A stretch of 64,000 nt of DNA, from the NCBI RefSeq assembly GCF_010686705.1, contig NZ_JAAGWY010000002.1:272001-336000 (forward strand). The letters run 5' to 3'. Source of the stretch: Leifsonia tongyongensis. GTDB taxonomy: Bacteria > Actinomycetota > Actinomycetes > Actinomycetales > Microbacteriaceae. Positions 1 to 64,000 of the stretch are shown here, piece after piece (position 1 is the stretch's first letter; the number at the start of each line of letters is the position of its first letter). Made by a program: the position numbers and the translations under genes. The notes beneath the pieces are model-generated. The model did no database searches and was not told where the DNA came from. It saw nothing but the letters and a program-made list of their open reading frames with translations.

Positions 1-150
1 GATGTCCATGCCGGTCGAGACGTCGGACTGCGGGTCCAGGTCGACCACGAGCGTGCGCAACCCTTTCGCGAATGCCGCGGAAGCGAGGCCCAGCGTCACC
101 GTTGTCTTACCGACACCACCTTTGAGGGAACTAACGCTGAGTACATGCAC
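1..150 (-). CDS. ParA-family ATPase, N-terminal fragment cut by the window edge
   Basis: The minus strand reads from a GTG at 150 into a protein beginning VHVLSVSSLKGGVGKTTVTL, a deviant Walker A (KGGVGKTT) typical of ParA/Soj ATPases. A second motif, VVDLDPQSD, follows near residue 40. Only about 50 residues lie in the window. ParA proteins bind DNA as ATP-dependent dimers and move chromosomes or other cargo. The gene is divergent from pyruvate carboxylase. A purine stretch (GAAGG) lies about 14 nt before the GTG, so the start is likely but not certain. Whether this is the chromosomal ParA or an orphan cannot be told from the fragment. Confidence 0.85.
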   Translation of the reverse strand, partial: MHVLSVSSLKGGVGKTTVTLGLASAAFAKGLRTLVVDLDPQSDVSTGMDI

Positions 151-229
151 AAACAGCTACGTTACCTTCACTAGTCTTAGAGAACCTAACCGTTTGCTGT
201 GTGGTGCGCCCCCTGCTCGAAAGGTTCGT

Positions 230-3200
230 ATGTTCCGCAAGATCCTCGTTGCCAATCGCGGTGAAATCGCAATTCGAGCCTTCAGGGCCGCTTACGAGCT
301 GGGCGCCCAGACCGTGGCGGTCTTCCCGTACGAGGACCGCAACTCGATGCACCGGCTCAAGGCCGACGAGGCCTACCAGATCGGCGAGCCGGGGCACCCG
401 GTCCGTGCGTATCTCGACGTGAAAGAGATCATCAGGGTCGCGCAGGAGTCCGGCGCAGACGCCATCTACCCCGGGTACGGCTTCCTGTCCGAGAACCCCG
501 AGCTGGCCGAGGCCGCCGCAGAGGCGGGCATCACCTTCATCGGTCCGCCGCCGCGCGTGCTCGAGATGGCCGGAAACAAGGTGACCGCCAAAGAGCACGC
601 GATCGCCGCCGGCGTCCCCGTCCTCAAGTCGACCCCGCCGTCGAAGGACATCGACCTCCTGATCTCGCAGTCCGACGAGATCGGCTTCCCGATCTTCGCC
701 AAAGCCGTCGCCGGTGGCGGCGGTCGTGGCATGCGACGCGTCAACACGAAGGATGAGCTCCGCGGGGCCCTCGAGGAGGCCATGCGCGAGGCCGACAGCG
801 CGTTCGGCGATCCCACGATGTTCCTCGAGCAGGCCGTGCTCCGCCCGCGTCACATCGAGGTCCAGATCCTGGCAGACGCCGACGGCAACACCATGCACCT
901 GTTCGAGCGCGACTGCTCCGTGCAGCGCCGGCACCAGAAGGTGATCGAGATCGCGCCGGCGCCGAACCTCGACGAGGAGACCCGCCAGGCCCTGTACCGG
1001 GACGCGGTCGCATTCGCGAAGTCGATCGGCTACGTCAACGCGGGCACGGTCGAGTTCCTGCTCGACACTGCAGGGGAGCGCGCGGGCGAGCACGTCTTCA
1101 TCGAGATGAACCCGCGCATCCAGGTCGAGCACACCGTGACCGAGGAGATCACCGACGTCGACCTGGTGCAGTCCCAGATGCGGATCGCGGCGGGGGAGAC
1201 GCTCGACGACCTCGGCCTCAGCCAGGAGACGGTGCACATCCGCGGAGCCGCACTGCAGTGCCGCATCACGACCGAAGACCCGACCGCCGGTTTCCGTCCG
1301 GATACCGGCAAGATCACCACCTATCGTTCCCCTGGCGGCGGCGGCATCCGCCTCGACGGCGGAACGATCAACCCGGGCGCACAGATCAGCCCGCATTTCG
1401 ACTCCATGCTCGCGAAGCTGACCTGCCGCGGGCGCGATTTCGCCGCCGCGGTGAGCCGCGCCCGCCGCGCCCTGGCCGAGTTCCGCATCCGCGGTGTCTC
1501 CACGAACATCCCGTTCCTGCAGGCCGTGCTCGACGACCCCGATTTCATCGCGGGCAATGTGAGCACCTCGTTCATCGAGGAGCGGCCGGAGCTGTTCCGT
1601 GGCCGCGCCTCCAAGGACCGCGGCACGAAGATGCTGAACTGGCTGGCCGACGTCACGGTCAACCTGCCCAACGGCCCCAGGCCCGAGACGGCGGAGCCCG
1701 AGGACAAGCTGCCGAAGATCGACCTGAGCGCGCCGGCTCCGGCGGGATCGCGGCAGCGGCTCCTCGAGCTCGGACCGGTCGGTTTCGCCCAGGCTCTCCG
1801 CGCGCAGACCGCTCTCGCCGTGACCGAGACGACGTTCCGCGACGCGCACCAGTCGCTGCTCGCGACCCGCGTGCGTACCCGCGACCTGCTCGCGGTGGCG
1901 CCCTATGTCGCCCGGCTGACACCTGAGCTCCTCTCGGTCGAGGCCTGGGGTGGCGCCACCTACGATGTCGCGCTCCGCTTCCTCGGCGAGGACCCGTGGG
2001 ATCGTCTGGCCGCCCTGCGCGAGGCACTTCCGAACATCAACATCCAGATGCTCCTGCGCGGCCGCAACACGGTCGGCTACACGCCATACCCGACCCAGGT
2101 GACGGATGCGTTCGTGCGCGAGGCGGCGGAGACCGGCGTCGACATCTTCCGTATCTTCGACGCCCTGAACGACGTCTCGCAGATGCGCCCAGCCATCGAA
2201 TCCGTGCTGTCGACAGGCACGGCGATCGCCGAGGTCGCCGTCTGCTACACGGGCGACCTGCTCGACCCGGCCGAAGACCTGTACACCCTCGGCTACTACC
2301 TGCGCCTCGCCGAGCAGATCGTCGAGTCCGGTGCGCACATCCTCGCGATCAAGGACATGGCGGGCCTGCTCCGCCCCTCGGCCGCCGAGAAGCTGGTGTC
2401 GGCGTTCCGCGAGCGTTTCGACCTCCCGGTGCACGTGCACACGCACGACACCCCGGGCGGCCAGCTCGCGACGCTGCTCGCGGCCAGCCGTGCCGGTGCG
2501 GATGCTGTGGATGTCGCCAGCGCCCCCATGGCCGGCACGACGAGCCAGCCATCCGCATCCGCTCTCGTCGCAGCCCTTGCACACACCGAGCGCGACACCG
2601 GCCTGTCGCTGGCCGCCGTCAGCGACCTCGAGCCGTACTGGGAGGCCGTGCGCCAGGTGTACCGGCCGTTCGAGTCGGGTCTTCCCGGCCCGACCGGGCG
2701 CGTGTACAAGCACGAGATCCCCGGAGGCCAGCTGTCGAACCTGCGCACGCAGGCGAAGGCGCTCGGGCTCGCCGAGGACTTCGAGCTGGTCGAGGACATG
2801 TATGCCGCGGCCAACCGCATCCTGGGCCGCATCCCGAAGGTCACGCCGTCGTCGAAGGTCGTCGGCGACCTCGCCCTGCACCTGGCGGCCGTGCACGCCG
2901 ATCCGGACGATTTCGCCGAGAACCCCCAGAACTACGACATACCCGATTCGGTCGTCGGGTTCATGGCGGGCGAGCTCGGGGAGCTGCCCGGCGGCTGGCC
3001 TGAGCCGTTCCGCACCAAGGTCCTCGCGGGCAAGACGGTCAAGGTGGGCGTCGAAGACCTCAGCGAGGCCGATGCTGCACTGCTGGCCGGTTCGAGCGCA
3101 GAGCGTCGCGCCACACTGAACCGGCTGCTGTTCCCGGCCCCGACACGGATCTTCGAGTCGATCCGCGAACTGTTCGGCGACCTCTCCGTCGTCGACACGA

Positions 3201-3637
3201 TCGACTACCTCTATGGGCTCAAGCAGGGCACCGAGCACGTGATCGAGATCGACAAGGGCGTGCGCCTGTACATCGGTCTCGAGGCGATCGGCGAGGCCGA
3301 CGACAAGGGGATGCGCACCGTCATGACCACGTTGAACGGGCAGCTCCGGCCCGTGTTCGTGCGTGACCGCGGCATCACGGTGGAGGCGAAGGCGGCTGAG
3401 AAGGCCGACAGTGCGAAGCCGGGTCAGGTCGCAGCGCCGTTCTCCGGCGTCGTCACGCTCCAGGTCGGCATCGGCGATGTGGTCGCCGCAGGGCAGAGCG
3501 TCGCATCGATCGAGGCGATGAAGATGGAGGCCGCGATCACCGCGCCCATCGCCGGGACGATCGAACGCCTCGCCATCCCGAAGACGCAGCAGGTCGACGC
3601 AGGGGACCTCCTCGTCGTCATCACGCCCGTCATATAA
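230..3637 (+). CDS. pyc: Pyruvate carboxylase
   Basis: The product (1135 aa) carboxylates pyruvate to oxaloacetate with ATP, bicarbonate and biotin, refilling the TCA cycle. Domain order is that of single-chain enzymes. A biotin carboxylase domain begins FRKILVANRGEIAIRAFRAA and holds the FLEQ and EMNPRIQVEHTVTEE motifs. A carboxyltransferase domain begins near residue 535 (ETTFRDAHQSLLATR) and has the FDALNDV and KDMAGLL motifs. A C-terminal biotinyl domain carries EAMKMEA with biotinylated Lys1098. ATG 230 is chosen because it starts exactly at the family's N-terminus and has AAAGG a few bases upstream. The frame is open further upstream, but that part reads antisense to parA. Length matches the family. 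Confidence 0.97.
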   Translation: MFRKILVANRGEIAIRAFRAAYELGAQTVAVFPYEDRNSMHRLKADEAYQIGEPGHPVRAYLDVKEIIRVAQESGADAIYPGYGFLSENPELAEAAAEAGITFIGPPPRVLEMAGNKVTAKEHAIAAGVPVLKSTPPSKDIDLLISQSDEIGFPIFAKAVAGGGGRGMRRVNTKDELRGALEEAMREADSAFGDPTMFLEQAVLRPRHIEVQILADADGNTMHLFERDCSVQRRHQKVIEIAPAPNLDEETRQALYRDAVAFAKSIGYVNAGTVEFLLDTAGERAGEHVFIEMNPRIQVEHTVTEEITDVDLVQSQMRIAAGETLDDLGLSQETVHIRGAALQCRITTEDPTAGFRPDTGKITTYRSPGGGGIRLDGGTINPGAQISPHFDSMLAKLTCRGRDFAAAVSRARRALAEFRIRGVSTNIPFLQAVLDDPDFIAGNVSTSFIEERPELFRGRASKDRGTKMLNWLADVTVNLPNGPRPETAEPEDKLPKIDLSAPAPAGSRQRLLELGPVGFAQALRAQTALAVTETTFRDAHQSLLATRVRTRDLLAVAPYVARLTPELLSVEAWGGATYDVALRFLGEDPWDRLAALREALPNINIQMLLRGRNTVGYTPYPTQVTDAFVREAAETGVDIFRIFDALNDVSQMRPAIESVLSTGTAIAEVAVCYTGDLLDPAEDLYTLGYYLRLAEQIVESGAHILAIKDMAGLLRPSAAEKLVSAFRERFDLPVHVHTHDTPGGQLATLLAASRAGADAVDVASAPMAGTTSQPSASALVAALAHTERDTGLSLAAVSDLEPYWEAVRQVYRPFESGLPGPTGRVYKHEIPGGQLSNLRTQAKALGLAEDFELVEDMYAAANRILGRIPKVTPSSKVVGDLALHLAAVHADPDDFAENPQNYDIPDSVVGFMAGELGELPGGWPEPFRTKVLAGKTVKVGVEDLSEADAALLAGSSAERRATLNRLLFPAPTRIFESIRELFGDLSVVDTIDYLYGLKQGTEHVIEIDKGVRLYIGLEAIGEADDKGMRTVMTTLNGQLRPVFVRDRGITVEAKAAEKADSAKPGQVAAPFSGVVTLQVGIGDVVAAGQSVASIEAMKMEAAITAPIAGTIERLAIPKTQQVDAGDLLVVITPVI

Positions 3638-3712
3638 GCCGTCGGACGGGGTGTTTTCAGCCTCCACGCTAAACTGGGTCACGGACTGTGACGATTGAAG
3701 GAGACTGTTCAC

Positions 3713-5068
3713 GTGGCAGAAAAGCCGGAGAAGCGCGATGCGCAAGGTCAGGTCCTCGAATCCGAATCGACGGATGAGGCGGGTGAGTTCCACAGCGAAC
3801 TCCATCCTGACGACGGTGACGACCTCGCTGTCACGCTTCCGGAGAGCCTGAGCATCGTCGTCGACCTTCCGCCGGCGCCCACCCCGGAGATTCCCGAGGA
3901 CGAGATCGCAGTCGCGATCGACGATGTCCCGGTCAATCCCGGTTTCATCACCGGGAGCGAGCCGACGACGCGGTCGATGGCCATCGTCACGCCGCGTGCC
4001 TCGACCGGTCCGACCCCCACCATGACCGGTTCGACCGCGCTCGAGACTTCCGAGCACGGCCACCATGCGGATGCCTTCTCGCAGTCCCGGCGCGACCGGC
4101 TGCGCGGGGAGCACTCGACACAGCCCGAGCCGGCCGCCATGCTCACTGCCGACCGTCTGCTCGAGGTGAACCGCAAGACGCGTCCGGCGCCAGAGGGCGG
4201 CTGGTACCGTTTCCTGTACGCGATCAGCTTCCACACCGTGAACCTGGGCGACTCGAAGAAGGTGCGGGCGCGCAAGGAGCTGGACCACCGCATCCAGAAG
4301 CAGTTCGAGGGCGGCACGCGCTTCGTGCCGGTTCTCACCCGCAAGGGCGGCGTCGGCAAGACGACGGTCACGACGCTGCTGGGCATGGCCCTCGCCGATG
4401 CGCGGGAAGACCGGATCATCGCCGTCGATGCGAACCCCGACCGCGGCACCCTCTCGGAGCGCGTCCCGAAGCAGACCAGGGCGACCGTCAGGGATGTGGT
4501 GCACAAGGCCCCGAGCATCAACGGCTTCACCGACTTCTCGGCCCTCGTGTCGCGCGACGAGACCCGTCTCGACATCCTCGCGTCGGACACCGACCCGCTC
4601 CTGTCCGAGGCGTTCGACGAGAACGACTACAACGTCGTCGCCGACCTCGCGGCGCGGTTCTATTCCATCGTGCTCACCGACTGCGGCACCGGCATCGTCC
4701 ACTCGGTCATGCGTGCCACGCTGCAGCGCGCGGACTCGGTCGTCATCGTCTCCGGCGGCAGCGTGGACGAGGCGCGCCTCGCATCCGAGACGCTCACCTG
4801 GCTCGAGGCCAACGGCTACGGCGACCTCGTACGCAACGCGATCGTCGCCCTCAACACCGCGACGCAGGGCACGAATCTCGTGAAGCTCGACGAGATCGAG
4901 TCGCATTTCCGTTCCCGCGTGCGCGAGATCGTGCGCATCCCGTACGACCCGCAACTCGCGGCGGGGTCGGTCGTCTCGTACAAAGACCTGAAGCCGTTGA
5001 CGAAGGATGCGGCTCGCGTGCTCGCAGCCCTCGTGGTCGAGGGCCTGCCGGCCAATCGTGGCTCGTGA
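3713..5068 (+). CDS. MinD/ParA-like P-loop ATPase with a long disordered N-terminus
   Basis: The product (451 aa) starts at a GTG 9 nt after AAGGAG. Residues 1-150 or so are acidic, proline- and threonine-rich and probably unstructured. A conserved segment around WYRFLYAISFHTVNLGDSKK precedes the ATPase domain. Walker A is KGGVGKTT at residues 211-218, followed by VDANPDRGTLSERV and a later TDCGTG. This layout resembles actinobacterial MinD-like proteins such as those encoded near ESX/type VII secretion loci, but no secretion gene is present here. It lies 75 bp after pyc and overlaps the next gene, so the two may be cotranscribed. ATP-dependent dimerisation is expected; the cargo is unknown. 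Confidence 0.85.
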   Translation: MAEKPEKRDAQGQVLESESTDEAGEFHSELHPDDGDDLAVTLPESLSIVVDLPPAPTPEIPEDEIAVAIDDVPVNPGFITGSEPTTRSMAIVTPRASTGPTPTMTGSTALETSEHGHHADAFSQSRRDRLRGEHSTQPEPAAMLTADRLLEVNRKTRPAPEGGWYRFLYAISFHTVNLGDSKKVRARKELDHRIQKQFEGGTRFVPVLTRKGGVGKTTVTTLLGMALADAREDRIIAVDANPDRGTLSERVPKQTRATVRDVVHKAPSINGFTDFSALVSRDETRLDILASDTDPLLSEAFDENDYNVVADLAARFYSIVLTDCGTGIVHSVMRATLQRADSVVIVSGGSVDEARLASETLTWLEANGYGDLVRNAIVALNTATQGTNLVKLDEIESHFRSRVREIVRIPYDPQLAAGSVVSYKDLKPLTKDAARVLAALVVEGLPANRGS

Positions 5069-6479
5069 GCCTGCCCCAGGCGACGGGGCGGATGCGCGGA
5101 CGTTCGATCTGATCGTCGTCGGCGCGGGATCCGGCAACGCCCTGGTTGGGCCTGAATTCGCGCACTGGTCGGTGGCGCTCATCGATGACGGCGAGCGGTT
5201 CGGCGGCACCAGCCTGAACGCCGCATCCATTCCGAGCAAGATGTTCGTTCACGTGGCCGATGTCGCGGCCGCGGCGGAGGCCGGGTCGCGCCTCGGACTG
5301 TCCGCCTCCGTCGACCCCGTGGACTGGGCGCGCGTGCGCGACCGGATCTTCGCCCGCACCGACGCTGTCTCCGATGCAGGGCTGTTATTCCGCCAGGCGA
5401 CGTCGCCGAACGTGACGGTCTTCCGCGAGACGTTCGGCTTCGAAGACCAGCACACTCTGATGAGCGCGAGCGGGGTGCGCCTGCGGGCCGACCGCATCGT
5501 GGTCGCGGCCGGGTCGCGGCCCCGGCCGCTGCTCGCCGCCTACGACCCCGACCCGGCCATCCTCGATTCCGACGAGGTCATGCGCATCGAATCGCTTCCC
5601 GAATCGCTGGTCATCGTCGGGGGCGGACCGGTCGCGGTCGAGTTCGCCCACGTCTTCTCGTCCTTCGGTGTCGACGTGACGATCGTCACACGGTCGGAGC
5701 GGCTGCTCCGCGGACTCGACGTCGCGGTCTCCGAGCGATTCACCGCGTCTGCCGCCCAACGCTGGCGCCTGCTCACGGAGGAGCTCGTCGAAGCGATCGA
5801 CCGTGTCGGAGACCACCTCGCGGTGACGCTCGAGTCGGGAACTCAGCTCGAGACCGAGATCGTCCTGGTCGCCCAGGGCCGCATCCCGAACACCGACACC
5901 CTGGGAGCCGCCGCAGCCGGGTTCGACCTGTACAGCGACGGCCGGCTCGTCGTCGACAGCCGGCAGCGGATGCTCAGCCGCGGCGCCCCGGTGCCCGGGC
6001 TCTACGCCCTCGGCGACATCAGCTCGGCAACGAAACTGAAGCACGTCGCGAACCACGAGGCGCGGGTGGTCGCCCACAACATCCTGCACCCGGACGCCCC
6101 GATCGGCGGCGAACCGGGCCCGGTTCCCCACGCCATCTTCACCCGGCCGCAGATCGCGCACTTCGGGCTCACCGAAGCGGATGCGCTGGCCGACGGCATA
6201 GACGCGGTCGCCGTCACACAGGACTACCGGCACACCGCCTACGGCTGGGCGACCGAAGACGAGACCGGTTTCTGCACACTCGTCGTCGACCGTGACACGG
6301 GGGAACTCCTCGGGGCCCATATCATCGGGCCGGAGGCGAGCATCCTGATCCAGCCGCTCGTGCTCGCGGCCAGCTTCGGGATGTCGGTGCGCGGCCTCGC
6401 CCGAGGGCAGTACTGGCCGCATCCGGCCGCGAGCGAAGTCGTCGAGAACGCCCTGCTGAAGGCCGAGGAGGCCCTGTGA
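5058..6479 (+). CDS. Mycothione-reductase-like flavoprotein lacking both redox cysteines
   Basis: The product (473 aa) is a pyridine-nucleotide-disulfide-oxidoreductase fold protein: N-terminal FAD site (LIVVGAGSGNALVG), NAD(P) site (VIVGGGPVAVEFAHVF), second FAD motif (LYALGDISSATKLKHVANHE) and dimerisation domain. The start SGN, the phrase KHVANHEARVV and the tail ARGQYWPHPAASEVVENALL match mycothione reductase (Mtr) closely. The family motif GGTCLNxGCIPxK reads GGTSLNAASIPSK here, so Ser52 and Ser57 replace the redox pair. The base His455/Glu460 pair is kept. Normal disulfide reduction is therefore unlikely; a diaphorase, quinone-reductase or regulatory role is possible. GTG 5058 overlaps the previous stop by 11 nt. 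Confidence 0.85.
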   Translation: MAREPAPGDGADARTFDLIVVGAGSGNALVGPEFAHWSVALIDDGERFGGTSLNAASIPSKMFVHVADVAAAAEAGSRLGLSASVDPVDWARVRDRIFARTDAVSDAGLLFRQATSPNVTVFRETFGFEDQHTLMSASGVRLRADRIVVAAGSRPRPLLAAYDPDPAILDSDEVMRIESLPESLVIVGGGPVAVEFAHVFSSFGVDVTIVTRSERLLRGLDVAVSERFTASAAQRWRLLTEELVEAIDRVGDHLAVTLESGTQLETEIVLVAQGRIPNTDTLGAAAAGFDLYSDGRLVVDSRQRMLSRGAPVPGLYALGDISSATKLKHVANHEARVVAHNILHPDAPIGGEPGPVPHAIFTRPQIAHFGLTEADALADGIDAVAVTQDYRHTAYGWATEDETGFCTLVVDRDTGELLGAHIIGPEASILIQPLVLAASFGMSVRGLARGQYWPHPAASEVVENALLKAEEAL

Positions 6480-6495
6480 CCACGAAGGAAGACAC

Positions 6496-6987
6496 GTGAC
6501 CGAACGCCAGATCCGCCTTTTCGGAGACCCGGTGCTGAAGACCATGTCCGACCCGATCCGTTCGGTCGACGCCGGCGTGCGCGGGCTCGTCGAAGACCTG
6601 ATCGACAGTGTGCTGCCGCCCGGTCGCGCCGGGGTCGCCGCTCCCCAGATCGGTGTCAACCTTCGTGCGTTCAGCTACAACGTCGACGGCGACGTCGGCT
6701 ACATCCTCAATCCCGAGATCGTGGAGCTCTCGGGCGAACCCGAACCGGTCGACGAGGGGTGCCTGTCGGTGCCGGGACTGTGGTTCCCCACGATGCGTTA
6801 CCCATTCGCCCGGGTGACCGGCATCGACCTCGACGGCAAGCCGGTCGAGCTCTCCGGCACCGGCGTGATGGCCCAGGCGCTCCAGCACGAGACGGACCAC
6901 CTGAACGGCACGCTGTACCTCGACCGGCTCGACAAGGACAGCCGTCGCGAAGCGATGAAGCAGGTTCGCGCGAGCGACTGGTTTTAG
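6496..6987 (+). CDS. def: Peptide deformylase
   Basis: The product (163 aa) removes the formyl group from N-terminal formylmethionine of new proteins. All three family motifs are visible: GVAAPQIGV (motif 1, G-x-G-x-A-A-P-Q with Arg-Ala for part of the usual start), EGCLSVP with metal ligand Cys89, and QHETDHLNG with His131, Glu132 and His135. GTG 6496 follows the previous stop by 16 bp and has GAAGGAAG upstream, so it is probably cotranscribed with the flavoprotein gene. Length is normal for the actinobacterial short form. Confidence 0.95.
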   Translation: MTERQIRLFGDPVLKTMSDPIRSVDAGVRGLVEDLIDSVLPPGRAGVAAPQIGVNLRAFSYNVDGDVGYILNPEIVELSGEPEPVDEGCLSVPGLWFPTMRYPFARVTGIDLDGKPVELSGTGVMAQALQHETDHLNGTLYLDRLDKDSRREAMKQVRASDWF

Positions 6988-7003
6988 AGTCGCCGGGGTT
7001 CCT

Positions 7004-7009
7004 TAGACT
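7004..7009 (+). promoter_or_regulatory. Candidate -10 box (TAGACT) of a leaderless epimerase transcript
   Basis: TAGACT fits the TANNNT actinobacterial -10 pattern. It ends 6 nt before ATG 7016, so transcription would start at or next to the start codon. No Shine-Dalgarno sequence lies in between. A clear -35 box is not seen. Confidence 0.45.
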
Positions 7010-7015
7010 GGCAGT

Positions 7016-7861
7016 ATGCGAATTGCGGTTACCGGTGGATCAGGAAAGTTGGGGCGCACGGTCGTGCGCACGCTCGCGCAAGCGGGGAACGAGGTCGTCA
7101 ACCTCGACACGGCAGGGGAGCGAGGCCCCGGCTTCGTGAAAGTCGATCTGACCGATTTCGGGCAGACCCTCGACGCCATCCTCGGCATCGACGACAAGAT
7201 CGACGGGTTCGACGCGATCGTCCACCTCGCGGCTATCCCGGCCCCCGGCATCCTGGGAGATGCGGCGACGTTCCACAACAACATCCGCGTCACCTACAAC
7301 GTGTTCCAGGCGGCCAGGCGGGCGGGCATCCGGAACGTCGTGTACGCGTCGAGCGAGACCGTACTCGGCCTGCCCTTCGACGTGCCGCCGCCGTACATCC
7401 CGGTCGACGAGGACTACCCGGCACGGCCCGAGAGCACGTATTCGCTGGTCAAGCACCTCGAAGAGCAGATGGCGATCGAGCTGGTCCGGTGGGATCCGTC
7501 GCTGAAGATCGTCGCACTCCGCTTCTCGAACGTGATGGACGAATCCGACTACGCGGAGTTCCCGTCGTTCGACGCCGATCCGCTGCTGCGCAAGTGGAAC
7601 CTGTGGGGCTACATCGACGGGCGCGATGGAGCCCAGGCGGTGAAGCGGGCGCTCGACTGGGACGCGACGGGCTTCCACCGTTTCATCATCGCAGCGGCCG
7701 ACACGGTGATGAGCCGGCCGAATGCCGACCTGGTCGCGGAGGTCTTCCCTGGTGTCCCCGTGAAAGGTGACCTCGGCCTGAACGATACGCTCCTGTCGAT
7801 CGACAAGGCCCGGCGCGTTCTCGGCTACGCCCCCGCGCACTCCTGGCGCGACTCCGTCTAG
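7016..7861 (+). CDS. NAD-dependent epimerase/dehydratase (extended SDR)
   Basis: The product (281 aa) is an extended short-chain dehydrogenase. The N-terminus MRIAVTGGSGKLGRTVVRTL contains the GxxGxxG dinucleotide site. The catalytic region shows ASSETVLG, with Ser, and YSLVKHLEEQ, the YxxxK pair. Proteins of this kind act on NDP-sugars or, in the uronate dehydrogenase subgroup, on sugar acids; the substrate cannot be read from the sequence. No sugar-metabolism operon surrounds it: def is upstream and a convergent acyl-CoA synthetase lies downstream. The ATG sits just after a TAGACT box, so its mRNA is probably leaderless. Confidence 0.85.
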   Translation: MRIAVTGGSGKLGRTVVRTLAQAGNEVVNLDTAGERGPGFVKVDLTDFGQTLDAILGIDDKIDGFDAIVHLAAIPAPGILGDAATFHNNIRVTYNVFQAARRAGIRNVVYASSETVLGLPFDVPPPYIPVDEDYPARPESTYSLVKHLEEQMAIELVRWDPSLKIVALRFSNVMDESDYAEFPSFDADPLLRKWNLWGYIDGRDGAQAVKRALDWDATGFHRFIIAAADTVMSRPNADLVAEVFPGVPVKGDLGLNDTLLSIDKARRVLGYAPAHSWRDSV

Positions 7862-7862
7862 C

Positions 7863-7960
7863 GCTCGTATTCGCGAGCACACCGCGAGAGGTCGAGCCGG
7901 GCGAGCGCAGCTCGCCCGGAGCTGGCGTAGCGCGATTGCAGTGCAATCGCCAGAGCTCCA
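7863..7960. terminator. Cluster of inverted repeats between convergent genes
   Basis: Three hairpins follow each other between the convergent epimerase and acyl-CoA synthetase stops. The strongest is CCGGGCGAGC (7897-7906), loop GCA, GCTCGCCCGG (7910-7919), a perfect 10-bp stem. Another is GCGATTG (7932-7938), loop CAGTG, CAATCGC (7944-7950), and its flanks CTGGCG and CGCCAG can also pair. A weaker GCTCG/CGAGC pair lies at 7863-7878. No U-tract follows on either strand, so a bidirectional barrier is inferred, not proven. Confidence 0.5.
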
Positions 7961-7964
7961 GCGC

Positions 7965-9797
7965 TCAGTGAGACAACGAGGTGCCCTGCGTCGCGGGTGC
8001 GCTGTTGTAGATCCCGTCGATGACATCGGAGAAGTCGTCGAGGATGACATGGCGCTTGATGCTCATCTTCGGCGTGAGGTGCCCGCTCGATTCGCTGAGC
8101 TCCGTGGAGAGCACGACGAACTTGCGGATGGACTCCGCCCGTGACACCGTGCCGTTGGCGACATCGATCGCGCGCTGGATCTCCGCCAGCACGGCCGGGT
8201 TCACCGACGCCTCACGGAGTGTCAGTTCCTTGTCCTCACCGTTGTTCGCCAGCCACACGGGCAGCATCTCGGGATCGAGGGTCACCAGCGCGGCGATGAA
8301 CGGCTTCTGGTCGCCGACGACGATCACCTGGCTGACGAGCGGGTTCGCGCGGATCGGGTCCTCGAGGGCGGCCGGCGACACGTTCTTGCCGCCCGCCGTG
8401 ACGATGATCTCCTTCTTACGACCGGTGATCGTCAGGAAGCCGTCCTCGTCGAAGGAGCCCAGGTCACCGGTCTTGAACCATCCGTCCTCGAAGGCCGCAG
8501 CGGTCGCTTCCGGGTTCTTCCAATACTCCTTGAACACGTCGACACCCTTGACCTGGATCTCACCGTCGTCGGCGAGGCGCACCGACACACCGGGCAGGGC
8601 CGGCCCAACAGTGCCGATCTTGAACTTCGTGGCCAGGTTGACCGTCGCAGGCGCGGTCGTCTCGGTGAGGCCGTAGCCTTCGAGGATCTTGATCCCGAGG
8701 CTGTGGAAGAAGTGCCCCAGGTGGGCGCCGAGAGGCGCCGATCCCGAGACGGCGTAGACAACGCGGCCACCCATGGCCTCGCGGAGCTTGCTGTAGACGA
8801 GCCGGTCGAACAGCGCGAAGCGCAGTCGGAGCCCGAGCGGGATCCGGTCGCCGGCCTCGACCAGCTTCGAATGCTCGACCGCCACTTCGGCGGCCTGCCG
8901 GAAGATCTTCCCGCGCCCGCCGGCCTCGGCCTTCTGCTCCGCCGAGTTGTACACCTTCTCGAAGACGCGCGGCACGGCCAGGAGGAAGGTCGGCTTGAAG
9001 GAGGCGAGCGACGGCAGCAGCTGCCGCGTGTCCGGCTGGTGGCCCACCTTGACGCCCGAGTGGACGCTGAGCACGGCGATGAAGCGCGCGAAGATGTGTG
9101 CCGTGGTGATGAACAGGAGGGTGGATGCTCCACCCGGCGCCTCGAGCACATCGCGGAGTGCGACGGCCGCGTTGCGCGAAAGCTCGACGAAATTCGAGTG
9201 CGTGAGGACGCATCCCTTCGGCTTCCCGGTGGAGCCTGAGGTGTAGATGAGCGTGGCCATGTCGTCGCCGCGGGCCAGATTGCGGCGACGCTCGATCTCG
9301 GCATCGGGCACGTCGACTCCGGCGGCGACGAGCTTGTCGAGGTCGCCCAGGTCGATCTGCCAGACGTTCCCGATGAGGGGGAGTTCGGGGTGGACTTCGT
9401 CGAACTTCGTGAAATGGTCGGCTGTCTCCAGGATGACCGCCACCGCGCCGGCGTCGCTGAGGTTCCAGTGCACCTGGGTCGGCGACGAGGTCTCATAGAC
9501 GGGCACCAGTACGGCGCCGGCGAACCACGTCGCGAAGTCGATGAGGGTCCACTCGTAGCGGGTCTTGCACATCAGGCCGATCTTGTCGCCCGGCTGGATG
9601 CCGGACGCGACGAGGCCCTTCGAGAGGGCGATGACCTGGCGGAGAAACTCTGCAGCCGAGACATCCTGCCAGCCGCCGTCCTTCGGAAGGGCGAACAGCG
9701 GGGCATCGGGCGTTGCGGCGACTCGATCGATGAGCAGGTCGGTGGCGTTGGCCTCGGGGTCGGCGGGGACAACGGCGGGTACATCGAACTGTTGCAC
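7965..9797 (-). CDS. Long-chain fatty-acid--CoA ligase (FadD15-like)
   Basis: The product (610 aa) is an adenylate-forming enzyme that activates fatty acids to acyl-CoA through an acyl-AMP. It shows the AMP-binding signature YTSGSTGKPKG, the GYGLTETTAP motif, the TGDLGSFDEDGF segment and the catalytic-lysine region GRKKEIIVTAGGKNVSP. GTG 9797 is preceded by AAAGGAG at a 6-nt spacing, which decides the start. Length and the neighbourhood (plsC, aroG, pknL nearby) match mycobacterial FadD15. It is divergent from the ROK kinase and probably feeds acyl chains to lipid synthesis or degradation; chain-length preference is not visible. Confidence 0.93.
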   Translation of the reverse strand: MQQFDVPAVVPADPEANATDLLIDRVAATPDAPLFALPKDGGWQDVSAAEFLRQVIALSKGLVASGIQPGDKIGLMCKTRYEWTLIDFATWFAGAVLVPVYETSSPTQVHWNLSDAGAVAVILETADHFTKFDEVHPELPLIGNVWQIDLGDLDKLVAAGVDVPDAEIERRRNLARGDDMATLIYTSGSTGKPKGCVLTHSNFVELSRNAAVALRDVLEAPGGASTLLFITTAHIFARFIAVLSVHSGVKVGHQPDTRQLLPSLASFKPTFLLAVPRVFEKVYNSAEQKAEAGGRGKIFRQAAEVAVEHSKLVEAGDRIPLGLRLRFALFDRLVYSKLREAMGGRVVYAVSGSAPLGAHLGHFFHSLGIKILEGYGLTETTAPATVNLATKFKIGTVGPALPGVSVRLADDGEIQVKGVDVFKEYWKNPEATAAAFEDGWFKTGDLGSFDEDGFLTITGRKKEIIVTAGGKNVSPAALEDPIRANPLVSQVIVVGDQKPFIAALVTLDPEMLPVWLANNGEDKELTLREASVNPAVLAEIQRAIDVANGTVSRAESIRKFVVLSTELSESSGHLTPKMSIKRHVILDDFSDVIDGIYNSAPATQGTSLSH

Positions 9798-9979
9798 AGG
9801 TAACTCCTTTGGTACCGGTGGGGGCCTGGGCGCGACCAGCGCACTTGTGGGTTTCGCACCAAATGGCCTTCGGCAAATTGGTTAACTACACTCTAGATGG
9901 TGCGGGTCGGGGCATTCTGAGTCGAGATACCCCACATCCGAGTCACCCCAGCTCCCTCCTTCGAGAAAGGCGCCCGCCT

Positions 9980-10930
9980 GTGCATTCGATCGGTATCGAC
10001 ATCGGTGGAACCAAGATCGCCGGAGCCGTGGTCGACGAGTTCGGGACGATCGTTCGCGAGGACCGCCAGCCGACGACCGCCGCACAGCCGGACGAGATCG
10101 AGAACGCCGTCGTCGAGATGATCGAACGCCTCTCCGAGGGGCCAGAGGAGATCGTGGGTGCGGGGGTTGCGGCCGCGGGCTTCATCGATGCCGCCCAGTC
10201 CATCGTCTACTACGCGCCCAACATCAACTGGCGCCACGAGCCGTTCCGCGAGAAGCTCGAGTCCCGTCTCGCCATGCCCGTCATCATCGAGAACGACGCG
10301 AACGCGGCAGGCTGGGCTGAATTCCGTTACGGGGCCGGCCGCCTCGTGAGCGACATGGTCATCCTCACGATCGGCACCGGTGTCGGCGGCGCCATCGTCA
10401 GCAACGACCGGCTCTTCCGTGGCGGTTTCGGCGCCGGAGCCGAAATCGGCCACATGCGCGTCGTGCCCGGTGGGCTGCCGTGCGGATGCGGTGCCCACGG
10501 CTGTATCGAACAGTACGGTTCCGGGCGCGCGCTCGAGCGTTTCGCCGGCGAGCTCGCCGACGCAGGCGGCATCGGGCAGGCCCTCGCCGACGTGCGGACC
10601 CGCAAGGGCGCACTCAAAGGCAAGGACATCAGCAAGCTGATCCTCGCGGGCGACCCCGGTGCCCTGGCAGCCCTCCGGCAGCTGGGCGACTGGCTCGGCC
10701 AGGCCTGTGCGAGCCTCGGCGCGGTTCTCGATCCGCAGGTCTTCGTGTTCGGCGGCGGCGTCGCGCAGGCCGGCGACCTGCTCCTCGAGCCCATCCGTCT
10801 CGCGTACCTCGAGAACCTCCCGGCGCGCGGGTATCACCCCGAACCCGAGTTCCGCATCGCCGAACTCGTGAACGATGCCGGGGTCGTCGGAGCTGCAGAT
10901 CTCGCACGGCTGCACGCTACGCAGCGTTAG
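9980..10930 (+). CDS. ROK-family glucokinase
   Basis: The product (316 aa) probably phosphorylates glucose with ATP. The N-terminal phosphate loop is IGIDIGGTKIAGAVVDE. The catalytic base lies in ENDANAAGWAEFRYG, and the zinc-binding ROK signature is CGCGAHGCIEQYGSG. There is no N-terminal helix-turn-helix, so it is a kinase and not a ROK repressor. GTG 9980 is chosen because the family begins here and AAAGG lies 9 nt upstream; the frame is open to about 9809 without homology. It precedes plsC by 35 bp. Glucose is the usual substrate for this actinobacterial group, but N-acetylglucosamine or mannose kinases have the same motifs. Confidence 0.9.
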   Translation: MHSIGIDIGGTKIAGAVVDEFGTIVREDRQPTTAAQPDEIENAVVEMIERLSEGPEEIVGAGVAAAGFIDAAQSIVYYAPNINWRHEPFREKLESRLAMPVIIENDANAAGWAEFRYGAGRLVSDMVILTIGTGVGGAIVSNDRLFRGGFGAGAEIGHMRVVPGGLPCGCGAHGCIEQYGSGRALERFAGELADAGGIGQALADVRTRKGALKGKDISKLILAGDPGALAALRQLGDWLGQACASLGAVLDPQVFVFGGGVAQAGDLLLEPIRLAYLENLPARGYHPEPEFRIAELVNDAGVVGAADLARLHATQR

Positions 10931-10965
10931 GCTTGGTCTCACTCGTCGAGGAGAGTTAAGCGCCC

Positions 10966-11655
10966 ATGTTCTACTGGATCATGAAGCACCTGATCGCCGG
11001 TCCGCTGCTGAAGGGCATCTTCCGTCCGTGGGTGGTCGGCCTCGAGAACGTCCCGAAGACGGGCGGGGTGATCCTCGCGAGCAACCACCTCTCGTTCATC
11101 GACTCGATCTTCCTGCCGCTCATCGTCGACCGGCACGTCTCCTTCCTTGCGAAGAGCGAATACTTCACCCGCAAAGGCTTCAAAGGGTGGATGACCCGCA
11201 ACTTCATGCTCGCCACCGGCCAGCTGCCGATCGACCGGTCGGGAGGCAAGGCATCCGAGGATTCGCTGAATTCGGGCCTCGCCGTTCTCGCGCGTGACGA
11301 GATCCTGGGCATCTACCCGGAGGGTACGCGCAGCCCCGACGGCAAGCTCTACCGCGGCCGCACCGGTGTCGCGCGAATGATCCTCGAAGGCCAGGTGCCC
11401 GTCGTCCCCGTCGCGATGATCGACACCGAGAAGATCATGCCGATCGGCCAGCGGATCCCCAAGGTGGGCCGGATCGGCCTCATCATCGGAAAGCCGCTCG
11501 ACTTCTCGCGCTTCGAAGGCATGGAGGGCGACAGGTTCATCCTGCGATCGGTCACCGACGAGATCATGTACGAGCTGCACGCCCTCAGCAAGCAGGAATA
11601 CGTCGACGTCTACGCGACCAGCGTGAAAGAAAAGAGGGGCACCCTTTCGCGATAG
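10966..11655 (+). CDS. 1-acyl-sn-glycerol-3-phosphate acyltransferase
   Basis: The product (229 aa) belongs to the PlsC family, which acylates lysophosphatidic acid to phosphatidic acid at the membrane. The catalytic HX4D motif appears in SNHLSFIDS, and the phosphate-binding block is YPEGTRSPDGKLYRG. A hydrophobic stretch VPVVPVAMI follows, as in the family. ATG 10966 follows GAGGAGAG. The gene sits 35 bp after the ROK kinase and is closed by a hairpin before aroG. The neighbouring acyl-CoA synthetase supports a lipid role. Confidence 0.9.
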   Translation: MFYWIMKHLIAGPLLKGIFRPWVVGLENVPKTGGVILASNHLSFIDSIFLPLIVDRHVSFLAKSEYFTRKGFKGWMTRNFMLATGQLPIDRSGGKASEDSLNSGLAVLARDEILGIYPEGTRSPDGKLYRGRTGVARMILEGQVPVVPVAMIDTEKIMPIGQRIPKVGRIGLIIGKPLDFSRFEGMEGDRFILRSVTDEIMYELHALSKQEYVDVYATSVKEKRGTLSR

Positions 11656-11664
11656 GCTCAGATC

Positions 11665-11688
11665 AAGGCGCCGACTTTTCGGCGCCTT
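11665..11688 (+). terminator. Hairpin between plsC and aroG
   Basis: AAGGCGCCGA (11665-11674) and TCGGCGCCTT (11679-11688) form a perfect 10-bp stem with loop CTTT. The following bases (CCTGCC) are not a U-tract. It may end the plsC transcript or act as a leader structure for aroG, whose start is 31 nt further on. Confidence 0.55.
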
Positions 11689-11719
11689 CCTGCCACCTCG
11701 ATCACGAAGCGGAAATCCA

Positions 11720-13096
11720 GTGCAAGACACCACCGAACCCGTCGTAAAGGCTGACGATTCTGTGATTGCAGGGCTGGACTATTGGCGCAACCTCGAGATC
11801 AAGCAGCAGCCGCACTGGCCCGACATCGAAGCGGTTCGCGCCGCATCCGCCGAGATCGCGACGCTTCCGCCTCTCGTGTTCGCCGGTGAGGTCGATCAGC
11901 TGCGTGAGCGGCTGGCGCGTGCGGCGGACGGCAAGGCCTTCCTCCTGCAGGGCGGCGACTGCGCTGAGACCTTCGCGGGTGCCACAGCCGACCAGATCCG
12001 CAACCGGGTCAAGACCGTGCTGCAGATGGCCGTCGTGCTCACCTACGGTGCGTCGATGCCCATCATCAAGATGGGGCGCATGGCCGGCCAGTTCGCGAAA
12101 CCGCGGTCGAGCGACACCGAGACACGTGGGGGTGTCACCCTTCCGGCCTACCGGGGCGACATCGTCAACGGATACGACTTCACCCCGGAATCGCGGGTCG
12201 CCGACCCGAGCAGGCTGGTGAAGGGGTACCACACCGCCGCATCCACCCTGAACCTCATCCGCGCCTTCACGCAGGGTGGTTTCGCCGACCTGCGCCAGGT
12301 GCACAGCTGGAACCGTGGATTCGCGGCCAACCCGGCCAACCAGCGTTACGAAGGACTCGCGGGCGAGATCGACCGCGCCATCAAGTTCATGGAGGCGGCG
12401 GGCGCCGACTTCGACGAGCTCAAGCGCGTGGAGTTCTACTCCAGTCACGAGGGTCTCCTGATGGACTACGAGCGCCCGATGACCCGCATCGACTCGCGAA
12501 CCGGCACGCCGTACAACACGTCGGCCCATTTCATCTGGATCGGCGAGCGCACCCGTGACCTCGACGGCGCCCACGTCGACTTCCTCTCCCGTGTCCGCAA
12601 CCCGATCGGCGTCAAGCTCGGGCCGACGACCAGCCCCGACGACATGCTCCGGCTGATCGACAAGCTCGACCCCGAGCGGGAGCCGGGCCGCATCACGTTC
12701 ATCACGCGGATGGGCGCGGGGAAGGTCCGCGATGCGCTGCCCCCGCTGCTCGAAGCCATCAAGTCGAGCGACGCCAACCCGCTCTGGGTGACCGATCCGA
12801 TGCACGGCAACGGGCTGACCACGCCGAACGGCTACAAGACGCGACGGTTCGACGACGTCGTCGACGAGGTCAAAGGCTTCTTCGAAGCGCACCGGGCGGC
12901 CGGAACGCACCCGGGCGGCATCCACGTCGAGCTGACGGGGGATGACGTCACCGAGTGTCTGGGCGGCTCCGAGCAGATCGACGAGGCCACCCTCGCCACC
13001 CGCTACGAGTCGCTCTGCGACCCGCGCCTGAACCACATGCAGTCGCTCGAGCTCGCGTTCCTCGTCGCCGAGGAGCTCGGCGGCCGGCACAGCTGA
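11720..13096 (+). CDS. aroG: Class II 3-deoxy-7-phosphoheptulonate synthase
   Basis: The product (458 aa) joins phosphoenolpyruvate and erythrose 4-phosphate, the first step of the shikimate pathway. It is the plant/actinobacterial class II type: LLQGGDCAETFAG (metal-binding Cys), RMAGQFAKPRS, FYSSHEGLLMDYE and WVTDPMHGN are all present. GTG 11720 is the first in-frame start after the hairpin, but the Shine-Dalgarno (GAAGCGG) is weak. Synteny with a PASTA kinase just downstream on the opposite strand matches M. tuberculosis aroG-pknL. Mycobacterial enzymes of this class are inhibited by aromatic amino acids together with chorismate mutase; regulation here is not visible. Confidence 0.95.
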   Translation: MQDTTEPVVKADDSVIAGLDYWRNLEIKQQPHWPDIEAVRAASAEIATLPPLVFAGEVDQLRERLARAADGKAFLLQGGDCAETFAGATADQIRNRVKTVLQMAVVLTYGASMPIIKMGRMAGQFAKPRSSDTETRGGVTLPAYRGDIVNGYDFTPESRVADPSRLVKGYHTAASTLNLIRAFTQGGFADLRQVHSWNRGFAANPANQRYEGLAGEIDRAIKFMEAAGADFDELKRVEFYSSHEGLLMDYERPMTRIDSRTGTPYNTSAHFIWIGERTRDLDGAHVDFLSRVRNPIGVKLGPTTSPDDMLRLIDKLDPEREPGRITFITRMGAGKVRDALPPLLEAIKSSDANPLWVTDPMHGNGLTTPNGYKTRRFDDVVDEVKGFFEAHRAAGTHPGGIHVELTGDDVTECLGGSEQIDEATLATRYESLCDPRLNHMQSLELAFLVAEELGGRHS

Positions 13097-13105
13097 AAGC
13101 CGGGC

Positions 13106-15022
13106 TCAGCCAAACAGGCTCTGGAACGTCACCGTCACAGTTGATCCCTTTGGTGCATCTATGCCTCCAGCAGGGTCGGTCTTTGCAACTTTGACGATCG
13201 CCTGGAACGGATCGGCCGTCGCGTCATAGTTAAGCTTGAAGCCCGCGTCGAGGAGGGCCTTCTTCGCGACATCCCACGTCTTGCCGACGACGTCGGGCAC
13301 CGGGACGGGCGCCGGCCCGCGGGACACTTCCAGTGCGAGCGTGTCGCCGGGGCGCACGGGACCATCCTTCTGTGGGATCGCCGAGATCACCGCATCCTTC
13401 GGGACGGTGTCGCTGTACGACTGCGGTCCCGGCGTCGTGTGCAGCCCGACGGCCGTGAGCTTCGCGGTCGCGTCGTTGACGGATGAGCCCTTGACGTTCG
13501 GGATCGCACCGACCGAGACCACGAGGTTGACCTTCATGCCTTCGAAGTACGGCCCGCCGTTCGAGAGATCCTTGCCGTCCGCCGACGATGCGGAGATGAC
13601 GGTGCCGCTCGGCACGGTGGCGTTGAACTGTTTGTCCACGGTTCCGACGACGGCTTTGAGGCCGGTGATCTGCTCGATCGCGGTGTCTTGCGACAGGCCG
13701 GCGAGTTTCGGTACCTGGATCGGGCGCGGACCCTGCGAGACGTTGATGGTCACAGTGCTTCCGCGGTTGGCGTGCGCGCCCGCCGCGGGATCTGTGCTCG
13801 CGACGAGACCTTTCGCGATCGTCGTGCTGTAGGCGGCGCCCTGCTTCGTCTCGAAGCCGAGGTTCTTCAGGGTGGTGGCTGCCGCATCCGGAGCCTTCGC
13901 CGACACATCCGGGATCGCGACCATCGAACCCGGGCCCGAGCCGAAATACCACCCGGTCCCACCGGCCACGCCCGCGAGCAGCAGCACGAGGATGAACAGC
14001 CACCACCCCTTGGCGCGCCGCTTCTCGGCAGTCCTGGTGAGGCGGCTGACGTTGTCGGGAGCCGAAGCGGCGACCTGCTGGCGGATGGCCGGGTTGATGA
14101 TCTGCGTGTCCGCGTCCCCCAGACCCGCGCCGAGCGCCGGCGGCATCACCATCGTCTGCTGGAATGGGGCCGTCTCACCGCGGATCGACTTCTCGGCCTC
14201 GATGACGCGGTCGAGCATCTCCCGGGCATCCTTTGGACGGTGATCGGGGTCTTTCGCCGTCGCCCAGAGCACGATCTCGTCCAGTTCCGGTGGAACCGCC
14301 GGATTCTTGCTGCTCGGTGTCGGCACCGTGTCGTTGGCGTGCTGGTAGGCGATCTGCATCGGCTGCTCACCCTGGAACGGCTGCTCGCCGGTGAGCATCT
14401 CGTACATCATGATGCCGAGCGCGTAGATGTCGCTGCGTGCGTCGGCGACGCCGCGGGTGACGAGTTCGGGTGAGAGGTAGGCGATCGTGCCGAGGAGAGC
14501 CTGACCGGTGGCCGTATTCGCGGAGGCGGCACGCGCGAGACCGAAGTCGCCGATCTTGATGCGCCCGTCGTCGGCGAGCAGCACATTCTCGGGCTTGAGG
14601 TCCCGATGCACGATTCCGGCTTTGTGCGCGGCGGCGAGCCCGCTGAGCACCGCCTCCATGATGTCGATCGTCTGCTCGGGTGTGAGCTTGCCGTAATCCT
14701 TCAGGAGGTCGCGCAGCGTGATGCCCGGCAAGTACTCCATCACCAGGTACGCCATGTCGGAGTCCTGGCCCTGGTCGAAGACGTTGACGACGTTCGGATG
14801 CGCGAGGCGCGCCGCCGACCGTGCCTCCTGCACGAAGCGGCTCTTGAACGTGTTGTCATCGGCGAGATGACCGTGCATCACCTTGATGGCGACACGGCGT
14901 TCGAGGCGCAGGTCGGTGGCCAGGTAGACCGTCGCCATGCCCCCGCGGGCGATCCGCGAACGCACCTGATATCGGCCGTCGATAAGACGGCCGATCATCG
15001 GATCGGTCTGGCTCGTGGTCAC
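13106..15022 (-). CDS. pknL: PASTA-domain Ser/Thr protein kinase (PknL-like)
   Basis: The product (638 aa) is a membrane kinase. Residues 1-280 form the kinase domain with ATP-binding Lys47, the catalytic loop HRDLKPEN (139-146) and DFG at 159-161. A single membrane helix spans about 339-360 (WWLFILVLLLAGVAGGTGWYF). Four PASTA repeats of about 65-70 residues follow (from about 368 to 638), expected outside the cell and binding peptidoglycan or lipid II fragments. The symbol rests on context: aroG is next to it, and a Rv2175c-type gene and a polyprenyl synthase are close, as around mycobacterial pknL. GTG 15022 has AGAGG immediately before it, an unusual zero spacing, so the start is moderately certain. 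Confidence 0.93.
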   Translation of the reverse strand: MTTSQTDPMIGRLIDGRYQVRSRIARGGMATVYLATDLRLERRVAIKVMHGHLADDNTFKSRFVQEARSAARLAHPNVVNVFDQGQDSDMAYLVMEYLPGITLRDLLKDYGKLTPEQTIDIMEAVLSGLAAAHKAGIVHRDLKPENVLLADDGRIKIGDFGLARAASANTATGQALLGTIAYLSPELVTRGVADARSDIYALGIMMYEMLTGEQPFQGEQPMQIAYQHANDTVPTPSSKNPAVPPELDEIVLWATAKDPDHRPKDAREMLDRVIEAEKSIRGETAPFQQTMVMPPALGAGLGDADTQIINPAIRQQVAASAPDNVSRLTRTAEKRRAKGWWLFILVLLLAGVAGGTGWYFGSGPGSMVAIPDVSAKAPDAAATTLKNLGFETKQGAAYSTTIAKGLVASTDPAAGAHANRGSTVTINVSQGPRPIQVPKLAGLSQDTAIEQITGLKAVVGTVDKQFNATVPSGTVISASSADGKDLSNGGPYFEGMKVNLVVSVGAIPNVKGSSVNDATAKLTAVGLHTTPGPQSYSDTVPKDAVISAIPQKDGPVRPGDTLALEVSRGPAPVPVPDVVGKTWDVAKKALLDAGFKLNYDATADPFQAIVKVAKTDPAGGIDAPKGSTVTVTFQSLFG

Positions 15023-15093
15023 CCTCTGAGTCTAGGGACGGGGATGCTCACGAACCGGACAAAACACCGTGAACGGCGGGGGAGAAGGCTGGG

Positions 15094-16224
15094 TCAGCGC
15101 AACTGTGCGACCCACGCACGTGCCGACGCCTCCCACTTCGCGTACGCGTTCGGAAAGGCCGAGAGCTGAACGGCCTGGGCGGCTCGGGTGACGGGCATCG
15201 AATGCCAGCCGGGGATGTCGAGGAGCCCGCGCGTGCGCCCCGGGTTGGGGTTGTCGCGGCCGCCGAAGAAGGCCCGCGCCGCACGATACGGGTCCATGAC
15301 CTGAGCGGGGGTTCCCCATCCCGTGCTCGGGCGCTGCTGGAAGATCCCGAGCGAGTCGCGGTCGCCGTAGTGGACATTGCGGAGACGCGACTCCTGCATG
15401 GCAGCGGCGAGAGCGATCACGAGACCGTAGTCGTCGACACCCTCCCGCCGGCCCACGGAGACGATGATCGCAGCGTTGGCGCGCATCTCGTCGGTCATGG
15501 CGATAACCCGCGAGGGAGCCGGGGCGGGCGCGCTCGGTGCCGGAGCGACCGGCTTCGAAGCTGACGGGGAAGGGATGCGGGCAGCGGGAGCCGCGTGACG
15601 GAGTGCGGCGGTGCTCCCGAGCGGAATCGTGATGGACTGGCCGGGGAAGATGAGACTCGACCGGTCGAGTCCGTTTGCGGAGAGCACAGCCTGCGTGGAG
15701 ACGCCGTGTTCCTCGGCGATTCCGCTGATGGTGTCGCCTGCGACGACGATGTGGCGGGCGGTGGTGGGAGCGTGGACCGGCGGGGTCGCGTGCCGCGGTG
15801 CGGTGGCCGGTTTCGGCGCGATCGGGCTCGGTGAGGCCGAGCCGCCGAGTGCGAGTACCTGCCCGGGGAAGATGAGGCTCTTCCAGCTCAATCCGTTGAG
15901 TGCCAGCACACTCGCGGTCGACAATCCGTAGCGCCCCGCAATTCCGCTGACCGTGTCGCCGGAGACCACGGTGTAGTTGGCGGGTACAGCGTTGGCGGGG
16001 ACGGCGGCCTCATCGAATCGGGGCTCGGATGCGGTGTCCGAAGCCGCGCTCGGCGGCGTGACGGTTCCTGTCGCTGCTCCCGCCGCATCCGGCGTCTTCG
16101 CCCCGGAAGGGGCGGTCCCGCCCTTGTCGGGTGCGGCCGCCTGAGCCGGAGTGATCAGCGTCAGCGTCATCGCCAGCGAACTCGCGATGGCGATGGGCAC
16201 GGTGGCGAGAACTGCTCGTGACAT
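15094..16224 (-). CDS. Secreted double-LysM protein with lysozyme-like domain
   Basis: The product (376 aa) begins with a signal peptide ending near AQAAA at residue 30. Two LysM domains (about 84-127 and 159-201) each end in SLIFPGQ and bind peptidoglycan. Proline/alanine-rich linkers separate them from a C-terminal domain with MQESRLRNV (candidate catalytic Glu278), SLGIFQQRPSTGWG and an AQAVQLSAFPNAYAKWE tail, a pattern of actinobacterial transglycosylase-like wall hydrolases. The ATG at 16224 is preferred over an upstream in-frame start because GGGGG lies 6-7 nt before it and the signal peptide begins there. It follows pknL on the same strand, suggesting a wall-remodelling job next to a wall-sensing kinase. 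Confidence 0.88.
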   Translation of the reverse strand: MSRAVLATVPIAIASSLAMTLTLITPAQAAAPDKGGTAPSGAKTPDAAGAATGTVTPPSAASDTASEPRFDEAAVPANAVPANYTVVSGDTVSGIAGRYGLSTASVLALNGLSWKSLIFPGQVLALGGSASPSPIAPKPATAPRHATPPVHAPTTARHIVVAGDTISGIAEEHGVSTQAVLSANGLDRSSLIFPGQSITIPLGSTAALRHAAPAARIPSPSASKPVAPAPSAPAPAPSRVIAMTDEMRANAAIIVSVGRREGVDDYGLVIALAAAMQESRLRNVHYGDRDSLGIFQQRPSTGWGTPAQVMDPYRAARAFFGGRDNPNPGRTRGLLDIPGWHSMPVTRAAQAVQLSAFPNAYAKWEASARAWVAQLR

Positions 16225-16272
16225 GGTGACCCCCGTCCGTTTGCCCCGTCGGTCTTCCACGCTGACACACAA

Positions 16273-16301
16273 TGTATAAGGAGTCAATTAGTGTGACTGA
16301 A
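16273..16301 (-). promoter_or_regulatory. Candidate promoter of the LysM gene
   Basis: On the minus strand TTCAGT (16301-16296) and TATACA (16278-16273) are separated by 17 nt, which fits a sigma-70-type promoter. The predicted start would give a 5' leader of about 40 nt before ATG 16224. Confidence 0.4.
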
Positions 16302-16374
16302 GTGATTGGGGTTTACACAATCGTAACAATCGAATGCGTTCGTCACCCGGCGCTGCACGTGGCACTCTAGGAGG

Positions 16375-16716
16375 GTGACCGAGCAATCCGCCGCCAGAGA
16401 GTGGCTGACCATCCCCGATCTCGTCGAACGCCTGGGCCTGTCCGTCAGCCGCGTTCGCAGACTCATCGAAGACCGGCACCTTGCCGCCGTGCGCGTCGAC
16501 GGCGTGCTGAAGGTTCCGGCCGCCTTCCTCAAAGACGATGAGCCCCTGACCGAATTGCGGGGGACCCTGATCGTGCTGGGCGATGACGGATTCGACGACG
16601 ACGAAGCGGTCGCGTGGCTGCTCGAGTACGACGACACGCTCGGGGTTGCGCCGATCGACGCCCTTCGGGCCGGTCGCAAGGCCGAAGTGCGACGGGTCGC
16701 GCAGGCGCTCGCCTGA
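16375..16716 (+). CDS. Rv2175c-family DNA-binding protein
   Basis: The product (113 aa) has an N-terminal helix-turn-helix (WLTIPDLVERLGLSVSRVRRLIEDRHLAAVRV) and a C-terminal half (LRGTLIVLGDDGFDDDEAVAWLL) typical of actinobacterial Rv2175c. In M. tuberculosis Rv2175c is a DNA-binding substrate of the kinase PknL, and a PknL-like gene lies about 1.4 kb away here. GTG 16375 follows AGGAGG almost directly, so the Shine-Dalgarno is short-spaced. The gene is divergent from the LysM gene. Target DNA is not known. Threonines near the N-terminus (Thr2, Thr12) could be phosphorylation sites, which is inference. Confidence 0.85.
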   Translation: MTEQSAAREWLTIPDLVERLGLSVSRVRRLIEDRHLAAVRVDGVLKVPAAFLKDDEPLTELRGTLIVLGDDGFDDDEAVAWLLEYDDTLGVAPIDALRAGRKAEVRRVAQALA

Positions 16717-16743
16717 GCCGGCCGGTATCCACCGGAAGCCTTC

Positions 16744-17403
16744 ATGCCCACGTCGAGCGGGAGTCCTGAGACACCGTTCGCGGGGCTGTACGTTCTGCCG
16801 CCCTCACGGCTCCCGTACCAGGCGAACGTCCTGGTGCGCTCTTTCCTGATCCGGCGTCCAGCCGGAAACGTGCTCGTCTACAACTCGCCTGCGGTGAACT
16901 CGCACGCGGACATGATTCGGGCGCTGGGAGGGGCTACCCGCCTGCTGATCAATCACCACCACGAGGCGATGTACGGGGCGCCCCAGTCGGGAACCCCGAC
17001 GTTCGTCCACGAGCGGGATAGCGCGGCGACCGCCCGCTCCATGCCTGTCGCGGGTACGTTCTCCGAGCACGCCGTCATCGATGGAGACCTCGAGGTCATC
17101 CCTGCACCCGGCCACACGCCCGGCAGCACGTGCTACCTGTGGGACAGCGGCGAGCACCGGTTCCTGTTCACCGGCGACTCTCTCTGGGTCGAGAACGGGG
17201 AATGGAAAGCAGTCGTGCTCGATCCGGGAAGCCGCGCCGACTACCTCGACAGCCTCGCCATCCTCCGCGAGGTCGATTTCGACATCCTCGTCCCCTGGGG
17301 AGTCGGCGAGACGGATCCGTACTGTTTCGAGGTCGACGAATCGGATGCACGCAGCAGGATCGACGACGTCATCCGGCGACTTCGCAGCGGCAGCGATCGA
17401 TAG
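16744..17403 (+). CDS. MBL-fold hydrolase-like protein with an altered metal motif
   Basis: The product (219 aa) looks like a metallo-beta-lactamase-fold protein: IPAPGHTPGSTCYLW and FLFTGDSLWVENG match the second and third metal-site motifs. The first motif, normally HxHxDH, reads NHHHEAMYG, so its Asp and last His are absent. It may bind one metal or use other ligands. ATG 16744 follows the Rv2175c-type gene by 27 bp with no strong Shine-Dalgarno, so cotranscription is likely. Its stop codon lies in a tandem-repeat array, and its last codons (RSGSDR) are repeat-encoded. The substrate is unknown. Confidence 0.75.
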   Translation: MPTSSGSPETPFAGLYVLPPSRLPYQANVLVRSFLIRRPAGNVLVYNSPAVNSHADMIRALGGATRLLINHHHEAMYGAPQSGTPTFVHERDSAATARSMPVAGTFSEHAVIDGDLEVIPAPGHTPGSTCYLWDSGEHRFLFTGDSLWVENGEWKAVVLDPGSRADYLDSLAILREVDFDILVPWGVGETDPYCFEVDESDARSRIDDVIRRLRSGSDR

Positions 17404-17526
17404 CGGCAGCGCTCGATAGCGGCAGCGGATCGATAGCGGCAGCGGATCGATAGCGGCGGCGCTCGAAGCGGCGGCGATCGAAGCGGCGGCGATCGAAGCG
17501 GCAGCGATCGAAGCGGCAGCGATCGA
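17386..17526. repeat. Tandem array A, nine 15-17-bp units, spanning the MBL-gene stop
   Basis: Nine units of the type AGCGGCAGCGATCGA run without spacers from the last codons of the MBL-fold gene. Units 2-5 carry an extra T, which makes TAG in the unit; the gene's own stop (17401-17403) is the first of these. The remainder of the 336-bp gap to the next gene holds a second, unrelated array at 17582-17638 and no recognisable gene. Confidence 0.9.
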
Positions 17527-17581
17527 TAGCAGGAGCGCCTTTGCGTTCGTCGTGGCGATCCGCTCCGCGCAATCGGTGCGC

Positions 17582-17638
17582 GTTGACGGGCTGAGCGTGA
17601 CGGGCTGAGCGTGACGGGCTCAGCGTGACGGGCTCAGG
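17582..17638. repeat. Tandem array B, four 14-bp units
   Basis: Four copies of GTGACGGGCTGAGC (first copy 15 bp, last two with CTCAG in place of CTGAG) lie in the gap before the DUF222-HNH gene. It has no sequence in common with array A. Confidence 0.85.
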
Positions 17639-17739
17639 CGGAGCGTTGCGGTTCCTCCACAACGGGGCTCGCGACAAGGCTGTCCACAGATCCGGTGGCC
17701 GTCGGCCATCGCCGCGGCTATCGCTGATTGACTCGATGC

Positions 17740-19350
17740 ATGGCGACCGACCTGCACGATGCGAATGACCTGGAAGGTGTTGGGGAGCGCCTGGCCGGTC
17801 TGCTCGGCACGATGGTCGACGGCGTCCGTGCGATCGATGACGAAGTGCTGCAGCAGCGGCTGGTCGCTGTGTCGAGGCTCGGGCGCATGGTGGATGCGGC
17901 GTCTGCGCAGCTTGCGGGCGAGATCGCGGCCCGGTCCGGGCAGATTGCAGGTCACTCAGGCCTTGCCGCGCGGCTGGGGCATCGCAATCCGCAGACGCTG
18001 GTACGCCAGCTGTGCGGGTCGAGCTATCGCCACGCGGCCGCGCTTGTCCGGGTTGGGTCCGCGATCGCCGAGGCATCGAGACCGCACGCAGACGACATCG
18101 CGAACGGTGGCGATGATCCGAGTTCGGGAGCGCTGGACGAAGCCCCTCCGTCGGCGAGTTTCGGGCCGGTTCTCGACGGTCTCACGAGTGGCGCGATCGC
18201 GCTGGATTCGGCGGACGGCATCCTGAGGTCCCTCAGCCCGATCATCGGCCGATACGACGCCGACCAGGTCGCTCCTGTCGTCGAGACGCTCGTCCGCGAG
18301 TCGCAAACTGCGCATAGCGATGCCGTCGCGCGTATGGCGGGCGCGGCACGCGACACGCTCGACCGTGCCGGAGTCTCAGAGCGCGAGGAGCTGTTGCGAT
18401 CGAAGCGGTTCCTGCGCGTCGGGCCGGAGATCGATGGGATGCGCCGGTTGAGCGGCCTCCTCGACCCGGAGTCTTCAGCCATCATCGTCTCGGCCATCGA
18501 TGCGGTCACGGCGCCCCGGCGCGGCGGACCGCGGTTCGTCGACCCCGCCGAGAAGGCCCGCGCCGAGAGGGTCATGGCTGATACACGATCGGCGGAGCAG
18601 CTCGCGCTCGACTCTGTCGTCGAGATGATCCGCATCGCCGGCGCTGCGGACCCCGGTACTGTTTTCGGAACCGCCAGGCCCGCCGTTCGGGTGTCGATCG
18701 ATTATGCCGACCTCATGGGCGAACTGGGCGAACTCGCCGAACTCGGCGAGGTCGGCGAACTCGGCGAGGTCGGGCGGCAGGGTCGGGCCGAGGGCCGTGA
18801 CCGTCGTGACGGGGTTGCGTGGTTCGAGACGTCGGCGGTGCCGGTGAGCGCATCGACGGCACGACGCATCGCATGCGACGCGGGGATCCTCCCGATCGTT
18901 TTCGGCGGTCCAAGCGAAGTGCTCGACGTCGGGCGTACCCGTCGGCTCTTCACCGGACCGCAACGGGTCGCACTAGCAGCGCGCGATGGGGGATGCCGCT
19001 GGCCGGGCTGTGATCGACCGCCCTCATGGACGGAGGCGCATCACATCGATCCGTGGTCGGCAGGCGGCCGCACCGACCTCGCCGACGGCGTCCTGCTCTG
19101 CCGACACCATCACCTACTGCTGCACAACAACGGGTGGAAGGTTGTTCGAGGCGGCGCTTCCGGCCGGTTCTCGCTCATCCCGCCGCGTAACGTCGATGCG
19201 GCTGCGCGACCCCGCCCGATGCCACTGCGCCGACGCCGGCTGCCCACTTCGGCGCCACCGACCGCGGCGCATCCACCGAGCGCCACGCGTCCACCCAGCG
19301 CGCCGCCTCCACCGAGTTCCACGCATCAGCTGAGCGCGCCGCATCAGTGA
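17740..19350 (+). CDS. DUF222-HNH endonuclease (13E12-repeat family)
   Basis: The product (536 aa) has an N-terminal DUF222 region and a C-terminal HNH nuclease domain (CRWPGCDRPPSWTEAHHIDP, then LCRHHHLLLHNNGW) with Cys-Cys and His residues for zinc and catalysis. Such proteins occur in many copies in actinobacteria, including the mycobacterial REP13E12 elements; their role is not established. ATG 17740 is preferred to an in-frame TTG 12 nt upstream, though neither has a clear ribosome site. Residues near 328-345 are GEL/GEV repeats of 9 bp. The tail is built of six-residue repeats such as RPPSAP, and its stop is created inside the repeat. Confidence 0.88.
   Translation: MATDLHDANDLEGVGERLAGLLGTMVDGVRAIDDEVLQQRLVAVSRLGRMVDAASAQLAGEIAARSGQIAGHSGLAARLGHRNPQTLVRQLCGSSYRHAAALVRVGSAIAEASRPHADDIANGGDDPSSGALDEAPPSASFGPVLDGLTSGAIALDSADGILRSLSPIIGRYDADQVAPVVETLVRESQTAHSDAVARMAGAARDTLDRAGVSEREELLRSKRFLRVGPEIDGMRRLSGLLDPESSAIIVSAIDAVTAPRRGGPRFVDPAEKARAERVMADTRSAEQLALDSVVEMIRIAGAADPGTVFGTARPAVRVSIDYADLMGELGELAELGEVGELGEVGRQGRAEGRDRRDGVAWFETSAVPVSASTARRIACDAGILPIVFGGPSEVLDVGRTRRLFTGPQRVALAARDGGCRWPGCDRPPSWTEAHHIDPWSAGGRTDLADGVLLCRHHHLLLHNNGWKVVRGGASGRFSLIPPRNVDAAARPRPMPLRRRRLPTSAPPTAAHPPSATRPPSAPPPPSSTHQLSAPHQ
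18718..18771. repeat. In-frame 9-bp repeat in the DUF222-HNH gene
   Basis: Six 9-bp units of the GGCGAACTC/GGCGAGGTC type encode GELGELAELGEVGELGEV. It lies between the DUF222 and HNH regions and probably forms a variable-length linker. Confidence 0.8.
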
Positions 19351-19464
19351 GCGCGCCGCATCAGTGAGCGCGCCGCCTCCACCGAGTTCCACGCATCCGC
19401 TGAGCGCGCCGCATCCAGTGAGCGCACCGCATCCACCGAGCGCGCCGCATCCGCTGAGCGCTAC
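19269..19464. repeat. Tandem array D, eleven 17-18-bp units, spanning the DUF222-HNH stop
   Basis: Units follow GCATCCACCGAGCGCGCC with variants. Nine are 18 bp and keep frame. Units 5 and 6 (19341-19357, 19358-19374) are 17 bp because CAGCTGAG has become CAGTGAG, which creates the gene's TGA stop. The five units after that are untranslated. The array ends 28 bp before the stop of the convergent polyprenyl synthase gene. Confidence 0.9.
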
Positions 19465-19491
19465 GACCCGACGCGGACGTGACGCAGCGCC

Positions 19492-20610
19492 TCAATAGTC
19501 GCGCCGGGTAACCGTGGTCGCCAGTTCACGCAACTGGGCGCGGGCCTGTGGTGCCAGCGGGGCACCATCGACGGCAACGATCGCCCGCTCGACGTTGACG
19601 CCGATCATCTCCTCGATCGCGTCGACGGCACCGCTCTCCCGAATAGTGCGCTGGAGCATGTCCACCTGCTGCGCGGTGAGGTCCGGGTCGCCGAGCAACT
19701 CGTCGAGGAGCCTGCGCTGCCCGTTCGACAAGGCCTTGCGGGCCAGAGCGATCAGCACGGTGCGCTTGCCCTCGCGCAGATCGTCTCCGCTCGGCTTTCC
19801 CGTGACGGATGCATCCCCGAACACTCCGAGAAGATCGTCACGCAACTGGTAGGCGATGCCGAGAGGGAGTCCGAAGCTCCGCAAGGAGTCGATCTGACCG
19901 ACGGTGGCTCCCGCAAGCTGCGCCCCGATCACGAGAGGCGCCTCGACGCTGTACTTGGCCGACTTGTAGACGATGACACGTTCCGCACGGGAAAGGTGCT
20001 CTGCCTCGTCCTGGGTGTTCCATGCACGCTCTTCCAGAATGTCGAGGTACTGGCCGGCGGTGACTTCGATACGCATCCGGTTGAACTCGGCACGCGCTGC
20101 ACGTCTGGCGGCCACGCTGGGAAGCTCCTGGAGCCCTTCGTCGAAGAGCTCGTCGCTCCAGCTGAGCAGCAGATCGCCGAAGAGAAGTGCGGCGCCCGAG
20201 CCGAAATCGCCGGGGCTGCCGGCCCAGCCTTCGTCACGATGGAGCGCCTCGAACCGGCGGTGGGCAGCCGGCGACCCACGGCGGGTATCCGAGTTGTCGA
20301 TGATGTCGTCGTGGACAAGCGCCGCAGCATGGAAGAACTCGAGCGCACTCGCTGCGGAAACGACCGGAGCGAGTGCTCCGGTCGACTCGACGACCGGTGA
20401 AAGAGCGTCTGAACCGACCGATCTGGCGCTCTGCCAGCCCCAGTAGCAGAACAGCGCCCTGAACCGCTTTCCGCCGCTGAGAAAGTCCCGAGAGAACGCT
20501 TGGATCGGGGAGAGTTCGGTACCGATCGAGACGAGAATAGTTGAGCGGGCGTCGAGGAAATCATCGATTCTGGACTGCACCAGGTCGACGAATCGTATGC
20601 TTTCTCCCAC
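19492..20610 (-). CDS. Polyprenyl diphosphate synthase
   Basis: The product (372 aa) condenses isopentenyl diphosphate onto allylic diphosphates. The first aspartate-rich motif is VHDDIIDNSDTRRG and the second is QLRDDLLGVFGD. SGGKRFRALFCYW is the conserved GKRxR block. Length and context (near the pknL/Rv2175c group) suggest an IdsA-type geranylgeranyl or farnesyl diphosphate synthase, giving precursors for carotenoids, menaquinone or undecaprenyl carriers. Product length cannot be assigned by eye. GTG 20610 lacks a strong Shine-Dalgarno. The gene is divergent from DUF3040. Confidence 0.92.
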   Translation of the reverse strand: MGESIRFVDLVQSRIDDFLDARSTILVSIGTELSPIQAFSRDFLSGGKRFRALFCYWGWQSARSVGSDALSPVVESTGALAPVVSAASALEFFHAAALVHDDIIDNSDTRRGSPAAHRRFEALHRDEGWAGSPGDFGSGAALLFGDLLLSWSDELFDEGLQELPSVAARRAARAEFNRMRIEVTAGQYLDILEERAWNTQDEAEHLSRAERVIVYKSAKYSVEAPLVIGAQLAGATVGQIDSLRSFGLPLGIAYQLRDDLLGVFGDASVTGKPSGDDLREGKRTVLIALARKALSNGQRRLLDELLGDPDLTAQQVDMLQRTIRESGAVDAIEEMIGVNVERAIVAVDGAPLAPQARAQLRELATTVTRRDY

Positions 20611-20638
20611 ACGCCTAGCCTAGCCACCGCGGCGGGGC

Positions 20639-20644
20639 TAGAAT
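20639..20644 (+). promoter_or_regulatory. Candidate -10 box (TAGAAT) for the DUF3040 gene
   Basis: TAGAAT lies 41 nt before ATG 20686 in the 75-bp divergent gap. The base run 17 nt upstream (TAGCCT) is a poor -35, so this is tentative. Confidence 0.3.
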
Positions 20645-20685
20645 CAGCTTCACAACGCGTCGAACCCGAGCAGAGGGGGACCTGG

Positions 20686-21075
20686 ATGCCGCTTTCAGAA
20701 CACGAGCAGCGCCTCCTCGAAGAGATGGAGCGCAGCCTCTATCACAACGATGCAGACTTCGTCGCCACGGTGGGCGGCCGACGGGGCCGACCGGCATACC
20801 GGTCGATCGTCCTCGGCATCCTTCTCGCCGTCGTCGGCGTGGGCGTGCTCATCACCGGTGTGTTCATACAGGTGCCGATCGTCGGAGTTCTGGGCTTCGT
20901 CCTGATGTTCGGCGGCGTTCTTCTCGCCATCGCACCCCCGCGGCGCAACGCAGCCGCTCCGGAGGATGTGGCCGATCGTCCCGCGAATCGCAGCGGCGGA
21001 TCCGGTTCAGCGCAGCCAGGTTTCATGGACAAACTCAACGACCGGTGGGACAAGAGGCAGGACGGGCACAACTAG
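20686..21075 (+). CDS. DUF3040 small membrane protein
   Basis: The product (129 aa) begins MPLSEHEQRLLEEMERSLY, the DUF3040 signature, then has two adjacent membrane helices (SIVLGILLAVVGVGVLITGVF and GVLGFVLMFGGVLLAIA). A hydrophilic tail of about 40 residues follows. Function is unknown. It commonly sits just before mraZ in actinobacteria, as it does here. ATG 20686 follows GAGGGGGA. A strong terminator separates it from mraZ, so it is its own transcript. Confidence 0.9.
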   Translation: MPLSEHEQRLLEEMERSLYHNDADFVATVGGRRGRPAYRSIVLGILLAVVGVGVLITGVFIQVPIVGVLGFVLMFGGVLLAIAPPRRNAAAPEDVADRPANRSGGSGSAQPGFMDKLNDRWDKRQDGHN

Positions 21076-21111
21076 CCTTCCTCCACCCGCCACCACCGGC
21101 GGAACACATAT

Positions 21112-21140
21112 GGGTCGATCTTCGGATCGGCCCTTTTTTT
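21112..21140 (+). terminator. Intrinsic terminator with UUCG loop after DUF3040
   Basis: GGGTCGATC (21112-21120), loop TTCG and GATCGGCCC (21125-21133) form a 9-bp stem with one G-U pair, followed by seven T (21134-21140). This is the clearest rho-independent terminator in the window and insulates the dcw cluster. Confidence 0.9.
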
Positions 21141-21222
21141 ATGCCTGCCAACGCGCGCGGGGACTCCGAACCCCTCCATTTCCCTCCACCGACGAATTCC
21201 TTGATTTTCCGGGCCTCTTTGA

Positions 21223-21235
21223 CCCCAATGTGGGG
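21223..21235. promoter_or_regulatory. Short palindrome in the mraZ upstream region
   Basis: CCCCA (21223-21227), ATG, TGGGG (21231-21235) is a perfect inverted repeat just upstream of the mraZ operator repeats. A TTGACC overlaps it at 21219-21224 and could be a -35, but no good -10 lies 17 nt away. Confidence 0.3.
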
Positions 21236-21260
21236 CTAACCGAGCATATTTCATTGAATC

Positions 21261-21290
21261 GTGGATGGTAGTGGAGTAAAGTGGAGGCAC
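21261..21290 (+). promoter_or_regulatory. MraZ operator: three GTGGA repeats at 10-bp spacing
   Basis: GTGGAT (21261), GTGGAG (21271) and GTGGAG (21281) recur at exact 10-bp intervals, one helical turn. This matches the known MraZ binding site, direct GTGG-type repeats upstream of mraZ. MraZ is expected to autorepress the dcw promoter here. A fourth GTGGGG lies nearer the start codon. Confidence 0.75.
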
Positions 21291-21327
21291 ACCGCAACCT
21301 TGGCCGGAAGAGTGGGGGGAGAAGCCG

Positions 21328-21759
21328 ATGTTCCTTGGCACGTACTCCCCGAAGCTCGACGACAAAGGGCGCATCATCCTGCCGGCCAAATTCCGGGATG
21401 AGCTCGCGTCCGGCATCGTCATGACCCGCGGCCAGGAGCACTGCGTCTACGTGTTCAGCCAGCGCGAATTCGAGTCGCTGCACGAGAAGATCCGCCAGGC
21501 GCCGGTCACCAGCAAGCAGGCCCGGGATTATCTGCGCGTCTTCCTCTCCGGCGCCAGCGCGGAGACACCCGACAAGCAGAACCGGGTGACCGTGCCGCAG
21601 TCCCTCCGCACCTATGCCGGCCTCGACCGCGAACTGATCGTGATCGGTGCGGGCAGCCGCGCCGAGATCTGGGACGCAGAGGCGTGGGAGACCTACCTCG
21701 CCGAACAGGAAGCATCTTTCGCCAACACCACGGAGGAGGTGATCCCGGGACTCTTCTAG
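21328..21759 (+). CDS. mraZ: Transcriptional regulator MraZ
   Basis: The product (143 aa) has the two SpoVT/AbrB-like halves of Mra[21 protein letters not shown] and the second [12 protein letters not shown]. It forms ring-shaped oligomers that bind repeats upstream of its own gene and regulate the division cluster. ATG 21328 lies 14-18 nt after GGGGGGAG, a strong though slightly distant ribosome site. It is the first gene of the dcw cluster. Confidence 0.96.
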
Positions 21760-21860
21760 CCCCTGGCGCCCGACTCCCAGCCATTCGCCGCCCTGACACA
21801 CTTCCCCGGTGCCAGGTCGGAATGGATGGGGATCAGGATCCAGGAGCAGCACCGGATGCC

Positions 21861-22829
21861 ATGACCGACGACAACACTCCAGCGGATCGCCTGCACACGC
21901 CTGTGCTCCTCGAGCGCGTCGTGGAACTCCTCGCGCCGGCGCTCCAGGCGCCCGGCGCGGTGCTCGTGGATGCGACGCTCGGCATGGGCGGACACTCGGA
22001 GGCGATCCTCGAACGATTCCCCGACCTGGTGCTCGTCGGTCTCGATCGCGATCCGGAGGCTCTCGCCATCGCGGGGGAGCGGCTCTCCCGTTTCGGCGAC
22101 CGGGTCCACCTGGTGCACACCGTCTACGACGGGATCGCCGACGCGGTGCATCGGCTGGGGTTCGACCAGATCGACGGCGCCCTCTTCGACCTGGGTGTGT
22201 CCTCCCTGCAGCTCGACCGCGTCGACCGGGGGTTCTCGTACTCGAAGGATGCGCCGCTCGACATGCGTATGGATTCCACGAGCGAACTCACCGCAGAGAT
22301 CGTCCTCGCCACCTACAGCGAAGCCGACCTGCGCCGGATCTTCCGCGATTACGGCGAGGAACGCCTGGCGCAGCGGTACGCGCACCGCATCGTGGAGGCG
22401 CGGCAGGAGCATCCGTTCGTCCGCTCCGCCCAGCTCGTCGACGTGATCACGCAGGCGACCCCCGTAGCGGTGCAGCGCCAGGGCCACCCGGCGAAGCGCG
22501 TCTTCCAGGCGCTGCGCATCGAGGTCAATCAGGAACTCGCGGTGCTCGAACGAGCGATCCCCCGGGCGATCGACGCTCTCACGGTCGGCGGCCGCATCGT
22601 CGTCGAGTCCTACCAGTCGCTCGAGGACCGCATCGTGAAGCGCATCCTCCAGGCGAAATCGACCTCCAGTGCGCCGGCCGGCCTTCCGGTGGAACTGCCC
22701 GAGCACCGGCCTGAACTGAAACTGCTGATCCGCGGCGCCGAGCTCGCGGATGACGACGAGAAGGCGGCAAACCCGCGGGCGACATCAGTTCGCCTGCGAG
22801 CAGCCGAACGTGTGAGGAGGGGCTCATGA
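21861..22829 (+). CDS. rsmH: 16S rRNA (cytosine1402-N4)-methyltransferase
   Basis: The product (322 aa) methylates N4 of C1402 in 16S rRNA with S-adenosylmethionine. It shows [14 protein letters not shown], the SAM motif [28 protein letters not shown], and the [12 protein letters not shown] motif. ATG 21861 is chosen because family homology starts right after it; AGGAG lies 14 nt upstream, and an in-frame ATG at 21822 is the alternative. The last codon overlaps the next gene by 4 nt (ATGA). Confidence 0.95.
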
Positions 22830-23446
22830 GCACGAACCTGGCCGAGGACCGGCGGGCACTGTGGGTCGGCAGAACTGCGCCTCTCACGCACGATGAGGAG
22901 CACACCAGCCATCTCGAGGTCGTCTCGACCCGCGGCCAGCGTCGTGCACGCCCCCGAACCGTGTACGCGATCGTCGCGGTGGCGTCACTCCTCGCCATCG
23001 TCATCGCGCAGCTGCTGCTGAGCATCACGATCTCGCAGGGCGCCTACCAGCTCAACACGCTGCAGGACAGCCAGAAGCAGCTGCAGCGCGACTACCAGGC
23101 CGCCTCCGAAGACCTCGACCGCCTCGCATCCCCGCAGTACCTCGCAGCGAGCGCCAACGCGCTGGGCATGGTGAGCAACAGCAGCCCCGCCTATCTCCGC
23201 CTCTCCGACGGCGCCATCCTCGGGGCGCCGGAGGCCGCGTCGCCGGCGGCGGGCACGGTCACCGGCGGCCAGGGCAACCTGGTGCCGAACGCCCTGCTGA
23301 AAGGCGTTCCGCTGGTGTCCCTGCACCCGTCGGCTGCGAAGTCGCCCAAGACTGTGAATCCGTCGACCGCGAGCGTGCCTGCCGCACATGCCACACCGCC
23401 GACCGTACCGTTGAACGGAGCGCTGCCGACCCCGGTGACGCACTGA
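22826..23446 (+). CDS. ftsL: FtsL-like division protein
   Basis: The product (206 aa) is a bitopic membrane protein. A cytoplasmic N-terminus of about 50 residues precedes one membrane helix ([21 protein letters not shown]), then a coiled-coil-like stretch ([22 protein letters not shown]) and the motif [17 protein letters not shown], as in FtsL. A Thr/Pro/Ala-rich tail follows. FtsL joins FtsB and FtsQ and activates FtsW-FtsI at the septum. Sequence conservation is low in this family, so position between rsmH and ftsI carries much of the call. ATG overlaps rsmH by 4 nt. Confidence 0.85.
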
Positions 23447-23455
23447 TCCGACAGC

Positions 23456-23494
23456 TATACGACCAGCAGCGATACGACCAGCGATACGACCAGT
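23456..23494. repeat. Tandem array E, about three 12-bp units, ftsL-ftsI gap
   Basis: GATACGACCAGC recurs three times, the first copy slightly altered and followed by a 3-bp insert. It begins 9 nt after the ftsL stop and fills the gap before ftsI. Confidence 0.75.
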
Positions 23495-23516
23495 AGTGAG
23501 GGCGGCCAGCACGGTG

Positions 23517-25274
23517 ATGACGCGCAAGTCGATGCGGCGGCGCACGGCCGTCACCGTCGCTGCGATCTTCGTGACCGTCGGAGTGCTCGGCGCGAAGCTG
23601 GTCGACATCCAGATCGTGCGCGCCGACGAGCTCCAGCGGGCGTCGGTGAACGCCAAGTCGTATTCGCAGCCGCTCTACGGCATCCGCGGCAACATCGTCG
23701 ACGAGGCGGGAAACACCCTCGCGGGCAGCGTCTGGCGCTACACGGCCGCCCTGTCCCCGTTCGACGCGAACGAATCGGGCAAGCAGGACGGCCAGAAGTC
23801 GCTGACCAAGGCTGTGAACGACATCGGCCGGATCACCGGTCGCGGCGGCCCGGCGATCCTCGCGCTCATCCAGAACGCTCTGAAGTCCGACCCTGGGTCC
23901 AAGTACGCCCTCGTGAAGTCGGATATGGACGTGACGATGTTCGACCAGCTCGACAAGTTGAACATTCCGTGGCTGAGCTTCACGAAGACCCCGTCGCGCA
24001 CCTACCCGAACGGCGCGGTCGCGGGCAACCTGATCGGGTTCGTCAGCGGCGAGGGCAACGCGCAGGCTGGCCTCGAGCTGAGCGAGAACGCCTGCCTGGC
24101 CGGCCAGAACGGCAAGGAGACCTCACAGCTCGGCGCCGACGGCGTCGCCATCCCGGGGAGCACGGTCGTCGAGAAGCCGGCGAAGAACGGCGGCCAGCTG
24201 GTCACCACTCTCGATATGGACCTGCAGTGGTTCTCCCAGCAGGAGCTCGCCCAGGTGGTCCCGGCGCTCGGCGGGAAGTTCGGTTTCGTCACCGTGGCGG
24301 AGGTCAAGACCGGCAAGCTCCGCGCGGTCGCCCAGTACCCCTCGGTCGACCCGAACAACGTCGACGGAACGCCTTCCACCTACTGGGGCGCCCTCCCGTT
24401 CGCGAACCCGTACGAGCCCGGCTCGACGTTCAAGGCGCTCACGGCCTCCGCCCTCATCGACAACGGCAAGGCGACCCCGGAGACGCAAGTGCTCGCGCCC
24501 TACCATTTCGTCAGCGGACACGGCGCCGATCTGCACGACTCGGGCTTCCACGACACCGAGCGGCTCACGCTGACCGGCGTGCTCATGAATTCATCGAACA
24601 CCGGCATGTCGATCCTCGGCAGCAAGATGGACGACACAGTCAGGTACAACTACCTGAAGGCGTTCGGTATCGGCCAGGACACGGGCATCGGTTTCCCCGG
24701 CGAGTCGTCCGGCATCCTGCATCCGGTCAGTTCGTGGGACGACCAGACCAAGTACGCGACGATGTTCGGCCAGGGCGTCTCGGCGACACAGATCCAGATG
24801 GTCGGTGCGTACCAGGCGCTGGCGAACGGCGGCAAGCGCATCCCGCTCCAGCTCATCGACGGCTGCAGGCAGGCCGACGGCACGATGAGCGACGTACCGA
24901 AGCCGAAGCCGGTGCGGGTGATCAGCACCTCCGCATCGCAGCAGACACTCGGGATGATGGAGTCGGTGGTGCAGCAGGGCGAGCTCTCCAAGCAGCTCAA
25001 CATCCCCGGATACCGCGTGGCCGCGAAGACCGGTACGGCCCAGCAGCCGGACGGAAAAGGCGGCTATTTGCCGAACTACTACGTGTCTGTTATGGGCGTC
25101 GCTCCCGTCGACGATCCCCAATATGTCGTTTCGGTCAACATCGGGTACCCGACTACGATTACTTCGTCGGCAGCAGCGGCGCCACTGTTCAAAACGATCA
25201 TGAGCCAGGTGCTGAAGACGTTCCGGGTCAAGCCGTCGACGACTGCCCCCGCGAACTACAACCCGTACTACTGA
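23517..25274 (+). CDS. ftsI: Septal peptidoglycan transpeptidase (PBP3/FtsI)
   Basis: The product (585 aa) cross-links septal peptidoglycan. A short cytoplasmic tail and one membrane helix (AVTVAAIFVTVGVLGAKLV) precede the pedestal domain. The penicillin-binding motifs are GSTFK with Ser303/Lys306, SSN at 359-361 and KTGT at 504-507. No PASTA domain is present. ATG 23517 is taken; GTG at 23514 or 23496 is possible because the in-frame GTGAGGG at 23496 could instead be the ribosome site. It lies 12 bp before murE. Confidence 0.95.
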   Translation: MTRKSMRRRTAVTVAAIFVTVGVLGAKLVDIQIVRADELQRASVNAKSYSQPLYGIRGNIVDEAGNTLAGSVWRYTAALSPFDANESGKQDGQKSLTKAVNDIGRITGRGGPAILALIQNALKSDPGSKYALVKSDMDVTMFDQLDKLNIPWLSFTKTPSRTYPNGAVAGNLIGFVSGEGNAQAGLELSENACLAGQNGKETSQLGADGVAIPGSTVVEKPAKNGGQLVTTLDMDLQWFSQQELAQVVPALGGKFGFVTVAEVKTGKLRAVAQYPSVDPNNVDGTPSTYWGALPFANPYEPGSTFKALTASALIDNGKATPETQVLAPYHFVSGHGADLHDSGFHDTERLTLTGVLMNSSNTGMSILGSKMDDTVRYNYLKAFGIGQDTGIGFPGESSGILHPVSSWDDQTKYATMFGQGVSATQIQMVGAYQALANGGKRIPLQLIDGCRQADGTMSDVPKPKPVRVISTSASQQTLGMMESVVQQGELSKQLNIPGYRVAAKTGTAQQPDGKGGYLPNYYVSVMGVAPVDDPQYVVSVNIGYPTTITSSAAAAPLFKTIMSQVLKTFRVKPSTTAPANYNPYY

Positions 25275-25285
25275 AAGTGAGCCCC

Positions 25286-26830
25286 GTGACAGGATCGGCG
25301 CCCTCTGCACTGCGCCCCGAGCATCCCGTCGCCCGACCGCTCGCACAACTCGTGGCGGAATTCGGGCTCGAAAGCCGTGGCGATCTCGACGGCGTCGAGG
25401 TCACCGGCGTGGCCCTCAGCTCGGCGGCCGTCGAACCCGGCGACCTGTACGTCGGGGTGCCTGGGCGGAATGCGCACGGCGCACGCTTCGCTGCCGCTGC
25501 GGCGGAGTCCGGGGCCGTTGCCGTGCTCACCGACGAGGAGGGCGCGGCCATCGCCGCAGACTCGGGCCTTCCGGTCATCGTGACCCAGGATGCGCGTGCC
25601 GCCCTCGGTGCCGTCGCTGCGTGGATCTACCGCACCGACGAGAACGCGGCCACCTTGTTCGGGGTGACGGGGACGAACGGCAAGACGAGTGTCGTCTACC
25701 TGCTCAACGCGATCCTCGGCCAGCTGGGCGTCGTCTCGGGGCTGAGCTCGACCGCGGAACGCCGCATCGGATCGACGGCGATCTCCAGCAAGCTGACCAC
25801 GCCGGAGGCGAGCGAACTCCATGCTCTCCTGGCCCGGATGCGCGAAGAGGCGGTCCGCGCCGTCGCGATCGAGGTCTCGGCCCAGGCGCTCACCCGTCAC
25901 CGCGTCGACGGCATCGTGTTCGACGTTGTCGGTTTCACGAACCTGAGTCACGACCACCTCGACGACTACGCGGCGATGGACGACTATTTCGCCGCGAAAC
26001 TCGAGCTCTTCCAGCCCGACCGTGCGCGCCGCGGTGTCGTCACGGTGGATTCGGACTGGGGGCGCACGCTCGTCGAACGGTCGCGCATTCCCGTCACGAC
26101 GCTGTCGAGCTCGGCGGGCGGCGACGCGGAGTGGACGATGACCGTGGTCGACGAGAGTGTCGACCACACGGAGTTCGTGCTCGAGGGCCCCGACGGACGT
26201 CACCTGCAGACCCGCGTTCCCCTGCTCGGCTGGTACATGGCTGCGAACGCCGCCCTCGCGATCGTCATGCTCGTCGAATCCGGCTACGACCTCGGCGCCA
26301 TCGCGCAGGCACTCGACCGCGACGGCGGGATCGATGCGTTCATCCCGGGCCGCGCCGAGCGCATCTCCGGCGAAACGGGACCGGTCGTCTTCATCGACTA
26401 CGGGCACAGCCCTGACGCGTTCCTGTCGACGCTCGGCGCTCTCCGCAAGGTCACCGACGGCAAGATCGTCATGGTGTTCGGTGCCGACGGTGATCGCGAC
26501 ACCACGAAACGAACCGACATGGGGGCGATCGCTGCGCGCGGCTCGGATGCCGTGGTCATCACGGACTTCCATCCGCGTTATGAAGACCCGGCCGCCATCC
26601 GCGCCGCCCTGCTCGAGGGCGCCCGCCACGCGGTGCCCGACCTCGAGCTCTACGAGGTTCCGGATCCGCGTGCCGCCTTTCGCAAGGCGCTCTCGCTCGC
26701 AGGCGAGGGCGATGTGGTCCTCTACGCCGGCCCGGGTCACGAGGACTACCAGGAGGTCGCGGGGGAGAGGATCCCGTATTCCGCGCGTGAGGACGCCCGC
26801 CTTGCGCTCCGCGAGGCGGGGTGGCTGTAG
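25286..26830 (+). CDS. murE: UDP-N-acetylmuramoyl-tripeptide synthetase (MurE)
   Basis: The product (514 aa) adds the third residue to the peptidoglycan stem. It has the Mur ligase ATP site GVTGTNGKTSVVYLL and a YGHSPDAF region. The substrate-specificity motif, DNPR in diaminopimelate-adding enzymes, reads FHPR (428-431, within ITDFHPRYEDP). This suggests a different diamino or amino acid, consistent with the B-type murein of many Microbacteriaceae; the actual residue cannot be told. GTG 25286 is used; GTG 25277 is in frame as well. The stop directly precedes the murF ATG. Confidence 0.93.
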   Translation: MTGSAPSALRPEHPVARPLAQLVAEFGLESRGDLDGVEVTGVALSSAAVEPGDLYVGVPGRNAHGARFAAAAAESGAVAVLTDEEGAAIAADSGLPVIVTQDARAALGAVAAWIYRTDENAATLFGVTGTNGKTSVVYLLNAILGQLGVVSGLSSTAERRIGSTAISSKLTTPEASELHALLARMREEAVRAVAIEVSAQALTRHRVDGIVFDVVGFTNLSHDHLDDYAAMDDYFAAKLELFQPDRARRGVVTVDSDWGRTLVERSRIPVTTLSSSAGGDAEWTMTVVDESVDHTEFVLEGPDGRHLQTRVPLLGWYMAANAALAIVMLVESGYDLGAIAQALDRDGGIDAFIPGRAERISGETGPVVFIDYGHSPDAFLSTLGALRKVTDGKIVMVFGADGDRDTTKRTDMGAIAARGSDAVVITDFHPRYEDPAAIRAALLEGARHAVPDLELYEVPDPRAAFRKALSLAGEGDVVLYAGPGHEDYQEVAGERIPYSAREDARLALREAGWL

Positions 26831-28261
26831 ATGATCGCACTCACCCTGGAGGAGATCGCTGCAGCGACTGCTGGGCGGCTTGTGCTCGGCAACACCGGCG
26901 CGACGCCCGCGACGACGGTCTCCGGACTGTCCCACACGGACTCCCGCGACGTGACGGCGGGTTCCATCTTCTTCGCGAAGCCCGGCGAATTCACCGACGG
27001 ACACCTCTTCGCGCCACAGGCCGTGGAGAACGGCGCCGCGCTCATCGTCGTCGACCATGAACTCGATCTGCCGGTTCCCCAGCTCGTCGTCGACGACACC
27101 GTCGTCGCGCTCGGTGCCCTGGCGACGGAGGTCATCGCCCGGGTGCGCGCGGACGGTCTGCTGAAGATCGTCGGCATCACCGGTTCGAACGGCAAGACGA
27201 CAACCAAGAACCTGCTGCGTGCGATCCTGGAGCAGCGCGGACCGACGATCGCTCCGCGCGCGTCCTTCAACAACGAGGTGGGCGCGCCCGTCACGATGCT
27301 CGAGGTCACGGACGAGACCGAATTCCTGGTCGCCGAGATGGGTGCGAGCGGCATCGGCGAGATCACCCGCCTGGTGCGGATGGCCCGCCCCGACATCGGG
27401 GTCGTGCTCAAGGTCGGTCTCGCACACGCCGGCGAATTCGGCGGCATCGAGGCGACTCTGAAGGCGAAGACCGAGATGGTCACCGACCTGCTCCCGACCG
27501 ACGTCGCCATCCTCAATCTCGACGACCCGCGGGTCGCATCCATGGCCGACAAGACCGTGGCCCGCGTCCTGTGGTTCGGTCTGGACCCGCGTGCCGATGT
27601 GCGCGCGACGGGAGTGGTGTCGACCGCCAGGGGAACCTCGTTCACCCTGGTCCTGCCCGCGCAGGATGGCGGCTCGGACACCGTCGAACGGCCGGTGAAC
27701 TTCCGCGTGCTGGGCGAACATCACGTGATGAACGCTCTTGCAGCAGCCGCGGCCGCCCACACCCTCGGGGTCGGCATCGACGACATCGTCTCGGCCCTCG
27801 AGTCGGTCCAGCGGGCGGAACGCTGGCGGATGGAGGTGATGGGGGGCGCACGCGGCGTCACCATCATCAACGACGCCTACAACGCCAGCCCCGACTCGAT
27901 GGCCGCCGCACTGAAGACGCTGGCGCAGATCGCAGGGCCGGGCGAACGCACGGTCGCCGTGCTCGGCGAGATGAGCGAACTGGGCGAATTCTCGGGCGAG
28001 GAGCACGACCGGATCGGCCTGCTGGCCGTCCGCCTCAACATCGGTCAGCTCGTCGTCGTCGGACCGGCCGCGCGACGGATGCACATCTCGACGATCAACG
28101 AAGGATCGTGGGATGGCGAGTCCCTCTATTTCGACACGCCGGATGCCGCCTACGAGCACCTCGCATCCGCCCTGAAACCGGGCGACACGGTGCTGGTGAA
28201 GTCCTCGAACTCCGCCGGCCTCCGGTTTCTGGGCGATCGACTGGGAGAATTGTTCTCGTGA
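26831..28261 (+). CDS. murF: UDP-MurNAc-tripeptide--D-alanyl-D-alanine ligase
   Basis: The product (476 aa) attaches D-Ala-D-Ala to the UDP-MurNAc-tripeptide. The ATP site is [23 protein letters not shown] and [12 protein letters not shown] are typical MurF motifs. It starts directly after the murE stop and overlaps mraY by 4 nt, so translation is coupled. Length is normal. Confidence 0.96.
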
Positions 28262-29367
28262 GAGATCTTCTGACGTCCGGTGCCCTGTCGATGGCTTTCA
28301 CGCTCTTCCTCACGCCCCTGTTCATCCGGCTCTTCCGGCGCCTGCAGTGGGGTCAGTTCATCCGCGACGACGGTCCGCAGAGCCACCACGCGAAGCGCGG
28401 CACCGCCACGATGGGCGGCATCATCATCATCCTTGCGACGCTGTTCGGGTACTTCGCCGCGTTGCTGATCAACGGCGATCCGACCTCGGTCTCGGCGCTG
28501 CTCGTGCTGTTCATGATGGTGGGACTCGGGCTCGTCGGCTTCATCGACGACTTCCTCAAGACCCGCAACCAGCGGAGCCTCGGTCTCGGCGGGTGGGCGA
28601 AGGTGGCGGGCCAGGTCGTCGTCGGCACGGTCTTCGCCATCCTCGCCATCAATTTCCCGCGCAACGGCGTGACGCCCGCATCCACGAGCGTGTCCGTGAT
28701 CCGCGACATACCGATCGACTTCATGTCGCTCACCCGGTTCGGGGTGATCGGCGTGATCCTGGCGTACGCGCTGTATCTCATCTGGATCAACTTCATCGTG
28801 ACCGCCACGTCGAACGGCGTGAACGTGACGGACGGGCTGGACGGCCTGGCCGCGGGAGCCTCGATCCTCGCGATCGGCTCGTACATCATCATCGGGTTCT
28901 GGCAGTCGATCCAGTCGTGCTTCGCGAGCAAGATCGACCCGGCGAACCTCTACAAGTGCTACGACGTGCGCGATCCGTTCGACCTGGCGATCGTCGCGAC
29001 CGCGATCGTGGGCGCCATCGTGGGCTTCCTCTGGTGGAACACGTCGCCCGCCCAGATCTTCCTCGGCGACACCGGTTCGCTGGCCCTCGGCGGGGCCGTC
29101 GCCGCCCTCGCCATCCTGAGCCACACGGAACTGCTGCTGCTCCTGATCGGCGGCCTGTTCGTGATCGAGGCCGGGTCGGTGATCGTGCAGCGCCTCTACT
29201 TCAAACTCACGCACGGCAAACGCATCTTCCTGATGAGTCCCATCCATCATCATTTCGAGCTGAAAGGCTGGGCGGAGATCACCGTGGTGGTCCGTTTCTG
29301 GATCATCGGCGGCCTGCTCGTCGCCGCCGGTGTGGGAACGTTCTACCTTGAATGGCTTGCGCGCTGA
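28258..29367 (+). CDS. mraY: Phospho-N-acetylmuramoyl-pentapeptide transferase
   Basis: The product (369 aa) makes lipid I by moving phospho-MurNAc-pentapeptide to undecaprenyl phosphate. About ten membrane segments are visible. Motifs include KRGTATMGG, the Asp-Asp site [22 protein letters not shown] and [12 protein letters not shown], and the HHHFEL box. GTG 28258 overlaps the murF stop (GTGA). The stop overlaps the murD ATG (TGATG). Confidence 0.96.
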
Positions 29368-30896
29368 TGAGCGACGTCCCGTCCCCGGAGCCGGCCGAGT
29401 CTCCCGCCGACCGGCTGGCCGGTCTCACGAGCTGGCGGTCCGACTGGTCGGGCCTGCGGGTCGCGGTCTTCGGCCTCGGCGTCACGGGTTTCTCGGTCGC
29501 GGACACCTTGACCGAGCTCGGAGCGACGGTCCTCGTGGTCACGGCCAAGGCCGACGACGAGCGCGCCATGCTCCTGGGTGTGATCGGCGCCGAGCTGGTC
29601 GAGGATCCCGATCTCGCGAACCCGCCCGAGCGCCTGCTCGAGTTCGACGCCGAACTGATCGTGGTCTCACCGGGCTTCCACTACGACCACCCGCTGCTGC
29701 GGTGGGCCGAATTGCGCGCGATCCCGCTCTGGGGTGACGTCGAGCTCGCCTGGCGCCTGCGCGACAAAGTGGGGGAGCCCGCGGACTGGATCACGGTCAC
29801 CGGCACCAACGGAAAGACGACCACGGTGCAGCTGACGGCGACCATGCTCGCGGCGGCCGGATACCGCGCCGCGCCGTGCGGGAACATCGGGATCCCGGTG
29901 CTGGACGCCATCCGCGACCCCCAGGGTTTCGACGTGCTCGTGGTGGAGCTCTCCAGCTACCAGCTGCACTGGATCAACCGCAACCCGGGAGGCGAGCTCT
30001 CGCCGTTCTCGAGTGTGTGCCTGAACATCGCCGACGACCACCTCGACTGGCACGGCTCGTTCGACGCCTACCGGGCGGCGAAGGCGAAGGTGTACGACAA
30101 CACCCAGGTGGCGTGCGTCTACAACCGCGCCGATCACGCGACCGAGCTGATGGTGCAGGAGGCCGAGGTGATCGAAGGCGCGCGCGCCATCGGCTTCGGG
30201 CTCGACGTCCCCGGTCCGAGTGATTTCGGGATCGTCGACGGCATCCTCTGCGATCGTGCCTTCCTCGAAGACCGGTTCACGAGCGCGATCGAGCTCACCA
30301 CACTCGAGGATCTCCGCGAGGCGGGGCTTGGCGCCCCGCACGTCGTCGCGAATGTGCTGGCCGCGAGCGCCCTCGCCCGCTCGTACGGCGTCGAGCCTGG
30401 CGTCATCCGCGAAGTGCTCACCGCTTTCCGGCTGGATGCGCACCGCATCGAACTCATCCGCATCGAGGGCGGTGTCAGCTGGGTCGACGACTCGAAGGCG
30501 ACCAACCCGCATGCCGCCGACGCCTCCCTCCGCGCGTTCCGGTCCGTCGTATGGGTCGCCGGCGGACTGCTCAAGGGCGTCGAGGTCGAAGAGCTGGTGA
30601 AGGGACACACCGATCATCTGCGCGCCGTCGTCCTGATCGGGGTCGACCGTGCGCAGCTCCGGGATGCGCTGCAACGCCACGCGCCCGACCTGCCCGTCTT
30701 CGAGGTCGAGGCGGACACCCCGGCCGAGGTCATGCGCGCAGCGGTGCAGTTCGCGGCCGAGGTGGCGCAGTCGGGCGACACCGTCCTCCTGGCGCCGGCG
30801 GCGGCTTCCATGGACCAGTTCACCGACTATGCCGAACGGGGCAGGCGCTTCCAGGAGGCGGTCAACGAGCTGCTGGGCGACGAGACGGACGACTGA
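29367..30896 (+). CDS. murD: UDP-N-acetylmuramoyl-L-alanine--D-glutamate ligase
   Basis: The product (509 aa) adds D-glutamate to UDP-MurNAc-L-Ala in the cytoplasm. Motifs are the N-terminal GLGVTGFSVADTL, the ATP site TVTGTNGKTTTVQLT, and DDSKATNPHAADAS near the C-terminus. ATG 29367 overlaps the mraY stop and is preferred to an in-frame ATG 15 nt upstream. A 157-bp gap follows, the first real break after ftsI. Confidence 0.95.
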   Translation: MSDVPSPEPAESPADRLAGLTSWRSDWSGLRVAVFGLGVTGFSVADTLTELGATVLVVTAKADDERAMLLGVIGAELVEDPDLANPPERLLEFDAELIVVSPGFHYDHPLLRWAELRAIPLWGDVELAWRLRDKVGEPADWITVTGTNGKTTTVQLTATMLAAAGYRAAPCGNIGIPVLDAIRDPQGFDVLVVELSSYQLHWINRNPGGELSPFSSVCLNIADDHLDWHGSFDAYRAAKAKVYDNTQVACVYNRADHATELMVQEAEVIEGARAIGFGLDVPGPSDFGIVDGILCDRAFLEDRFTSAIELTTLEDLREAGLGAPHVVANVLAASALARSYGVEPGVIREVLTAFRLDAHRIELIRIEGGVSWVDDSKATNPHAADASLRAFRSVVWVAGGLLKGVEVEELVKGHTDHLRAVVLIGVDRAQLRDALQRHAPDLPVFEVEADTPAEVMRAAVQFAAEVAQSGDTVLLAPAAASMDQFTDYAERGRRFQEAVNELLGDETDD

Positions 30897-31053
30897 GCCC
30901 GCCCACCGCCTGTGGGCGCTGAATCCACCTGCCGCACCGTGAAATCGCCGCTGCCCGACGGGTCGTCGCTGATTGCCCGCATCATGCGTTTAGTCTTCCG
31001 GATGGGAGACGGTCGCGACGGCGTCTCGCGCTCCTCAGAAAGCAGGTGACCGG

Positions 31054-32343
31054 ATGACAAACCCGCCCCGCAGCGTTCGCGCTCCCCGGGTGGGTGGCGT
31101 GTCCCGCCCGCTTCCCCGGCCTATGCCGCAGGCGCAGCAGAGCGCGGGGGAAAACGCAGACTCTGATGCGGGGTCGTCTGCCCGCATCTCGCTCGGTCGC
31201 GTCTTCCAGGCCGAATCCGCGAACTACTTCATGTTGCTCGGCATCACGCTGTTCATGGTGGTGTTCGGCCTCGTGATGGTGCTGTCGTCGTCCTCCGTCG
31301 AATCGCACACCGACACCGACAACTTCTTCTCGCGGTTCTGGTCGCAGGGGATCTATGCACTGGTCGGCCTGCCGCTGATGCTGCTGGTCTCGCGGCTGCC
31401 GAGCGCGTTCTGGAAGCGGTCCGTCTGGGTCCTGCTCGGGCTGGCCTGCTTCTTCCAGGTCCTGGTGCTGGTCACTCCGCTCGGCGTCGAGATCGGCGGC
31501 AACCGCAACTGGCTGCGCGTCGGCGGCTTCACCGGGCAGCCGTCCGAAGCGATCAAGGTCGCTCTCGTCGTCTGGCTCGGTGTCATTCTCGCGCGCAAGA
31601 AGGACCTTCTCGGCAACTGGAAGCATCTCGTCATCCCCGTCGTCCCAGTCGCGGGCGGCTCGATCCTCCTCGTCACGCTGGGCGGCGACCTCGGCACGAC
31701 GGTGATCATGGCCGGCATCGTGCTCGGCGCCCTCTTCTTCGCGGGCGTCAAACTGCGGCACCTGGCCGTCGGCAGCATCGTGATCTCGGTCCTCGCCGTG
31801 CTGGTCGCGCTGTCGAGCAAGAGTCGCGTCGGCCGCATCATGGCGTTCTTCGGAGGACACAGCGCCGCCAACCCCGATGTCACCTGGCAGATCAACAACG
31901 GCTTCTACGCGCTGGCGTCCGGGGGCGTCTTCGGGGTCGGGCTCGGAAACTCGCACTCCAAGTGGTCGTGGCTGCCCGCAGCCGACACCGATTTCATCTT
32001 CGCCATCATCGGTGAGGAGCTCGGTCTGATCGGTGCGGTTGTGGTGCTCGTCCTGTTCGTGCTGCTCGCCATCACCTTCCTGCGGATCATCCACGCCAGC
32101 AGCGACCCGTTCGCGAAGGTCACGACCGCAGCGATCCTCGTGTGGCTGATCGCCCAGGCCTTCGTGAACATCGCTGTCGTGCTCGGGGTGATCCCCGTCC
32201 TCGGTGTGCCCCTTCCCCTGATCTCCGCAGGTGGAACTGCGATGATCAGTTCCATGATCGCTATCGGTATCGTCCTGTCGTTCGCCCGAGAGACCACTCG
32301 CGAGAACGAGCGCGCCGCACACGGGATCACGTCGCGCGCATGA
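31054..32343 (+). CDS. ftsW: Septal peptidoglycan polymerase FtsW
   Basis: The product (429 aa) is a SEDS glycosyltransferase that polymerises lipid II with FtsI. A basic/proline-rich cytoplasmic tail of about 55 residues precedes ten or so membrane helices. The conserved motifs NRNWLRVGGFTGQPSE and PLPLISAGGTAMISSM are present. ATG 31054 has GAAAGCAGG upstream. The stop overlaps the murG start by 4 nt (ATGA). Confidence 0.94.
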   Translation: MTNPPRSVRAPRVGGVSRPLPRPMPQAQQSAGENADSDAGSSARISLGRVFQAESANYFMLLGITLFMVVFGLVMVLSSSSVESHTDTDNFFSRFWSQGIYALVGLPLMLLVSRLPSAFWKRSVWVLLGLACFFQVLVLVTPLGVEIGGNRNWLRVGGFTGQPSEAIKVALVVWLGVILARKKDLLGNWKHLVIPVVPVAGGSILLVTLGGDLGTTVIMAGIVLGALFFAGVKLRHLAVGSIVISVLAVLVALSSKSRVGRIMAFFGGHSAANPDVTWQINNGFYALASGGVFGVGLGNSHSKWSWLPAADTDFIFAIIGEELGLIGAVVVLVLFVLLAITFLRIIHASSDPFAKVTTAAILVWLIAQAFVNIAVVLGVIPVLGVPLPLISAGGTAMISSMIAIGIVLSFARETTRENERAAHGITSRA

Positions 32344-33416
32344 CGAACTACCTCCTTGCCGGCGGCGGAACCGCCGGCCACGTCAACCCTCTGCTCGCTG
32401 TGGCCGACCGGCTCCGCCGTGACGACCCCGACGCGAACGTGCTCGTGCTGGGCACGCAGGAAGGCCTCGAAGCCCGGCTCGTGCCCGAGCGCGGCTACGA
32501 ACTTGCCGTCATCCCGCGCCTGCCGTTCCCGCGTCGCCCGAACGCGGCCGCCGCACGTTTTCCTGCGGAGTACCGCAGAACGATCTCGAGGGTCGTGGAC
32601 CTGATCGGCGAGCGGAGGATCGACGTCGTCGTCGGGTTCGGCGGCTACGCGGCGGCGCCCGCATACTCGGCGGCACGGAAGGCACGGATCCCGCAGGTGC
32701 TCCACGAGGCGAACGCGCGGCCCGGCCTCGCCAATCGCCTCGGTGCGCGATACACCCCGTACGTCGGCGTCGCGTTCGAGGGCACCCGCCTTCCGCACGC
32801 GCACTTCGTCGGGATGCCGCTGCGGGTGGAGATCGAAGACCTCGACCGGGCTGCGTCCCGGCCTGCCGCCGCGGCCGAGTTCGGTCTCGCCGCGGATCGC
32901 CCCACCCTGCTGGTGACGGGCGGCTCGCTCGGCGCGAGGCGCATCAACCAGACCGTCTTCGATCGCGTCGCAGAGCTGGTCGATGCGGGCTACCAGGTGC
33001 TGCACATCCAGGGCGGCCGCGGCGAACTGACCGACCCGGGCATCGAGCACTACCGGCTGCTCGACTACTGCGACCGGATGGATCTCGCTCTCGCCATCGC
33101 GGATTTCGCCGTGGCGCGCGCCGGCGCCGCTACGGTCTGCGAGTTCGCTGCGCTCGGCATCCCCGCCGTCTACGTACCCTTCCCGGTGGGCAACGGCGAA
33201 CAGCGGTTCAACGCTGCCGGAGTGGTGGGCGCCGGCGGGGGGATCCTCGTCGACGACGCCCGGTTCCTGCCCGCATGGGTCGACCAGGAGCTCGTCCCGC
33301 TGCTGCGCGACCGCGACCGCGTGGGCGCCATGGGGGAGAGGGCGGCGAGCGTGGGCGTCCGCGACGGTTCGGACCGCATGGTGTCGCTCATCCACACTTC
33401 GCTCCCGAGCGCGTAG
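32340..33416 (+). CDS. murG: UDP-GlcNAc:lipid I N-acetylglucosaminyltransferase
   Basis: The product (358 aa) converts lipid I to lipid II at the inner face of the membrane. It is a two-domain GT-B enzyme: LLAGGGTAGHVNPLLAVA at the N-terminus, GFGGYAAAPAYSAA, LLVTGGSLGARRINQ in the C-terminal domain, and the UDP-GlcNAc region RAGAATVCEFAALGIPAVYV. ATG 32340 overlaps the ftsW stop. Length is normal. Confidence 0.96.
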   Translation: MTNYLLAGGGTAGHVNPLLAVADRLRRDDPDANVLVLGTQEGLEARLVPERGYELAVIPRLPFPRRPNAAAARFPAEYRRTISRVVDLIGERRIDVVVGFGGYAAAPAYSAARKARIPQVLHEANARPGLANRLGARYTPYVGVAFEGTRLPHAHFVGMPLRVEIEDLDRAASRPAAAAEFGLAADRPTLLVTGGSLGARRINQTVFDRVAELVDAGYQVLHIQGGRGELTDPGIEHYRLLDYCDRMDLALAIADFAVARAGAATVCEFAALGIPAVYVPFPVGNGEQRFNAAGVVGAGGGILVDDARFLPAWVDQELVPLLRDRDRVGAMGERAASVGVRDGSDRMVSLIHTSLPSA

Positions 33417-33475
33417 CGTCATACTGGAGGGTGCCGTGAGAGCGGCCGGTTGAACCGAGAAGGAAAGCAGTACAC

Positions 33476-34873
33476 GTGATCAAGCCCGACCTGACCATGA
33501 CCATCCCCGACGAGCTCGGCGCTCTGCACTTCGTGGGCATCGGCGGATCGGGGATGAGCGGAATCGCGCGCCTGTTCCTCGAGGCGGGATACACGGTCAC
33601 GGGGTCGGACGTGCGCGATTCGTCGAACGTGCAGGCTCTGCGCGACCTCGGTGCGACGATCACGATCGGCCACGATGCGGCGAACGTCGGCGATGCGGAC
33701 ACGCTCGTCGTCACGGGTGCCCTGTGGCTGGACAACCCCGAGTACGTTCTCGCGAAAGAGAAGGGCCTGCCGGTGCTGCACCGGTCGCAGGCGCTCGCCT
33801 GGCTGATCAACCACAAGCGGCTCATCGCGGTCGCCGGCGCCCACGGCAAGACGACCTCGACGGGCATGATCATCACCGGCCTGCTGGGCATCGGCGAGGA
33901 TCCGAGCTTCGTCAACGGCGGGGTCATCGAGTCGCTCGGGGTCAGCTCCGCGACCGGCTCCGGTGAGCTGTTCGTCGTCGAGGCCGACGAATCGGACGGC
34001 AGCTTCCTGCTCTACGACACGTCGGTCGCCCTCATCACCAACGTCGACCCCGACCACCTGGACCACTACGGCTCCCTCGAAGCCTTCGAGCAGGCGTTCG
34101 TCACCTTCGCGCAGGCGTCGAGCGAGTTCGTCGTCGTGTCGTCCGACGACGCTGGAGCGGTGCACGTCACGTCGCGGCTCACCGACAAGCGGATCATCAC
34201 CTTCGGTGAGGCGGCGGATGCGGACGTGCGCGTCCACTCCATCGTCACCGACGGCCCGGTGTCGTTCTCACTCGCCTACGGGGGCAGCGAGTACAGCGCA
34301 CGCCTGCGCATCCCCGGCCGTCACAACGCGGTCAACGCCGCAGGCGCGTTCGCCGTCCTCGTCGGGCTCGGCTTCGACCCAGCGGCATCGCTCGAAGCCA
34401 TCGCGACCTTCGGCGGCACCGAGCGGCGATTCGAACTGCACGGGACCGTCGGCGGTGTCAGTGTCTACGACGACTACGCGCACCATCCGACCGAGGTCGC
34501 TGCAGCACTGTCCGCAGCGCGCACGGTGGTCGGCGACGGCCGTATCATCGCGGTGCACCAGCCCCACCTGTACAGCCGTACCCGTCTGTTCGCCAGGGAA
34601 TTCGCCGAGACCCTCGAGAAGTACGCCGACGAGACGGTGGTGCTCGACGTCTACGGAGCGCGAGAAGATCCGGAGCCGGGCGTGACGGGCGCGCTCGTGT
34701 CGGAGCGGTTCGAGCATCCCGAGCATGTCGCGTTCATCGCCGACTGGCAGGACGCGGCAGACCACACCGCCGAGATCGCCCGCGACGGCGACTTCGTGAT
34801 CACCCTCGGCTGCGGGGACGTGTATCGCATCGTCCCCCAGCTCCTCGATTCGCTGCGGCGCGTCCGCGGATGA
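33476..34873 (+). CDS. murC: UDP-N-acetylmuramate--L-alanine ligase
   Basis: The product (465 aa) adds the first L-Ala of the stem peptide. It shows the Rossmann-like [13 protein letters not shown], the ATP site [23 protein letters not shown] and [13 protein letters not shown] 33476 follows GAAGGAAAG at a normal distance. It lies 13 bp before ftsQ. MurB is not in this cluster, as is usual in this group. Confidence 0.96.
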
Positions 34874-34886
34874 CACCGCGATCGGC

Positions 34887-36092
34887 ATGAAGCGTCCCCA
34901 GGGGTTCGACCGGCCGCCGCAGCCGCCGTCGACGTCGCAACGCGGAACGACGGCGCGTTCATCCGCTCCGTCACGGCCGCCGAAGGCCACGCCGCAATCG
35001 AACACTCCGCCCGTCCACTCGGCAGCGGATGATCGGAGCACCACCGAACCGATCCCTCTGGTCGGACCGAAAGCGCCGGCGAGCACGCCGAGTGCGCCGG
35101 CGGGATTCTGGTCGGGATCCGGTGCGACCGCCTCGTCCGATGCGACCGCTTCTTCGGAGCGGGCCGGGTCGGCATCCGACTCGGCGTCTCCGTCCGCGCC
35201 CGCAAAGTCCTCCACGGCCCCCGTCACTGCCTCTGTAACAGCCGATGCAACAGCCACGGCGGCGAAGCGTGCGGGCCGCGGTACCCCCGATGACCCGGGC
35301 CGGTCACCGTCGAACCGGCAGATACGCACTGCGCTCCGCCGCGCCCGCCAGGAGCGTGCGCGCATCGAGCGCGGCGAGGTGCGGCGTTTCACCAAGCGCA
35401 CGAGACGGCGGCGGATGCTCTGGTTCGGCGCCCTCGGAACCGCCGCCCTGCTCGTGGTCGCCGTCACGCTCACCGCTTTGTCGCCCCTGATGGCCCTGCG
35501 CACGATCGATGTCGTCGGCACCAGTCGGGTCAAGGCGTCCGATGTGACGGCGGCCCTGAAGGACCAGCTCGGCAGACCCCTTCCGCTGGTCGATTTCGGC
35601 GCGATCCGGTCCGACCTTGCCGCGTTTCCGCTCATCCGCAGCTTCAGCGTCGAGAGCCACCCCCCGAGCACCCTCGTCGTGCGGATCGTCGAGCGTGTCC
35701 CGGTCGGGGTCATCGCCGTCGGCACGACGTTCCGGCTGGTGGACGCCGCGAAGGTGACCATCAGCACGAGCGCCACCCGTCCGGCCGGGTTCCCGGTCAT
35801 CCGCGCGTCGGGCGCGGCGGGCAGTACGGATGCGAAGAGCGGTTTCGACGCCGCCGTCGCGGTCCTGCAGGCGCTGCCCGCGCACGTGCTCGGGTCGGTC
35901 GACACGATCACGGCGGCCACGAAGGACGACGTCACGTTCACGCTCAGCGGCAGTGGAGCGAAGGTCGTGTGGGGGAGCCCGGACCAGTCCGAGCTGAAGG
36001 CCGCGGATCTCGCTGCGATCATGAAGTCGGCGGGCGCGACCTCGGGAAGCGTCTTCGATGTATCGTCGCCGCACAGCGTCGTCAGGAAGTGA
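34887..36092 (+). CDS. ftsQ: Division protein FtsQ with long disordered N-terminus
   Basis: The product (401 aa) is a bitopic protein. Residues 1-140 or so are Pro/Ser/Thr/Ala-rich and probably unstructured, followed by a basic stretch (KRTRRRR) and one membrane helix (MLWFGALGTAALLVVAVTLTA). A POTRA domain (about 205-275, LRTIDVVGTSRVKASDVTAA) and the beta domain follow. FtsQ links FtsB/FtsL to the divisome. The N-terminal extension is longer than in enteric bacteria, though long tails are common in actinobacteria. ATG 34887 is 13 nt after the murC stop. Confidence 0.93.
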   Translation: MKRPQGFDRPPQPPSTSQRGTTARSSAPSRPPKATPQSNTPPVHSAADDRSTTEPIPLVGPKAPASTPSAPAGFWSGSGATASSDATASSERAGSASDSASPSAPAKSSTAPVTASVTADATATAAKRAGRGTPDDPGRSPSNRQIRTALRRARQERARIERGEVRRFTKRTRRRRMLWFGALGTAALLVVAVTLTALSPLMALRTIDVVGTSRVKASDVTAALKDQLGRPLPLVDFGAIRSDLAAFPLIRSFSVESHPPSTLVVRIVERVPVGVIAVGTTFRLVDAAKVTISTSATRPAGFPVIRASGAAGSTDAKSGFDAAVAVLQALPAHVLGSVDTITAATKDDVTFTLSGSGAKVVWGSPDQSELKAADLAAIMKSAGATSGSVFDVSSPHSVVRK

Positions 36093-36203
36093 TCAGCAGG
36101 TCCGTGCACACTGGACTTTGGCGACACGCGGGGCGCTTACCGGGTCGGGAGCGGGCGACACCTAACGTCGAGTCAGGAATTGCATACTGAGCATAACTTT
36201 AAG

Positions 36204-36216
36204 CCTCGACTTGAGG
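36204..36216. promoter_or_regulatory. Inverted repeat in the ftsZ leader region
   Basis: CCTC-GACTT-GAGG lies in the 150-bp ftsQ-ftsZ gap, 27 nt before the ftsZ start, and the flanks A-T and G-T extend it by two pairs. The AT-rich stretch before it (ATAACTTTAAG) is a likely promoter or mRNA leader for extra ftsZ expression, but no clear -10/-35 pair is assigned. Confidence 0.35.
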
Positions 36217-36242
36217 TTGAAGGTTCCCACCGGAGGCCGGAC

Positions 36243-37412
36243 GTGACATCAAACCAGAACTACCTCGCCGTGATCAAGGTCGTCGGCATTGGCGGTGGCG
36301 GCGTTAACGCTGTCAACCGGATGATCGAGCTCGGGCTTCGCGGCGTCGAGTTCATCGCCATCAATACGGATGCTCAAGCTCTTCTGATGAGCGACGCAGA
36401 CGTGAAGCTCGATGTGGGTCGCGAGATCACCCGCGGTCTGGGAGCCGGGGCCGACCCCGAAGTCGGGCGTCGCGCTGCGGAGGACCACGCGGAGGAGATC
36501 GAGGAGGCCCTCGCGGGGGCCGACATGGTCTTCGTCACGGCCGGTGAAGGCGGCGGAACCGGCACAGGCGGCGCACCCGTGGTCGCCCGCATCGCGAAAT
36601 CGATCGGCGCCCTCACCATCGGTGTCGTCACCAAACCGTTCGGCTTCGAAGGCAAACGGCGCTCCGAGCAGGCGGAAGCCGGCGTGGTGCGACTCAAAGA
36701 AGAAGTCGACACCCTCATCGTCGTCCCCAACGACCGCCTCCTCGAGATCAGCGACCGCGGCATCAGCATGCTCGAGGCGTTCTCCACCGCAGACCAGGTC
36801 CTGCTCGCCGGTGTCCAGGGCATCACCGACCTGATCACCACCCCCGGCCTCATCAACCTCGACTTCGCCGACGTCAAGTCGGTCATGCAGGGCGCGGGCT
36901 CGGCTCTCATGGGAATCGGTTCGTCCCGGGGCGCCGACCGCGCAATCAAGGCCGCCGAGCTCGCTGTCGCGTCACCGCTGCTCGAAGCGAGCATCGACGG
37001 AGCCCACGGCGTGCTGCTCTCGATCCAGGGCGGTTCGAACCTCGGCATCTTCGAGATCAACGATGCAGCGCGACTCGTGCAGGAGGCCGTGCACCCGGAG
37101 GCGAACATCATCTTCGGTGCCGTCATCGACGACACTCTCGGCGACGAGGTGCGTGTGACCGTGATCGCGGCCGGCTTCGACGGCGGCGAGCCCGGCGGGC
37201 ACGCGGGTGCGGATACGCGTCGCACGACGTTCGTCGCCTCAGGTGCTGCTGCCGCCGAGCTTCCCGACACCCAGGCTCTCGACCCTGCGGACATGCCAGC
37301 CCCCGCACCGACCTGGTCGGCTGCGGAGAGCCCCGTCGGCGACGCCGCTCCCATCGATCCTGCCTTCGACGACGAGAATGACGACCTCGACATCCCCGAC
37401 TTCCTCAAGTAG
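36243..37412 (+). CDS. ftsZ: Cell division protein FtsZ
   Basis: The product (389 aa) is the tubulin-like GTPase that forms the division ring. The GTP-binding signature GGGTGTG is at 103-109. [15 protein letters not shown] and [11 protein letters not shown] are family motifs. After a disordered linker the C-terminal peptide [10 protein letters not shown] is intact, which binds SepF and other partners. GTG 36243 has GGAGG about 8 nt upstream. Its last 35 nt overlap the probable yggS start. Confidence 0.98.
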
Positions 37413-38079
37413 CCCCCTCGCGGAGCGACTCGCAGCGGTACGGCACGGCATCGAGGATGCCGCGCGTGAAGCGGGGCGTGACCCGGGGGAGCTGACGACC
37501 ATCGTCGTGACTAAGTTCCACCCGGCGTCCCTCATCCGCGAACTCGCGTCACTGGGGGTCACGGACGTCGGCGAGAACCGGCACCAGGAAGCGCAGGCGA
37601 AAGCGGCGGAGCTCTCGGACCTTGATCTCACCTGGCATTTCGTCGGACAGCTGCAGGGCAAGAAGGCGCGTCAGGTGCGTGCGTACGCCCAGGTCATCCA
37701 TTCTGTGGACCGGCTGTCACTGGTGGACGCGCTCCGCTCGGAGGACGCCACCGTCGACTGCTTCGTCCAGCTCAATCTGACCCCGGACCCTGGGCGAGGC
37801 GGGGTCGCCGAGCGGGACCTCGAACCACTCGTCGAGCACGTGCTCGACACGCCGGGCCTACGACTCCTCGGCGTGATGGCGGTGGCGCCGCTCGATGAGG
37901 ACCCGCGCGCGGCCTTCGCCCGGGTGCGCGCCGCGTCCGAACGGGTGCGGCGCCTCTCGCCGGGGGCGACGGCGATCTCGGCGGGGATGAGCCAGGATTA
38001 TGCCGAAGCCATCGCCGAAGGGGCGACACACCTACGAATTGGGACCGCCATTACCGGGAATCGACCGGCGCACGGTTAA
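37378..38079 (+). CDS. YggS-family PLP-binding protein
   Basis: The product (233 aa) is a one-domain alanine-racemase-fold protein for PLP homeostasis. PLP-binding Lys is in VVTKFHP; the end [20 protein letters not shown] with ITGNRP is typical. Family homology ([12 protein letters not shown]) begins right after the ftsZ stop, but no ATG, GTG or TTG lies there. The only start in frame that keeps it is ATG 37378 inside ftsZ, with no Shine-Dalgarno, adding the residues [12 protein letters not shown]. Many actinobacteria have a pgeF/yfiH gene between ftsZ and yggS; it is missing here, which may explain the odd start. Confidence 0.85.
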
Positions 38080-38158
38080 TCTCGAAGAGAAGGTTCCGTT
38101 CGGTGCGGCAGCGCATCGACCTCGGTTCACACGCGCGAAGGTTTACACGGAGGATGCG

Positions 38159-38659
38159 ATGACCAATCCGCTGAAGAAGACGATGGTCTACCTCGGCCTG
38201 GCCGACGAAGAGCTCGAATACGACGAGCAGCCGCCGCAGCAACACCAGCCGCCGGCGCACCCGTCGCCCGTCGCACCCGTTCCCCATCCCGCTCCGGTCG
38301 CCCCTGTGGCCGGACGCGCACCGGTCACCCCGTTGCGCAAGTCGAACTCCGCACGGAATGCGACGGTCCAAGAAATGAACGAGATCCTCACGGTCCACCC
38401 CCGCCAGTACCGCGATGCCCAGGTCATCGCCGAGTCGTTCCGCGAAGGTGTCCCCGTCATCATCAATCTCTCGCAGATGAGCGAAGGCGACGCCAGGCGT
38501 CTCATCGACTTCGCGAGCGGCCTCTCGCAGGGCCTCTACGGCAAGATCGAGCGTGTCACGGCCAAGGTGTTCCTCCTCTCGCCGTCGCACGTCGTCGTCT
38601 CCGGCGAGCACGGCGGCCAGGACGCCGAAGTCGAAGCCTCTTTCTTCGCGCAGGGCTGA
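38159..38659 (+). CDS. sepF: Cell division protein SepF
   Basis: The product (166 aa) anchors FtsZ to the membrane in organisms without FtsA. The N-terminal amphipathic segment [20 protein letters not shown] is followed by a Pro/Gln-rich linker and the SepF domain ([20 protein letters not shown], then [20 protein letters not shown]). ATG 38159 follows GGAGG by 5 nt. The 79-bp gap to yggS holds no other gene. Confidence 0.95.
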
Positions 38660-38723
38660 GCGGGCACACTTCGGCAGACCGGTCGATGACCGGGCTACGC
38701 GCGTGCTCCCTCATACTTAAGAC

Positions 38724-39023
38724 GTGTCCACCGTCGTCTCCATCCTCGCGACCATCGTCTATTACCTCCTGCTGCTCTATTTCTTCCTCCTCTGGGCGCG
38801 GTTCGTCGTCGACCTGGTGCGGGCGTTCAGCAGGTCGTGGCGTCCGCACGGCTTCGGCCTCGTGCTCGCCGAATCCATGTACGTCGTGACCGATCCGCCG
38901 ATCAAGTTCTTCCGCAAACTGATCCCACCGCTGTCCATGGGCCCGGTCGCGATCGACTTCGGCTGGAGCCTCACGATGCTCGTATGCATCGTCGGCCTGT
39001 ACGTCACTGTGCTATTTCGCTGA
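38724..39023 (+). CDS. YggT-family membrane protein
   Basis: The product (99 aa) has two membrane segments (VVSILATIVYYLLLLYFFLL and WSLTMLVCIVGLYVTVLF) linked by a soluble part with DPPIKFFRKLIPP, as in YggT. This family sits between sepF and divIVA in most actinobacteria and is linked to division or osmotic tolerance, but its function is not established. GTG 38724 has no strong Shine-Dalgarno. Confidence 0.9.
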   Translation: MSTVVSILATIVYYLLLLYFFLLWARFVVDLVRAFSRSWRPHGFGLVLAESMYVVTDPPIKFFRKLIPPLSMGPVAIDFGWSLTMLVCIVGLYVTVLFR

Positions 39024-39172
39024 GGTCGCTCGGCGTTGCGCAAGGGACCGCACTGTAATGTTGGTCGCAGCCGACGCTCGCGTGTCGTGCGGCGTGCGGA
39101 CCTCGGTTCGACTTTGCTAGCGTTGGCGCAACACGATTTCTGTTCGCATTTCAAGATCTAAGGTGGCTTGAC

Positions 39173-39937
39173 ATGGCGCTGACTCCGGAAGATGTAGTCA
39201 ACAAGCGTTTCCAACCGACGAAGTTCCGTGAGGGCTACGACCAGGACGAGGTCGACGATTTTCTCGACGAGGTCGTCGTCGAACTTCGCCGGCTCAATCA
39301 GGAGAACGATGAGCTGAAGCAGCGCCTGGTCGCGAGCGAGTCGCGTATCGCCGAACTCCAGCGCAGTGGCGCGCAGGCAGCGCAGGCGGCTCCTGAGCAG
39401 GCTGCGACCGTGGCAGCTCCCGTCGTCGCGGCGGCAGCGCCCGCCTACGCCGCCCCGACCCCGGTCGACACCGTCGACCCGTCGAGCACCAACAACCTCC
39501 TTCAGCTGGCTCGCCGCCTCCACGAAGAGCACGTTCGAGAAGGCGTCGAGAAGCGCGACGCCCTCATCGCCGAGGGTCATGCCACCGCGGCACGTGTCGT
39601 CGCCGAGGCGGAGTCGAAGCAGCGCGCACAGATCAGCCAGCTCGACCAGGAGCGCGCACTCCTCGAGCACCGTATCGACGAACTGCGTACGTTCGAGCGC
39701 GAGTACCGCCAGCAGCTCAAGAACTACATCGAGGGCCAGCTGCGCGACCTCGAGACGTCGAGTGTCTCGGGCACGGGAAGCTACGCCGCCCCGGCGTCCG
39801 CGAACCAGTCGTCGTCCTCCGGCCAGGTCCCGGTCGTAGCGTCGGCCCCGGCCACCGCGCTTCCCGCAGGGCCGTCGAACGACGGTTCGCAGGAGTCGGC
39901 TCCGCAGCCGCCGACGTTCCAGGGCTTTGGAGGCTAG
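39173..39937 (+). CDS. wag31: Polar growth/division protein DivIVA (Wag31)
   Basis: The product (254 aa) begins MALTPEDVVNKRFQPTKFRE, the conserved DivIVA membrane-binding N-terminus, then GYDQDEVDDFLDEVV. Coiled-coil segments lie at about 30-65 and 110-200, split by an Ala/Pro-rich linker. It recruits wall synthesis to the poles. The C-terminus is disordered. The 149-bp gap before it probably holds its own promoter. The stop overlaps the probable TTG start of lspA. Confidence 0.95.
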   Translation: MALTPEDVVNKRFQPTKFREGYDQDEVDDFLDEVVVELRRLNQENDELKQRLVASESRIAELQRSGAQAAQAAPEQAATVAAPVVAAAAPAYAAPTPVDTVDPSSTNNLLQLARRLHEEHVREGVEKRDALIAEGHATAARVVAEAESKQRAQISQLDQERALLEHRIDELRTFEREYRQQLKNYIEGQLRDLETSSVSGTGSYAAPASANQSSSSGQVPVVASAPATALPAGPSNDGSQESAPQPPTFQGFGG

Positions 39938-40622
39938 CGCCAAGGCGAAGGTCAGCGTTCGGGCGCTCGTCGTTCTGGCCATCGTCGCACTGTGCGTGTA
40001 CGCGATCGACCAGGTCACGAAGTTCCTCGTCGTCAAGAACCTGGTCGAAGGCGAGCAGGTCCAGGTCCTGGGTCAACTTCTCCAGTTCCGCTTCGTGAAG
40101 AATTCGGGTGCGGCCTTCTCCATCGGGAGCGGGTCCACCTGGATCTTCTCCATCGTCGGGGTCGGTGTCCTGATCTTCGTGATCTGGTACGCCCCGAAGA
40201 TCAGGTCCGTCGCCTGGGCCGTCCTTTTCGGACTGCTGCTCGGCGGGCTGCTGGGCAACCTCACCGACCGGCTCCTGCGCGAGCCCGGCTTCGGCGTTGG
40301 TCACGTGGTCGACTTCATCCAGATCCCGCTGCTTCCGGCGATCTTCAACATGGCCGACGTCGCCATCGTCTCGAGCATGGTGCTGTTCATCATCCTCACG
40401 ATCCGCGGTGTGGGTCTCGACGGCAGGCGCCACACCGGCGACGGCGGCACGGGTACCGGAACGACGGCGGATGGCGACGGATCCGCGTCCTCGTCGACCC
40501 CGACCCGATCCGAAGCGGACACCGACAACCCCGAAGCGGACACCGACAGCCCCAAAGCGGACACCGGCAGCACCGACGGCGAGGCACCGCTCAGGCCGGA
40601 GTCGCGCTCCGACGCAGCGTAG
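39927..40622 (+). CDS. lspA: Lipoprotein signal peptidase
   Basis: The product (231 aa) cleaves signal peptides of prolipoproteins in the membrane. Four helices and the catalytic-Asp motifs are seen: [33 protein letters not shown] and FNMADVAI. A hydrophilic tail of about 70 residues holds three copies of a 7-residue repeat. TTG 39927 overlaps wag31 by 11 nt and is the only start in frame near the N-terminus; a GGAGG lies at the start itself, not before it, so initiation is uncertain. Confidence 0.9.
40511..40573. repeat. In-frame 21-bp repeat in the lspA tail
   Basis: Three 21-bp units (40511-40531, 40532-40552, 40553-40573) encode repeats like [14 protein letters not shown] and KADTGST. 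It lies 47 bp before the lspA stop. Confidence 0.85.
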
Positions 40623-40630
40623 GCCGCGCG

Positions 40631-41551
40631 ATGGAGTCTCGTAGCCTCCCGCTGCCGGACGGCCTCGACGGCACCCGGGTCGATGCGGGCCTGGCAAAGC
40701 TGCTCGGTTTCTCGCGCAGCTTCGCGGCGGAGATCGCCGAGCGCGGCGGGGTCACCATGGACGGCGCCGTCGTCGGCAAGTCGGATCGCCTGCGCGCCGG
40801 TACCTGGCTCGAGGTCCTCTGGGAGCCCCGAAGCGAGGCGGTCATCGTGCCGATCGCGGTACCCGAGCTCACGGTGGTCTACGACGACGACGACATCGTC
40901 GTCATCGACAAGCCCGTCGGCGTCGCCGCGCATCCGTCCGTGGGCTGGACCGGACCGACGGTGCTCGGCGCCCTGGCGGCCGCCGGCTTCCGCATCTCCA
41001 CCTCGGGAGCGGCCGAACGGGCAGGGATCGTGCACCGGCTCGACGCCGGGACGAGCGGGCTGATGGTCGTCGCGAAATCCGAGCGGGCGTACACGGCCCT
41101 CAAGCGCGCCTTCCACGATCGCGAGGTCGAGAAGATCTACCACGCGGTCGTCCAGGGCCATCCCGACCCCCTCACCGGAACCATCGACGCGCCGATCGGC
41201 CGCCATCCGCGTTCCGACTGGAAATTCGCCGTGATCGTCGACGGGAAGCCGTCGATCACCCACTACGAGACCATCGAGGCTTTCCCGTCCGCGAGCCTTC
41301 TCGAGATCCACCTCGAGACCGGCCGGACGCATCAGATCCGGGTGCACATGGCCGCCCAGCGCCATCCGTGCGTCGGCGATGCGATGTACGGCGCCGACCC
41401 GACATTGTCCGCTCGGCTGGGACTCACCCGGCAGTGGCTGCATGCCGTCCAGCTGGCGTTCCACCATCCCTCCACAGGCGACTGGGTGAGCTTCACAACC
41501 GACTATCCGGCCGACCTCCAGCACGCGCTCGATGTCCTCCGTGACAATTAG
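40631..41551 (+). CDS. RluA/RluD-family pseudouridine synthase
   Basis: The product (306 aa) has an N-terminal S4-like domain ([21 protein letters not shown]) and the catalytic motif [20 protein letters not shown] with catalytic Asp. It turns uridine to pseudouridine in 23S rRNA, most likely at RluD-type sites; the exact position is not readable. ATG 40631 follows the lspA stop by 8 nt. This lspA-rluD pairing is common in many bacteria. Confidence 0.92.
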
Positions 41552-41587
41552 GCTAGACATACATCCCCAGCGCCAGACGGAGAAACA

Positions 41588-44500
41588 GTGCCATCAAGCG
41601 GCGACTCGTTCGTTCACCTCCATGTCCACAGCGAGTACTCCATGCTCGACGGTGCGGCGCGCGTCAAGCCGCTGATCGATGCGGCGGTCGAGCAGGGGAT
41701 GCCCGCCGTCGCCATCACCGATCACGGCAACGTGTTCGGTGCGTTCGACTTCTGGAAGACGGCGACGGACGCCGGCATCAAGCCGATCATCGGCACCGAG
41801 GCCTACCTCACGCCGGGTACGGCGCGCCAGGATCGCACCCGGGTGCGCTGGGGTGACGGCGGCGAAGACGACGTCTCCGGCGCCGGTTCGTACACGCATA
41901 TGACCCTGCTCTCGGCGAGCACCCAGGGCATGCACAACCTCTTCCGGCTCTCGTCGAGGGCGTCGATCGAGGGCTACTACTTCAAGCCGCGCATGGACCG
42001 CGAGATCCTGAGCCAGTACTCCGAGGGGCTGATCGCGACCACCGGCTGCCCGAGCGGCGAGGTGCAGACGAGGCTGCGACTGGGCCAGTACGACGAGGCG
42101 AAGAAGGCGGCGGCGGAGTTCCGCGACATCTTCGGCAAAGAGAACTTCTTCTGCGAGATCATGGACCACGGTCTCGGCATCGAGCGCCGGATCATGAGCG
42201 ATCTGATCCGGCTCGCCAAAGACCTCGACCTGCCGCTGGTGGCGACGAACGACCTCCACTACACGCACGCGCACGACTCCACGAGTCATGCGGCGCTGCT
42301 GTGCGTGCAGTCCGGCTCCACCCTCGACGATCCGAACCGCTTCAAGTTCGACTCCGAGGAGTTCTACCTCAAATCGGCCGACCAGATGCGCCAGCTCTTC
42401 CGCGACTACCCCGAGGCCTGCGACAACACGCTGCTGATCGCGGAGCGCTGCGACGTCCAGTTCAACACCTCGGCGAACTACATGCCGCGCTTCCCCGTGC
42501 CCGCCGGCGAGACCGAGGAGACCTGGTTCATCAAGGAGGTCGAGACCGGACTCCACGAGCGCTATCCGGCGGGCATCCCCGACGAGGTGCGCAAGCAGGC
42601 CGACTACGAGATCGGCGTCATCTCCCAGATGGGGTTCCCGGGGTACTTCCTCGTCGTCGCCGACTTCATCAACTGGTCCAAGCGCAACGGCATCCGTGTG
42701 GGGCCGGGCCGTGGATCGGGAGCGGGGTCCATGGCGGCCTACGCGATGAAGATCACCGACCTCGACCCGCTCCGCCACGGTCTGATCTTCGAGCGGTTCC
42801 TCAACCCCGACCGCGTCTCGATGCCCGACTTCGACGTCGACTTCGACGACCGCCGCCGTGGTGAGGTCATCAAGTACGTGACCGAGAAGTACGGCGAGGA
42901 GCGCGTCGCGCAGATCGTGACGTACGGAACGATCAAGGCCAAGCAGGCGCTGAAGGACTCCTCACGGGTCCTCGGCTTCCCGTTCGGTATGGGCGAGAAG
43001 CTGACCAAGGCGATGCCGCCGCCCGTGATGGGCAAGGACATCCCGCTCACCGGCATCTTCGACCGCGAGCATCCCCGTTACAAAGAGGCGGCGGATATCC
43101 GGGGTGTGGTCGAGACGGACCCCGAGGCGAAGACGGTCTTCGACACTGCTCTCGGGCTCGAGAACCTCAAGCGGCAGTGGGGCGTGCACGCTGCCGGCGT
43201 GATCATGTCGTCCGATCCGCTCATCGACATTATCCCGATCATGAAGCGGGAGCAGGACGGCCAGATCGTCACGCAGTTCGACTACCCGGCGTGCGAGTCG
43301 CTCGGGCTCATCAAGATGGACTTCCTGGGGTTGCGCAACCTCACCATCATCAATGACGCACTCGACAACATCGAGGCCAACCGCGGCATCCGCCCGGTGC
43401 TCGAAGAGCTCGAACTGGACGACCGCGCCGCCTACGACCTGCTCTCGCGCGGCGACACCCTCGGGGTGTTCCAGCTCGACGGCGGCCCGATGCGGTCGCT
43501 CCTGCGCCTGATGAAGCCCGACAACTTCGAAGACATCTCGGCTCTGATCGCGCTCTACCGGCCCGGTCCGATGGGTGCGAACTCCCACACGAACTACGCG
43601 CTGCGCAAGAACGGCATCCAGGAGATCACTCCGATCCACCCGGAACTCGCAGAGCCGCTCGCCGAGATCCTGTCGACCAGCTACGGCCTCATCATCTACC
43701 AGGAGCAGGTGATGGCGATCGCCCAGAAGGTCGCCGGGTTCTCGCTCGGCCAGGCTGACATCCTCCGGCGGGCGATGGGCAAGAAGAAGAAGTCCGAGCT
43801 CGACAAGCAGTTCGAGGGCTTCGCATCCGGGATGCAGGCGAACGGCTACTCCATGGGAGCCGTCACCAAGCTCTGGGAGATCCTGCTTCCGTTCTCGGAC
43901 TATGCCTTCAACAAGGCCCACTCGGCCGCCTATGGCGTCGTCTCGTACTGGACGGCCTACCTGAAGGCGCATTATCCCGCGGAGTACATGGCCGCGCTCC
44001 TGACGAGCGTCGGCGACTCCAAGGACAAGATGGCCATCTATCTCAACGAATGCCGCCGCATGGGGATCAAGGTGCTGCCGCCCGACGTGAACGAGTCGAT
44101 CGGCTTCTTCGCCGCAGTCGGTTCCGACATCCGCTTCGGACTCGGTGCGGTGCGCAATGTCGGCAGCAACGTCGTCGACGGGATCCGTTCTGCACGCGAG
44201 TCGAAAGGCCGCTTCGAGTCGTTCCACGACTTCCTGGCCAAGGTTCCCATCCACGTCGCCAACAAGAGGACGATGGAATCGCTCATCAAGGCGGGCGCCT
44301 TCGACTCGCTGGGCGCGACCCGGCGTGCACTCGTCGAGATCCACGAAGACGCCGTCGAGTCGGCGGTGAGCCTCAAGCGCAACGAGGCGAACGGACAGGT
44401 CGACCTCTTCGCGGGGATGTTCGAATTCGACGAAGTGCACGAGCGCGTGCCCGACCGGCCGGAGTGGGCGAAACGCGACAAGCTCGCGTTCGAGCGCGAG

Positions 44501-45100
44501 ATGCTGGGGCTCTACGTCTCCGACCACCCGTTGGCCGGCCTCGAACTCCAGCTCGCGAAGCACGCCAGCACGGGCATCGCCGATCTGATCGCGTCGGAGT
44601 CGACCCAGGACGGCGACACGGTCACGATCGCGGGCCTGGTGACCTCGGTGCAGCACCGCACGGCCAAGAACTCGGGCAACCAGTACGGCATGATCACGGT
44701 CGAGGACTTCGGCGGCGAGATGACCGTGATGTTCATGGGCAAGGCCTACCAGGAGTTCGCTCCTGCTCTCGTCGGCGACTCGATCGTGGTCGTCCGCGGC
44801 CGGGTCAGCATGCGCGACGACGGCATGAACCTCCATGCGTTCAGCCTGTTCACGCCCGACCTCGGTCAGAGCCTCGGCTCTGGACCGCTCGTGATCTCCC
44901 TGCCGGACCAGCGGGCGACGACCGACACGGTCAAGGCGCTCAACGACGTCCTCATCCGCCACGCCGGCAAGAACGAGGTGCGGCTCCGCCTGATCAAGGG
45001 CCAGACCGCGCGTGTGTTCGAAGTTCCGTACCCGGTCTCGGTCAGCGCCGATCTGTACGGTGAGCTGAAAGGTCTTCTCGGTCCGAACTGCCTGAGCTGA
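41588..45100 (+). CDS. dnaE: DNA polymerase III alpha subunit
   Basis: The product (1170 aa) is the replicative polymerase. An N-terminal PHP domain (FVHLHVHSEYSMLDGAARV) keeps its metal-site histidines. The polymerase core has GPGRGSGAGSMAAYA and PDFDVDFDDRRRGEVIKYV with catalytic aspartates. A C-terminal OB-fold region (VTIAGLVTSVQHRTAKNSG) follows. Length fits actinobacterial DnaE1. GTG 41588 has GGAGAAA upstream. TAGGCT/TAGACA in the 36-bp gap may be a -10. Confidence 0.96.
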   Translation: MPSSGDSFVHLHVHSEYSMLDGAARVKPLIDAAVEQGMPAVAITDHGNVFGAFDFWKTATDAGIKPIIGTEAYLTPGTARQDRTRVRWGDGGEDDVSGAGSYTHMTLLSASTQGMHNLFRLSSRASIEGYYFKPRMDREILSQYSEGLIATTGCPSGEVQTRLRLGQYDEAKKAAAEFRDIFGKENFFCEIMDHGLGIERRIMSDLIRLAKDLDLPLVATNDLHYTHAHDSTSHAALLCVQSGSTLDDPNRFKFDSEEFYLKSADQMRQLFRDYPEACDNTLLIAERCDVQFNTSANYMPRFPVPAGETEETWFIKEVETGLHERYPAGIPDEVRKQADYEIGVISQMGFPGYFLVVADFINWSKRNGIRVGPGRGSGAGSMAAYAMKITDLDPLRHGLIFERFLNPDRVSMPDFDVDFDDRRRGEVIKYVTEKYGEERVAQIVTYGTIKAKQALKDSSRVLGFPFGMGEKLTKAMPPPVMGKDIPLTGIFDREHPRYKEAADIRGVVETDPEAKTVFDTALGLENLKRQWGVHAAGVIMSSDPLIDIIPIMKREQDGQIVTQFDYPACESLGLIKMDFLGLRNLTIINDALDNIEANRGIRPVLEELELDDRAAYDLLSRGDTLGVFQLDGGPMRSLLRLMKPDNFEDISALIALYRPGPMGANSHTNYALRKNGIQEITPIHPELAEPLAEILSTSYGLIIYQEQVMAIAQKVAGFSLGQADILRRAMGKKKKSELDKQFEGFASGMQANGYSMGAVTKLWEILLPFSDYAFNKAHSAAYGVVSYWTAYLKAHYPAEYMAALLTSVGDSKDKMAIYLNECRRMGIKVLPPDVNESIGFFAAVGSDIRFGLGAVRNVGSNVVDGIRSARESKGRFESFHDFLAKVPIHVANKRTMESLIKAGAFDSLGATRRALVEIHEDAVESAVSLKRNEANGQVDLFAGMFEFDEVHERVPDRPEWAKRDKLAFEREMLGLYVSDHPLAGLELQLAKHASTGIADLIASESTQDGDTVTIAGLVTSVQHRTAKNSGNQYGMITVEDFGGEMTVMFMGKAYQEFAPALVGDSIVVVRGRVSMRDDGMNLHAFSLFTPDLGQSLGSGPLVISLPDQRATTDTVKALNDVLIRHAGKNEVRLRLIKGQTARVFEVPYPVSVSADLYGELKGLLGPNCLS

Positions 45101-45128
45101 ATCCCCGGGATCGTGCGTGTGCCGAGCG

Positions 45129-45671
45129 TCAGGCCGGTTCGCCCGGTGCGAAATACGTGCGCTCGTGATACAGCAGCGGCAGGTCGTCGTCGCCCAGTTC
45201 GCCCTGCTCGATCTGCACGACGACCACTGCGTTGTTGTGCACCGGGAAGCGTTCGACGATCCGCCCGATCATCCAGCTCGTCACATCCTTGATGATCGGG
45301 AGACCGTGCGGCCCCCGGTACCAGTGATCGCCGTCGAATCGCTGGCTGTTGGCCGCGGCGAGCTTCTGCGCCACGGTGCGGTTGCGCACGCCGAGCGTGT
45401 GGATCACCAGCCGCTCCGTCTCAGCGAGGGCGGGCCAGCTGGATGCGCTCCTGGCGATGTTGAACGTGGCCAGTGGCGGCACAGCCGCGAGCGACGCGAG
45501 GGAGGTGGCCGTGAAGCCCACCGGGTCACCACTCGTGCTGAGCGCCGTGATGATCGCCACACCGGCCGCGTGACGCCGGAACGACTGCCGGAACGCCGCA
45601 AGGTCAGGGGTGACGTCGGGTTCCACTCGGTCTGAGGGGTACCGGCGCTCGGGGCTCGCGAAGGTGTTCAT
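45129..45671 (-). CDS. Flavin reductase-like FMN-binding protein
   Basis: The product (180 aa) has the flavin reductase-like domain: FRRHAAGVAIITA, GFTATSLASLAAVPPL and the flavin-binding SSWPALAETERLVIHTLG. Such proteins supply reduced flavin to monooxygenases or reduce other acceptors. No partner oxygenase is close. It is convergent with dnaE (28-bp gap) and divergent from hisD. ATG 45671 fits the family start but has no clear Shine-Dalgarno. Confidence 0.85.
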   Translation of the reverse strand: MNTFASPERRYPSDRVEPDVTPDLAAFRQSFRRHAAGVAIITALSTSGDPVGFTATSLASLAAVPPLATFNIARSASSWPALAETERLVIHTLGVRNRTVAQKLAAANSQRFDGDHWYRGPHGLPIIKDVTSWMIGRIVERFPVHNNAVVVVQIEQGELGDDDLPLLYHERTYFAPGEPA

Positions 45672-45748
45672 ACGTCTGCATAAAGCGATGTTCGCTCCAT
45701 CGTTATTCCTTGCCTGTGGATGGATCAGGGCGCGAAGGGCGGAACGGA

Positions 45749-45754
45749 TAGGCT
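45749..45754 (+). promoter_or_regulatory. Candidate -10 box (TAGGCT) of hisD
   Basis: TAGGCT lies 9 nt before ATG 45764. There is no Shine-Dalgarno between them, so the transcript is probably leaderless or nearly so. No clear -35 is visible. Confidence 0.4.
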
Positions 45755-45763
45755 TGACGGGCC

Positions 45764-47074
45764 ATGATGCAGACCATCGACCTTCGCGGAATCCAGCCTA
45801 ATCGCGCCGTCTTCACCAGTCTGGTGCCGAGACCCGCCGTCGACGTCTCTGTTGCGCTTCATGTCGCCACCGAGCTCATCCACGACGTCCGCGCGCGGGG
45901 CCGTGCCGCCCTCGACGAACAGGCCGAGACGTTCGACGGAGGCCGCGCTGCGAGCATCCGCGTTCCTGCCCCCGAGATCGATGCGGCGGTGCGCGGGCTT
46001 CCCGCCGACGTGCGCGAGGCCCTCGAAGAAGCCATCGCGCGCGTACGGCAGGCCACGGCCGCCCAGGTACCCGCCGAGGTGCAGACGACGATCGGCCCAG
46101 GCGCCACCATCGTCCAGAGATGGCAGCCTGTGGCCCGCGCGGGGCTGTACGTCCCGGGAGGCAAGGCCGTCTACCCGTCGAGCGTCGTGATGAACGCCGT
46201 GCCCGCGCAGGTGGCCGGCGTCGGCTCCATCGCGCTCGCCAGCCCCCCGCAGCGTGCGTTCGGCGGGGGAGTGCACCCGACCATCCTCGGCGCTGCCGGT
46301 CTGCTCGGCATCGACGAGGTCTACGCGATGGGCGGCGCTGGCGCGATCGGCGCACTCGCGTACGGTGTCGAGGAGATCGGGCTCGAGCCCGTCCAGGTGA
46401 TCACCGGGCCGGGCAACATCTACGTCGCCGCCGCCAAGCGCGTGGTGCGCGGGCAGGCGGGGATCGACTCGGAAGCGGGCACGACGGAGATCCTCGTGAT
46501 CGCGGACGACACGGCAGACGCAGCCCTGGTCGCCGCGGACCTGATCAGCCAGGCCGAACACGACGAGGCGGCGGCGGCCGTGCTCGTCACCGACAGTGCG
46601 GAGCTCGCCGCCCGTGTCGCCGAAGAGCTCACCCGGCTCGCCGGCGTCACACGTCACGCGGAGCGGGTCGCTGTCGCCCTCGGGGGCCAGCAGTCGGCGA
46701 TCGTGCTCGTCGACGACCTTGCCGCCGCCGCGGTGTTCAGCAACGCCTATGGGCCGGAGCACCTCGAGATCCAGACGGCCGATCCCGACGCGGTCCTGGT
46801 CGGCATCGAGAACGCCGGGGCGATCTTCCTGGGGGCCAACTCTCCGGTGAGCCTCGGCGACTACCTCGCCGGTTCGAACCACGTGCTGCCGACCGGCGGC
46901 CAGGCCCGATTCTCGCCCGGCCTGGGAGCATATTCGTTCCTCCGGCCCCAGCAGGTCATCCGCTACGACCGTGACGCACTCGGAGACGTCGCCGAGAAGA
47001 TCGTCGCGCTCTCGAACGCCGAAGACCTTCCGGCCCACGGTGAGGCTGTCACCGCCCGCTTCAGGGCGCTTTAG
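45764..47074 (+). CDS. hisD: Histidinol dehydrogenase
   Basis: The product (436 aa) carries out the last two oxidations of histidine synthesis with NAD and zinc. Motifs include YVPGGKAVYPSSVVMN, VYAMGGAGAIGALAYG, ITGPGNIYVAAAKR and GPEHLEIQTADP. The start is ATG 45764 or the next codon, ATG 45767. No other his gene is nearby. It runs into nrdR with a 28-bp gap. Confidence 0.96.
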   Translation: MMQTIDLRGIQPNRAVFTSLVPRPAVDVSVALHVATELIHDVRARGRAALDEQAETFDGGRAASIRVPAPEIDAAVRGLPADVREALEEAIARVRQATAAQVPAEVQTTIGPGATIVQRWQPVARAGLYVPGGKAVYPSSVVMNAVPAQVAGVGSIALASPPQRAFGGGVHPTILGAAGLLGIDEVYAMGGAGAIGALAYGVEEIGLEPVQVITGPGNIYVAAAKRVVRGQAGIDSEAGTTEILVIADDTADAALVAADLISQAEHDEAAAAVLVTDSAELAARVAEELTRLAGVTRHAERVAVALGGQQSAIVLVDDLAAAAVFSNAYGPEHLEIQTADPDAVLVGIENAGAIFLGANSPVSLGDYLAGSNHVLPTGGQARFSPGLGAYSFLRPQQVIRYDRDALGDVAEKIVALSNAEDLPAHGEAVTARFRAL

Positions 47075-47087
47075 AAGCGAACTCGGT

Positions 47088-47093
47088 TAGGAT
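47088..47093 (+). promoter_or_regulatory. Candidate -10 box (TAGGAT) of nrdR
   Basis: TAGGAT ends 9 nt before ATG 47103 with no ribosome site between, the same geometry as hisD and pyrD. It suggests a leaderless transcript. Confidence 0.4.
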
Positions 47094-47102
47094 TCGAGCA
47101 CT

Positions 47103-47588
47103 ATGTTCTGCCCCTTCTGCCGCCATCCGGACTCCCGCGTCATCGACTCCCGCACGAGCGACGACGGGATGTCGATCCGGCGGCGACGCCAGTGCCCCGA
47201 GTGCGGGCGACGATTCAGCACGACCGAGACGGCCAGCCTGAGTGTGATCAAACGAAGCGGCGTCGCTGAGCCGTTCAGCAGGGAGAAGATCGTCACCGGC
47301 GTGCGCAAAGCCTGCCAGGGACGCCCGGTCACGGACTCCGATCTCGCCGTCCTCGCGCAGAAGGTCGAGGAGACGATCCGGTCGACGGGCGCCTCCCAGA
47401 TCGATGCGAACGACATCGGGCTCGCCATCCTGCCGCCGCTCCGCGAGCTCGACGAGGTCGCGTACCTGCGATTCGCCAGCGTCTACCAGGGGTTCGACTC
47501 GCTCGACGACTTCGAAGACGCGATCACCCAGCTGCGTGTCGAGCACGCATCCGACCACGCGTCGGAGACTGTCGACGCACGCACCTGA
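47103..47588 (+). CDS. nrdR: Ribonucleotide reductase repressor NrdR
   Basis: The product (161 aa) represses ribonucleotide reductase genes through NrdR boxes in response to ATP/dATP. A zinc ribbon has Cys3, Cys6, Cys31 and Cys34, and an ATP-cone domain follows ([20 protein letters not shown]). Its target nrd genes are not in the window. The stop lies in a 24-bp repeat. The C-terminal tail past residue 145 ([15 protein letters not shown]) is not conserved. Confidence 0.96.
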
Positions 47589-47623
47589 GTCGTCCGCGGC
47601 GCACGCAACTGAGTCGTCCGCGG
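47576..47623. repeat. Tandem array G, two 24-bp units spanning the nrdR stop
   Basis: CGCACGCACCTGAGTCGTCC-type units at 47576-47599 and 47600-47623 differ by one base (C to A); a partial third copy follows. The nrdR TGA (47586-47588) lies in the first unit and is copied in the second. Confidence 0.85.
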
Positions 47624-47651
47624 CGCACGCTTCCGTCGCGCCGCCTGCCGG

Positions 47652-47657
47652 TACGCT
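47652..47657 (+). promoter_or_regulatory. Candidate -10 box (TACGCT) of pyrD
   Basis: TACGCT ends 9 nt before ATG 47667, as for hisD and nrdR, with no Shine-Dalgarno between. A leaderless mRNA is inferred. Confidence 0.35.
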
Positions 47658-47666
47658 TGCACAGGC

Positions 47667-48692
47667 ATGTATCGCACACTCTTCTCCCTCATCCTGTCGA
47701 AGCTCGACCCTGAGCGGGCCCACCATCTGGCCTTCGTCGTCATCCAGGCTCTTCCGGCCCTCGGGATCGGCAGCCTGGTGCGACGCTTCACCCGCCCGGA
47801 CCCGTCGCTCAAGACACGGGCACTCGGGCGCGAGTTCGACTCCCCGTTCGGCGTGGCGGCCGGATTCGACAAGGACGGGAAGGCCGTCATCGGTCTCGGG
47901 CAACTCGGTTTCGGGCACGTCGAAGTCGGTACGATCACGGCGATCGCCCAGCCCGGAAACGAGAAGCCCCGCCTGTTCCGGCTGATTCCGGATCGCGCTG
48001 TCATCAACCGCATGGGATTCAACAACGGGGGAGCGGCGGCGGCCGCCGCTCGACTGGCGAAGGTCGCGCACCGGAGCAATCGGCCGGTCCTGGGTGTCAA
48101 CATCGGGAAGAGCCGCGTCGTCGCGGTCGAAGACGCGACAGGGGACTACCTGGCCAGCGCGCGCGCTCTCGCGCCTGTCGCGGATTATCTCGTCGTCAAC
48201 GTGAGCTCACCGAACACGCCGGGCCTGCGTGGGCTGCAGGAACTCGAACAGCTGGAACCGCTCCTGTCCGCAGTCAAAGTCGAAGCCGGGGACGTTCCGC
48301 TCCTGGTGAAGATCGCCCCCGACCTCACCGACGACCAGGTCGAGAAGATCGCCGGGCTCGCGGTGCGGATCGGACTCGACGGCATCATCGCGACGAACAC
48401 CACGATCGCCCGCGACGGCCTGCGCACCGACCCGGCAGTGGTCGAAGCCGCCGGGGCCGGTGGCCTGTCGGGTGCGCCACTCGCCGCGCGGTCCCTGGAG
48501 GTGCTGCGGCTCATCCGCACGGTCGTGCCGCCCGAACTGTGCGTGATCTCCGTGGGCGGCGTCGAGACGTCGGCCGACGTGGCGGAACGCCTCGCCGCAG
48601 GCGCCACGCTCGTGCAGGGATACACGGCTTTCCTCTACCGCGGACCGCTCTGGGCGCGCCAGATCAACCGCGGACTCGCCCGCCGCCCCTGA
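47667..48692 (+). CDS. pyrD: Class 2 dihydroorotate dehydrogenase (quinone)
   Basis: The product (341 aa) oxidises dihydroorotate to orotate at the membrane with a quinone. The N-terminal MYRTLFSLILSKLDPERAHH helix region, VAAGFDKDGKAVIGLGQLGF and VNVSSPNTPGLRGLQ (catalytic Ser) mark class 2. ISVGGVETSADVAERLAAGA is the FMN phosphate site. Other pyr genes are elsewhere. Confidence 0.96.
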   Translation: MYRTLFSLILSKLDPERAHHLAFVVIQALPALGIGSLVRRFTRPDPSLKTRALGREFDSPFGVAAGFDKDGKAVIGLGQLGFGHVEVGTITAIAQPGNEKPRLFRLIPDRAVINRMGFNNGGAAAAAARLAKVAHRSNRPVLGVNIGKSRVVAVEDATGDYLASARALAPVADYLVVNVSSPNTPGLRGLQELEQLEPLLSAVKVEAGDVPLLVKIAPDLTDDQVEKIAGLAVRIGLDGIIATNTTIARDGLRTDPAVVEAAGAGGLSGAPLAARSLEVLRLIRTVVPPELCVISVGGVETSADVAERLAAGATLVQGYTAFLYRGPLWARQINRGLARRP

Positions 48693-48730
48693 CGGGGCCG
48701 CCGCCCCGAACGCTGGCGCGATTGGGCGCC
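48693..48730 (+). terminator. Weak hairpins after pyrD
   Basis: CGGGGC (48693-48698) and GCCCCG (48703-48708) form a 6-bp stem with loop CGCC. GGCGC (48715-48719) and GCGCC (48726-48730) form a second, followed by AAAATA on the plus strand. Either could end pyrD transcription, but no U-tract follows. Confidence 0.35.
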
Positions 48731-48738
48731 AAAATACT

Positions 48739-48829
48739 GGCAACCAATCGATCGGGACTGCGCTCTTTTGGCAACCAATCGATCGGGCCGCGCTCTTTTG
48801 GCAACCAAGCGACGGGGACCGCAATCCGC
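48739..48829. repeat. Tandem array H, three 30-31-bp units after pyrD
   Basis: Copies begin GGCAACCAATCGATCGGG at 48739 and 48770 and GGCAACCAAGCGACGGGG at 48800. The first two units end in GCGCTCTTTT. It lies between the convergent pyrD and RNase H genes and has no open frame of note. Confidence 0.85.
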
Positions 48830-48840
48830 GACCGCGCCGG

Positions 48841-49776
48841 TCAGGCCTCGGGCGTTCCCTGGTGGAACCGCAGACGCCAGCGGCCGTCGACACGAAGCCA
48901 GAGGGAGCTGCGGAGGGCCGAACCGCGCGTGTCCGACGTGCGCGCTGTCAGCAGGACCGCATCCTGAGCCAGCACTTCGCATCCGAGAACCTCGATGTCG
49001 GCACTCTCAGTGTCCTCACCGGCCAGTTCGTTCACGATCGCGTCGCGGCTCCAGATGCGGCCGGAACTCCCGATCTCCTCGAAATCCGGATGCAGGATCG
49101 CTGCCACACGCGACGAATCGGCCCGAACCGCCGGGCTGAGGAGCTCGCGTTCGAGCAGCATCACCTGCTCGCGGTCGTCTGGTGCGTCAAGGACGTCGTC
49201 CTCGCCGAACAGGTCGAGCTCCACCGCGGCCGGCGCGACGGATGCTGCAGGGCCGGCCGGCACAACCGGCGCCGTCAGATCCCCGTATTCGGCCCTCCGC
49301 GTCTCGTCCCCGCGCCCTGGCCACCCCGGCCCGATCGGGATGGGGGACCCGTTCTGGTAGGCGGTCGCGACGGCCCGTGCCCGCACATCCGCCGCTTCGT
49401 TCAGCTCGTGACCCGCGTGACCTTTCACCCATTCGAACGTGTAGCGCCGGCCCATCGTCGCGCGGTCGAGGCGTTCGAGCAGTTCCCGGTTCAGCACCGG
49501 CTTGCCGTCGGCCTTGCGCCAGCCTTTGCGCTTCCAGCCGGGCATCCACTTGGTGACCGCGTTGATCACGTACTGGCTGTCGCACAGGATGCGCAGGTCA
49601 TCATCGAGGTGCGCGGTCGAGTCGAGCAGGTCGATGACGGCCATCAGCTCGCCCTGGTTGTTCGTGGCGCGCGGCCAGCCGCCCGCAGCCCACGTGTTCT
49701 CGTCGACATACCACGCCCAACCGGCGGGACCGGGGTTGCCGAGGGCGGAGCCGTCCGCAGCAGCGACGATCGTCAC
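48841..49776 (-). CDS. rnhA: RNase HI fused to a DUF4440/NTF2-like domain
   Basis: The product (311 aa) has an RNase HI domain at 1-140 with the four catalytic acids Asp8, Glu43, Asp66 and Asp130, plus the basic loop WKRKGWRK that holds the hybrid. It cuts RNA in RNA-DNA hybrids. After a linker a second domain (about 204-311, LLERELLSPAVRADSSRVAA to LWLRVDGRWRLRFHQG) resembles DUF4440/SnoaL-like small-molecule or dimerisation folds. GTG 49776 is 1 nt from the DUF3043 stop, so the two are cotranscribed. The fusion is unusual for rnhA. Confidence 0.88.
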   Translation of the reverse strand: MTIVAAADGSALGNPGPAGWAWYVDENTWAAGGWPRATNNQGELMAVIDLLDSTAHLDDDLRILCDSQYVINAVTKWMPGWKRKGWRKADGKPVLNRELLERLDRATMGRRYTFEWVKGHAGHELNEAADVRARAVATAYQNGSPIPIGPGWPGRGDETRRAEYGDLTAPVVPAGPAASVAPAAVELDLFGEDDVLDAPDDREQVMLLERELLSPAVRADSSRVAAILHPDFEEIGSSGRIWSRDAIVNELAGEDTESADIEVLGCEVLAQDAVLLTARTSDTRGSALRSSLWLRVDGRWRLRFHQGTPEA

Positions 49777-49777
49777 G

Positions 49778-50380
49778 TCAGCTGGGGTACTGTCCGCGCT
49801 TGACCTGCGGCTTCGGCAGGCGGATGACGCGCAGTTGCAGTGCGCGCATCGCCGCGTACCAGCGCACGCCCTTCTCCACCTTCGACTTTCCGAACTTCGT
49901 CGCGAGGCCCTTGCGTACCAGGTAGCCGAGGAAGAAGCAGTCGAGCACGGCGATCACGAAGAACGCCCACAGGGCGATGATGCCGTACGTCTGCACATCG
50001 CGCTGCGGGAAGAACGTCAGCACGATGACGAGGAGCATGACCGGGATCATGAATTCGCCGATGTTGAAACGCGCGTCGACGTAGTCGCGGACGTACCGAC
50101 GCTGCGGCCCCCGGTCGCGCGCCGTGAGGTACTTGTCGTCGCCGGCGGCCATGCCGACGCGAGCCCGCTCGCGCGCCTCAGCGGTCTTCTGGCGGGCCTG
50201 GCGCGCCGCCTCCTTGCGGTCGTCGGGCACGAGCGGGCGCTTTCGCGCAGCCTCCTGCTCGCGACGCGTCGGCGTCGGGGCACCTTTGCCCGCGATCCGC
50301 GCTGCCGTTTCTTCTGCCGTCTCTGCGACCGGTTGGTTCGCCGGAACGGTCGCGCCCGGCGTTGTGTCTCGTTTTGCCAC
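49778..50380 (-). CDS. DUF3043 membrane protein
   Basis: The product (200 aa) has a charged Arg/Ala-rich N-terminal half (TRREQEAARKRPLVP) and two membrane helices (FMIPVMLLVIVLTFF and IIALWAFFVIAVLDCFFLGYL), followed by a basic tail. The block RGPQRRYVRDYVDARFNIGE is the DUF3043 signature. Function is unknown. It is divergent from the dipeptidase gene and couples to the RNase H fusion downstream. Confidence 0.88.
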   Translation of the reverse strand: MAKRDTTPGATVPANQPVAETAEETAARIAGKGAPTPTRREQEAARKRPLVPDDRKEAARQARQKTAEARERARVGMAAGDDKYLTARDRGPQRRYVRDYVDARFNIGEFMIPVMLLVIVLTFFPQRDVQTYGIIALWAFFVIAVLDCFFLGYLVRKGLATKFGKSKVEKGVRWYAAMRALQLRVIRLPKPQVKRGQYPS

Positions 50381-50405
50381 GGTAAACCCTCGATTGATGT
50401 CCGCT

Positions 50406-50411
50406 TAAGAT
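50406..50411 (+). promoter_or_regulatory. Candidate -10 box (TAAGAT) of the dipeptidase gene
   Basis: TAAGAT ends 7 nt before ATG 50419 in the 38-bp divergent gap, and no Shine-Dalgarno is seen. A leaderless transcript is inferred. Confidence 0.45.
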
Positions 50412-50418
50412 TACCTGC

Positions 50419-51870
50419 ATGACGAACCCCCCACAGACGAATGATGCACAGTCGGCTACGCCGGGAACGAACGGAGCCGGGTCGGTCGGACTCGAGGCGG
50501 GAGTGCGCGCTGCAGTCGAGCGCGGTATCCCCTCGACGATCGCCGATCTCTCGGACCTGGTGCGCATCCCGTCGGTCTCGTGGTCGGCGTTCGACCCGGA
50601 GAACGTCGCCGCGAGCGCGACGGCCGTGGCCGCACTTCTCGAGGCGACCGGCGCGTTCGACGGAGTGAGCATCGCCCAGGCCCCGATCGGTGACGGACCG
50701 GAACTCGGCCAGCCGGCGATCCTCGCTACGCGTGCCGCCCGCAACGGCCGCCCGACCGTTCTCCTGTACGCCCACCACGACGTGCAGCCGCCGGGCCAGG
50801 ACGAGGACTGGGACACCTCCCCGTTCGAGCCGACGGTGCGCGGTGACCGCCTCTACGGGCGCGGGGCGGCGGACGATAAGGCAGGCGTGATGGCGCACGT
50901 CGCCTCGATCCGTGCCCTGGTCGAGGCTCACGGGCCCGACTTCGACCTGGGACTCGCTGTCTTCATCGAAGGGGAGGAGGAGTTCGGTTCGCGCTCGTTC
51001 GCCAACTTCCTCGAGCTCAACCGTGACGCGCTGGCCGCCGACGTCATCGTCGTCGCCGACTCCGACAACTGGGATCTCGACACCCCGGCTCTCACGGTCG
51101 GCCTGCGCGGCAATGTGACGTTCCGGCTGACGGTGAAGACCCTCGGCCACGCGTCGCACTCCGGCATGTTCGGTGGGGCAGTGCCGGATGCGATGCTCGC
51201 GATGGTCCGCCTCCTCTCGACCCTGCACGCCCCGGACGGCTCCGTCGGCGTCGACGGCCTGACCGAGCACGACGGGGAGACCCCCGCCTACGACGAGGAG
51301 CAGCTGCGCCAGGAGGCCGCACTCCTCGACGGAGTGACTCCGATCGGGTCGGGGACAATCCTGAGCCGGATCTGGTCGAAGCCCTCCATCACGGTGACCG
51401 GAATCGACGCACCGAGCGTGGCCAACGCATCCAATACCCTCGCCCCTTCGGTCGCTGTGCGCATCAGTGCGCGGATCGCGCCGGGGCAGCGGGCGTCGGA
51501 CGCCTACGTGGCGATCGAGCGGCACCTGCGCGACAACGCCCCGTTCGGCGCCCACATCGAGATCGACGACGTCGACCTGGGCGACCCCTTCCTCGTGGAC
51601 ACGTCCGGCTGGGCGGTCGCCGAGGCCAAGCGTGCGATGGCGGATGCATGGGGCACCGAACCCGTCGAGATGGGCGTCGGCGGCTCCATCCCCTTCATCG
51701 CCGACCTCGTGCGCGTCTTCCCCGGCGCGCAGATCCTCGTGACAGGTGTGGAGGACCCGGATTCGCGGGCCCACAGCCCGAACGAGTCGCTGCATCTCGG
51801 TGTCTTCAAGCGGGCCGTCCTCACCGAGGCGCTCCTGCTCTCCCGGCTGGATCGCCGCACAACGGAATGA
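50419..51870 (+). CDS. M20-family dipeptidase
   Basis: The product (483 aa) is a zinc peptidase. Metal-site motifs are YAHHDVQPPGQDEDW, GRGAADDKAGVMAHV and EGEEEFGSRSF with the catalytic Glu. A dimerisation insert follows (GHASHSGMFGGAVPDAM). Substrates are probably dipeptides; some M20 members hydrolyse other amides. It is transcribed singly and followed by erpA after 79 bp. Confidence 0.92.
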   Translation: MTNPPQTNDAQSATPGTNGAGSVGLEAGVRAAVERGIPSTIADLSDLVRIPSVSWSAFDPENVAASATAVAALLEATGAFDGVSIAQAPIGDGPELGQPAILATRAARNGRPTVLLYAHHDVQPPGQDEDWDTSPFEPTVRGDRLYGRGAADDKAGVMAHVASIRALVEAHGPDFDLGLAVFIEGEEEFGSRSFANFLELNRDALAADVIVVADSDNWDLDTPALTVGLRGNVTFRLTVKTLGHASHSGMFGGAVPDAMLAMVRLLSTLHAPDGSVGVDGLTEHDGETPAYDEEQLRQEAALLDGVTPIGSGTILSRIWSKPSITVTGIDAPSVANASNTLAPSVAVRISARIAPGQRASDAYVAIERHLRDNAPFGAHIEIDDVDLGDPFLVDTSGWAVAEAKRAMADAWGTEPVEMGVGGSIPFIADLVRVFPGAQILVTGVEDPDSRAHSPNESLHLGVFKRAVLTEALLLSRLDRRTTE

Positions 51871-51949
51871 TCACGGCGTCTTTCGAGTTTTCCGACGTAG
51901 AATCGCGTTAGATTTCGATCGATATCCTTCACACCTCGTCAGGAGCGCA

Positions 51950-52306
51950 ATGACCGACACGACACTCGCTGAGACCAAAGCCCACGGCGTGGGCCTCACC
52001 GACACGGCCGCCGGCAAGGTCCGGAGCCTGCTCGAGCAGGAGGGTCGTGACGACCTGCGCCTGCGCGTGGCAGTGCAGCCGGGCGGCTGCTCCGGCCTCA
52101 TCTACCAGCTGTACTTCGACGAGCGCATGCTCGACGGCGATGCGACGGTCGACTTCGACGGCGTCGAGGTCATCGTGGACAAGATGAGCGTCCCGTACCT
52201 GGACGGCGCGACCATCGACTTCGAGGACACGATCCAGAAGCAGGGCTTCACGATCGACAACCCGAACGCATCCGGCAGCTGCGCCTGCGGAGACTCGTTC
52301 CACTAG
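51950..52306 (+). CDS. erpA: Iron-sulfur cluster insertion protein ErpA
   Basis: The product (118 aa) is an A-type carrier that hands Fe-S clusters to target proteins. The three conserved cysteines are in QPGGCSGLIY and GSCACGDSFH. ATG 51950 follows AGGAG at 4-5 nt. It comes just before the cytochrome c oxidase genes. A TAGAAT at about 51898 in the gap may be its -10. Confidence 0.93.
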   Translation: MTDTTLAETKAHGVGLTDTAAGKVRSLLEQEGRDDLRLRVAVQPGGCSGLIYQLYFDERMLDGDATVDFDGVEVIVDKMSVPYLDGATIDFEDTIQKQGFTIDNPNASGSCACGDSFH

Positions 52307-52331
52307 CCGTTAAATACCACAAGAATCCCGT

Positions 52332-52357
52332 AAAGGCCGCCCTTCGGGGCGGCCTTT
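52332..52357 (+). terminator. Intrinsic terminator after erpA
   Basis: AAAGGCCGCCC (52332-52342), loop TTCG and GGGCGGCCTTT (52347-52357) form a perfect 11-bp stem with a UUCG tetraloop. The stem's own T-run serves as a short U-tract. Confidence 0.85.
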
Positions 52358-52448
52358 CTGGTTCGTTCCGGCGTGTGTCTCGGAGTAGGGTAGTACCGGT
52401 CAATACAGTTGGTTCTGAACTGTTCACGAGTCTCTCGAAAGGTCACCG

Positions 52449-53336
52449 GTGCGTCACAATCGTCGTCTCCGATGGGCTGCTATTCCGGTCGCAGCGACAC
52501 TTGCATTCGTACTGGCAGGGTGCACCGAGGCCCAGCTCCACGGATTCCTGCCCGGCTTCGTCGCTGGTCAGCCTCCCGTTACGAACCACACGGAGAGCAT
52601 CAGCGGCCTCTGGGTGACGAGCTGGATCGTGCTGCTGATCGTGGGTGTGATCGTCTGGGGCCTCGTGATCTGGGCCGTCATCGTCTACCGCCGGCGCAAG
52701 GGGCAGACCGGCCTTCCGCCGCAGCTGCGCTACAACATGCCGATCGAGATCTTCTACACGATCGTCCCGCTCATCCTCATCCTCGGTTTCTTCGCGTTCA
52801 CGGCGCGCGACCAGGAGGCCGAGGAGCACCCGTACGCCAACCCCGACATCAAGATCCACGTCCTCGCGAAGCAGTGGGCGTGGGACTTCAACTACGTGAA
52901 CGAGAACGTCTACGACCCGGGAATCCAGGCGCAGCCCGACGACAAGAGCGCGCAGCCCGGAGCCGTCCAGGAGAGCCAGATCCCGGTCCTGTACCTGCCG
53001 GTCAACAAGACGGTCACCATCCAGCTCGACTCGCGCGACGTGATCCACTCGTTCTGGGTGCCGGCGATGCTCTACAAGAAAGACGTCATCCCCGGCAAGA
53101 CCAACTACATGTACTTCAGCACGACCGACCGCACGGGTACGTTCGTCGGCAAGTGCGCCGAACTCTGCGGCGAGTACCACTCGTCGATGCTCTTCAACCT
53201 GAAGATCGTGTCGCAGGCGGAGTACGACGCACACATCCAGTCGTTGCGTGACAAGGGATTTGAAGGCCAGCTCGGCATCGAGTACGACCGCAACAACAAC
53301 CTGCCCGGCACCACCGCGCCGAAGGTCAACCAGTAG
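52449..53336 (+). CDS. ctaC: Cytochrome c oxidase subunit II
   Basis: The product (295 aa) carries the CuA centre of the aa3 oxidase. It is a lipoprotein precursor: signal peptide with lipobox LAGC, then two membrane helices ([21 protein letters not shown] and [17 protein letters not shown]). The CuA ligands lie in [15 protein letters not shown], with an upstream His in [13 protein letters not shown] 52449 follows GAAAGG by 7 nt. It is 8 bp before ctaD. Confidence 0.95.
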
Positions 53337-53344
53337 GGGCATCC

Positions 53345-55099
53345 ATGACTACGACGACAGCACCCGCTCCCGCATCGACGGTTACCCCGCTCCCCAAGGC
53401 AACGCAGGCGTTCAACGCCGGCAATGTGGAGCGCAAGGGCAACCTCCTGGTCAGCTACATCACCTCGACCGACCACAAGACGATCGGTTACCTCTACCTG
53501 GTGACCTCGTTCCTGTACTTCCTGATCGGCGGCGTCATGGCCCTGATCATCCGCGCCCAGCTCTTCGAGCCCGGCCTCCAGGTCGTGCAGACGAAGGAAC
53601 AGTACAACCAGCTGTTCACCATGCACGGCACGATCATGCTGCTGATGTTCGCGACGCCTCTGTTCGCCGGCTTCGTGAACGTGCTGATGCCGCTCCAGAT
53701 CGGCGCCCCTGACGTCGCATTCCCGCGGTTGAACGCCCTGGCGTACTGGTTCTACAGCTTCGGCTCGCTCATCGCCGTCGCAGGGTTCCTGACTCCGCAA
53801 GGCGCCGCATCGTTCGGATGGTTCGCGTACGCGCCGCTGTCGAGCACCACCTTCTCACCAGGCGTCGGAGGCAACCTCTGGGTCCTCGGCCTCGGGTTGT
53901 CGGGTTTCGGCACGATCCTCGGTGCAGTCAACTTCATCACCACGATCATCACGATGCGCGCCCCGGGCATGACCATGTTCCGCATGCCGATCTTCACGTG
54001 GAACGCGCTCGTCACCTCGATCCTGGTGCTGATGGCGTTCCCCGTCCTCGCGGCGGCGCTGTTCGCCCTCGCGGCCGACCGCGTCTTCGATGCGCACATC
54101 TACGATCCCGGTAACGGCGGTGTGCTCCTCTGGCAGCACCTCTTCTGGTTCTTCGGCCACCCCGAGGTGTACATCATCGCGCTGCCGTTCTTCGGCATCG
54201 TCTCCGAGGTGTTCCCCGTCTTCAGCCGCAAGCCGATCTTCGGGTACAAGACCCTGATCTACGCGACGATCTCGATCGCTGCCCTGTCCGTTACCGTGTG
54301 GGCCCACCACATGTACGTGACCGGCTCGGTCCTGCTGCCGTTCTTCTCGCTGATGACGATGCTCATCGCGGTGCCGACCGGTGTGAAGATCTTCAACTGG
54401 ATCGGAACCATGTGGCGTGGCTCGGTGACGTTCGAGTCGCCGATGCTCTGGGCGATCGGCTTCCTGATCACGTTCACGTTCGGTGGCCTCACCGGTGTGA
54501 TCCTCGCATCGCCGCCGCTCGACTTCCACGTTTCGGACACGTATTTCGTCGTCGCCCACTTCCACTACGTGGTGTTCGGAACGGTCGTGTTCGCGATGTT
54601 CTCCGGCTTCTACTTCTGGTGGCCCAAGTGGACCGGCAAGATGCTGAACGACCGGCTCGGGAAGTGGCATTTCTGGCTGCTCTTCATCGGCTTCCACACG
54701 ACGTTCCTGATTCAGCACTGGCTGGGCGTCATCGGTATGCCGCGACGGTATGCGACCTACCTGCCGCAAGACGGCTTCACCTGGATGAACCAGGTGTCGA
54801 GCATCGGCGCTGGAATCCTCGCCATCTCGATGATCCCGTTCTTCGTGAACGTCTACCTCACCGCGCGCAACGCACCGCGAGTGACGGTGAACGACCCGTG
54901 GGGTTACGGCCGGTCCCTCGAGTGGGCGACCAGCTGCCCGCCGCCCCGCCACAACTTCACGTCGATTCCGCGCATCCGCAGCGAGTCGCCCGCGTTCGAC
55001 CTCAACCACCCCGAGGCGGGCATCCCCCTCGGAATCGGAGCGGGCAAAGACGCACCGGATGGACCTGTTTACGACCTCGACAGCGAGAAGGTGAAGTGA
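53345..55099 (+). CDS. ctaD: Cytochrome c oxidase subunit I
   Basis: The product (584 aa) is the catalytic haem-copper subunit with about 12 membrane helices. Typical motifs are [19 protein letters not shown] (haem ligand His), [19 protein letters not shown] with the CuB His-Tyr region, [10 protein letters not shown] and [17 protein letters not shown]. It forms the bc1-aa3 supercomplex with ctaC, ctaE and the qcr proteins. It is 1 bp from ctaF. Confidence 0.97.
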
Positions 55100-55100
55100 C

Positions 55101-55517
55101 ATGAGGGCCAATGCGAACCTGTTCTGGATCCTTGCGGGGTTCTTCCTCTTCTCGGCGGTCCTCTACACGGTGTGGAGCCTTCTCTACTACGGCAAGGTCG
55201 AGTGGGTTGGTACGGTAGCGCTCACGCTGAGCACGATCCTGGGTACCTTCCTCGCCTTCTACATCAGTCGGTCGCACAGGTCGCAGGGCGGCGAACTGCC
55301 GGAGGACCTCCTCGACGCCAACATCGACGACGGCGATCCTGAGCTCGGGCACTTCAGCCCGTGGAGCTGGTGGCCGATCGCCCTCGCGTTCGGCGCGGGC
55401 CTCGTCGTACTCGGAATCGCCGTGGGATTCTGGCTCGCGTACATCGGAGTGGCGTTCACGATCGTCTGCCTGGTCGGTTGGACCTACGAGTACTACCGCG
55501 GATACTTCGCTCGCTGA
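55101..55517 (+). CDS. ctaF: Cytochrome c oxidase subunit IV (CtaF)
   Basis: The product (138 aa) has four predicted membrane segments (NLFWILAGFFLFSAVLYTVW, VALTLSTILGTFLAFYI, IALAFGAGLVVLGIAVGFWL, VAFTIVCLVGWTYEY), as in the actinobacterial subunit IV. It belongs to the ctaCDF operon. The 361-bp gap after it is filled by a 14-bp tandem array and has no gene. Confidence 0.93.
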   Translation: MRANANLFWILAGFFLFSAVLYTVWSLLYYGKVEWVGTVALTLSTILGTFLAFYISRSHRSQGGELPEDLLDANIDDGDPELGHFSPWSWWPIALAFGAGLVVLGIAVGFWLAYIGVAFTIVCLVGWTYEYYRGYFAR

Positions 55518-55565
55518 CGGCTGGCTGGTGACCGCTGGGTAGGGATCGCGGCGAGCGTGTCCCTG

Positions 55566-55887
55566 GCTGGCTCGTGCGGCCTGGCTCGTGCGACCTGGCT
55601 CGTGCGGCCTAGCTAACGCGACCTGGCTCGTGCGGCCTGGCTAACGCGACCTGGCTCGTGCGACCTGGCTAACGCGACCTGGCTCGTGCGGCCCGGCTAA
55701 CGCGACCTGACTCCTGGGGCCTGGCTAACGCGACCTGGCTCGTGCGGCCCGGCTAACGCGACCTGGCTCGTGCGGCCCGGCTAACGCGACCTGACTCGTG
55801 CGGCCCGGCTAACGCGACCTGACTCCTGGGGCCTGGCTAACGCGACCTGGCTCGTGCGACCTGGCTAACGCGACCTGGCTAACGCGA
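55566..55887. repeat. Tandem array I, 23 units of 14 bp between ctaF and the rRNA methyltransferase gene
   Basis: Twenty-three contiguous 14-bp units mostly alternate between CCTGGCTCGTGCGG and CCTGGCTAACGCGA types (CCCGGCT and CCTGACT variants occur), so the higher-order period is about 28 bp. A third type, CCTGACTCCTGGGG, appears twice. The stop codon and last two codons of the convergent methyltransferase gene lie in the last unit. Repeats have no unique spacers, so it is not a CRISPR array. Confidence 0.95.
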
Positions 55888-56703
55888 CCTGAACGCGAGA
55901 ACGTCGACAGCCGCAGTGACCGTGGACTTCGCGGCCGGCTGCGACGGGGCGGGCCCCGTCACATGATGTGCTGACGGACCCATCGTCACCAAGGAGTCCG
56001 CGACAGCAGTGTCGTACGCGATGTCGAACACGACAGCGGTTTCCGCTGCGAGCCCGAAGAGCGAATCGGCGGATTCGATCAGCGTGGCAGCCTTGTCGGC
56101 GGGCACGTCGAGCATCCGCCCCCCTTCGCGGAGTTCCTGCAGGTGCTCCGGGCGCGGCACGACGACTGCAAGCAGGCCGCCCGGTGCCAGGATGCGGTGG
56201 AATTCCGGCAGGTTGCGCGGAGCGAAGACGTTGAGCACGAGGTCGGCGATGCCGTCCCGGATCGGAAGCGGCCGCCACGTGTCGGCGACCAGACCGTCGA
56301 CAGCGCCCGAACCTCTGACGGCTCGTGAGACGGCGGCGGGGGAGAGATCCATCGCGAGACCGCGAACGCCTGGGCGAGTCGCGAGGAGCGACCGCAGGTA
56401 GTAGCCGGTGCCGGTGCCGGTGTCGACGATGCGGCTGGCCCCCGGGGCCGTGTTCAGGATCCTGCTGAGGGCGTCGACGATGGGCGCATAGGTTCCCCGA
56501 TCGAGAACCTGCGCACGAGCATCCAGCATCGAAGCGGTGTCTCCGACGACCCGCGAGCGCGGACCGAGCAGCGACACGTAGCCGCGCTTGTTGACGTCGT
56601 AGCGATGCCCGGTCGTGCAGCCCAGGATGCTGCCTGAGACCGCGGCCAAAGGCTCCCTGCACACCGGGCACGTCAGCCACTCTGCGAGCGTCTCAGCAGA
56701 CAT
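55879..56703 (-). CDS. RlmA-type 23S rRNA (guanine-N1)-methyltransferase
   Basis: The product (274 aa) has an N-terminal zinc ribbon (WLTCPVCREPL, then GCTTGHRYDVNKRGYVSLL) and a SAM-binding domain (RIVDTGTGTGYYLRSLL). The RlmA family methylates G745 or G748 of 23S rRNA, the latter giving resistance to some macrolides in Gram-positives; which is made here cannot be read. The catalytic-like NVFAPRNLPEFHRILAPGG is present. The stop and last residues (SR) are coded by the tandem array. It ends convergent to ctaF. Confidence 0.85.
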   Translation of the reverse strand: MSAETLAEWLTCPVCREPLAAVSGSILGCTTGHRYDVNKRGYVSLLGPRSRVVGDTASMLDARAQVLDRGTYAPIVDALSRILNTAPGASRIVDTGTGTGYYLRSLLATRPGVRGLAMDLSPAAVSRAVRGSGAVDGLVADTWRPLPIRDGIADLVLNVFAPRNLPEFHRILAPGGLLAVVVPRPEHLQELREGGRMLDVPADKAATLIESADSLFGLAAETAVVFDIAYDTAVADSLVTMGPSAHHVTGPAPSQPAAKSTVTAAVDVLAFRSR

Positions 56704-56744
56704 TCGTTCCTCCTGTCGCGGGCTGCCGTACCGGTCCGAGAAGG

Positions 56745-56786
56745 CGAATGCGCCGACCGCGATCGAAATCGCGGCCGGCGCATTCG
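56745..56786 (-). terminator. Long hairpin after the qcr operon
   Basis: CGAATGCGCCG (56745-56755) pairs with CGGCGCATTCG (56776-56786), and inside it CCGCGAT (56757-56763), loop CGAA, pairs with ATCGCGG (56768-56774), with one A-C mismatch between them. The whole stem is 18 pairs. It lies after the qcrB stop on the minus strand. No U-tract follows. Confidence 0.65.
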
Positions 56787-56809
56787 TACCGTGAGCTGGA
56801 CGTCCGGAC

Positions 56810-58450
56810 CTAGTGGTGACCGGAACTCGACTCGAGCTCGCCCCTGCTCGGCGGAACGATCCGGTCCTCGAAGAACCAGCGGGACAGCCCGGAGCGCATC
56901 CGCGTGCCCAAGGTGATCTTGCCTTTGTCGTTCGGGCGGACCATCAGAGGCTCGTACGTTTCGAAGCTCACCAGGCGCCAGCGCTCGTACTCGTCGAGCG
57001 GCTCATGCACCTCGATGAACTCGCCGCCGGGCAGCTTGACGATACGACCCGATTCGAAGCCGTGGAGCGCGATCGAGCGATCCTTCTTCTGAAGGGCGAT
57101 GCAGACGCGCTTCGTGAGGAAGTAGGCGATGAACGGTCCGAGGATCGCCATGGCCTGGATCGCGTGGATCACGCCTTCCATGGTCACTTTGAAGTGCACG
57201 GCGATGATGTCCGAGCTCGCCGCAGCCCAGAGGGCCGCATAGAACGTCACGCCTGCTGCACCGATCGCCGTGCGGGTGGCCGCGTTGCGCGGGCGGTCCA
57301 GCAGGTGGTGCTCACGCTTGTCGCCCGTGATCCAGGCTTCGATGAACGGGTAGAACCAGACCAGCACGATGAAGACGCCGATCGCCACGAGCGGGACGAT
57401 GATGTTGAACGACCACGTGCGATTCAGCCAGACGAACTCCCAGCCCGGTGGGATCAGGCGCAGTGCACCGTCGGCGAAGCCGATGTACCAGTCGGGCTGT
57501 GTGCCCGCCGACACCGGCGATGGGTCATATGGACCGTAGTTCCAGATCGGGTTGATCGTGAACAGCGAGGCGATCAGTGCGATCACACCGAAGATGATGA
57601 AGAAGAAGCCGCCGGCCTTCGCGGCGTACACCGGGAGGACCGGATAGCCGACGACGTTGCCTTCGGTTCGGCCAGGCGCCGCGTACTGGGTGTGCTTGTG
57701 GATGACGACGAAGACCAGATGGAGCCCGATGAAGGCGACCACCAGCGCCGGCAGCAACAGAATATGGAGCGTGTACAGCCGGCCGACGATCGCCGTGCCG
57801 GGGAACTCGCCGCCGAACAGGAGGAACGAGGTCCAGGTCCCGATGACCGGGATGCCCTTGATCAGTCCGTCGATGATGCGGAGGCCGTTGCCCGAGAGCA
57901 GGTCGTCAGGAAGCGAGTATCCCGTGAAGCCCTCGGCCATCGCCAGGATGAACAGCGTGAAGCCGATGACCCAGTTGAGTTCGCGCGGCTTGCGGAAGGC
58001 GCCGGTGAAGAACACGCGCAGCATGTGAAGGCCGATCGCAGCCACGAACAGCAGGGCCGCCCAGTGGTGGATCTGGCGCATCAGCAGACCGCCGCGGATC
58101 TCGAACGAGATGTTCAGGGTGCTCGACATCGCAGCAGACATGGATACGCCCTTGAGGGGGACGTACGAGCCGTTGTAGACGACCTCGGCCATCGAGGCCT
58201 GGAAGAAGAACGTCAGGAACGTCCCCGTCAGCAGGATGACGATGAAGCTGTAGAGGGCGACCTCACCAAGGAGGAACGACCAGTGGTCGGGGAAGATCTT
58301 GCGACCGAACTCCTTGACCGCGCCGGAGATGCTGGTGCGGTCTTCGATGTAGTTCGCGGCGGCCGCCGTGAACCCGCCCTTCTTGGCGGGGGCCACCGTG
58401 GTGGGCCCTTCGAAGTGTGCCGCAGACGATGCGGCTGCTGACGTGCTCAA
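56810..58450 (-). CDS. qcrB: Cytochrome bc1 complex cytochrome b subunit
   Basis: The product (546 aa) holds the two b haems and the quinol sites. Eight or more membrane helices are visible, with FEIRGGLLMRQIHHWAALLF and PALVVAFIGLHLVFVVIHKH as haem-ligand regions and PDWYIGFADGALRLIPP as the Qo-like loop. The start TTG 58450 overlaps the qcrA stop (TTGA), so translation is coupled. Length fits the extended actinobacterial QcrB. Confidence 0.95.
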   Translation of the reverse strand: MSTSAAASSAAHFEGPTTVAPAKKGGFTAAAANYIEDRTSISGAVKEFGRKIFPDHWSFLLGEVALYSFIVILLTGTFLTFFFQASMAEVVYNGSYVPLKGVSMSAAMSSTLNISFEIRGGLLMRQIHHWAALLFVAAIGLHMLRVFFTGAFRKPRELNWVIGFTLFILAMAEGFTGYSLPDDLLSGNGLRIIDGLIKGIPVIGTWTSFLLFGGEFPGTAIVGRLYTLHILLLPALVVAFIGLHLVFVVIHKHTQYAAPGRTEGNVVGYPVLPVYAAKAGGFFFIIFGVIALIASLFTINPIWNYGPYDPSPVSAGTQPDWYIGFADGALRLIPPGWEFVWLNRTWSFNIIVPLVAIGVFIVLVWFYPFIEAWITGDKREHHLLDRPRNAATRTAIGAAGVTFYAALWAAASSDIIAVHFKVTMEGVIHAIQAMAILGPFIAYFLTKRVCIALQKKDRSIALHGFESGRIVKLPGGEFIEVHEPLDEYERWRLVSFETYEPLMVRPNDKGKITLGTRMRSGLSRWFFEDRIVPPSRGELESSSGHH

Positions 58451-59520
58451 CTGCGCTCCCAGAAGCTCGGTCCGACTGGCTCGGTGAAGTCACTGCGTGC
58501 GATGAGGTAGCCCTCGGAGTCGACCGTGATCGGCAGCTGGGGCAGCGGGCGTTTGGCCGGCCCGAAGATGACTTCGGCCTCGTGCGTGATGTCGAACTGC
58601 GACTGGTGGCACGGGCACAGCAGGTGGTGGGTCTGCTGCTCGTACAGTGCGACCGGGCAGCCGACGTGGGTGCAGATCTTGGAGTAGGCGACGATTCCGT
58701 CGTAGTTCCAGTCCCTGCGGCCGGGGGAGACGTGGAGGTCCTCCGGCTTGAGGCGCATGAGCAGCACTGCGGCTTTCGCCTTCTGCTCCAGGGCGTCCTC
58801 TCTCTCGTTGAGCCCCTCGGGGATCACGTGGAAAGCGGAACCGAGCGTGACGTCCGCGGCCTTGATCGGCGTACCGGACGGGTCGCGCGTGAGACGCAGG
58901 CCCTTCTTCCACATGGTGTGGGAGAGGAGAGTCACCGGGTTCTCGTTCTGCGGCGCGAGACCGCGGAAGAGGACGACGGCGGGAAGGGGGAAGACGACGA
59001 GCGCGCCGATGAGGCTGTTGCGGATGAGCGTGCGCCGGTTGAATCCGGACTCCTCGTCGGCGATGCGGAAGATCTCGGCCGCACGTTCGGTGGTCTGTGC
59101 TTTGCCACGGGTCGGGTGGCGCAGGTCGATGCCCTCGCGCTCGTGCATGAGGGCCTTGCCCCAGTGGACGGCGCCGATGCCGATGGCGAGGAGCGCGAGC
59201 GCGATGCCGAGACCGATGAACATGTTGTTTAGGTGGACCGAACCGGGGTCGTTGTCCTCGATCGGGAATGCCATGTAGGCGGCAATGGCCCAGACGCTTC
59301 CGGCGATCGACAGGTAGAACAAGGTGTAGATCACCCGTTCGGCCCGGCGTGCCTTCTTCGGGTCGATGTCCGTCACACGCAATCGGTGCGGCGGGAATCC
59401 CGGGTTCTCGACAGGGTCGTGCAGGATGACCGCCGTACCGGGGTCGCCCTCCCTGTGGACTTCGACGGCCGACGAGCCGGCCGGAGTCAGCTCGGTGCCG
59501 CCGTTATCGTCCTGTGCCAT
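58447..59520 (-). CDS. qcrA: Cytochrome bc1 complex Rieske iron-sulfur subunit
   Basis: The product (357 aa) has an N-terminal region with three membrane helices, the actinobacterial form, and a Rieske domain with CTHVGCPVALYEQ and LCPCHQSQFD that bind the 2Fe-2S cluster through two Cys and two His. ATG 59520 follows GGAGAA at about 4-6 nt. It transfers electrons from quinol to the QcrC haems. Confidence 0.96.
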   Translation of the reverse strand: MAQDDNGGTELTPAGSSAVEVHREGDPGTAVILHDPVENPGFPPHRLRVTDIDPKKARRAERVIYTLFYLSIAGSVWAIAAYMAFPIEDNDPGSVHLNNMFIGLGIALALLAIGIGAVHWGKALMHEREGIDLRHPTRGKAQTTERAAEIFRIADEESGFNRRTLIRNSLIGALVVFPLPAVVLFRGLAPQNENPVTLLSHTMWKKGLRLTRDPSGTPIKAADVTLGSAFHVIPEGLNEREDALEQKAKAAVLLMRLKPEDLHVSPGRRDWNYDGIVAYSKICTHVGCPVALYEQQTHHLLCPCHQSQFDITHEAEVIFGPAKRPLPQLPITVDSEGYLIARSDFTEPVGPSFWERS

Positions 59521-59557
59521 TGTTCTCCTTCGTGCGCTGTGTCATGTCAAGTACCGG

Positions 59558-60406
59558 CTAGTTCGACTTCGCTGTGATCCAGACGGTCAGCGCAATGACG
59601 GCGCCGACACCGAAGATCCAGAGGAACAGGCCCTCGGCGACGGGGCCGAGCGAACCGAGCTCGAATCCGCCCGGGGACTGGTTCTTCTCGATGTACTTGA
59701 GGTAGGTGATGATGTCGCGCTTGTCGGACGGCGAGATGTTCAGGTCGTTGAACACGGGCATGTTCTGGGGCCCTGTGACCATCGCCTCGTAGATGTGCTG
59801 GGCGCTGACGCCCTTCAGCGGCGGAGCGTACTTGCCCTCGGTGAGTGCGCCACCCGCGCCGGCGACGTTGTGGCACATGGCGCAGTTGACGCGGAAGAGC
59901 TCACCGCCGTTGGCGGCGTTGCCTTTGCCGTCGAGCAGCGACGCGTCAGGAATCCCCGGCCCGGGGGCGAGCGATGCGACGTAGGCGGAGAGCGCCTTGA
60001 TGTCGGCTTCGGTGAACTGGACCGGCTTCTCGGGTGCCTGGGGCCCCTGCATGGCCATCGGCATGCGGCCCGTGCCGACCTGGAAGTCGACGGCCGCCGC
60101 ACCGACGCCGATGAGGCTCGGGCCGTTGCTGGTTCCGGTCGCGTTCAGACCGTGACAGGTCGCGCAGTTGGCCTGGAAGAGCTTCTTGCCCTGGTCGACG
60201 GACTCCTGCGACGCGACCGTCGGTGCTGCGGATGCGGTCGACGTGTTGAATGCCGCATAGGCTCCGCCGGTGAGGCCGAGGCCGATCGCGATCAGTGCGA
60301 TCGTCGCCAGCGGGTGCCGGCGCCCGGCCTTGCGATTCGGACCGGCCGGCCGGCTCGAACGGGCCTGTCGACTCGGTCGGGCCGTGGTGTGCGTGTTGGC
60401 GCGCAT
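59558..60406 (-). CDS. qcrC: Diheme cytochrome c subunit of bc1 complex
   Basis: The product (282 aa) has two CxxCH haem sites (CATCHGL and CAMCHNV), replacing a soluble cytochrome c. An Arg-rich cytoplasmic tail and a membrane helix (LATIALIAIGLGLTGGAYAAF) come first, and a second helix is at the C-terminus (GLFLWIFGVGAVIALTVWI). ATG 60406 is used. It is 37 bp from qcrA and 24 bp after ctaE. Confidence 0.95.
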   Translation of the reverse strand: MRANTHTTARPSRQARSSRPAGPNRKAGRRHPLATIALIAIGLGLTGGAYAAFNTSTASAAPTVASQESVDQGKKLFQANCATCHGLNATGTSNGPSLIGVGAAAVDFQVGTGRMPMAMQGPQAPEKPVQFTEADIKALSAYVASLAPGPGIPDASLLDGKGNAANGGELFRVNCAMCHNVAGAGGALTEGKYAPPLKGVSAQHIYEAMVTGPQNMPVFNDLNISPSDKRDIITYLKYIEKNQSPGGFELGSLGPVAEGLFLWIFGVGAVIALTVWITAKSN

Positions 60407-60430
60407 GGTGGTGAGGTCTGCTCCTGATTC

Positions 60431-61060
60431 CTATTTGAGAACGTAGATGACCAGGAAGAGCCCGATCCAGACGACGTCGACGAAGTGCCAGTAATAGGAG
60501 ACGACGATGGCGCTCGTCGCCTCCTTGTGACCGAAGGTCTTGACCGCGAACGCGCGGCCGATGACGAGGAGGAAGGCGATGAGGCCGCCTGTGACGTGCA
60601 GACCGTGGAAGCCGGTGGTGAGGTAGAAGGCGGAACCGTAGGAGTTGGAGCTCAGGCTGATGCCCTCGGTGACGAGCGTGGCGTACTCCATGATCTGGCC
60701 CGCGACGAAGACCGCACCGAGCGCGTAGGTGAGCGTGAACCACTCGACCATGCCCCACTGGCTCGGCTTCCAGCCCACGGAACGGGGCTGAAGACGCTCT
60801 GCGGCGAACACCCCGAACTGGCAGGTGAACGAGCTCGACACCAGGATGATCGTGTTCGTCAGCGAGTACGGAATGTTGAGGTGCGCGGTCTCAGCGGCCC
60901 ACAGTGCGGGCGATGTCGACCGCAGCGTGAAGTAGATCGCGAAGAGCCCCGCGAAGAACATGACCTCACTGCCCAGCCAGACAATGGTGCCGACAGCCAC
61001 GACGTTGGGCCGGTTGATTGAGGGCGCACTCGCCGTAGGAGATATTGAGGTGCTCGTCAC
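60431..61060 (-). CDS. ctaE: Cytochrome c oxidase subunit III
   Basis: The product (209 aa) has about five membrane helices, including [20 protein letters not shown] and [18 protein letters not shown] with the conserved His. It starts the minus-strand ctaE-qcrCAB operon. The GTG at 61060 is chosen over an upstream in-frame start because homology begins near it and CATAAT lies just before. Subunits I, II and IV are encoded in the ctaCDF operon. Confidence 0.94.
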
Positions 61061-61066
61061 GGTTCC

Positions 61067-61072
61067 ATTATG
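61067..61072 (-). promoter_or_regulatory. Candidate -10 box (CATAAT) of ctaE
   Basis: On the minus strand CATAAT ends 6 nt before GTG 61060, with no ribosome site between. A leaderless ctaE-qcrCAB transcript is inferred; no matching -35 is found. Confidence 0.4.
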
Positions 61073-61129
61073 GCCGAAAAGGAGTCGGGGTTTTCTCATT
61101 CGTCGGGCCAGTCTGCGCCGGATTTCCGG

Positions 61130-61148
61130 TTAGGCTTGCCTTAGTTTG
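61130..61148. promoter_or_regulatory. Candidate DtxR/IdeR-type iron box
   Basis: TTAGGCTTGCCTTAGTTTG matches the known DtxR/IdeR consensus TWAGGTWAGSCTWACCTWA at 14 of 19 positions by eye. It lies in the divergent gap, 70 nt upstream of ctaE and 54 nt upstream of trpD. Control of haem-containing oxidase genes by iron is plausible; the mismatches in the right half make it tentative. Confidence 0.4.
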
Positions 61149-61189
61149 CAGGCTCGAACGCGGTTGGGCACAGCACTGCACCGCCTCAG

Positions 61190-61195
61190 TAGGAT
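61190..61195 (+). promoter_or_regulatory. Candidate -10 box (TAGGAT) of trpD
   Basis: TAGGAT ends 6 nt before ATG 61202, consistent with a leaderless transcript. TTGGGC at 61164-61169 would be a -35 but has a 20-nt spacer. Confidence 0.45.
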
Positions 61196-61201
61196 CGCTG
61201 T

Positions 61202-62251
61202 ATGACGGAATCTCCGAGCTGGTCGTCCACCCTTACGTCGCTGCTCGGCGGCGAAGACCTGAGCGTCGCCAATGCGGCGTGGGCGATGGAGCAGGTCATG
61301 ACCGGCAAGGCGACGTCTGCGCAGCTCGCCGGGTTCCTTGTCGCACTGCGCGCGAAAGGCGAGACCGTCGACGAGATCGTCGGGTTCCGCGACGCGATCC
61401 TCGACCACGCCATCCCCTTGCCGGTCAATCCGATGGCCCTCGACATCGTGGGTACCGGTGGAGACCGCTTCGGCACCGTGAACGTCTCGACGACGGCTGC
61501 CATCGTCGCGGCGGCTGCGGGAGTGCCGGTCATCAAGCACGGCAACCGCGCCGCGAGTTCGTCCTCGGGGTCGTCGGATGTGCTTGCGGCCCTCGGAATC
61601 GACCTGGGCCTGCCTGCGGAGAAGGTCGCGGAGGTCTTCGAGCGCACCGGGATCACGTTCGCGTACGCATCCGCGTTCCATCCGGGATTCGCGAACGCCG
61701 GCCCCGCGCGTGCCGAGCTCGGCATCCCCACCGTCTTCAACTTCCTCGGTCCGCTCTGCAACCCGGCGCGCCCCGAGGCGTCCGCCGTCGGGGTGGCCCA
61801 GCTCGACCGTGTACCGCTGATCGTCGGCGTCTTCCAGACGCGCGGCGCGACGGCGCTCGTGTTCCGCGGTGACGACGGGCTCGACGAGCTCTCGACCACC
61901 GGTCACAGCCACGTGTGGGAGGTCTCACGCGGCCTGGTCACCGAACACGACATCGATCCGCGGGATCTCGGTATTCCCCGGGCGACGATCGCCGACCTCC
62001 TGGGAGGCGACGCGGCCCACAACGCCGACGTCGTCCGTGCCGTGCTCGCCGGGCAGGAAGGCCCCGTGCGCGACATCGTATTGCTCAACGCGGCAGCGGG
62101 GCTCGTTTCGTACGAGCTCGCGCTCGACCCGTCGAGGGTTCAGGATGCCATCCTGGATCGTTTCCGTTCGAAAATGGCGGTCGCCGCCCAGGCGATCGAC
62201 TCCGGGGCGGCTGCCTCGAAGCTCGAGGAGTGGGTTGCGGCCACACGCTGA
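61202..62251 (+). CDS. trpD: Anthranilate phosphoribosyltransferase
   Basis: The product (349 aa) joins anthranilate to PRPP in tryptophan synthesis. Motifs are DIVGTGGDRFGTVNVSTTAA (PRPP site), VIKHGNRAASSSSGSSDVL and HPGFANAGPAR. It stands alone, apart from other trp genes, next to the ctaE-qcr block as in mycobacteria. It is 14 bp from dhaK. Confidence 0.95.
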   Translation: MTESPSWSSTLTSLLGGEDLSVANAAWAMEQVMTGKATSAQLAGFLVALRAKGETVDEIVGFRDAILDHAIPLPVNPMALDIVGTGGDRFGTVNVSTTAAIVAAAAGVPVIKHGNRAASSSSGSSDVLAALGIDLGLPAEKVAEVFERTGITFAYASAFHPGFANAGPARAELGIPTVFNFLGPLCNPARPEASAVGVAQLDRVPLIVGVFQTRGATALVFRGDDGLDELSTTGHSHVWEVSRGLVTEHDIDPRDLGIPRATIADLLGGDAAHNADVVRAVLAGQEGPVRDIVLLNAAAGLVSYELALDPSRVQDAILDRFRSKMAVAAQAIDSGAAASKLEEWVAATR

Positions 62252-62265
62252 AAGGTAGGGTTTCA

Positions 62266-63267
62266 ATGAAGAAGCTCATCAACGACGTCCCCGACGTCGT
62301 GGACGAGACCCTCGACGGGTTCGCCCGAGCGCACGCCGACATCGTCATGGTGTCCCACGATCCGCGGTTCGTCTCCCGAGCCGGCGGTCCCGTCCAGGGC
62401 AAGGTCGGCCTCGTCAGCGGTGGTGGCAGCGGCCATGAGCCCCTGCACGCCGGCTTCGTCGGGCTCGGCATGCTCGACGCCGCGGTCCCGGGTGAGGTGT
62501 TCACATCACCGACACCGATGCCGATCGTCGGTGCGACCAAGGCGGCAGACGGGGGCGCGGGGGTCCTCCACATCGTCAAGAACTACACGGGCGACGTTCT
62601 GAACTTCGAGACCGCAGCCGACCTCGCGGCAGCGGAAGGGACCACGGTGCGAGCTGTCGTCGTCAACGACGACGTCGCCGTGCAGGACTCGCTGTATACG
62701 GCCGGGCGGCGCGGCGTCGCCGGGACGGTGCTCGTCGAGAAGATCGCAGGAGCAGCAGCGGAGCGCGGCGACGATCTGGATGCAGTGACGGCGATCGCTG
62801 AGAAAGTCAACGGACAGGTCCGCTCGATGGGTCTCGCACTCGCGGCGGGCACGGTCCCTCACGCAGGGGAGCCGGGGTTCGAGCTGGCCGACGACGAGAT
62901 CGAGTTCGGTGTGGGCATCCATGGTGAGCCCGGGCGAGAGCGCATCAAGCTCGAGCCGGCGGATGCACTGACAGACCGCCTGATGTCGGCGATCCTCGAC
63001 GACCTGCCGTTCGCATCCGGTGACAAAGTCCTGCTGTTCGTGAACGGGATGGGCGGAACCCCGCAGTCGGAGCTGTACATCGTGTTCCGGCGCGCGGCCG
63101 AGATCCTCGACGAGCGCGGCATCACGCTCGAGCGTTCGCTGGTGGGCAGCCTCGTCACCTCCCTGGAGATGCAGGGCGTGTCGATCACGGTGCTCAAGCT
63201 CGACGACGAACTGACCGCCCTCTGGGATGCGCCGGTGAACACGCCTGCGCTCCGCTGGGGCGTCTGA
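62266..63267 (+). CDS. dhaK: Dihydroxyacetone kinase substrate-binding subunit
   Basis: The product (333 aa) binds dihydroxyacetone covalently through a histidine. SGGGSGHEPLHAGFVGLGML is the DhaK signature, and the substrate His is His219 in GIHGEPGRER. It works with DhaL and the phosphotransferase DhaM. ATG 62266 follows AAAGGTAGGG. It is the first gene of the dha operon, 14 bp after trpD. Confidence 0.95.
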   Translation: MKKLINDVPDVVDETLDGFARAHADIVMVSHDPRFVSRAGGPVQGKVGLVSGGGSGHEPLHAGFVGLGMLDAAVPGEVFTSPTPMPIVGATKAADGGAGVLHIVKNYTGDVLNFETAADLAAAEGTTVRAVVVNDDVAVQDSLYTAGRRGVAGTVLVEKIAGAAAERGDDLDAVTAIAEKVNGQVRSMGLALAAGTVPHAGEPGFELADDEIEFGVGIHGEPGRERIKLEPADALTDRLMSAILDDLPFASGDKVLLFVNGMGGTPQSELYIVFRRAAEILDERGITLERSLVGSLVTSLEMQGVSITVLKLDDELTALWDAPVNTPALRWGV

Positions 63268-63315
63268 GGCACCGGTACACACGATGGGCGCAGCACACAC
63301 GATGGGAGTGACGGC

Positions 63316-63954
63316 ATGAAGCTGGACACGGGCTGGGTCGATAGCTGGATGGGCGCCTCGGCGGCGGCGATCGCCGAGAACAAGGCGCTGCTCAACAACC
63401 TCGACCGGGAGATCGGCGACGGCGACCACGGCGAGAACATGGACCGCGGCCTCTCCGCCGTCGTCACCGCGCTTGCTGCGCTTCCGGACGACGCGACGCC
63501 GTCGGCGGCGCTGCGCTCGATCGCGATGACACTCATCTCGACGGTGGGCGGGGCGTCCGGACCGCTCTACGGCACGGCCTTCCTCAAGGCGGCGGACCCG
63601 CTGGGAGCCGCGACGGAGCTCGACGGCGCCGTGGTGGTGTCGATGCTCACCGCGGCGCGCGACGGGATCGTGTCGCGTGGCAAAGCGGAACTCGGCGACA
63701 AAACCATGATCGATGCGTGGACACCGGCTGTCGAGGCCGCCCAGGCTGCGGCGGCGGATGGCGCGTCGCCTGCCGCGATACTCGCTGCGGCGGCCTCCGC
63801 CGCCGAGGCGGGAGCCGTCGCCACGGAGCCTCTGGTCGCACGCAAGGGGAGGGCGAGCTATCTCGGCGAGCGCTCCGCAGGGCACCGTGATCCGGGCGCC
63901 CAGTCCACGGCGATCATCCTCCGTGCCGCTGCTGTGGTGGCCGACGATGACTGA
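63316..63954 (+). CDS. dhaL: Dihydroxyacetone kinase ADP-binding subunit
   Basis: The product (212 aa) holds the ADP/ATP that phosphorylates dihydroxyacetone. The metal-binding aspartates are in REIGDGDHGENMDRG, and SGPLYGTAF and SYLGERSAGHRDPGAQST are typical. ATG 63316 follows a short gap with two ACACACGATGGG copies (63279-63307). Its last bases overlap the dhaM start by 8 nt. Confidence 0.95.
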   Translation: MKLDTGWVDSWMGASAAAIAENKALLNNLDREIGDGDHGENMDRGLSAVVTALAALPDDATPSAALRSIAMTLISTVGGASGPLYGTAFLKAADPLGAATELDGAVVVSMLTAARDGIVSRGKAELGDKTMIDAWTPAVEAAQAAAADGASPAAILAAAASAAEAGAVATEPLVARKGRASYLGERSAGHRDPGAQSTAIILRAAAVVADDD

Positions 63955-64000
63955 CGGCGACCCGGCTCGCGTCGGAATCGTCTTCGTGTCGCACAGTGCC
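63947..64000 (+). CDS. dhaM: PTS-dependent dihydroxyacetone kinase phosphotransferase subunit, N-terminal fragment
   Basis: ATG 63947 overlaps dhaL and opens MTDGDPARVGIVFVSHSA, the start of an EIIA-mannose-type domain as in DhaM (GIVxVSHS). Only 18 codons are in the window. DhaM would pass phosphate from the PTS to DhaL-ADP. Confidence 0.85.
   Translation, partial: MTDGDPARVGIVFVSHSA

Follow-up and report, generated by a model that had tools for sequence, protein, structure and literature searches.

Both redox-active cysteines of a mycothione reductase (Mtr) orthologue are replaced by serine in the window, a 64,000-nucleotide stretch of the Leifsonia tongyongensis genome (G000). On balance, we consider it probable that mycothiol was lost in this genus and that the NADPH-flavin core of Mtr was kept for a Cys-free, diaphorase-like role; this activity, like the order of events, is our interpretation of comparative sequence data.

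Results

Mtr lacks both redox cysteines and retains its cofactor sites

The gene at 5058-6479 translates into 473 residues with no internal stop, and the translation confirmed the original prediction that both redox cysteines have become serine. The features referred to below are as follows.

3695..5068, + strand: ParA/MinD-like ATPase gene, conserved upstream neighbour (named by eye)
5058..6479, + strand: Cys-less Mtr orthologue, 473 aa, GTG start, 11-base overlap with the upstream gene
5121..5138, + strand: FAD-binding motif GAGSGN, residues 22-27, intact
5202..5240, + strand: former redox motif GGTSLNAASIPSK, residues 49-61
5211..5213, + strand: Ser52, codon AGC; all 114 other distinct Mtr rows have Cys here
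5226..5228, + strand: Ser57, codon TCC; all 114 other distinct Mtr rows have Cys here
5325..5402, + strand: segment matching helix alpha-3 (pocket helix), with 4 of the 17 genus-specific changes
5619..5636, + strand: NADPH-binding motif GGGPVA, residues 188-193, with Pro191 at the place of Phe178 of R. erythropolis Mtr
5691..5693, + strand: Arg212, invariant in alignment A1, matching Arg199 of R. erythropolis Mtr
6420..6437, + strand: His455...Glu460 pair, intact; HPAASE from residue 455
6496..6987, + strand: peptide-deformylase-like gene, conserved downstream neighbour (named by eye)

Flavin disulfide reductases of the Mtr kind use a redox-active CXXXXC pair beside the FAD (PMC10910545), whereas the window protein reads SXXXXS at this place. 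Its redox motif, which begins at Gly49, further differs from that of Mtr by Ala for G56 and Ser for T60, and its sole cysteine, Cys406, lies outside the motif. The FAD motif, the NADPH motif and the His-Glu pair are like those of Mtr, His455 and Glu460 being invariant across the 48 rows of alignment A1, which bears out the earlier claim that these sites remain. In R. erythropolis Mtr, Arg199 is the likely 2'-phosphate contact, Phe178 is the aromatic nicotinamide gate, and helix alpha-3 (Trp77-Asp102) flanks the putative mycothione pocket on one side (PMC10910545). By sequence comparison, the window protein keeps the Arg for the 2'-phosphate but, unlike Mtr, carries Pro as the nicotinamide-gate residue. 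It also has the second Arg of RXXXXXR, a position taken by Thr in the sister species as well as in L012, L013 and L014.

The view that the fold is intact gained support from an AlphaFold2 model (mean pLDDT 93.0, pTM 0.90), in which the protein is predicted to adopt the Mtr fold. When this model was used for a structure search, four Mtr chains came top among the 50 matches listed (Z 46.9-48.4, rmsd 1.3-1.5, 448-452 residues aligned), and a fifth Mtr (Z 43.6, rmsd 1.7) was level with the mercuric reductase 5x1y (43.3) and with 1ebd (43.0). Five solved Mtrs are 45-47% identical to the window protein, with an rmsd of 1.3-1.7 Å; Mtr structures in the PDB include 8qcj and 8rx5.

The best NCBIfam match is the mycothione reductase model NF005884, with 572.3 bits against a cut-off of 501. 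The score on TIGR03452 was 513.3 bits (cut-off 635.65), a miss that is uninformative because 1 of 299 family genomes passes this cut-off though 38 match at 1e-100. The transhydrogenase model NF003585 gave 202.5 bits (cut-off 465) and the NAD(P)H-quinone dehydrogenase model NF005883, the LpdA type, 182.5 bits (cut-off 479); proteins of the latter kind belong to the same superfamily, but the window protein is of another family. A second Mtr, which the original prediction had allowed might be missing, is ruled out in G000: the five other matches are 28-30% identical, reach 178-270 bits on NF005884 and fit other models more closely, and the Mtr profile has a single match at E<=1e-100. A quinone-dehydrogenase-type paralogue elsewhere in this genome reaches 724 bits on NF005883, over the cut-off.

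The replacement is shared by the sister species and confined to the genus in our samples

Cysteines in a sister strain would have pointed to a sequencing error or a recent mutation. The single same-genus genome compared, G001, which is a one-contig assembly, is Cys-less too: its Mtr is 90.5% identical and has the motif GGASLNAASIPSK. The second serine is encoded by a different synonymous codon in the two species (TCC vs TCG). With the change shared in this way, both explanations are excluded. Neither gene contains a stop or a frameshift.

Serine at both positions was thus seen in 2 of 2 Mtrs of the genus, and cysteine at both in 54 of 54 other Mtrs read from Microbacteriaceae, counts that include the Mtrs of G015, G051 and G252; the partial match of G157 turned out on reading to be a full-length Mtr that has the two cysteines. 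In another, partly overlapping collection, where the scan beyond the family covered the best 80 of 527 loci, both cysteines were present in 80 of 80. Among the titles and abstract openings listed, outside subscription journals, none pointed to a Cys-less Mtr. Judging from entry titles, the redox cysteines have been removed with the fold kept in the engineered mutants MerA C136A/C141A (4k7z) and RclA C43S (6kod); compared with these laboratory mutants, the present case is a natural double replacement found in both species compared.

The gene descends from a normal Mtr and is under purifying selection

The order pyc-parA-Mtr-def-AMPsynthetase-ROK-plsC-aroF is found in the window, in the sister species and in six other loci read. 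Because the gene lies in the ancestral pyc-parA-Mtr-def neighbourhood, it is descended from a normal Mtr; on the evidence of sequence orthology, it is a direct vertical descendant of the NADPH-dependent enzyme. In the tree, the two Ser/Ser proteins group together (100/100) within Cys-bearing Mtrs and beside that of G091 (99/89), which is 72% identical to the window protein. Synteny and tree rule out horizontal replacement. The Mtrs of G015, G051 and G252 lie outside the pyc-def neighbourhood and elsewhere in the tree.

Between the two species, dN/dS of Mtr is 0.093, with about 56 non-synonymous differences against about 428 expected at neutrality, and residues 46-66 show 9 synonymous vs 2 non-synonymous differences. 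By this codon comparison Mtr is under strong purifying selection in the genus, and neutral decay is ruled out. The genus branch is nevertheless longer than those of its neighbours (0.39 plus 0.05-0.09 vs 0.24 for G091 and 0.30 for G069), and the dN/dS of Mtr ranks second highest among the nine genes compared (0.03-0.10 for eight neighbour genes); selection in the genus may therefore have been somewhat relaxed, or the gene may have passed through a period of change. Identity to outgroup Mtrs is inside the range of Cys-bearing relatives.

Among 93 columns conserved in 114 Cys-bearing Mtrs, four are changed in both species, all within the redox motif, and 87 of the other 89 are unchanged in both. 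A total of five departures from conserved columns is unremarkable by itself: L133 has eight, and L032 and L039 have five each. There are 17 genus-specific residues, including four in the redox motif, four in the pocket helix and one at the nicotinamide gate, compared with 0-11 in seven control pairs of differing divergence, an excess that is suggestive only.

The mycothiol pathway is very probably missing from both species

At E<=1e-90, 174 of the 299 family genomes have an MshC match, which exceeds the curated cut-off in 168; G000 and G001 are not among the 174. Their only matches (265 and 258 bits) are on a par with the weaker of the matches in relatives, and mshC is absent from both at the site, read in each, where it is conserved in G091 and G069. 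The Mca model has no match in either species, although in relatives it also catches weaker, probably MshB-like genes. The best MshA matches are partial (139 and 136 bits), in contrast to full-length matches of 263-348 bits in seven relatives; as none of the nine genomes tested passes the MshA cut-off, MshC-bearing ones included, MshA absence is read from relative scores. An MshD-like gene that passes its cut-off is still present. Because MshC is absent, Mca is unmatched and MshA is weak and partial, both species very probably have no mycothiol to recycle, which sets them apart from other Mtr hosts. A mycothiol-dependent formaldehyde dehydrogenase matched at 1e-60 in 2 of 7 genomes, one over the cut-off, several MshC-bearing relatives being among those without it, so that its distribution is uninformative here.

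In the 299-genome sample, 39 genomes carry Mtr (17 further Mtr-bearing genomes are outside this count), and only G000 and G001 do so without an MshC candidate. Mtr occurs in only three of the 125 genomes without MshC at 1e-90, so that its absence is their usual state. The third, G016, was rejected as a second mycothiol-less carrier: besides a match at the level of CysS (3.4e-90) it has a 301-bit MshC-like gene, as well as a 297-bit MshA-like gene and a weak Mca-model match nearby, and its Mtr keeps both cysteines. MshC without Mtr is frequent in Microbacteriaceae (138 of 174 MshC-bearing genomes). The suggestion that mycothiol recycling would need another route in this organism consequently falls away, both because the pathway genes are missing and because MshC without Mtr is common in the family.

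Discussion

We propose that the genus lost mycothiol synthesis and that Mtr thereby lost its substrate, after which the enzyme would have been kept for another job rather than deleted, while both cysteines became serines. NADPH would bind on the re side and reduce FAD as in Mtr. In place of a disulfide, an acceptor on the si side, the location of Ser52, Ser57 and the His455-Glu460 pair of the partner subunit, would receive the electrons straight from FADH2. Such a protein would be a two-electron, Cys-free NADPH reductase whose acceptor may be a small electrophile such as a quinone; we infer both the loss of disulfide-reductase activity and the nature of the acceptor. That an Mtr descendant has been retained and functions without disulfide chemistry seems very likely. 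Diaphorase or quinone-reductase activity, to which the original prediction pointed, is plausible, and for diaphorase-like catalysis we see the chances as evenly balanced. With the quinone-dehydrogenase-type paralogue already present, the need for another diaphorase is not obvious. The two genomes reflect one evolutionary event, so the connection with mycothiol loss is a correlation based on a single case.

A non-catalytic pseudoenzyme that binds FAD and NADPH and works either as a sensor of redox state or cofactors or as a structural partner would also explain the loss of two catalytic cysteines from a fold with its nucleotide motifs retained, and the overlap with the ParA/MinD-like gene could hint at a partner. 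The ParA-like neighbour is, however, present in Cys-bearing relatives too and therefore marks no new partnership, and a pseudoenzyme would hardly be expected to keep the His-Glu pair and nearly all conserved columns in both species; we regard this reading as unlikely. More doubtful is a transhydrogenase-like role, in which the Cys-free flavin would move hydride between NADPH and NAD+ as a result of convergence on the soluble transhydrogenases. According to one report (PMC9460512), the hallmark of these enzymes is CXXXXT, as in SthA, with Tyr for the His of the His-Glu pair (YXXXXE), and one SXXXXT transhydrogenase, from Streptomyces avermitilis, offers a precedent. Like SthA, the window protein is a disulfide-reductase relative without the disulfide pair, but it has SXXXXS instead of CXXXXT, keeps His455 where transhydrogenases carry Tyr and scores far under the family cut-off. 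The C45A change lowered SthA activity about tenfold (same source), and a PntB-type membrane transhydrogenase subunit is already present in both species. Slightly less probable still is an SXXXXS branch with new chemistry, in which the serine pair and the His-Glu dyad would form an evolved non-thiol acceptor site and the MshD-like acetyltransferase, whose gene is also under purifying selection, would have been co-recruited.

Loss of the substrate pathway, the usual absence of Mtr from genomes without MshC and the long branch could together suggest a relic drifting towards loss after mycothiol had gone; low dN/dS, intact reading frames in both species and ordinary identity to outgroup Mtrs make this very improbable. 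Even less credible is continued disulfide reduction by another route, such as an external thiol or Cys406: the His-Glu pair and the conserved columns outside the redox motif would fit, but Cys406 lies away from the motif, enzymes of this kind use the CXXXXC pair (PMC10910545) and the mycothiol pathway is missing. An error of sequencing or assembly, given the shared change in a one-contig genome with a different codon, has virtually no chance of being the explanation.

Our favoured reading, retention of a Cys-free reductase, would make this genus a natural experiment on the fate of a dedicated thiol-recycling enzyme once its thiol disappears. Mtr is otherwise absent without the pathway in the sample; here the NADPH-flavin machine stays and its redox motif is rewritten. 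For annotation, the case is a warning, since the protein passes the cut-off of the NCBIfam Mtr model in an organism very probably without mycothiol. The change of a disulfide reductase into something else is testable with the purified protein and its Cys-bearing relative from G091, and if the doubtful new-chemistry reading were true, parts of a dead thiol pathway would have been rebuilt into something else.

Sequence and fold of the mycothione reductase homolog

The original prediction placed Ser52 (AGC) and Ser57 (TCC) at the redox-cysteine positions of a mycothione reductase (Mtr) homolog and named His455 and Glu460 as retained. Translation recovered both serines in the motif GGTSLNAASIPSK, and a residue check found the His and Glu positions to be right.

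Window 5058-6479, + strand: Mtr-like frame, open for 473 residues in translation

Cys406 is the only cysteine in this protein. Its top NCBIfam match is mycothione reductase (572 bits, cut-off 501), and the top five matches in a sequence search of solved structures are all Mtr. The AlphaFold2 model (mean pLDDT 93.0, pTM 0.90) placed four Mtr structures at the top of a structure comparison (Z 46.9-48.4), with a fifth, of 4.7 Å resolution, at Z 43.6, level with a mercuric reductase at 43.3. At its start, the frame overlaps the end of a ParA/MinD-like gene by 11 bases (window 5058-5068), which suggests translational coupling.

Among the Mtr genes read, the serine pair is confined to one genus and derived by vertical descent

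Both sampled genomes of the genus (n=2, one genome per species) encode Ser/Ser; the sister protein, 90% identical to the window protein, has the motif GGASLNAASIPSK and a different, synonymous Ser57 codon. The family is taken to be Microbacteriaceae, since Mtr rows from its genomes match those of named Pseudoclavibacter records exactly. Mtr was found in 39 of 299 family genomes (E<=1e-60; a profile search gave a similar 38/299) and in 55 of 398 (E<=1e-100), the larger sample taking in all matches of the smaller one except G157. When the motif was read in all 56 distinct family genes, the genus was Ser/Ser in 2/2 and the others Cys/Cys in 54/54. Both cysteines were also present in 80/80 loci of a second collection, the best 80 of at least 527 confirmed relatives; this collection shares a few genes with the family sample. 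Conservation counts were based on 114 distinct cysteine rows, with identical rows removed and later-added loci left out.

Because gene order is kept and the tree places the two proteins among cysteine-bearing Mtr, the serines are a derived state of a vertically inherited, originally normal Mtr. The order pyc-parA-Mtr-def-AMP synthetase-ROK-plsC-aroF (neighbors named by eye on translations, with no family search) is kept in the sister species, in G091, G060, G009 and G045, and at loci L040 and L048. No parA match was found in the stretch read of G069, whose contig stops there, or G071; L042 and L047 are without parA and ROK, pyc is the sole kept neighbor in G016, and Mtr is located elsewhere in G015, G051 and G252. 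A tree of 65 rows groups the two Ser/Ser proteins in a single clade (100/100); the cysteine-bearing protein of G091 is its sister (99/89), and both lie within a cysteine-bearing family clade.

L133, from the very small (0.93 Mb) genome G016, is a fast-evolving Mtr (branch length 1.91) that keeps both cysteines. L113:6001-7377, from a record titled Streptomyces nymphaeiformis, has both cysteines as well, which contrasts with the apparent absence of the reductase from streptomycetes according to a review (PMC4255298). The window genome has two paralogs, L005 and L007, with motif cysteines present. Their closest models are those for RclA/hypothiocyanous-acid reductase, at 462 and 481 bits and so short of the 740-bit cut-off; in this mycothiol-less genome, the two may act as reductases in oxidant defence.

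The gene is under purifying selection

Between the two species, dN/dS of the window gene is 0.093 (dS 0.59), with approximately 56 non-synonymous differences observed versus approximately 428 expected at neutrality; residues 46-66 carry 9 synonymous and 2 non-synonymous differences. Eight neighboring genes give 0.03-0.10 for the same pair; the window gene thus ranks second highest of the nine, but it is plainly under purifying selection. The tree branch to the genus (0.39 plus 0.05-0.09) is longer than those to G091 (0.24) and G069 (0.30). Identity with the VKM Ac-2854 Mtr is 61.8%, inside the range of the relatives and lower than three of the four (G091, 64.5%; G069, 68.0%; G060, 63.1%; G009, 56.9%).

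Among 93 conserved columns (>=95% in the 114 cysteine rows), 52, 56, 57 and 60 are changed in both species, 51 in the sister alone and 104 (Ile to Val) in the window protein alone. Five departures per protein is an unexceptional total (L133, 8; L032 and L039, 5); the exceptional point is that four of them lie in the redox motif. Residues common to both species and present in at most one of the 114 other rows number 17 (28, 52, 56, 57, 60, 92, 110, 111, 115, 135, 191, 253, 292, 325, 326, 392 and 399), versus 0-11 in each of seven comparison Mtr pairs of differing divergence. By alignment with the R. erythropolis Mtr, using features from PMC10910545, four fall in the redox motif and four (92, 110, 111 and 115) in a helix that flanks the putative mycothione pocket and closes it off on one side. 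Residue 191 aligns with the putative aromatic gate of the nicotinamide site; this position is Ala, Val or Ser in 29 of the 114 other rows.

Mycothiol pathway genes

At 1e-90, the MshC model (TIGR03447) matched 174 of the 299 family genomes, 168 of them over the curated cut-off; the threshold is slightly loose, because two named control genomes outside the actinobacteria also pass. MshC is thus present in over half of the sample, and the 125/299 without it at this threshold suggest that loss is not rare. Of the 174 genomes with MshC, 138 lack an Mtr match at 1e-60, so mycothiol makers without a dedicated reductase are common in the family.

Among the 39 Mtr carriers, 36 have MshC at 1e-90, each at 3e-156 or better, and the window genome and its sister are alone in having nothing above CysS level: their matches score 265 and 258 bits, and three relatives have a lesser MshC-model match of 253-257 bits. 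Absence was judged from profile searches; that of mshC was also judged from the conserved site, read in both genomes, one of them single-contig.

G091 mshC site: after M20-peptidase-like and uppP-like genes, before HAD, pafB-like and pafC-like genes (named by eye)
G069 mshC site: arranged as in G091, without a uppP match (named by eye)

At this site, both genomes of the genus have M20, uppP, HAD, pafB and pafC matches and no mshC match at 1e-5. The Mca model matched in 0/2, versus at least one match in 7/7 relatives (6/7 over the cut-off), in which weaker second matches, several adjoining an MshA-like gene, are probably MshB. The best MshA matches are partial (139 and 136 bits), versus full length in seven relatives (263-348 bits); none passes the cut-off. 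Every Clavibacter subspecies carries genes for MshA-D and Mca, according to PMC5358740.

An MshD-like gene is kept in both species (214 and 203 bits, over the TIGR03448 cut-off; dN/dS 0.094) and is a second mycothiol-pathway orphan under selection in both mycothiol-less species.

L157:1438-2370 (window genome) and L159:1438-2367 (sister): MshD-like gene, adjoining a polyphosphate-kinase-like gene (named by eye)

G016, the remaining Mtr carrier, has a diverged MshC-like gene in addition to a CysS-level match, a diverged MshA-like gene and an MshD-like match below the cut-off. A paper judging by mycothiol synthase held that no organism with a streamlined genome in this family ever uses mycothiol; G016 may be an exception.

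Interpretation of the change

In glutathione and lipoamide reductases, Cys-to-Ser mutation abolishes the reduction of disulfides but leaves diaphorase-type activities. Known cysteine-poor relatives include soluble transhydrogenases with CXXXXT, one reported with SXXXXT, and a C45A change diverted 37% of electrons to H2O2 (PMC9460512). The kept His-Glu pair argues against a plain transhydrogenase. We therefore favour the proposal that the window protein is a direct FADH2-to-acceptor reductase.

Two traits that distinguish the genus coincide in it: it lacks an MshC candidate, unlike the rest of the 39 carriers, and it lacks the redox cysteines, unlike the rest of the 56 genes read. In the phylogeny, however, they amount to a single event. 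Most simply, the substrate pathway would have been lost and the NADPH-flavin core then reused.
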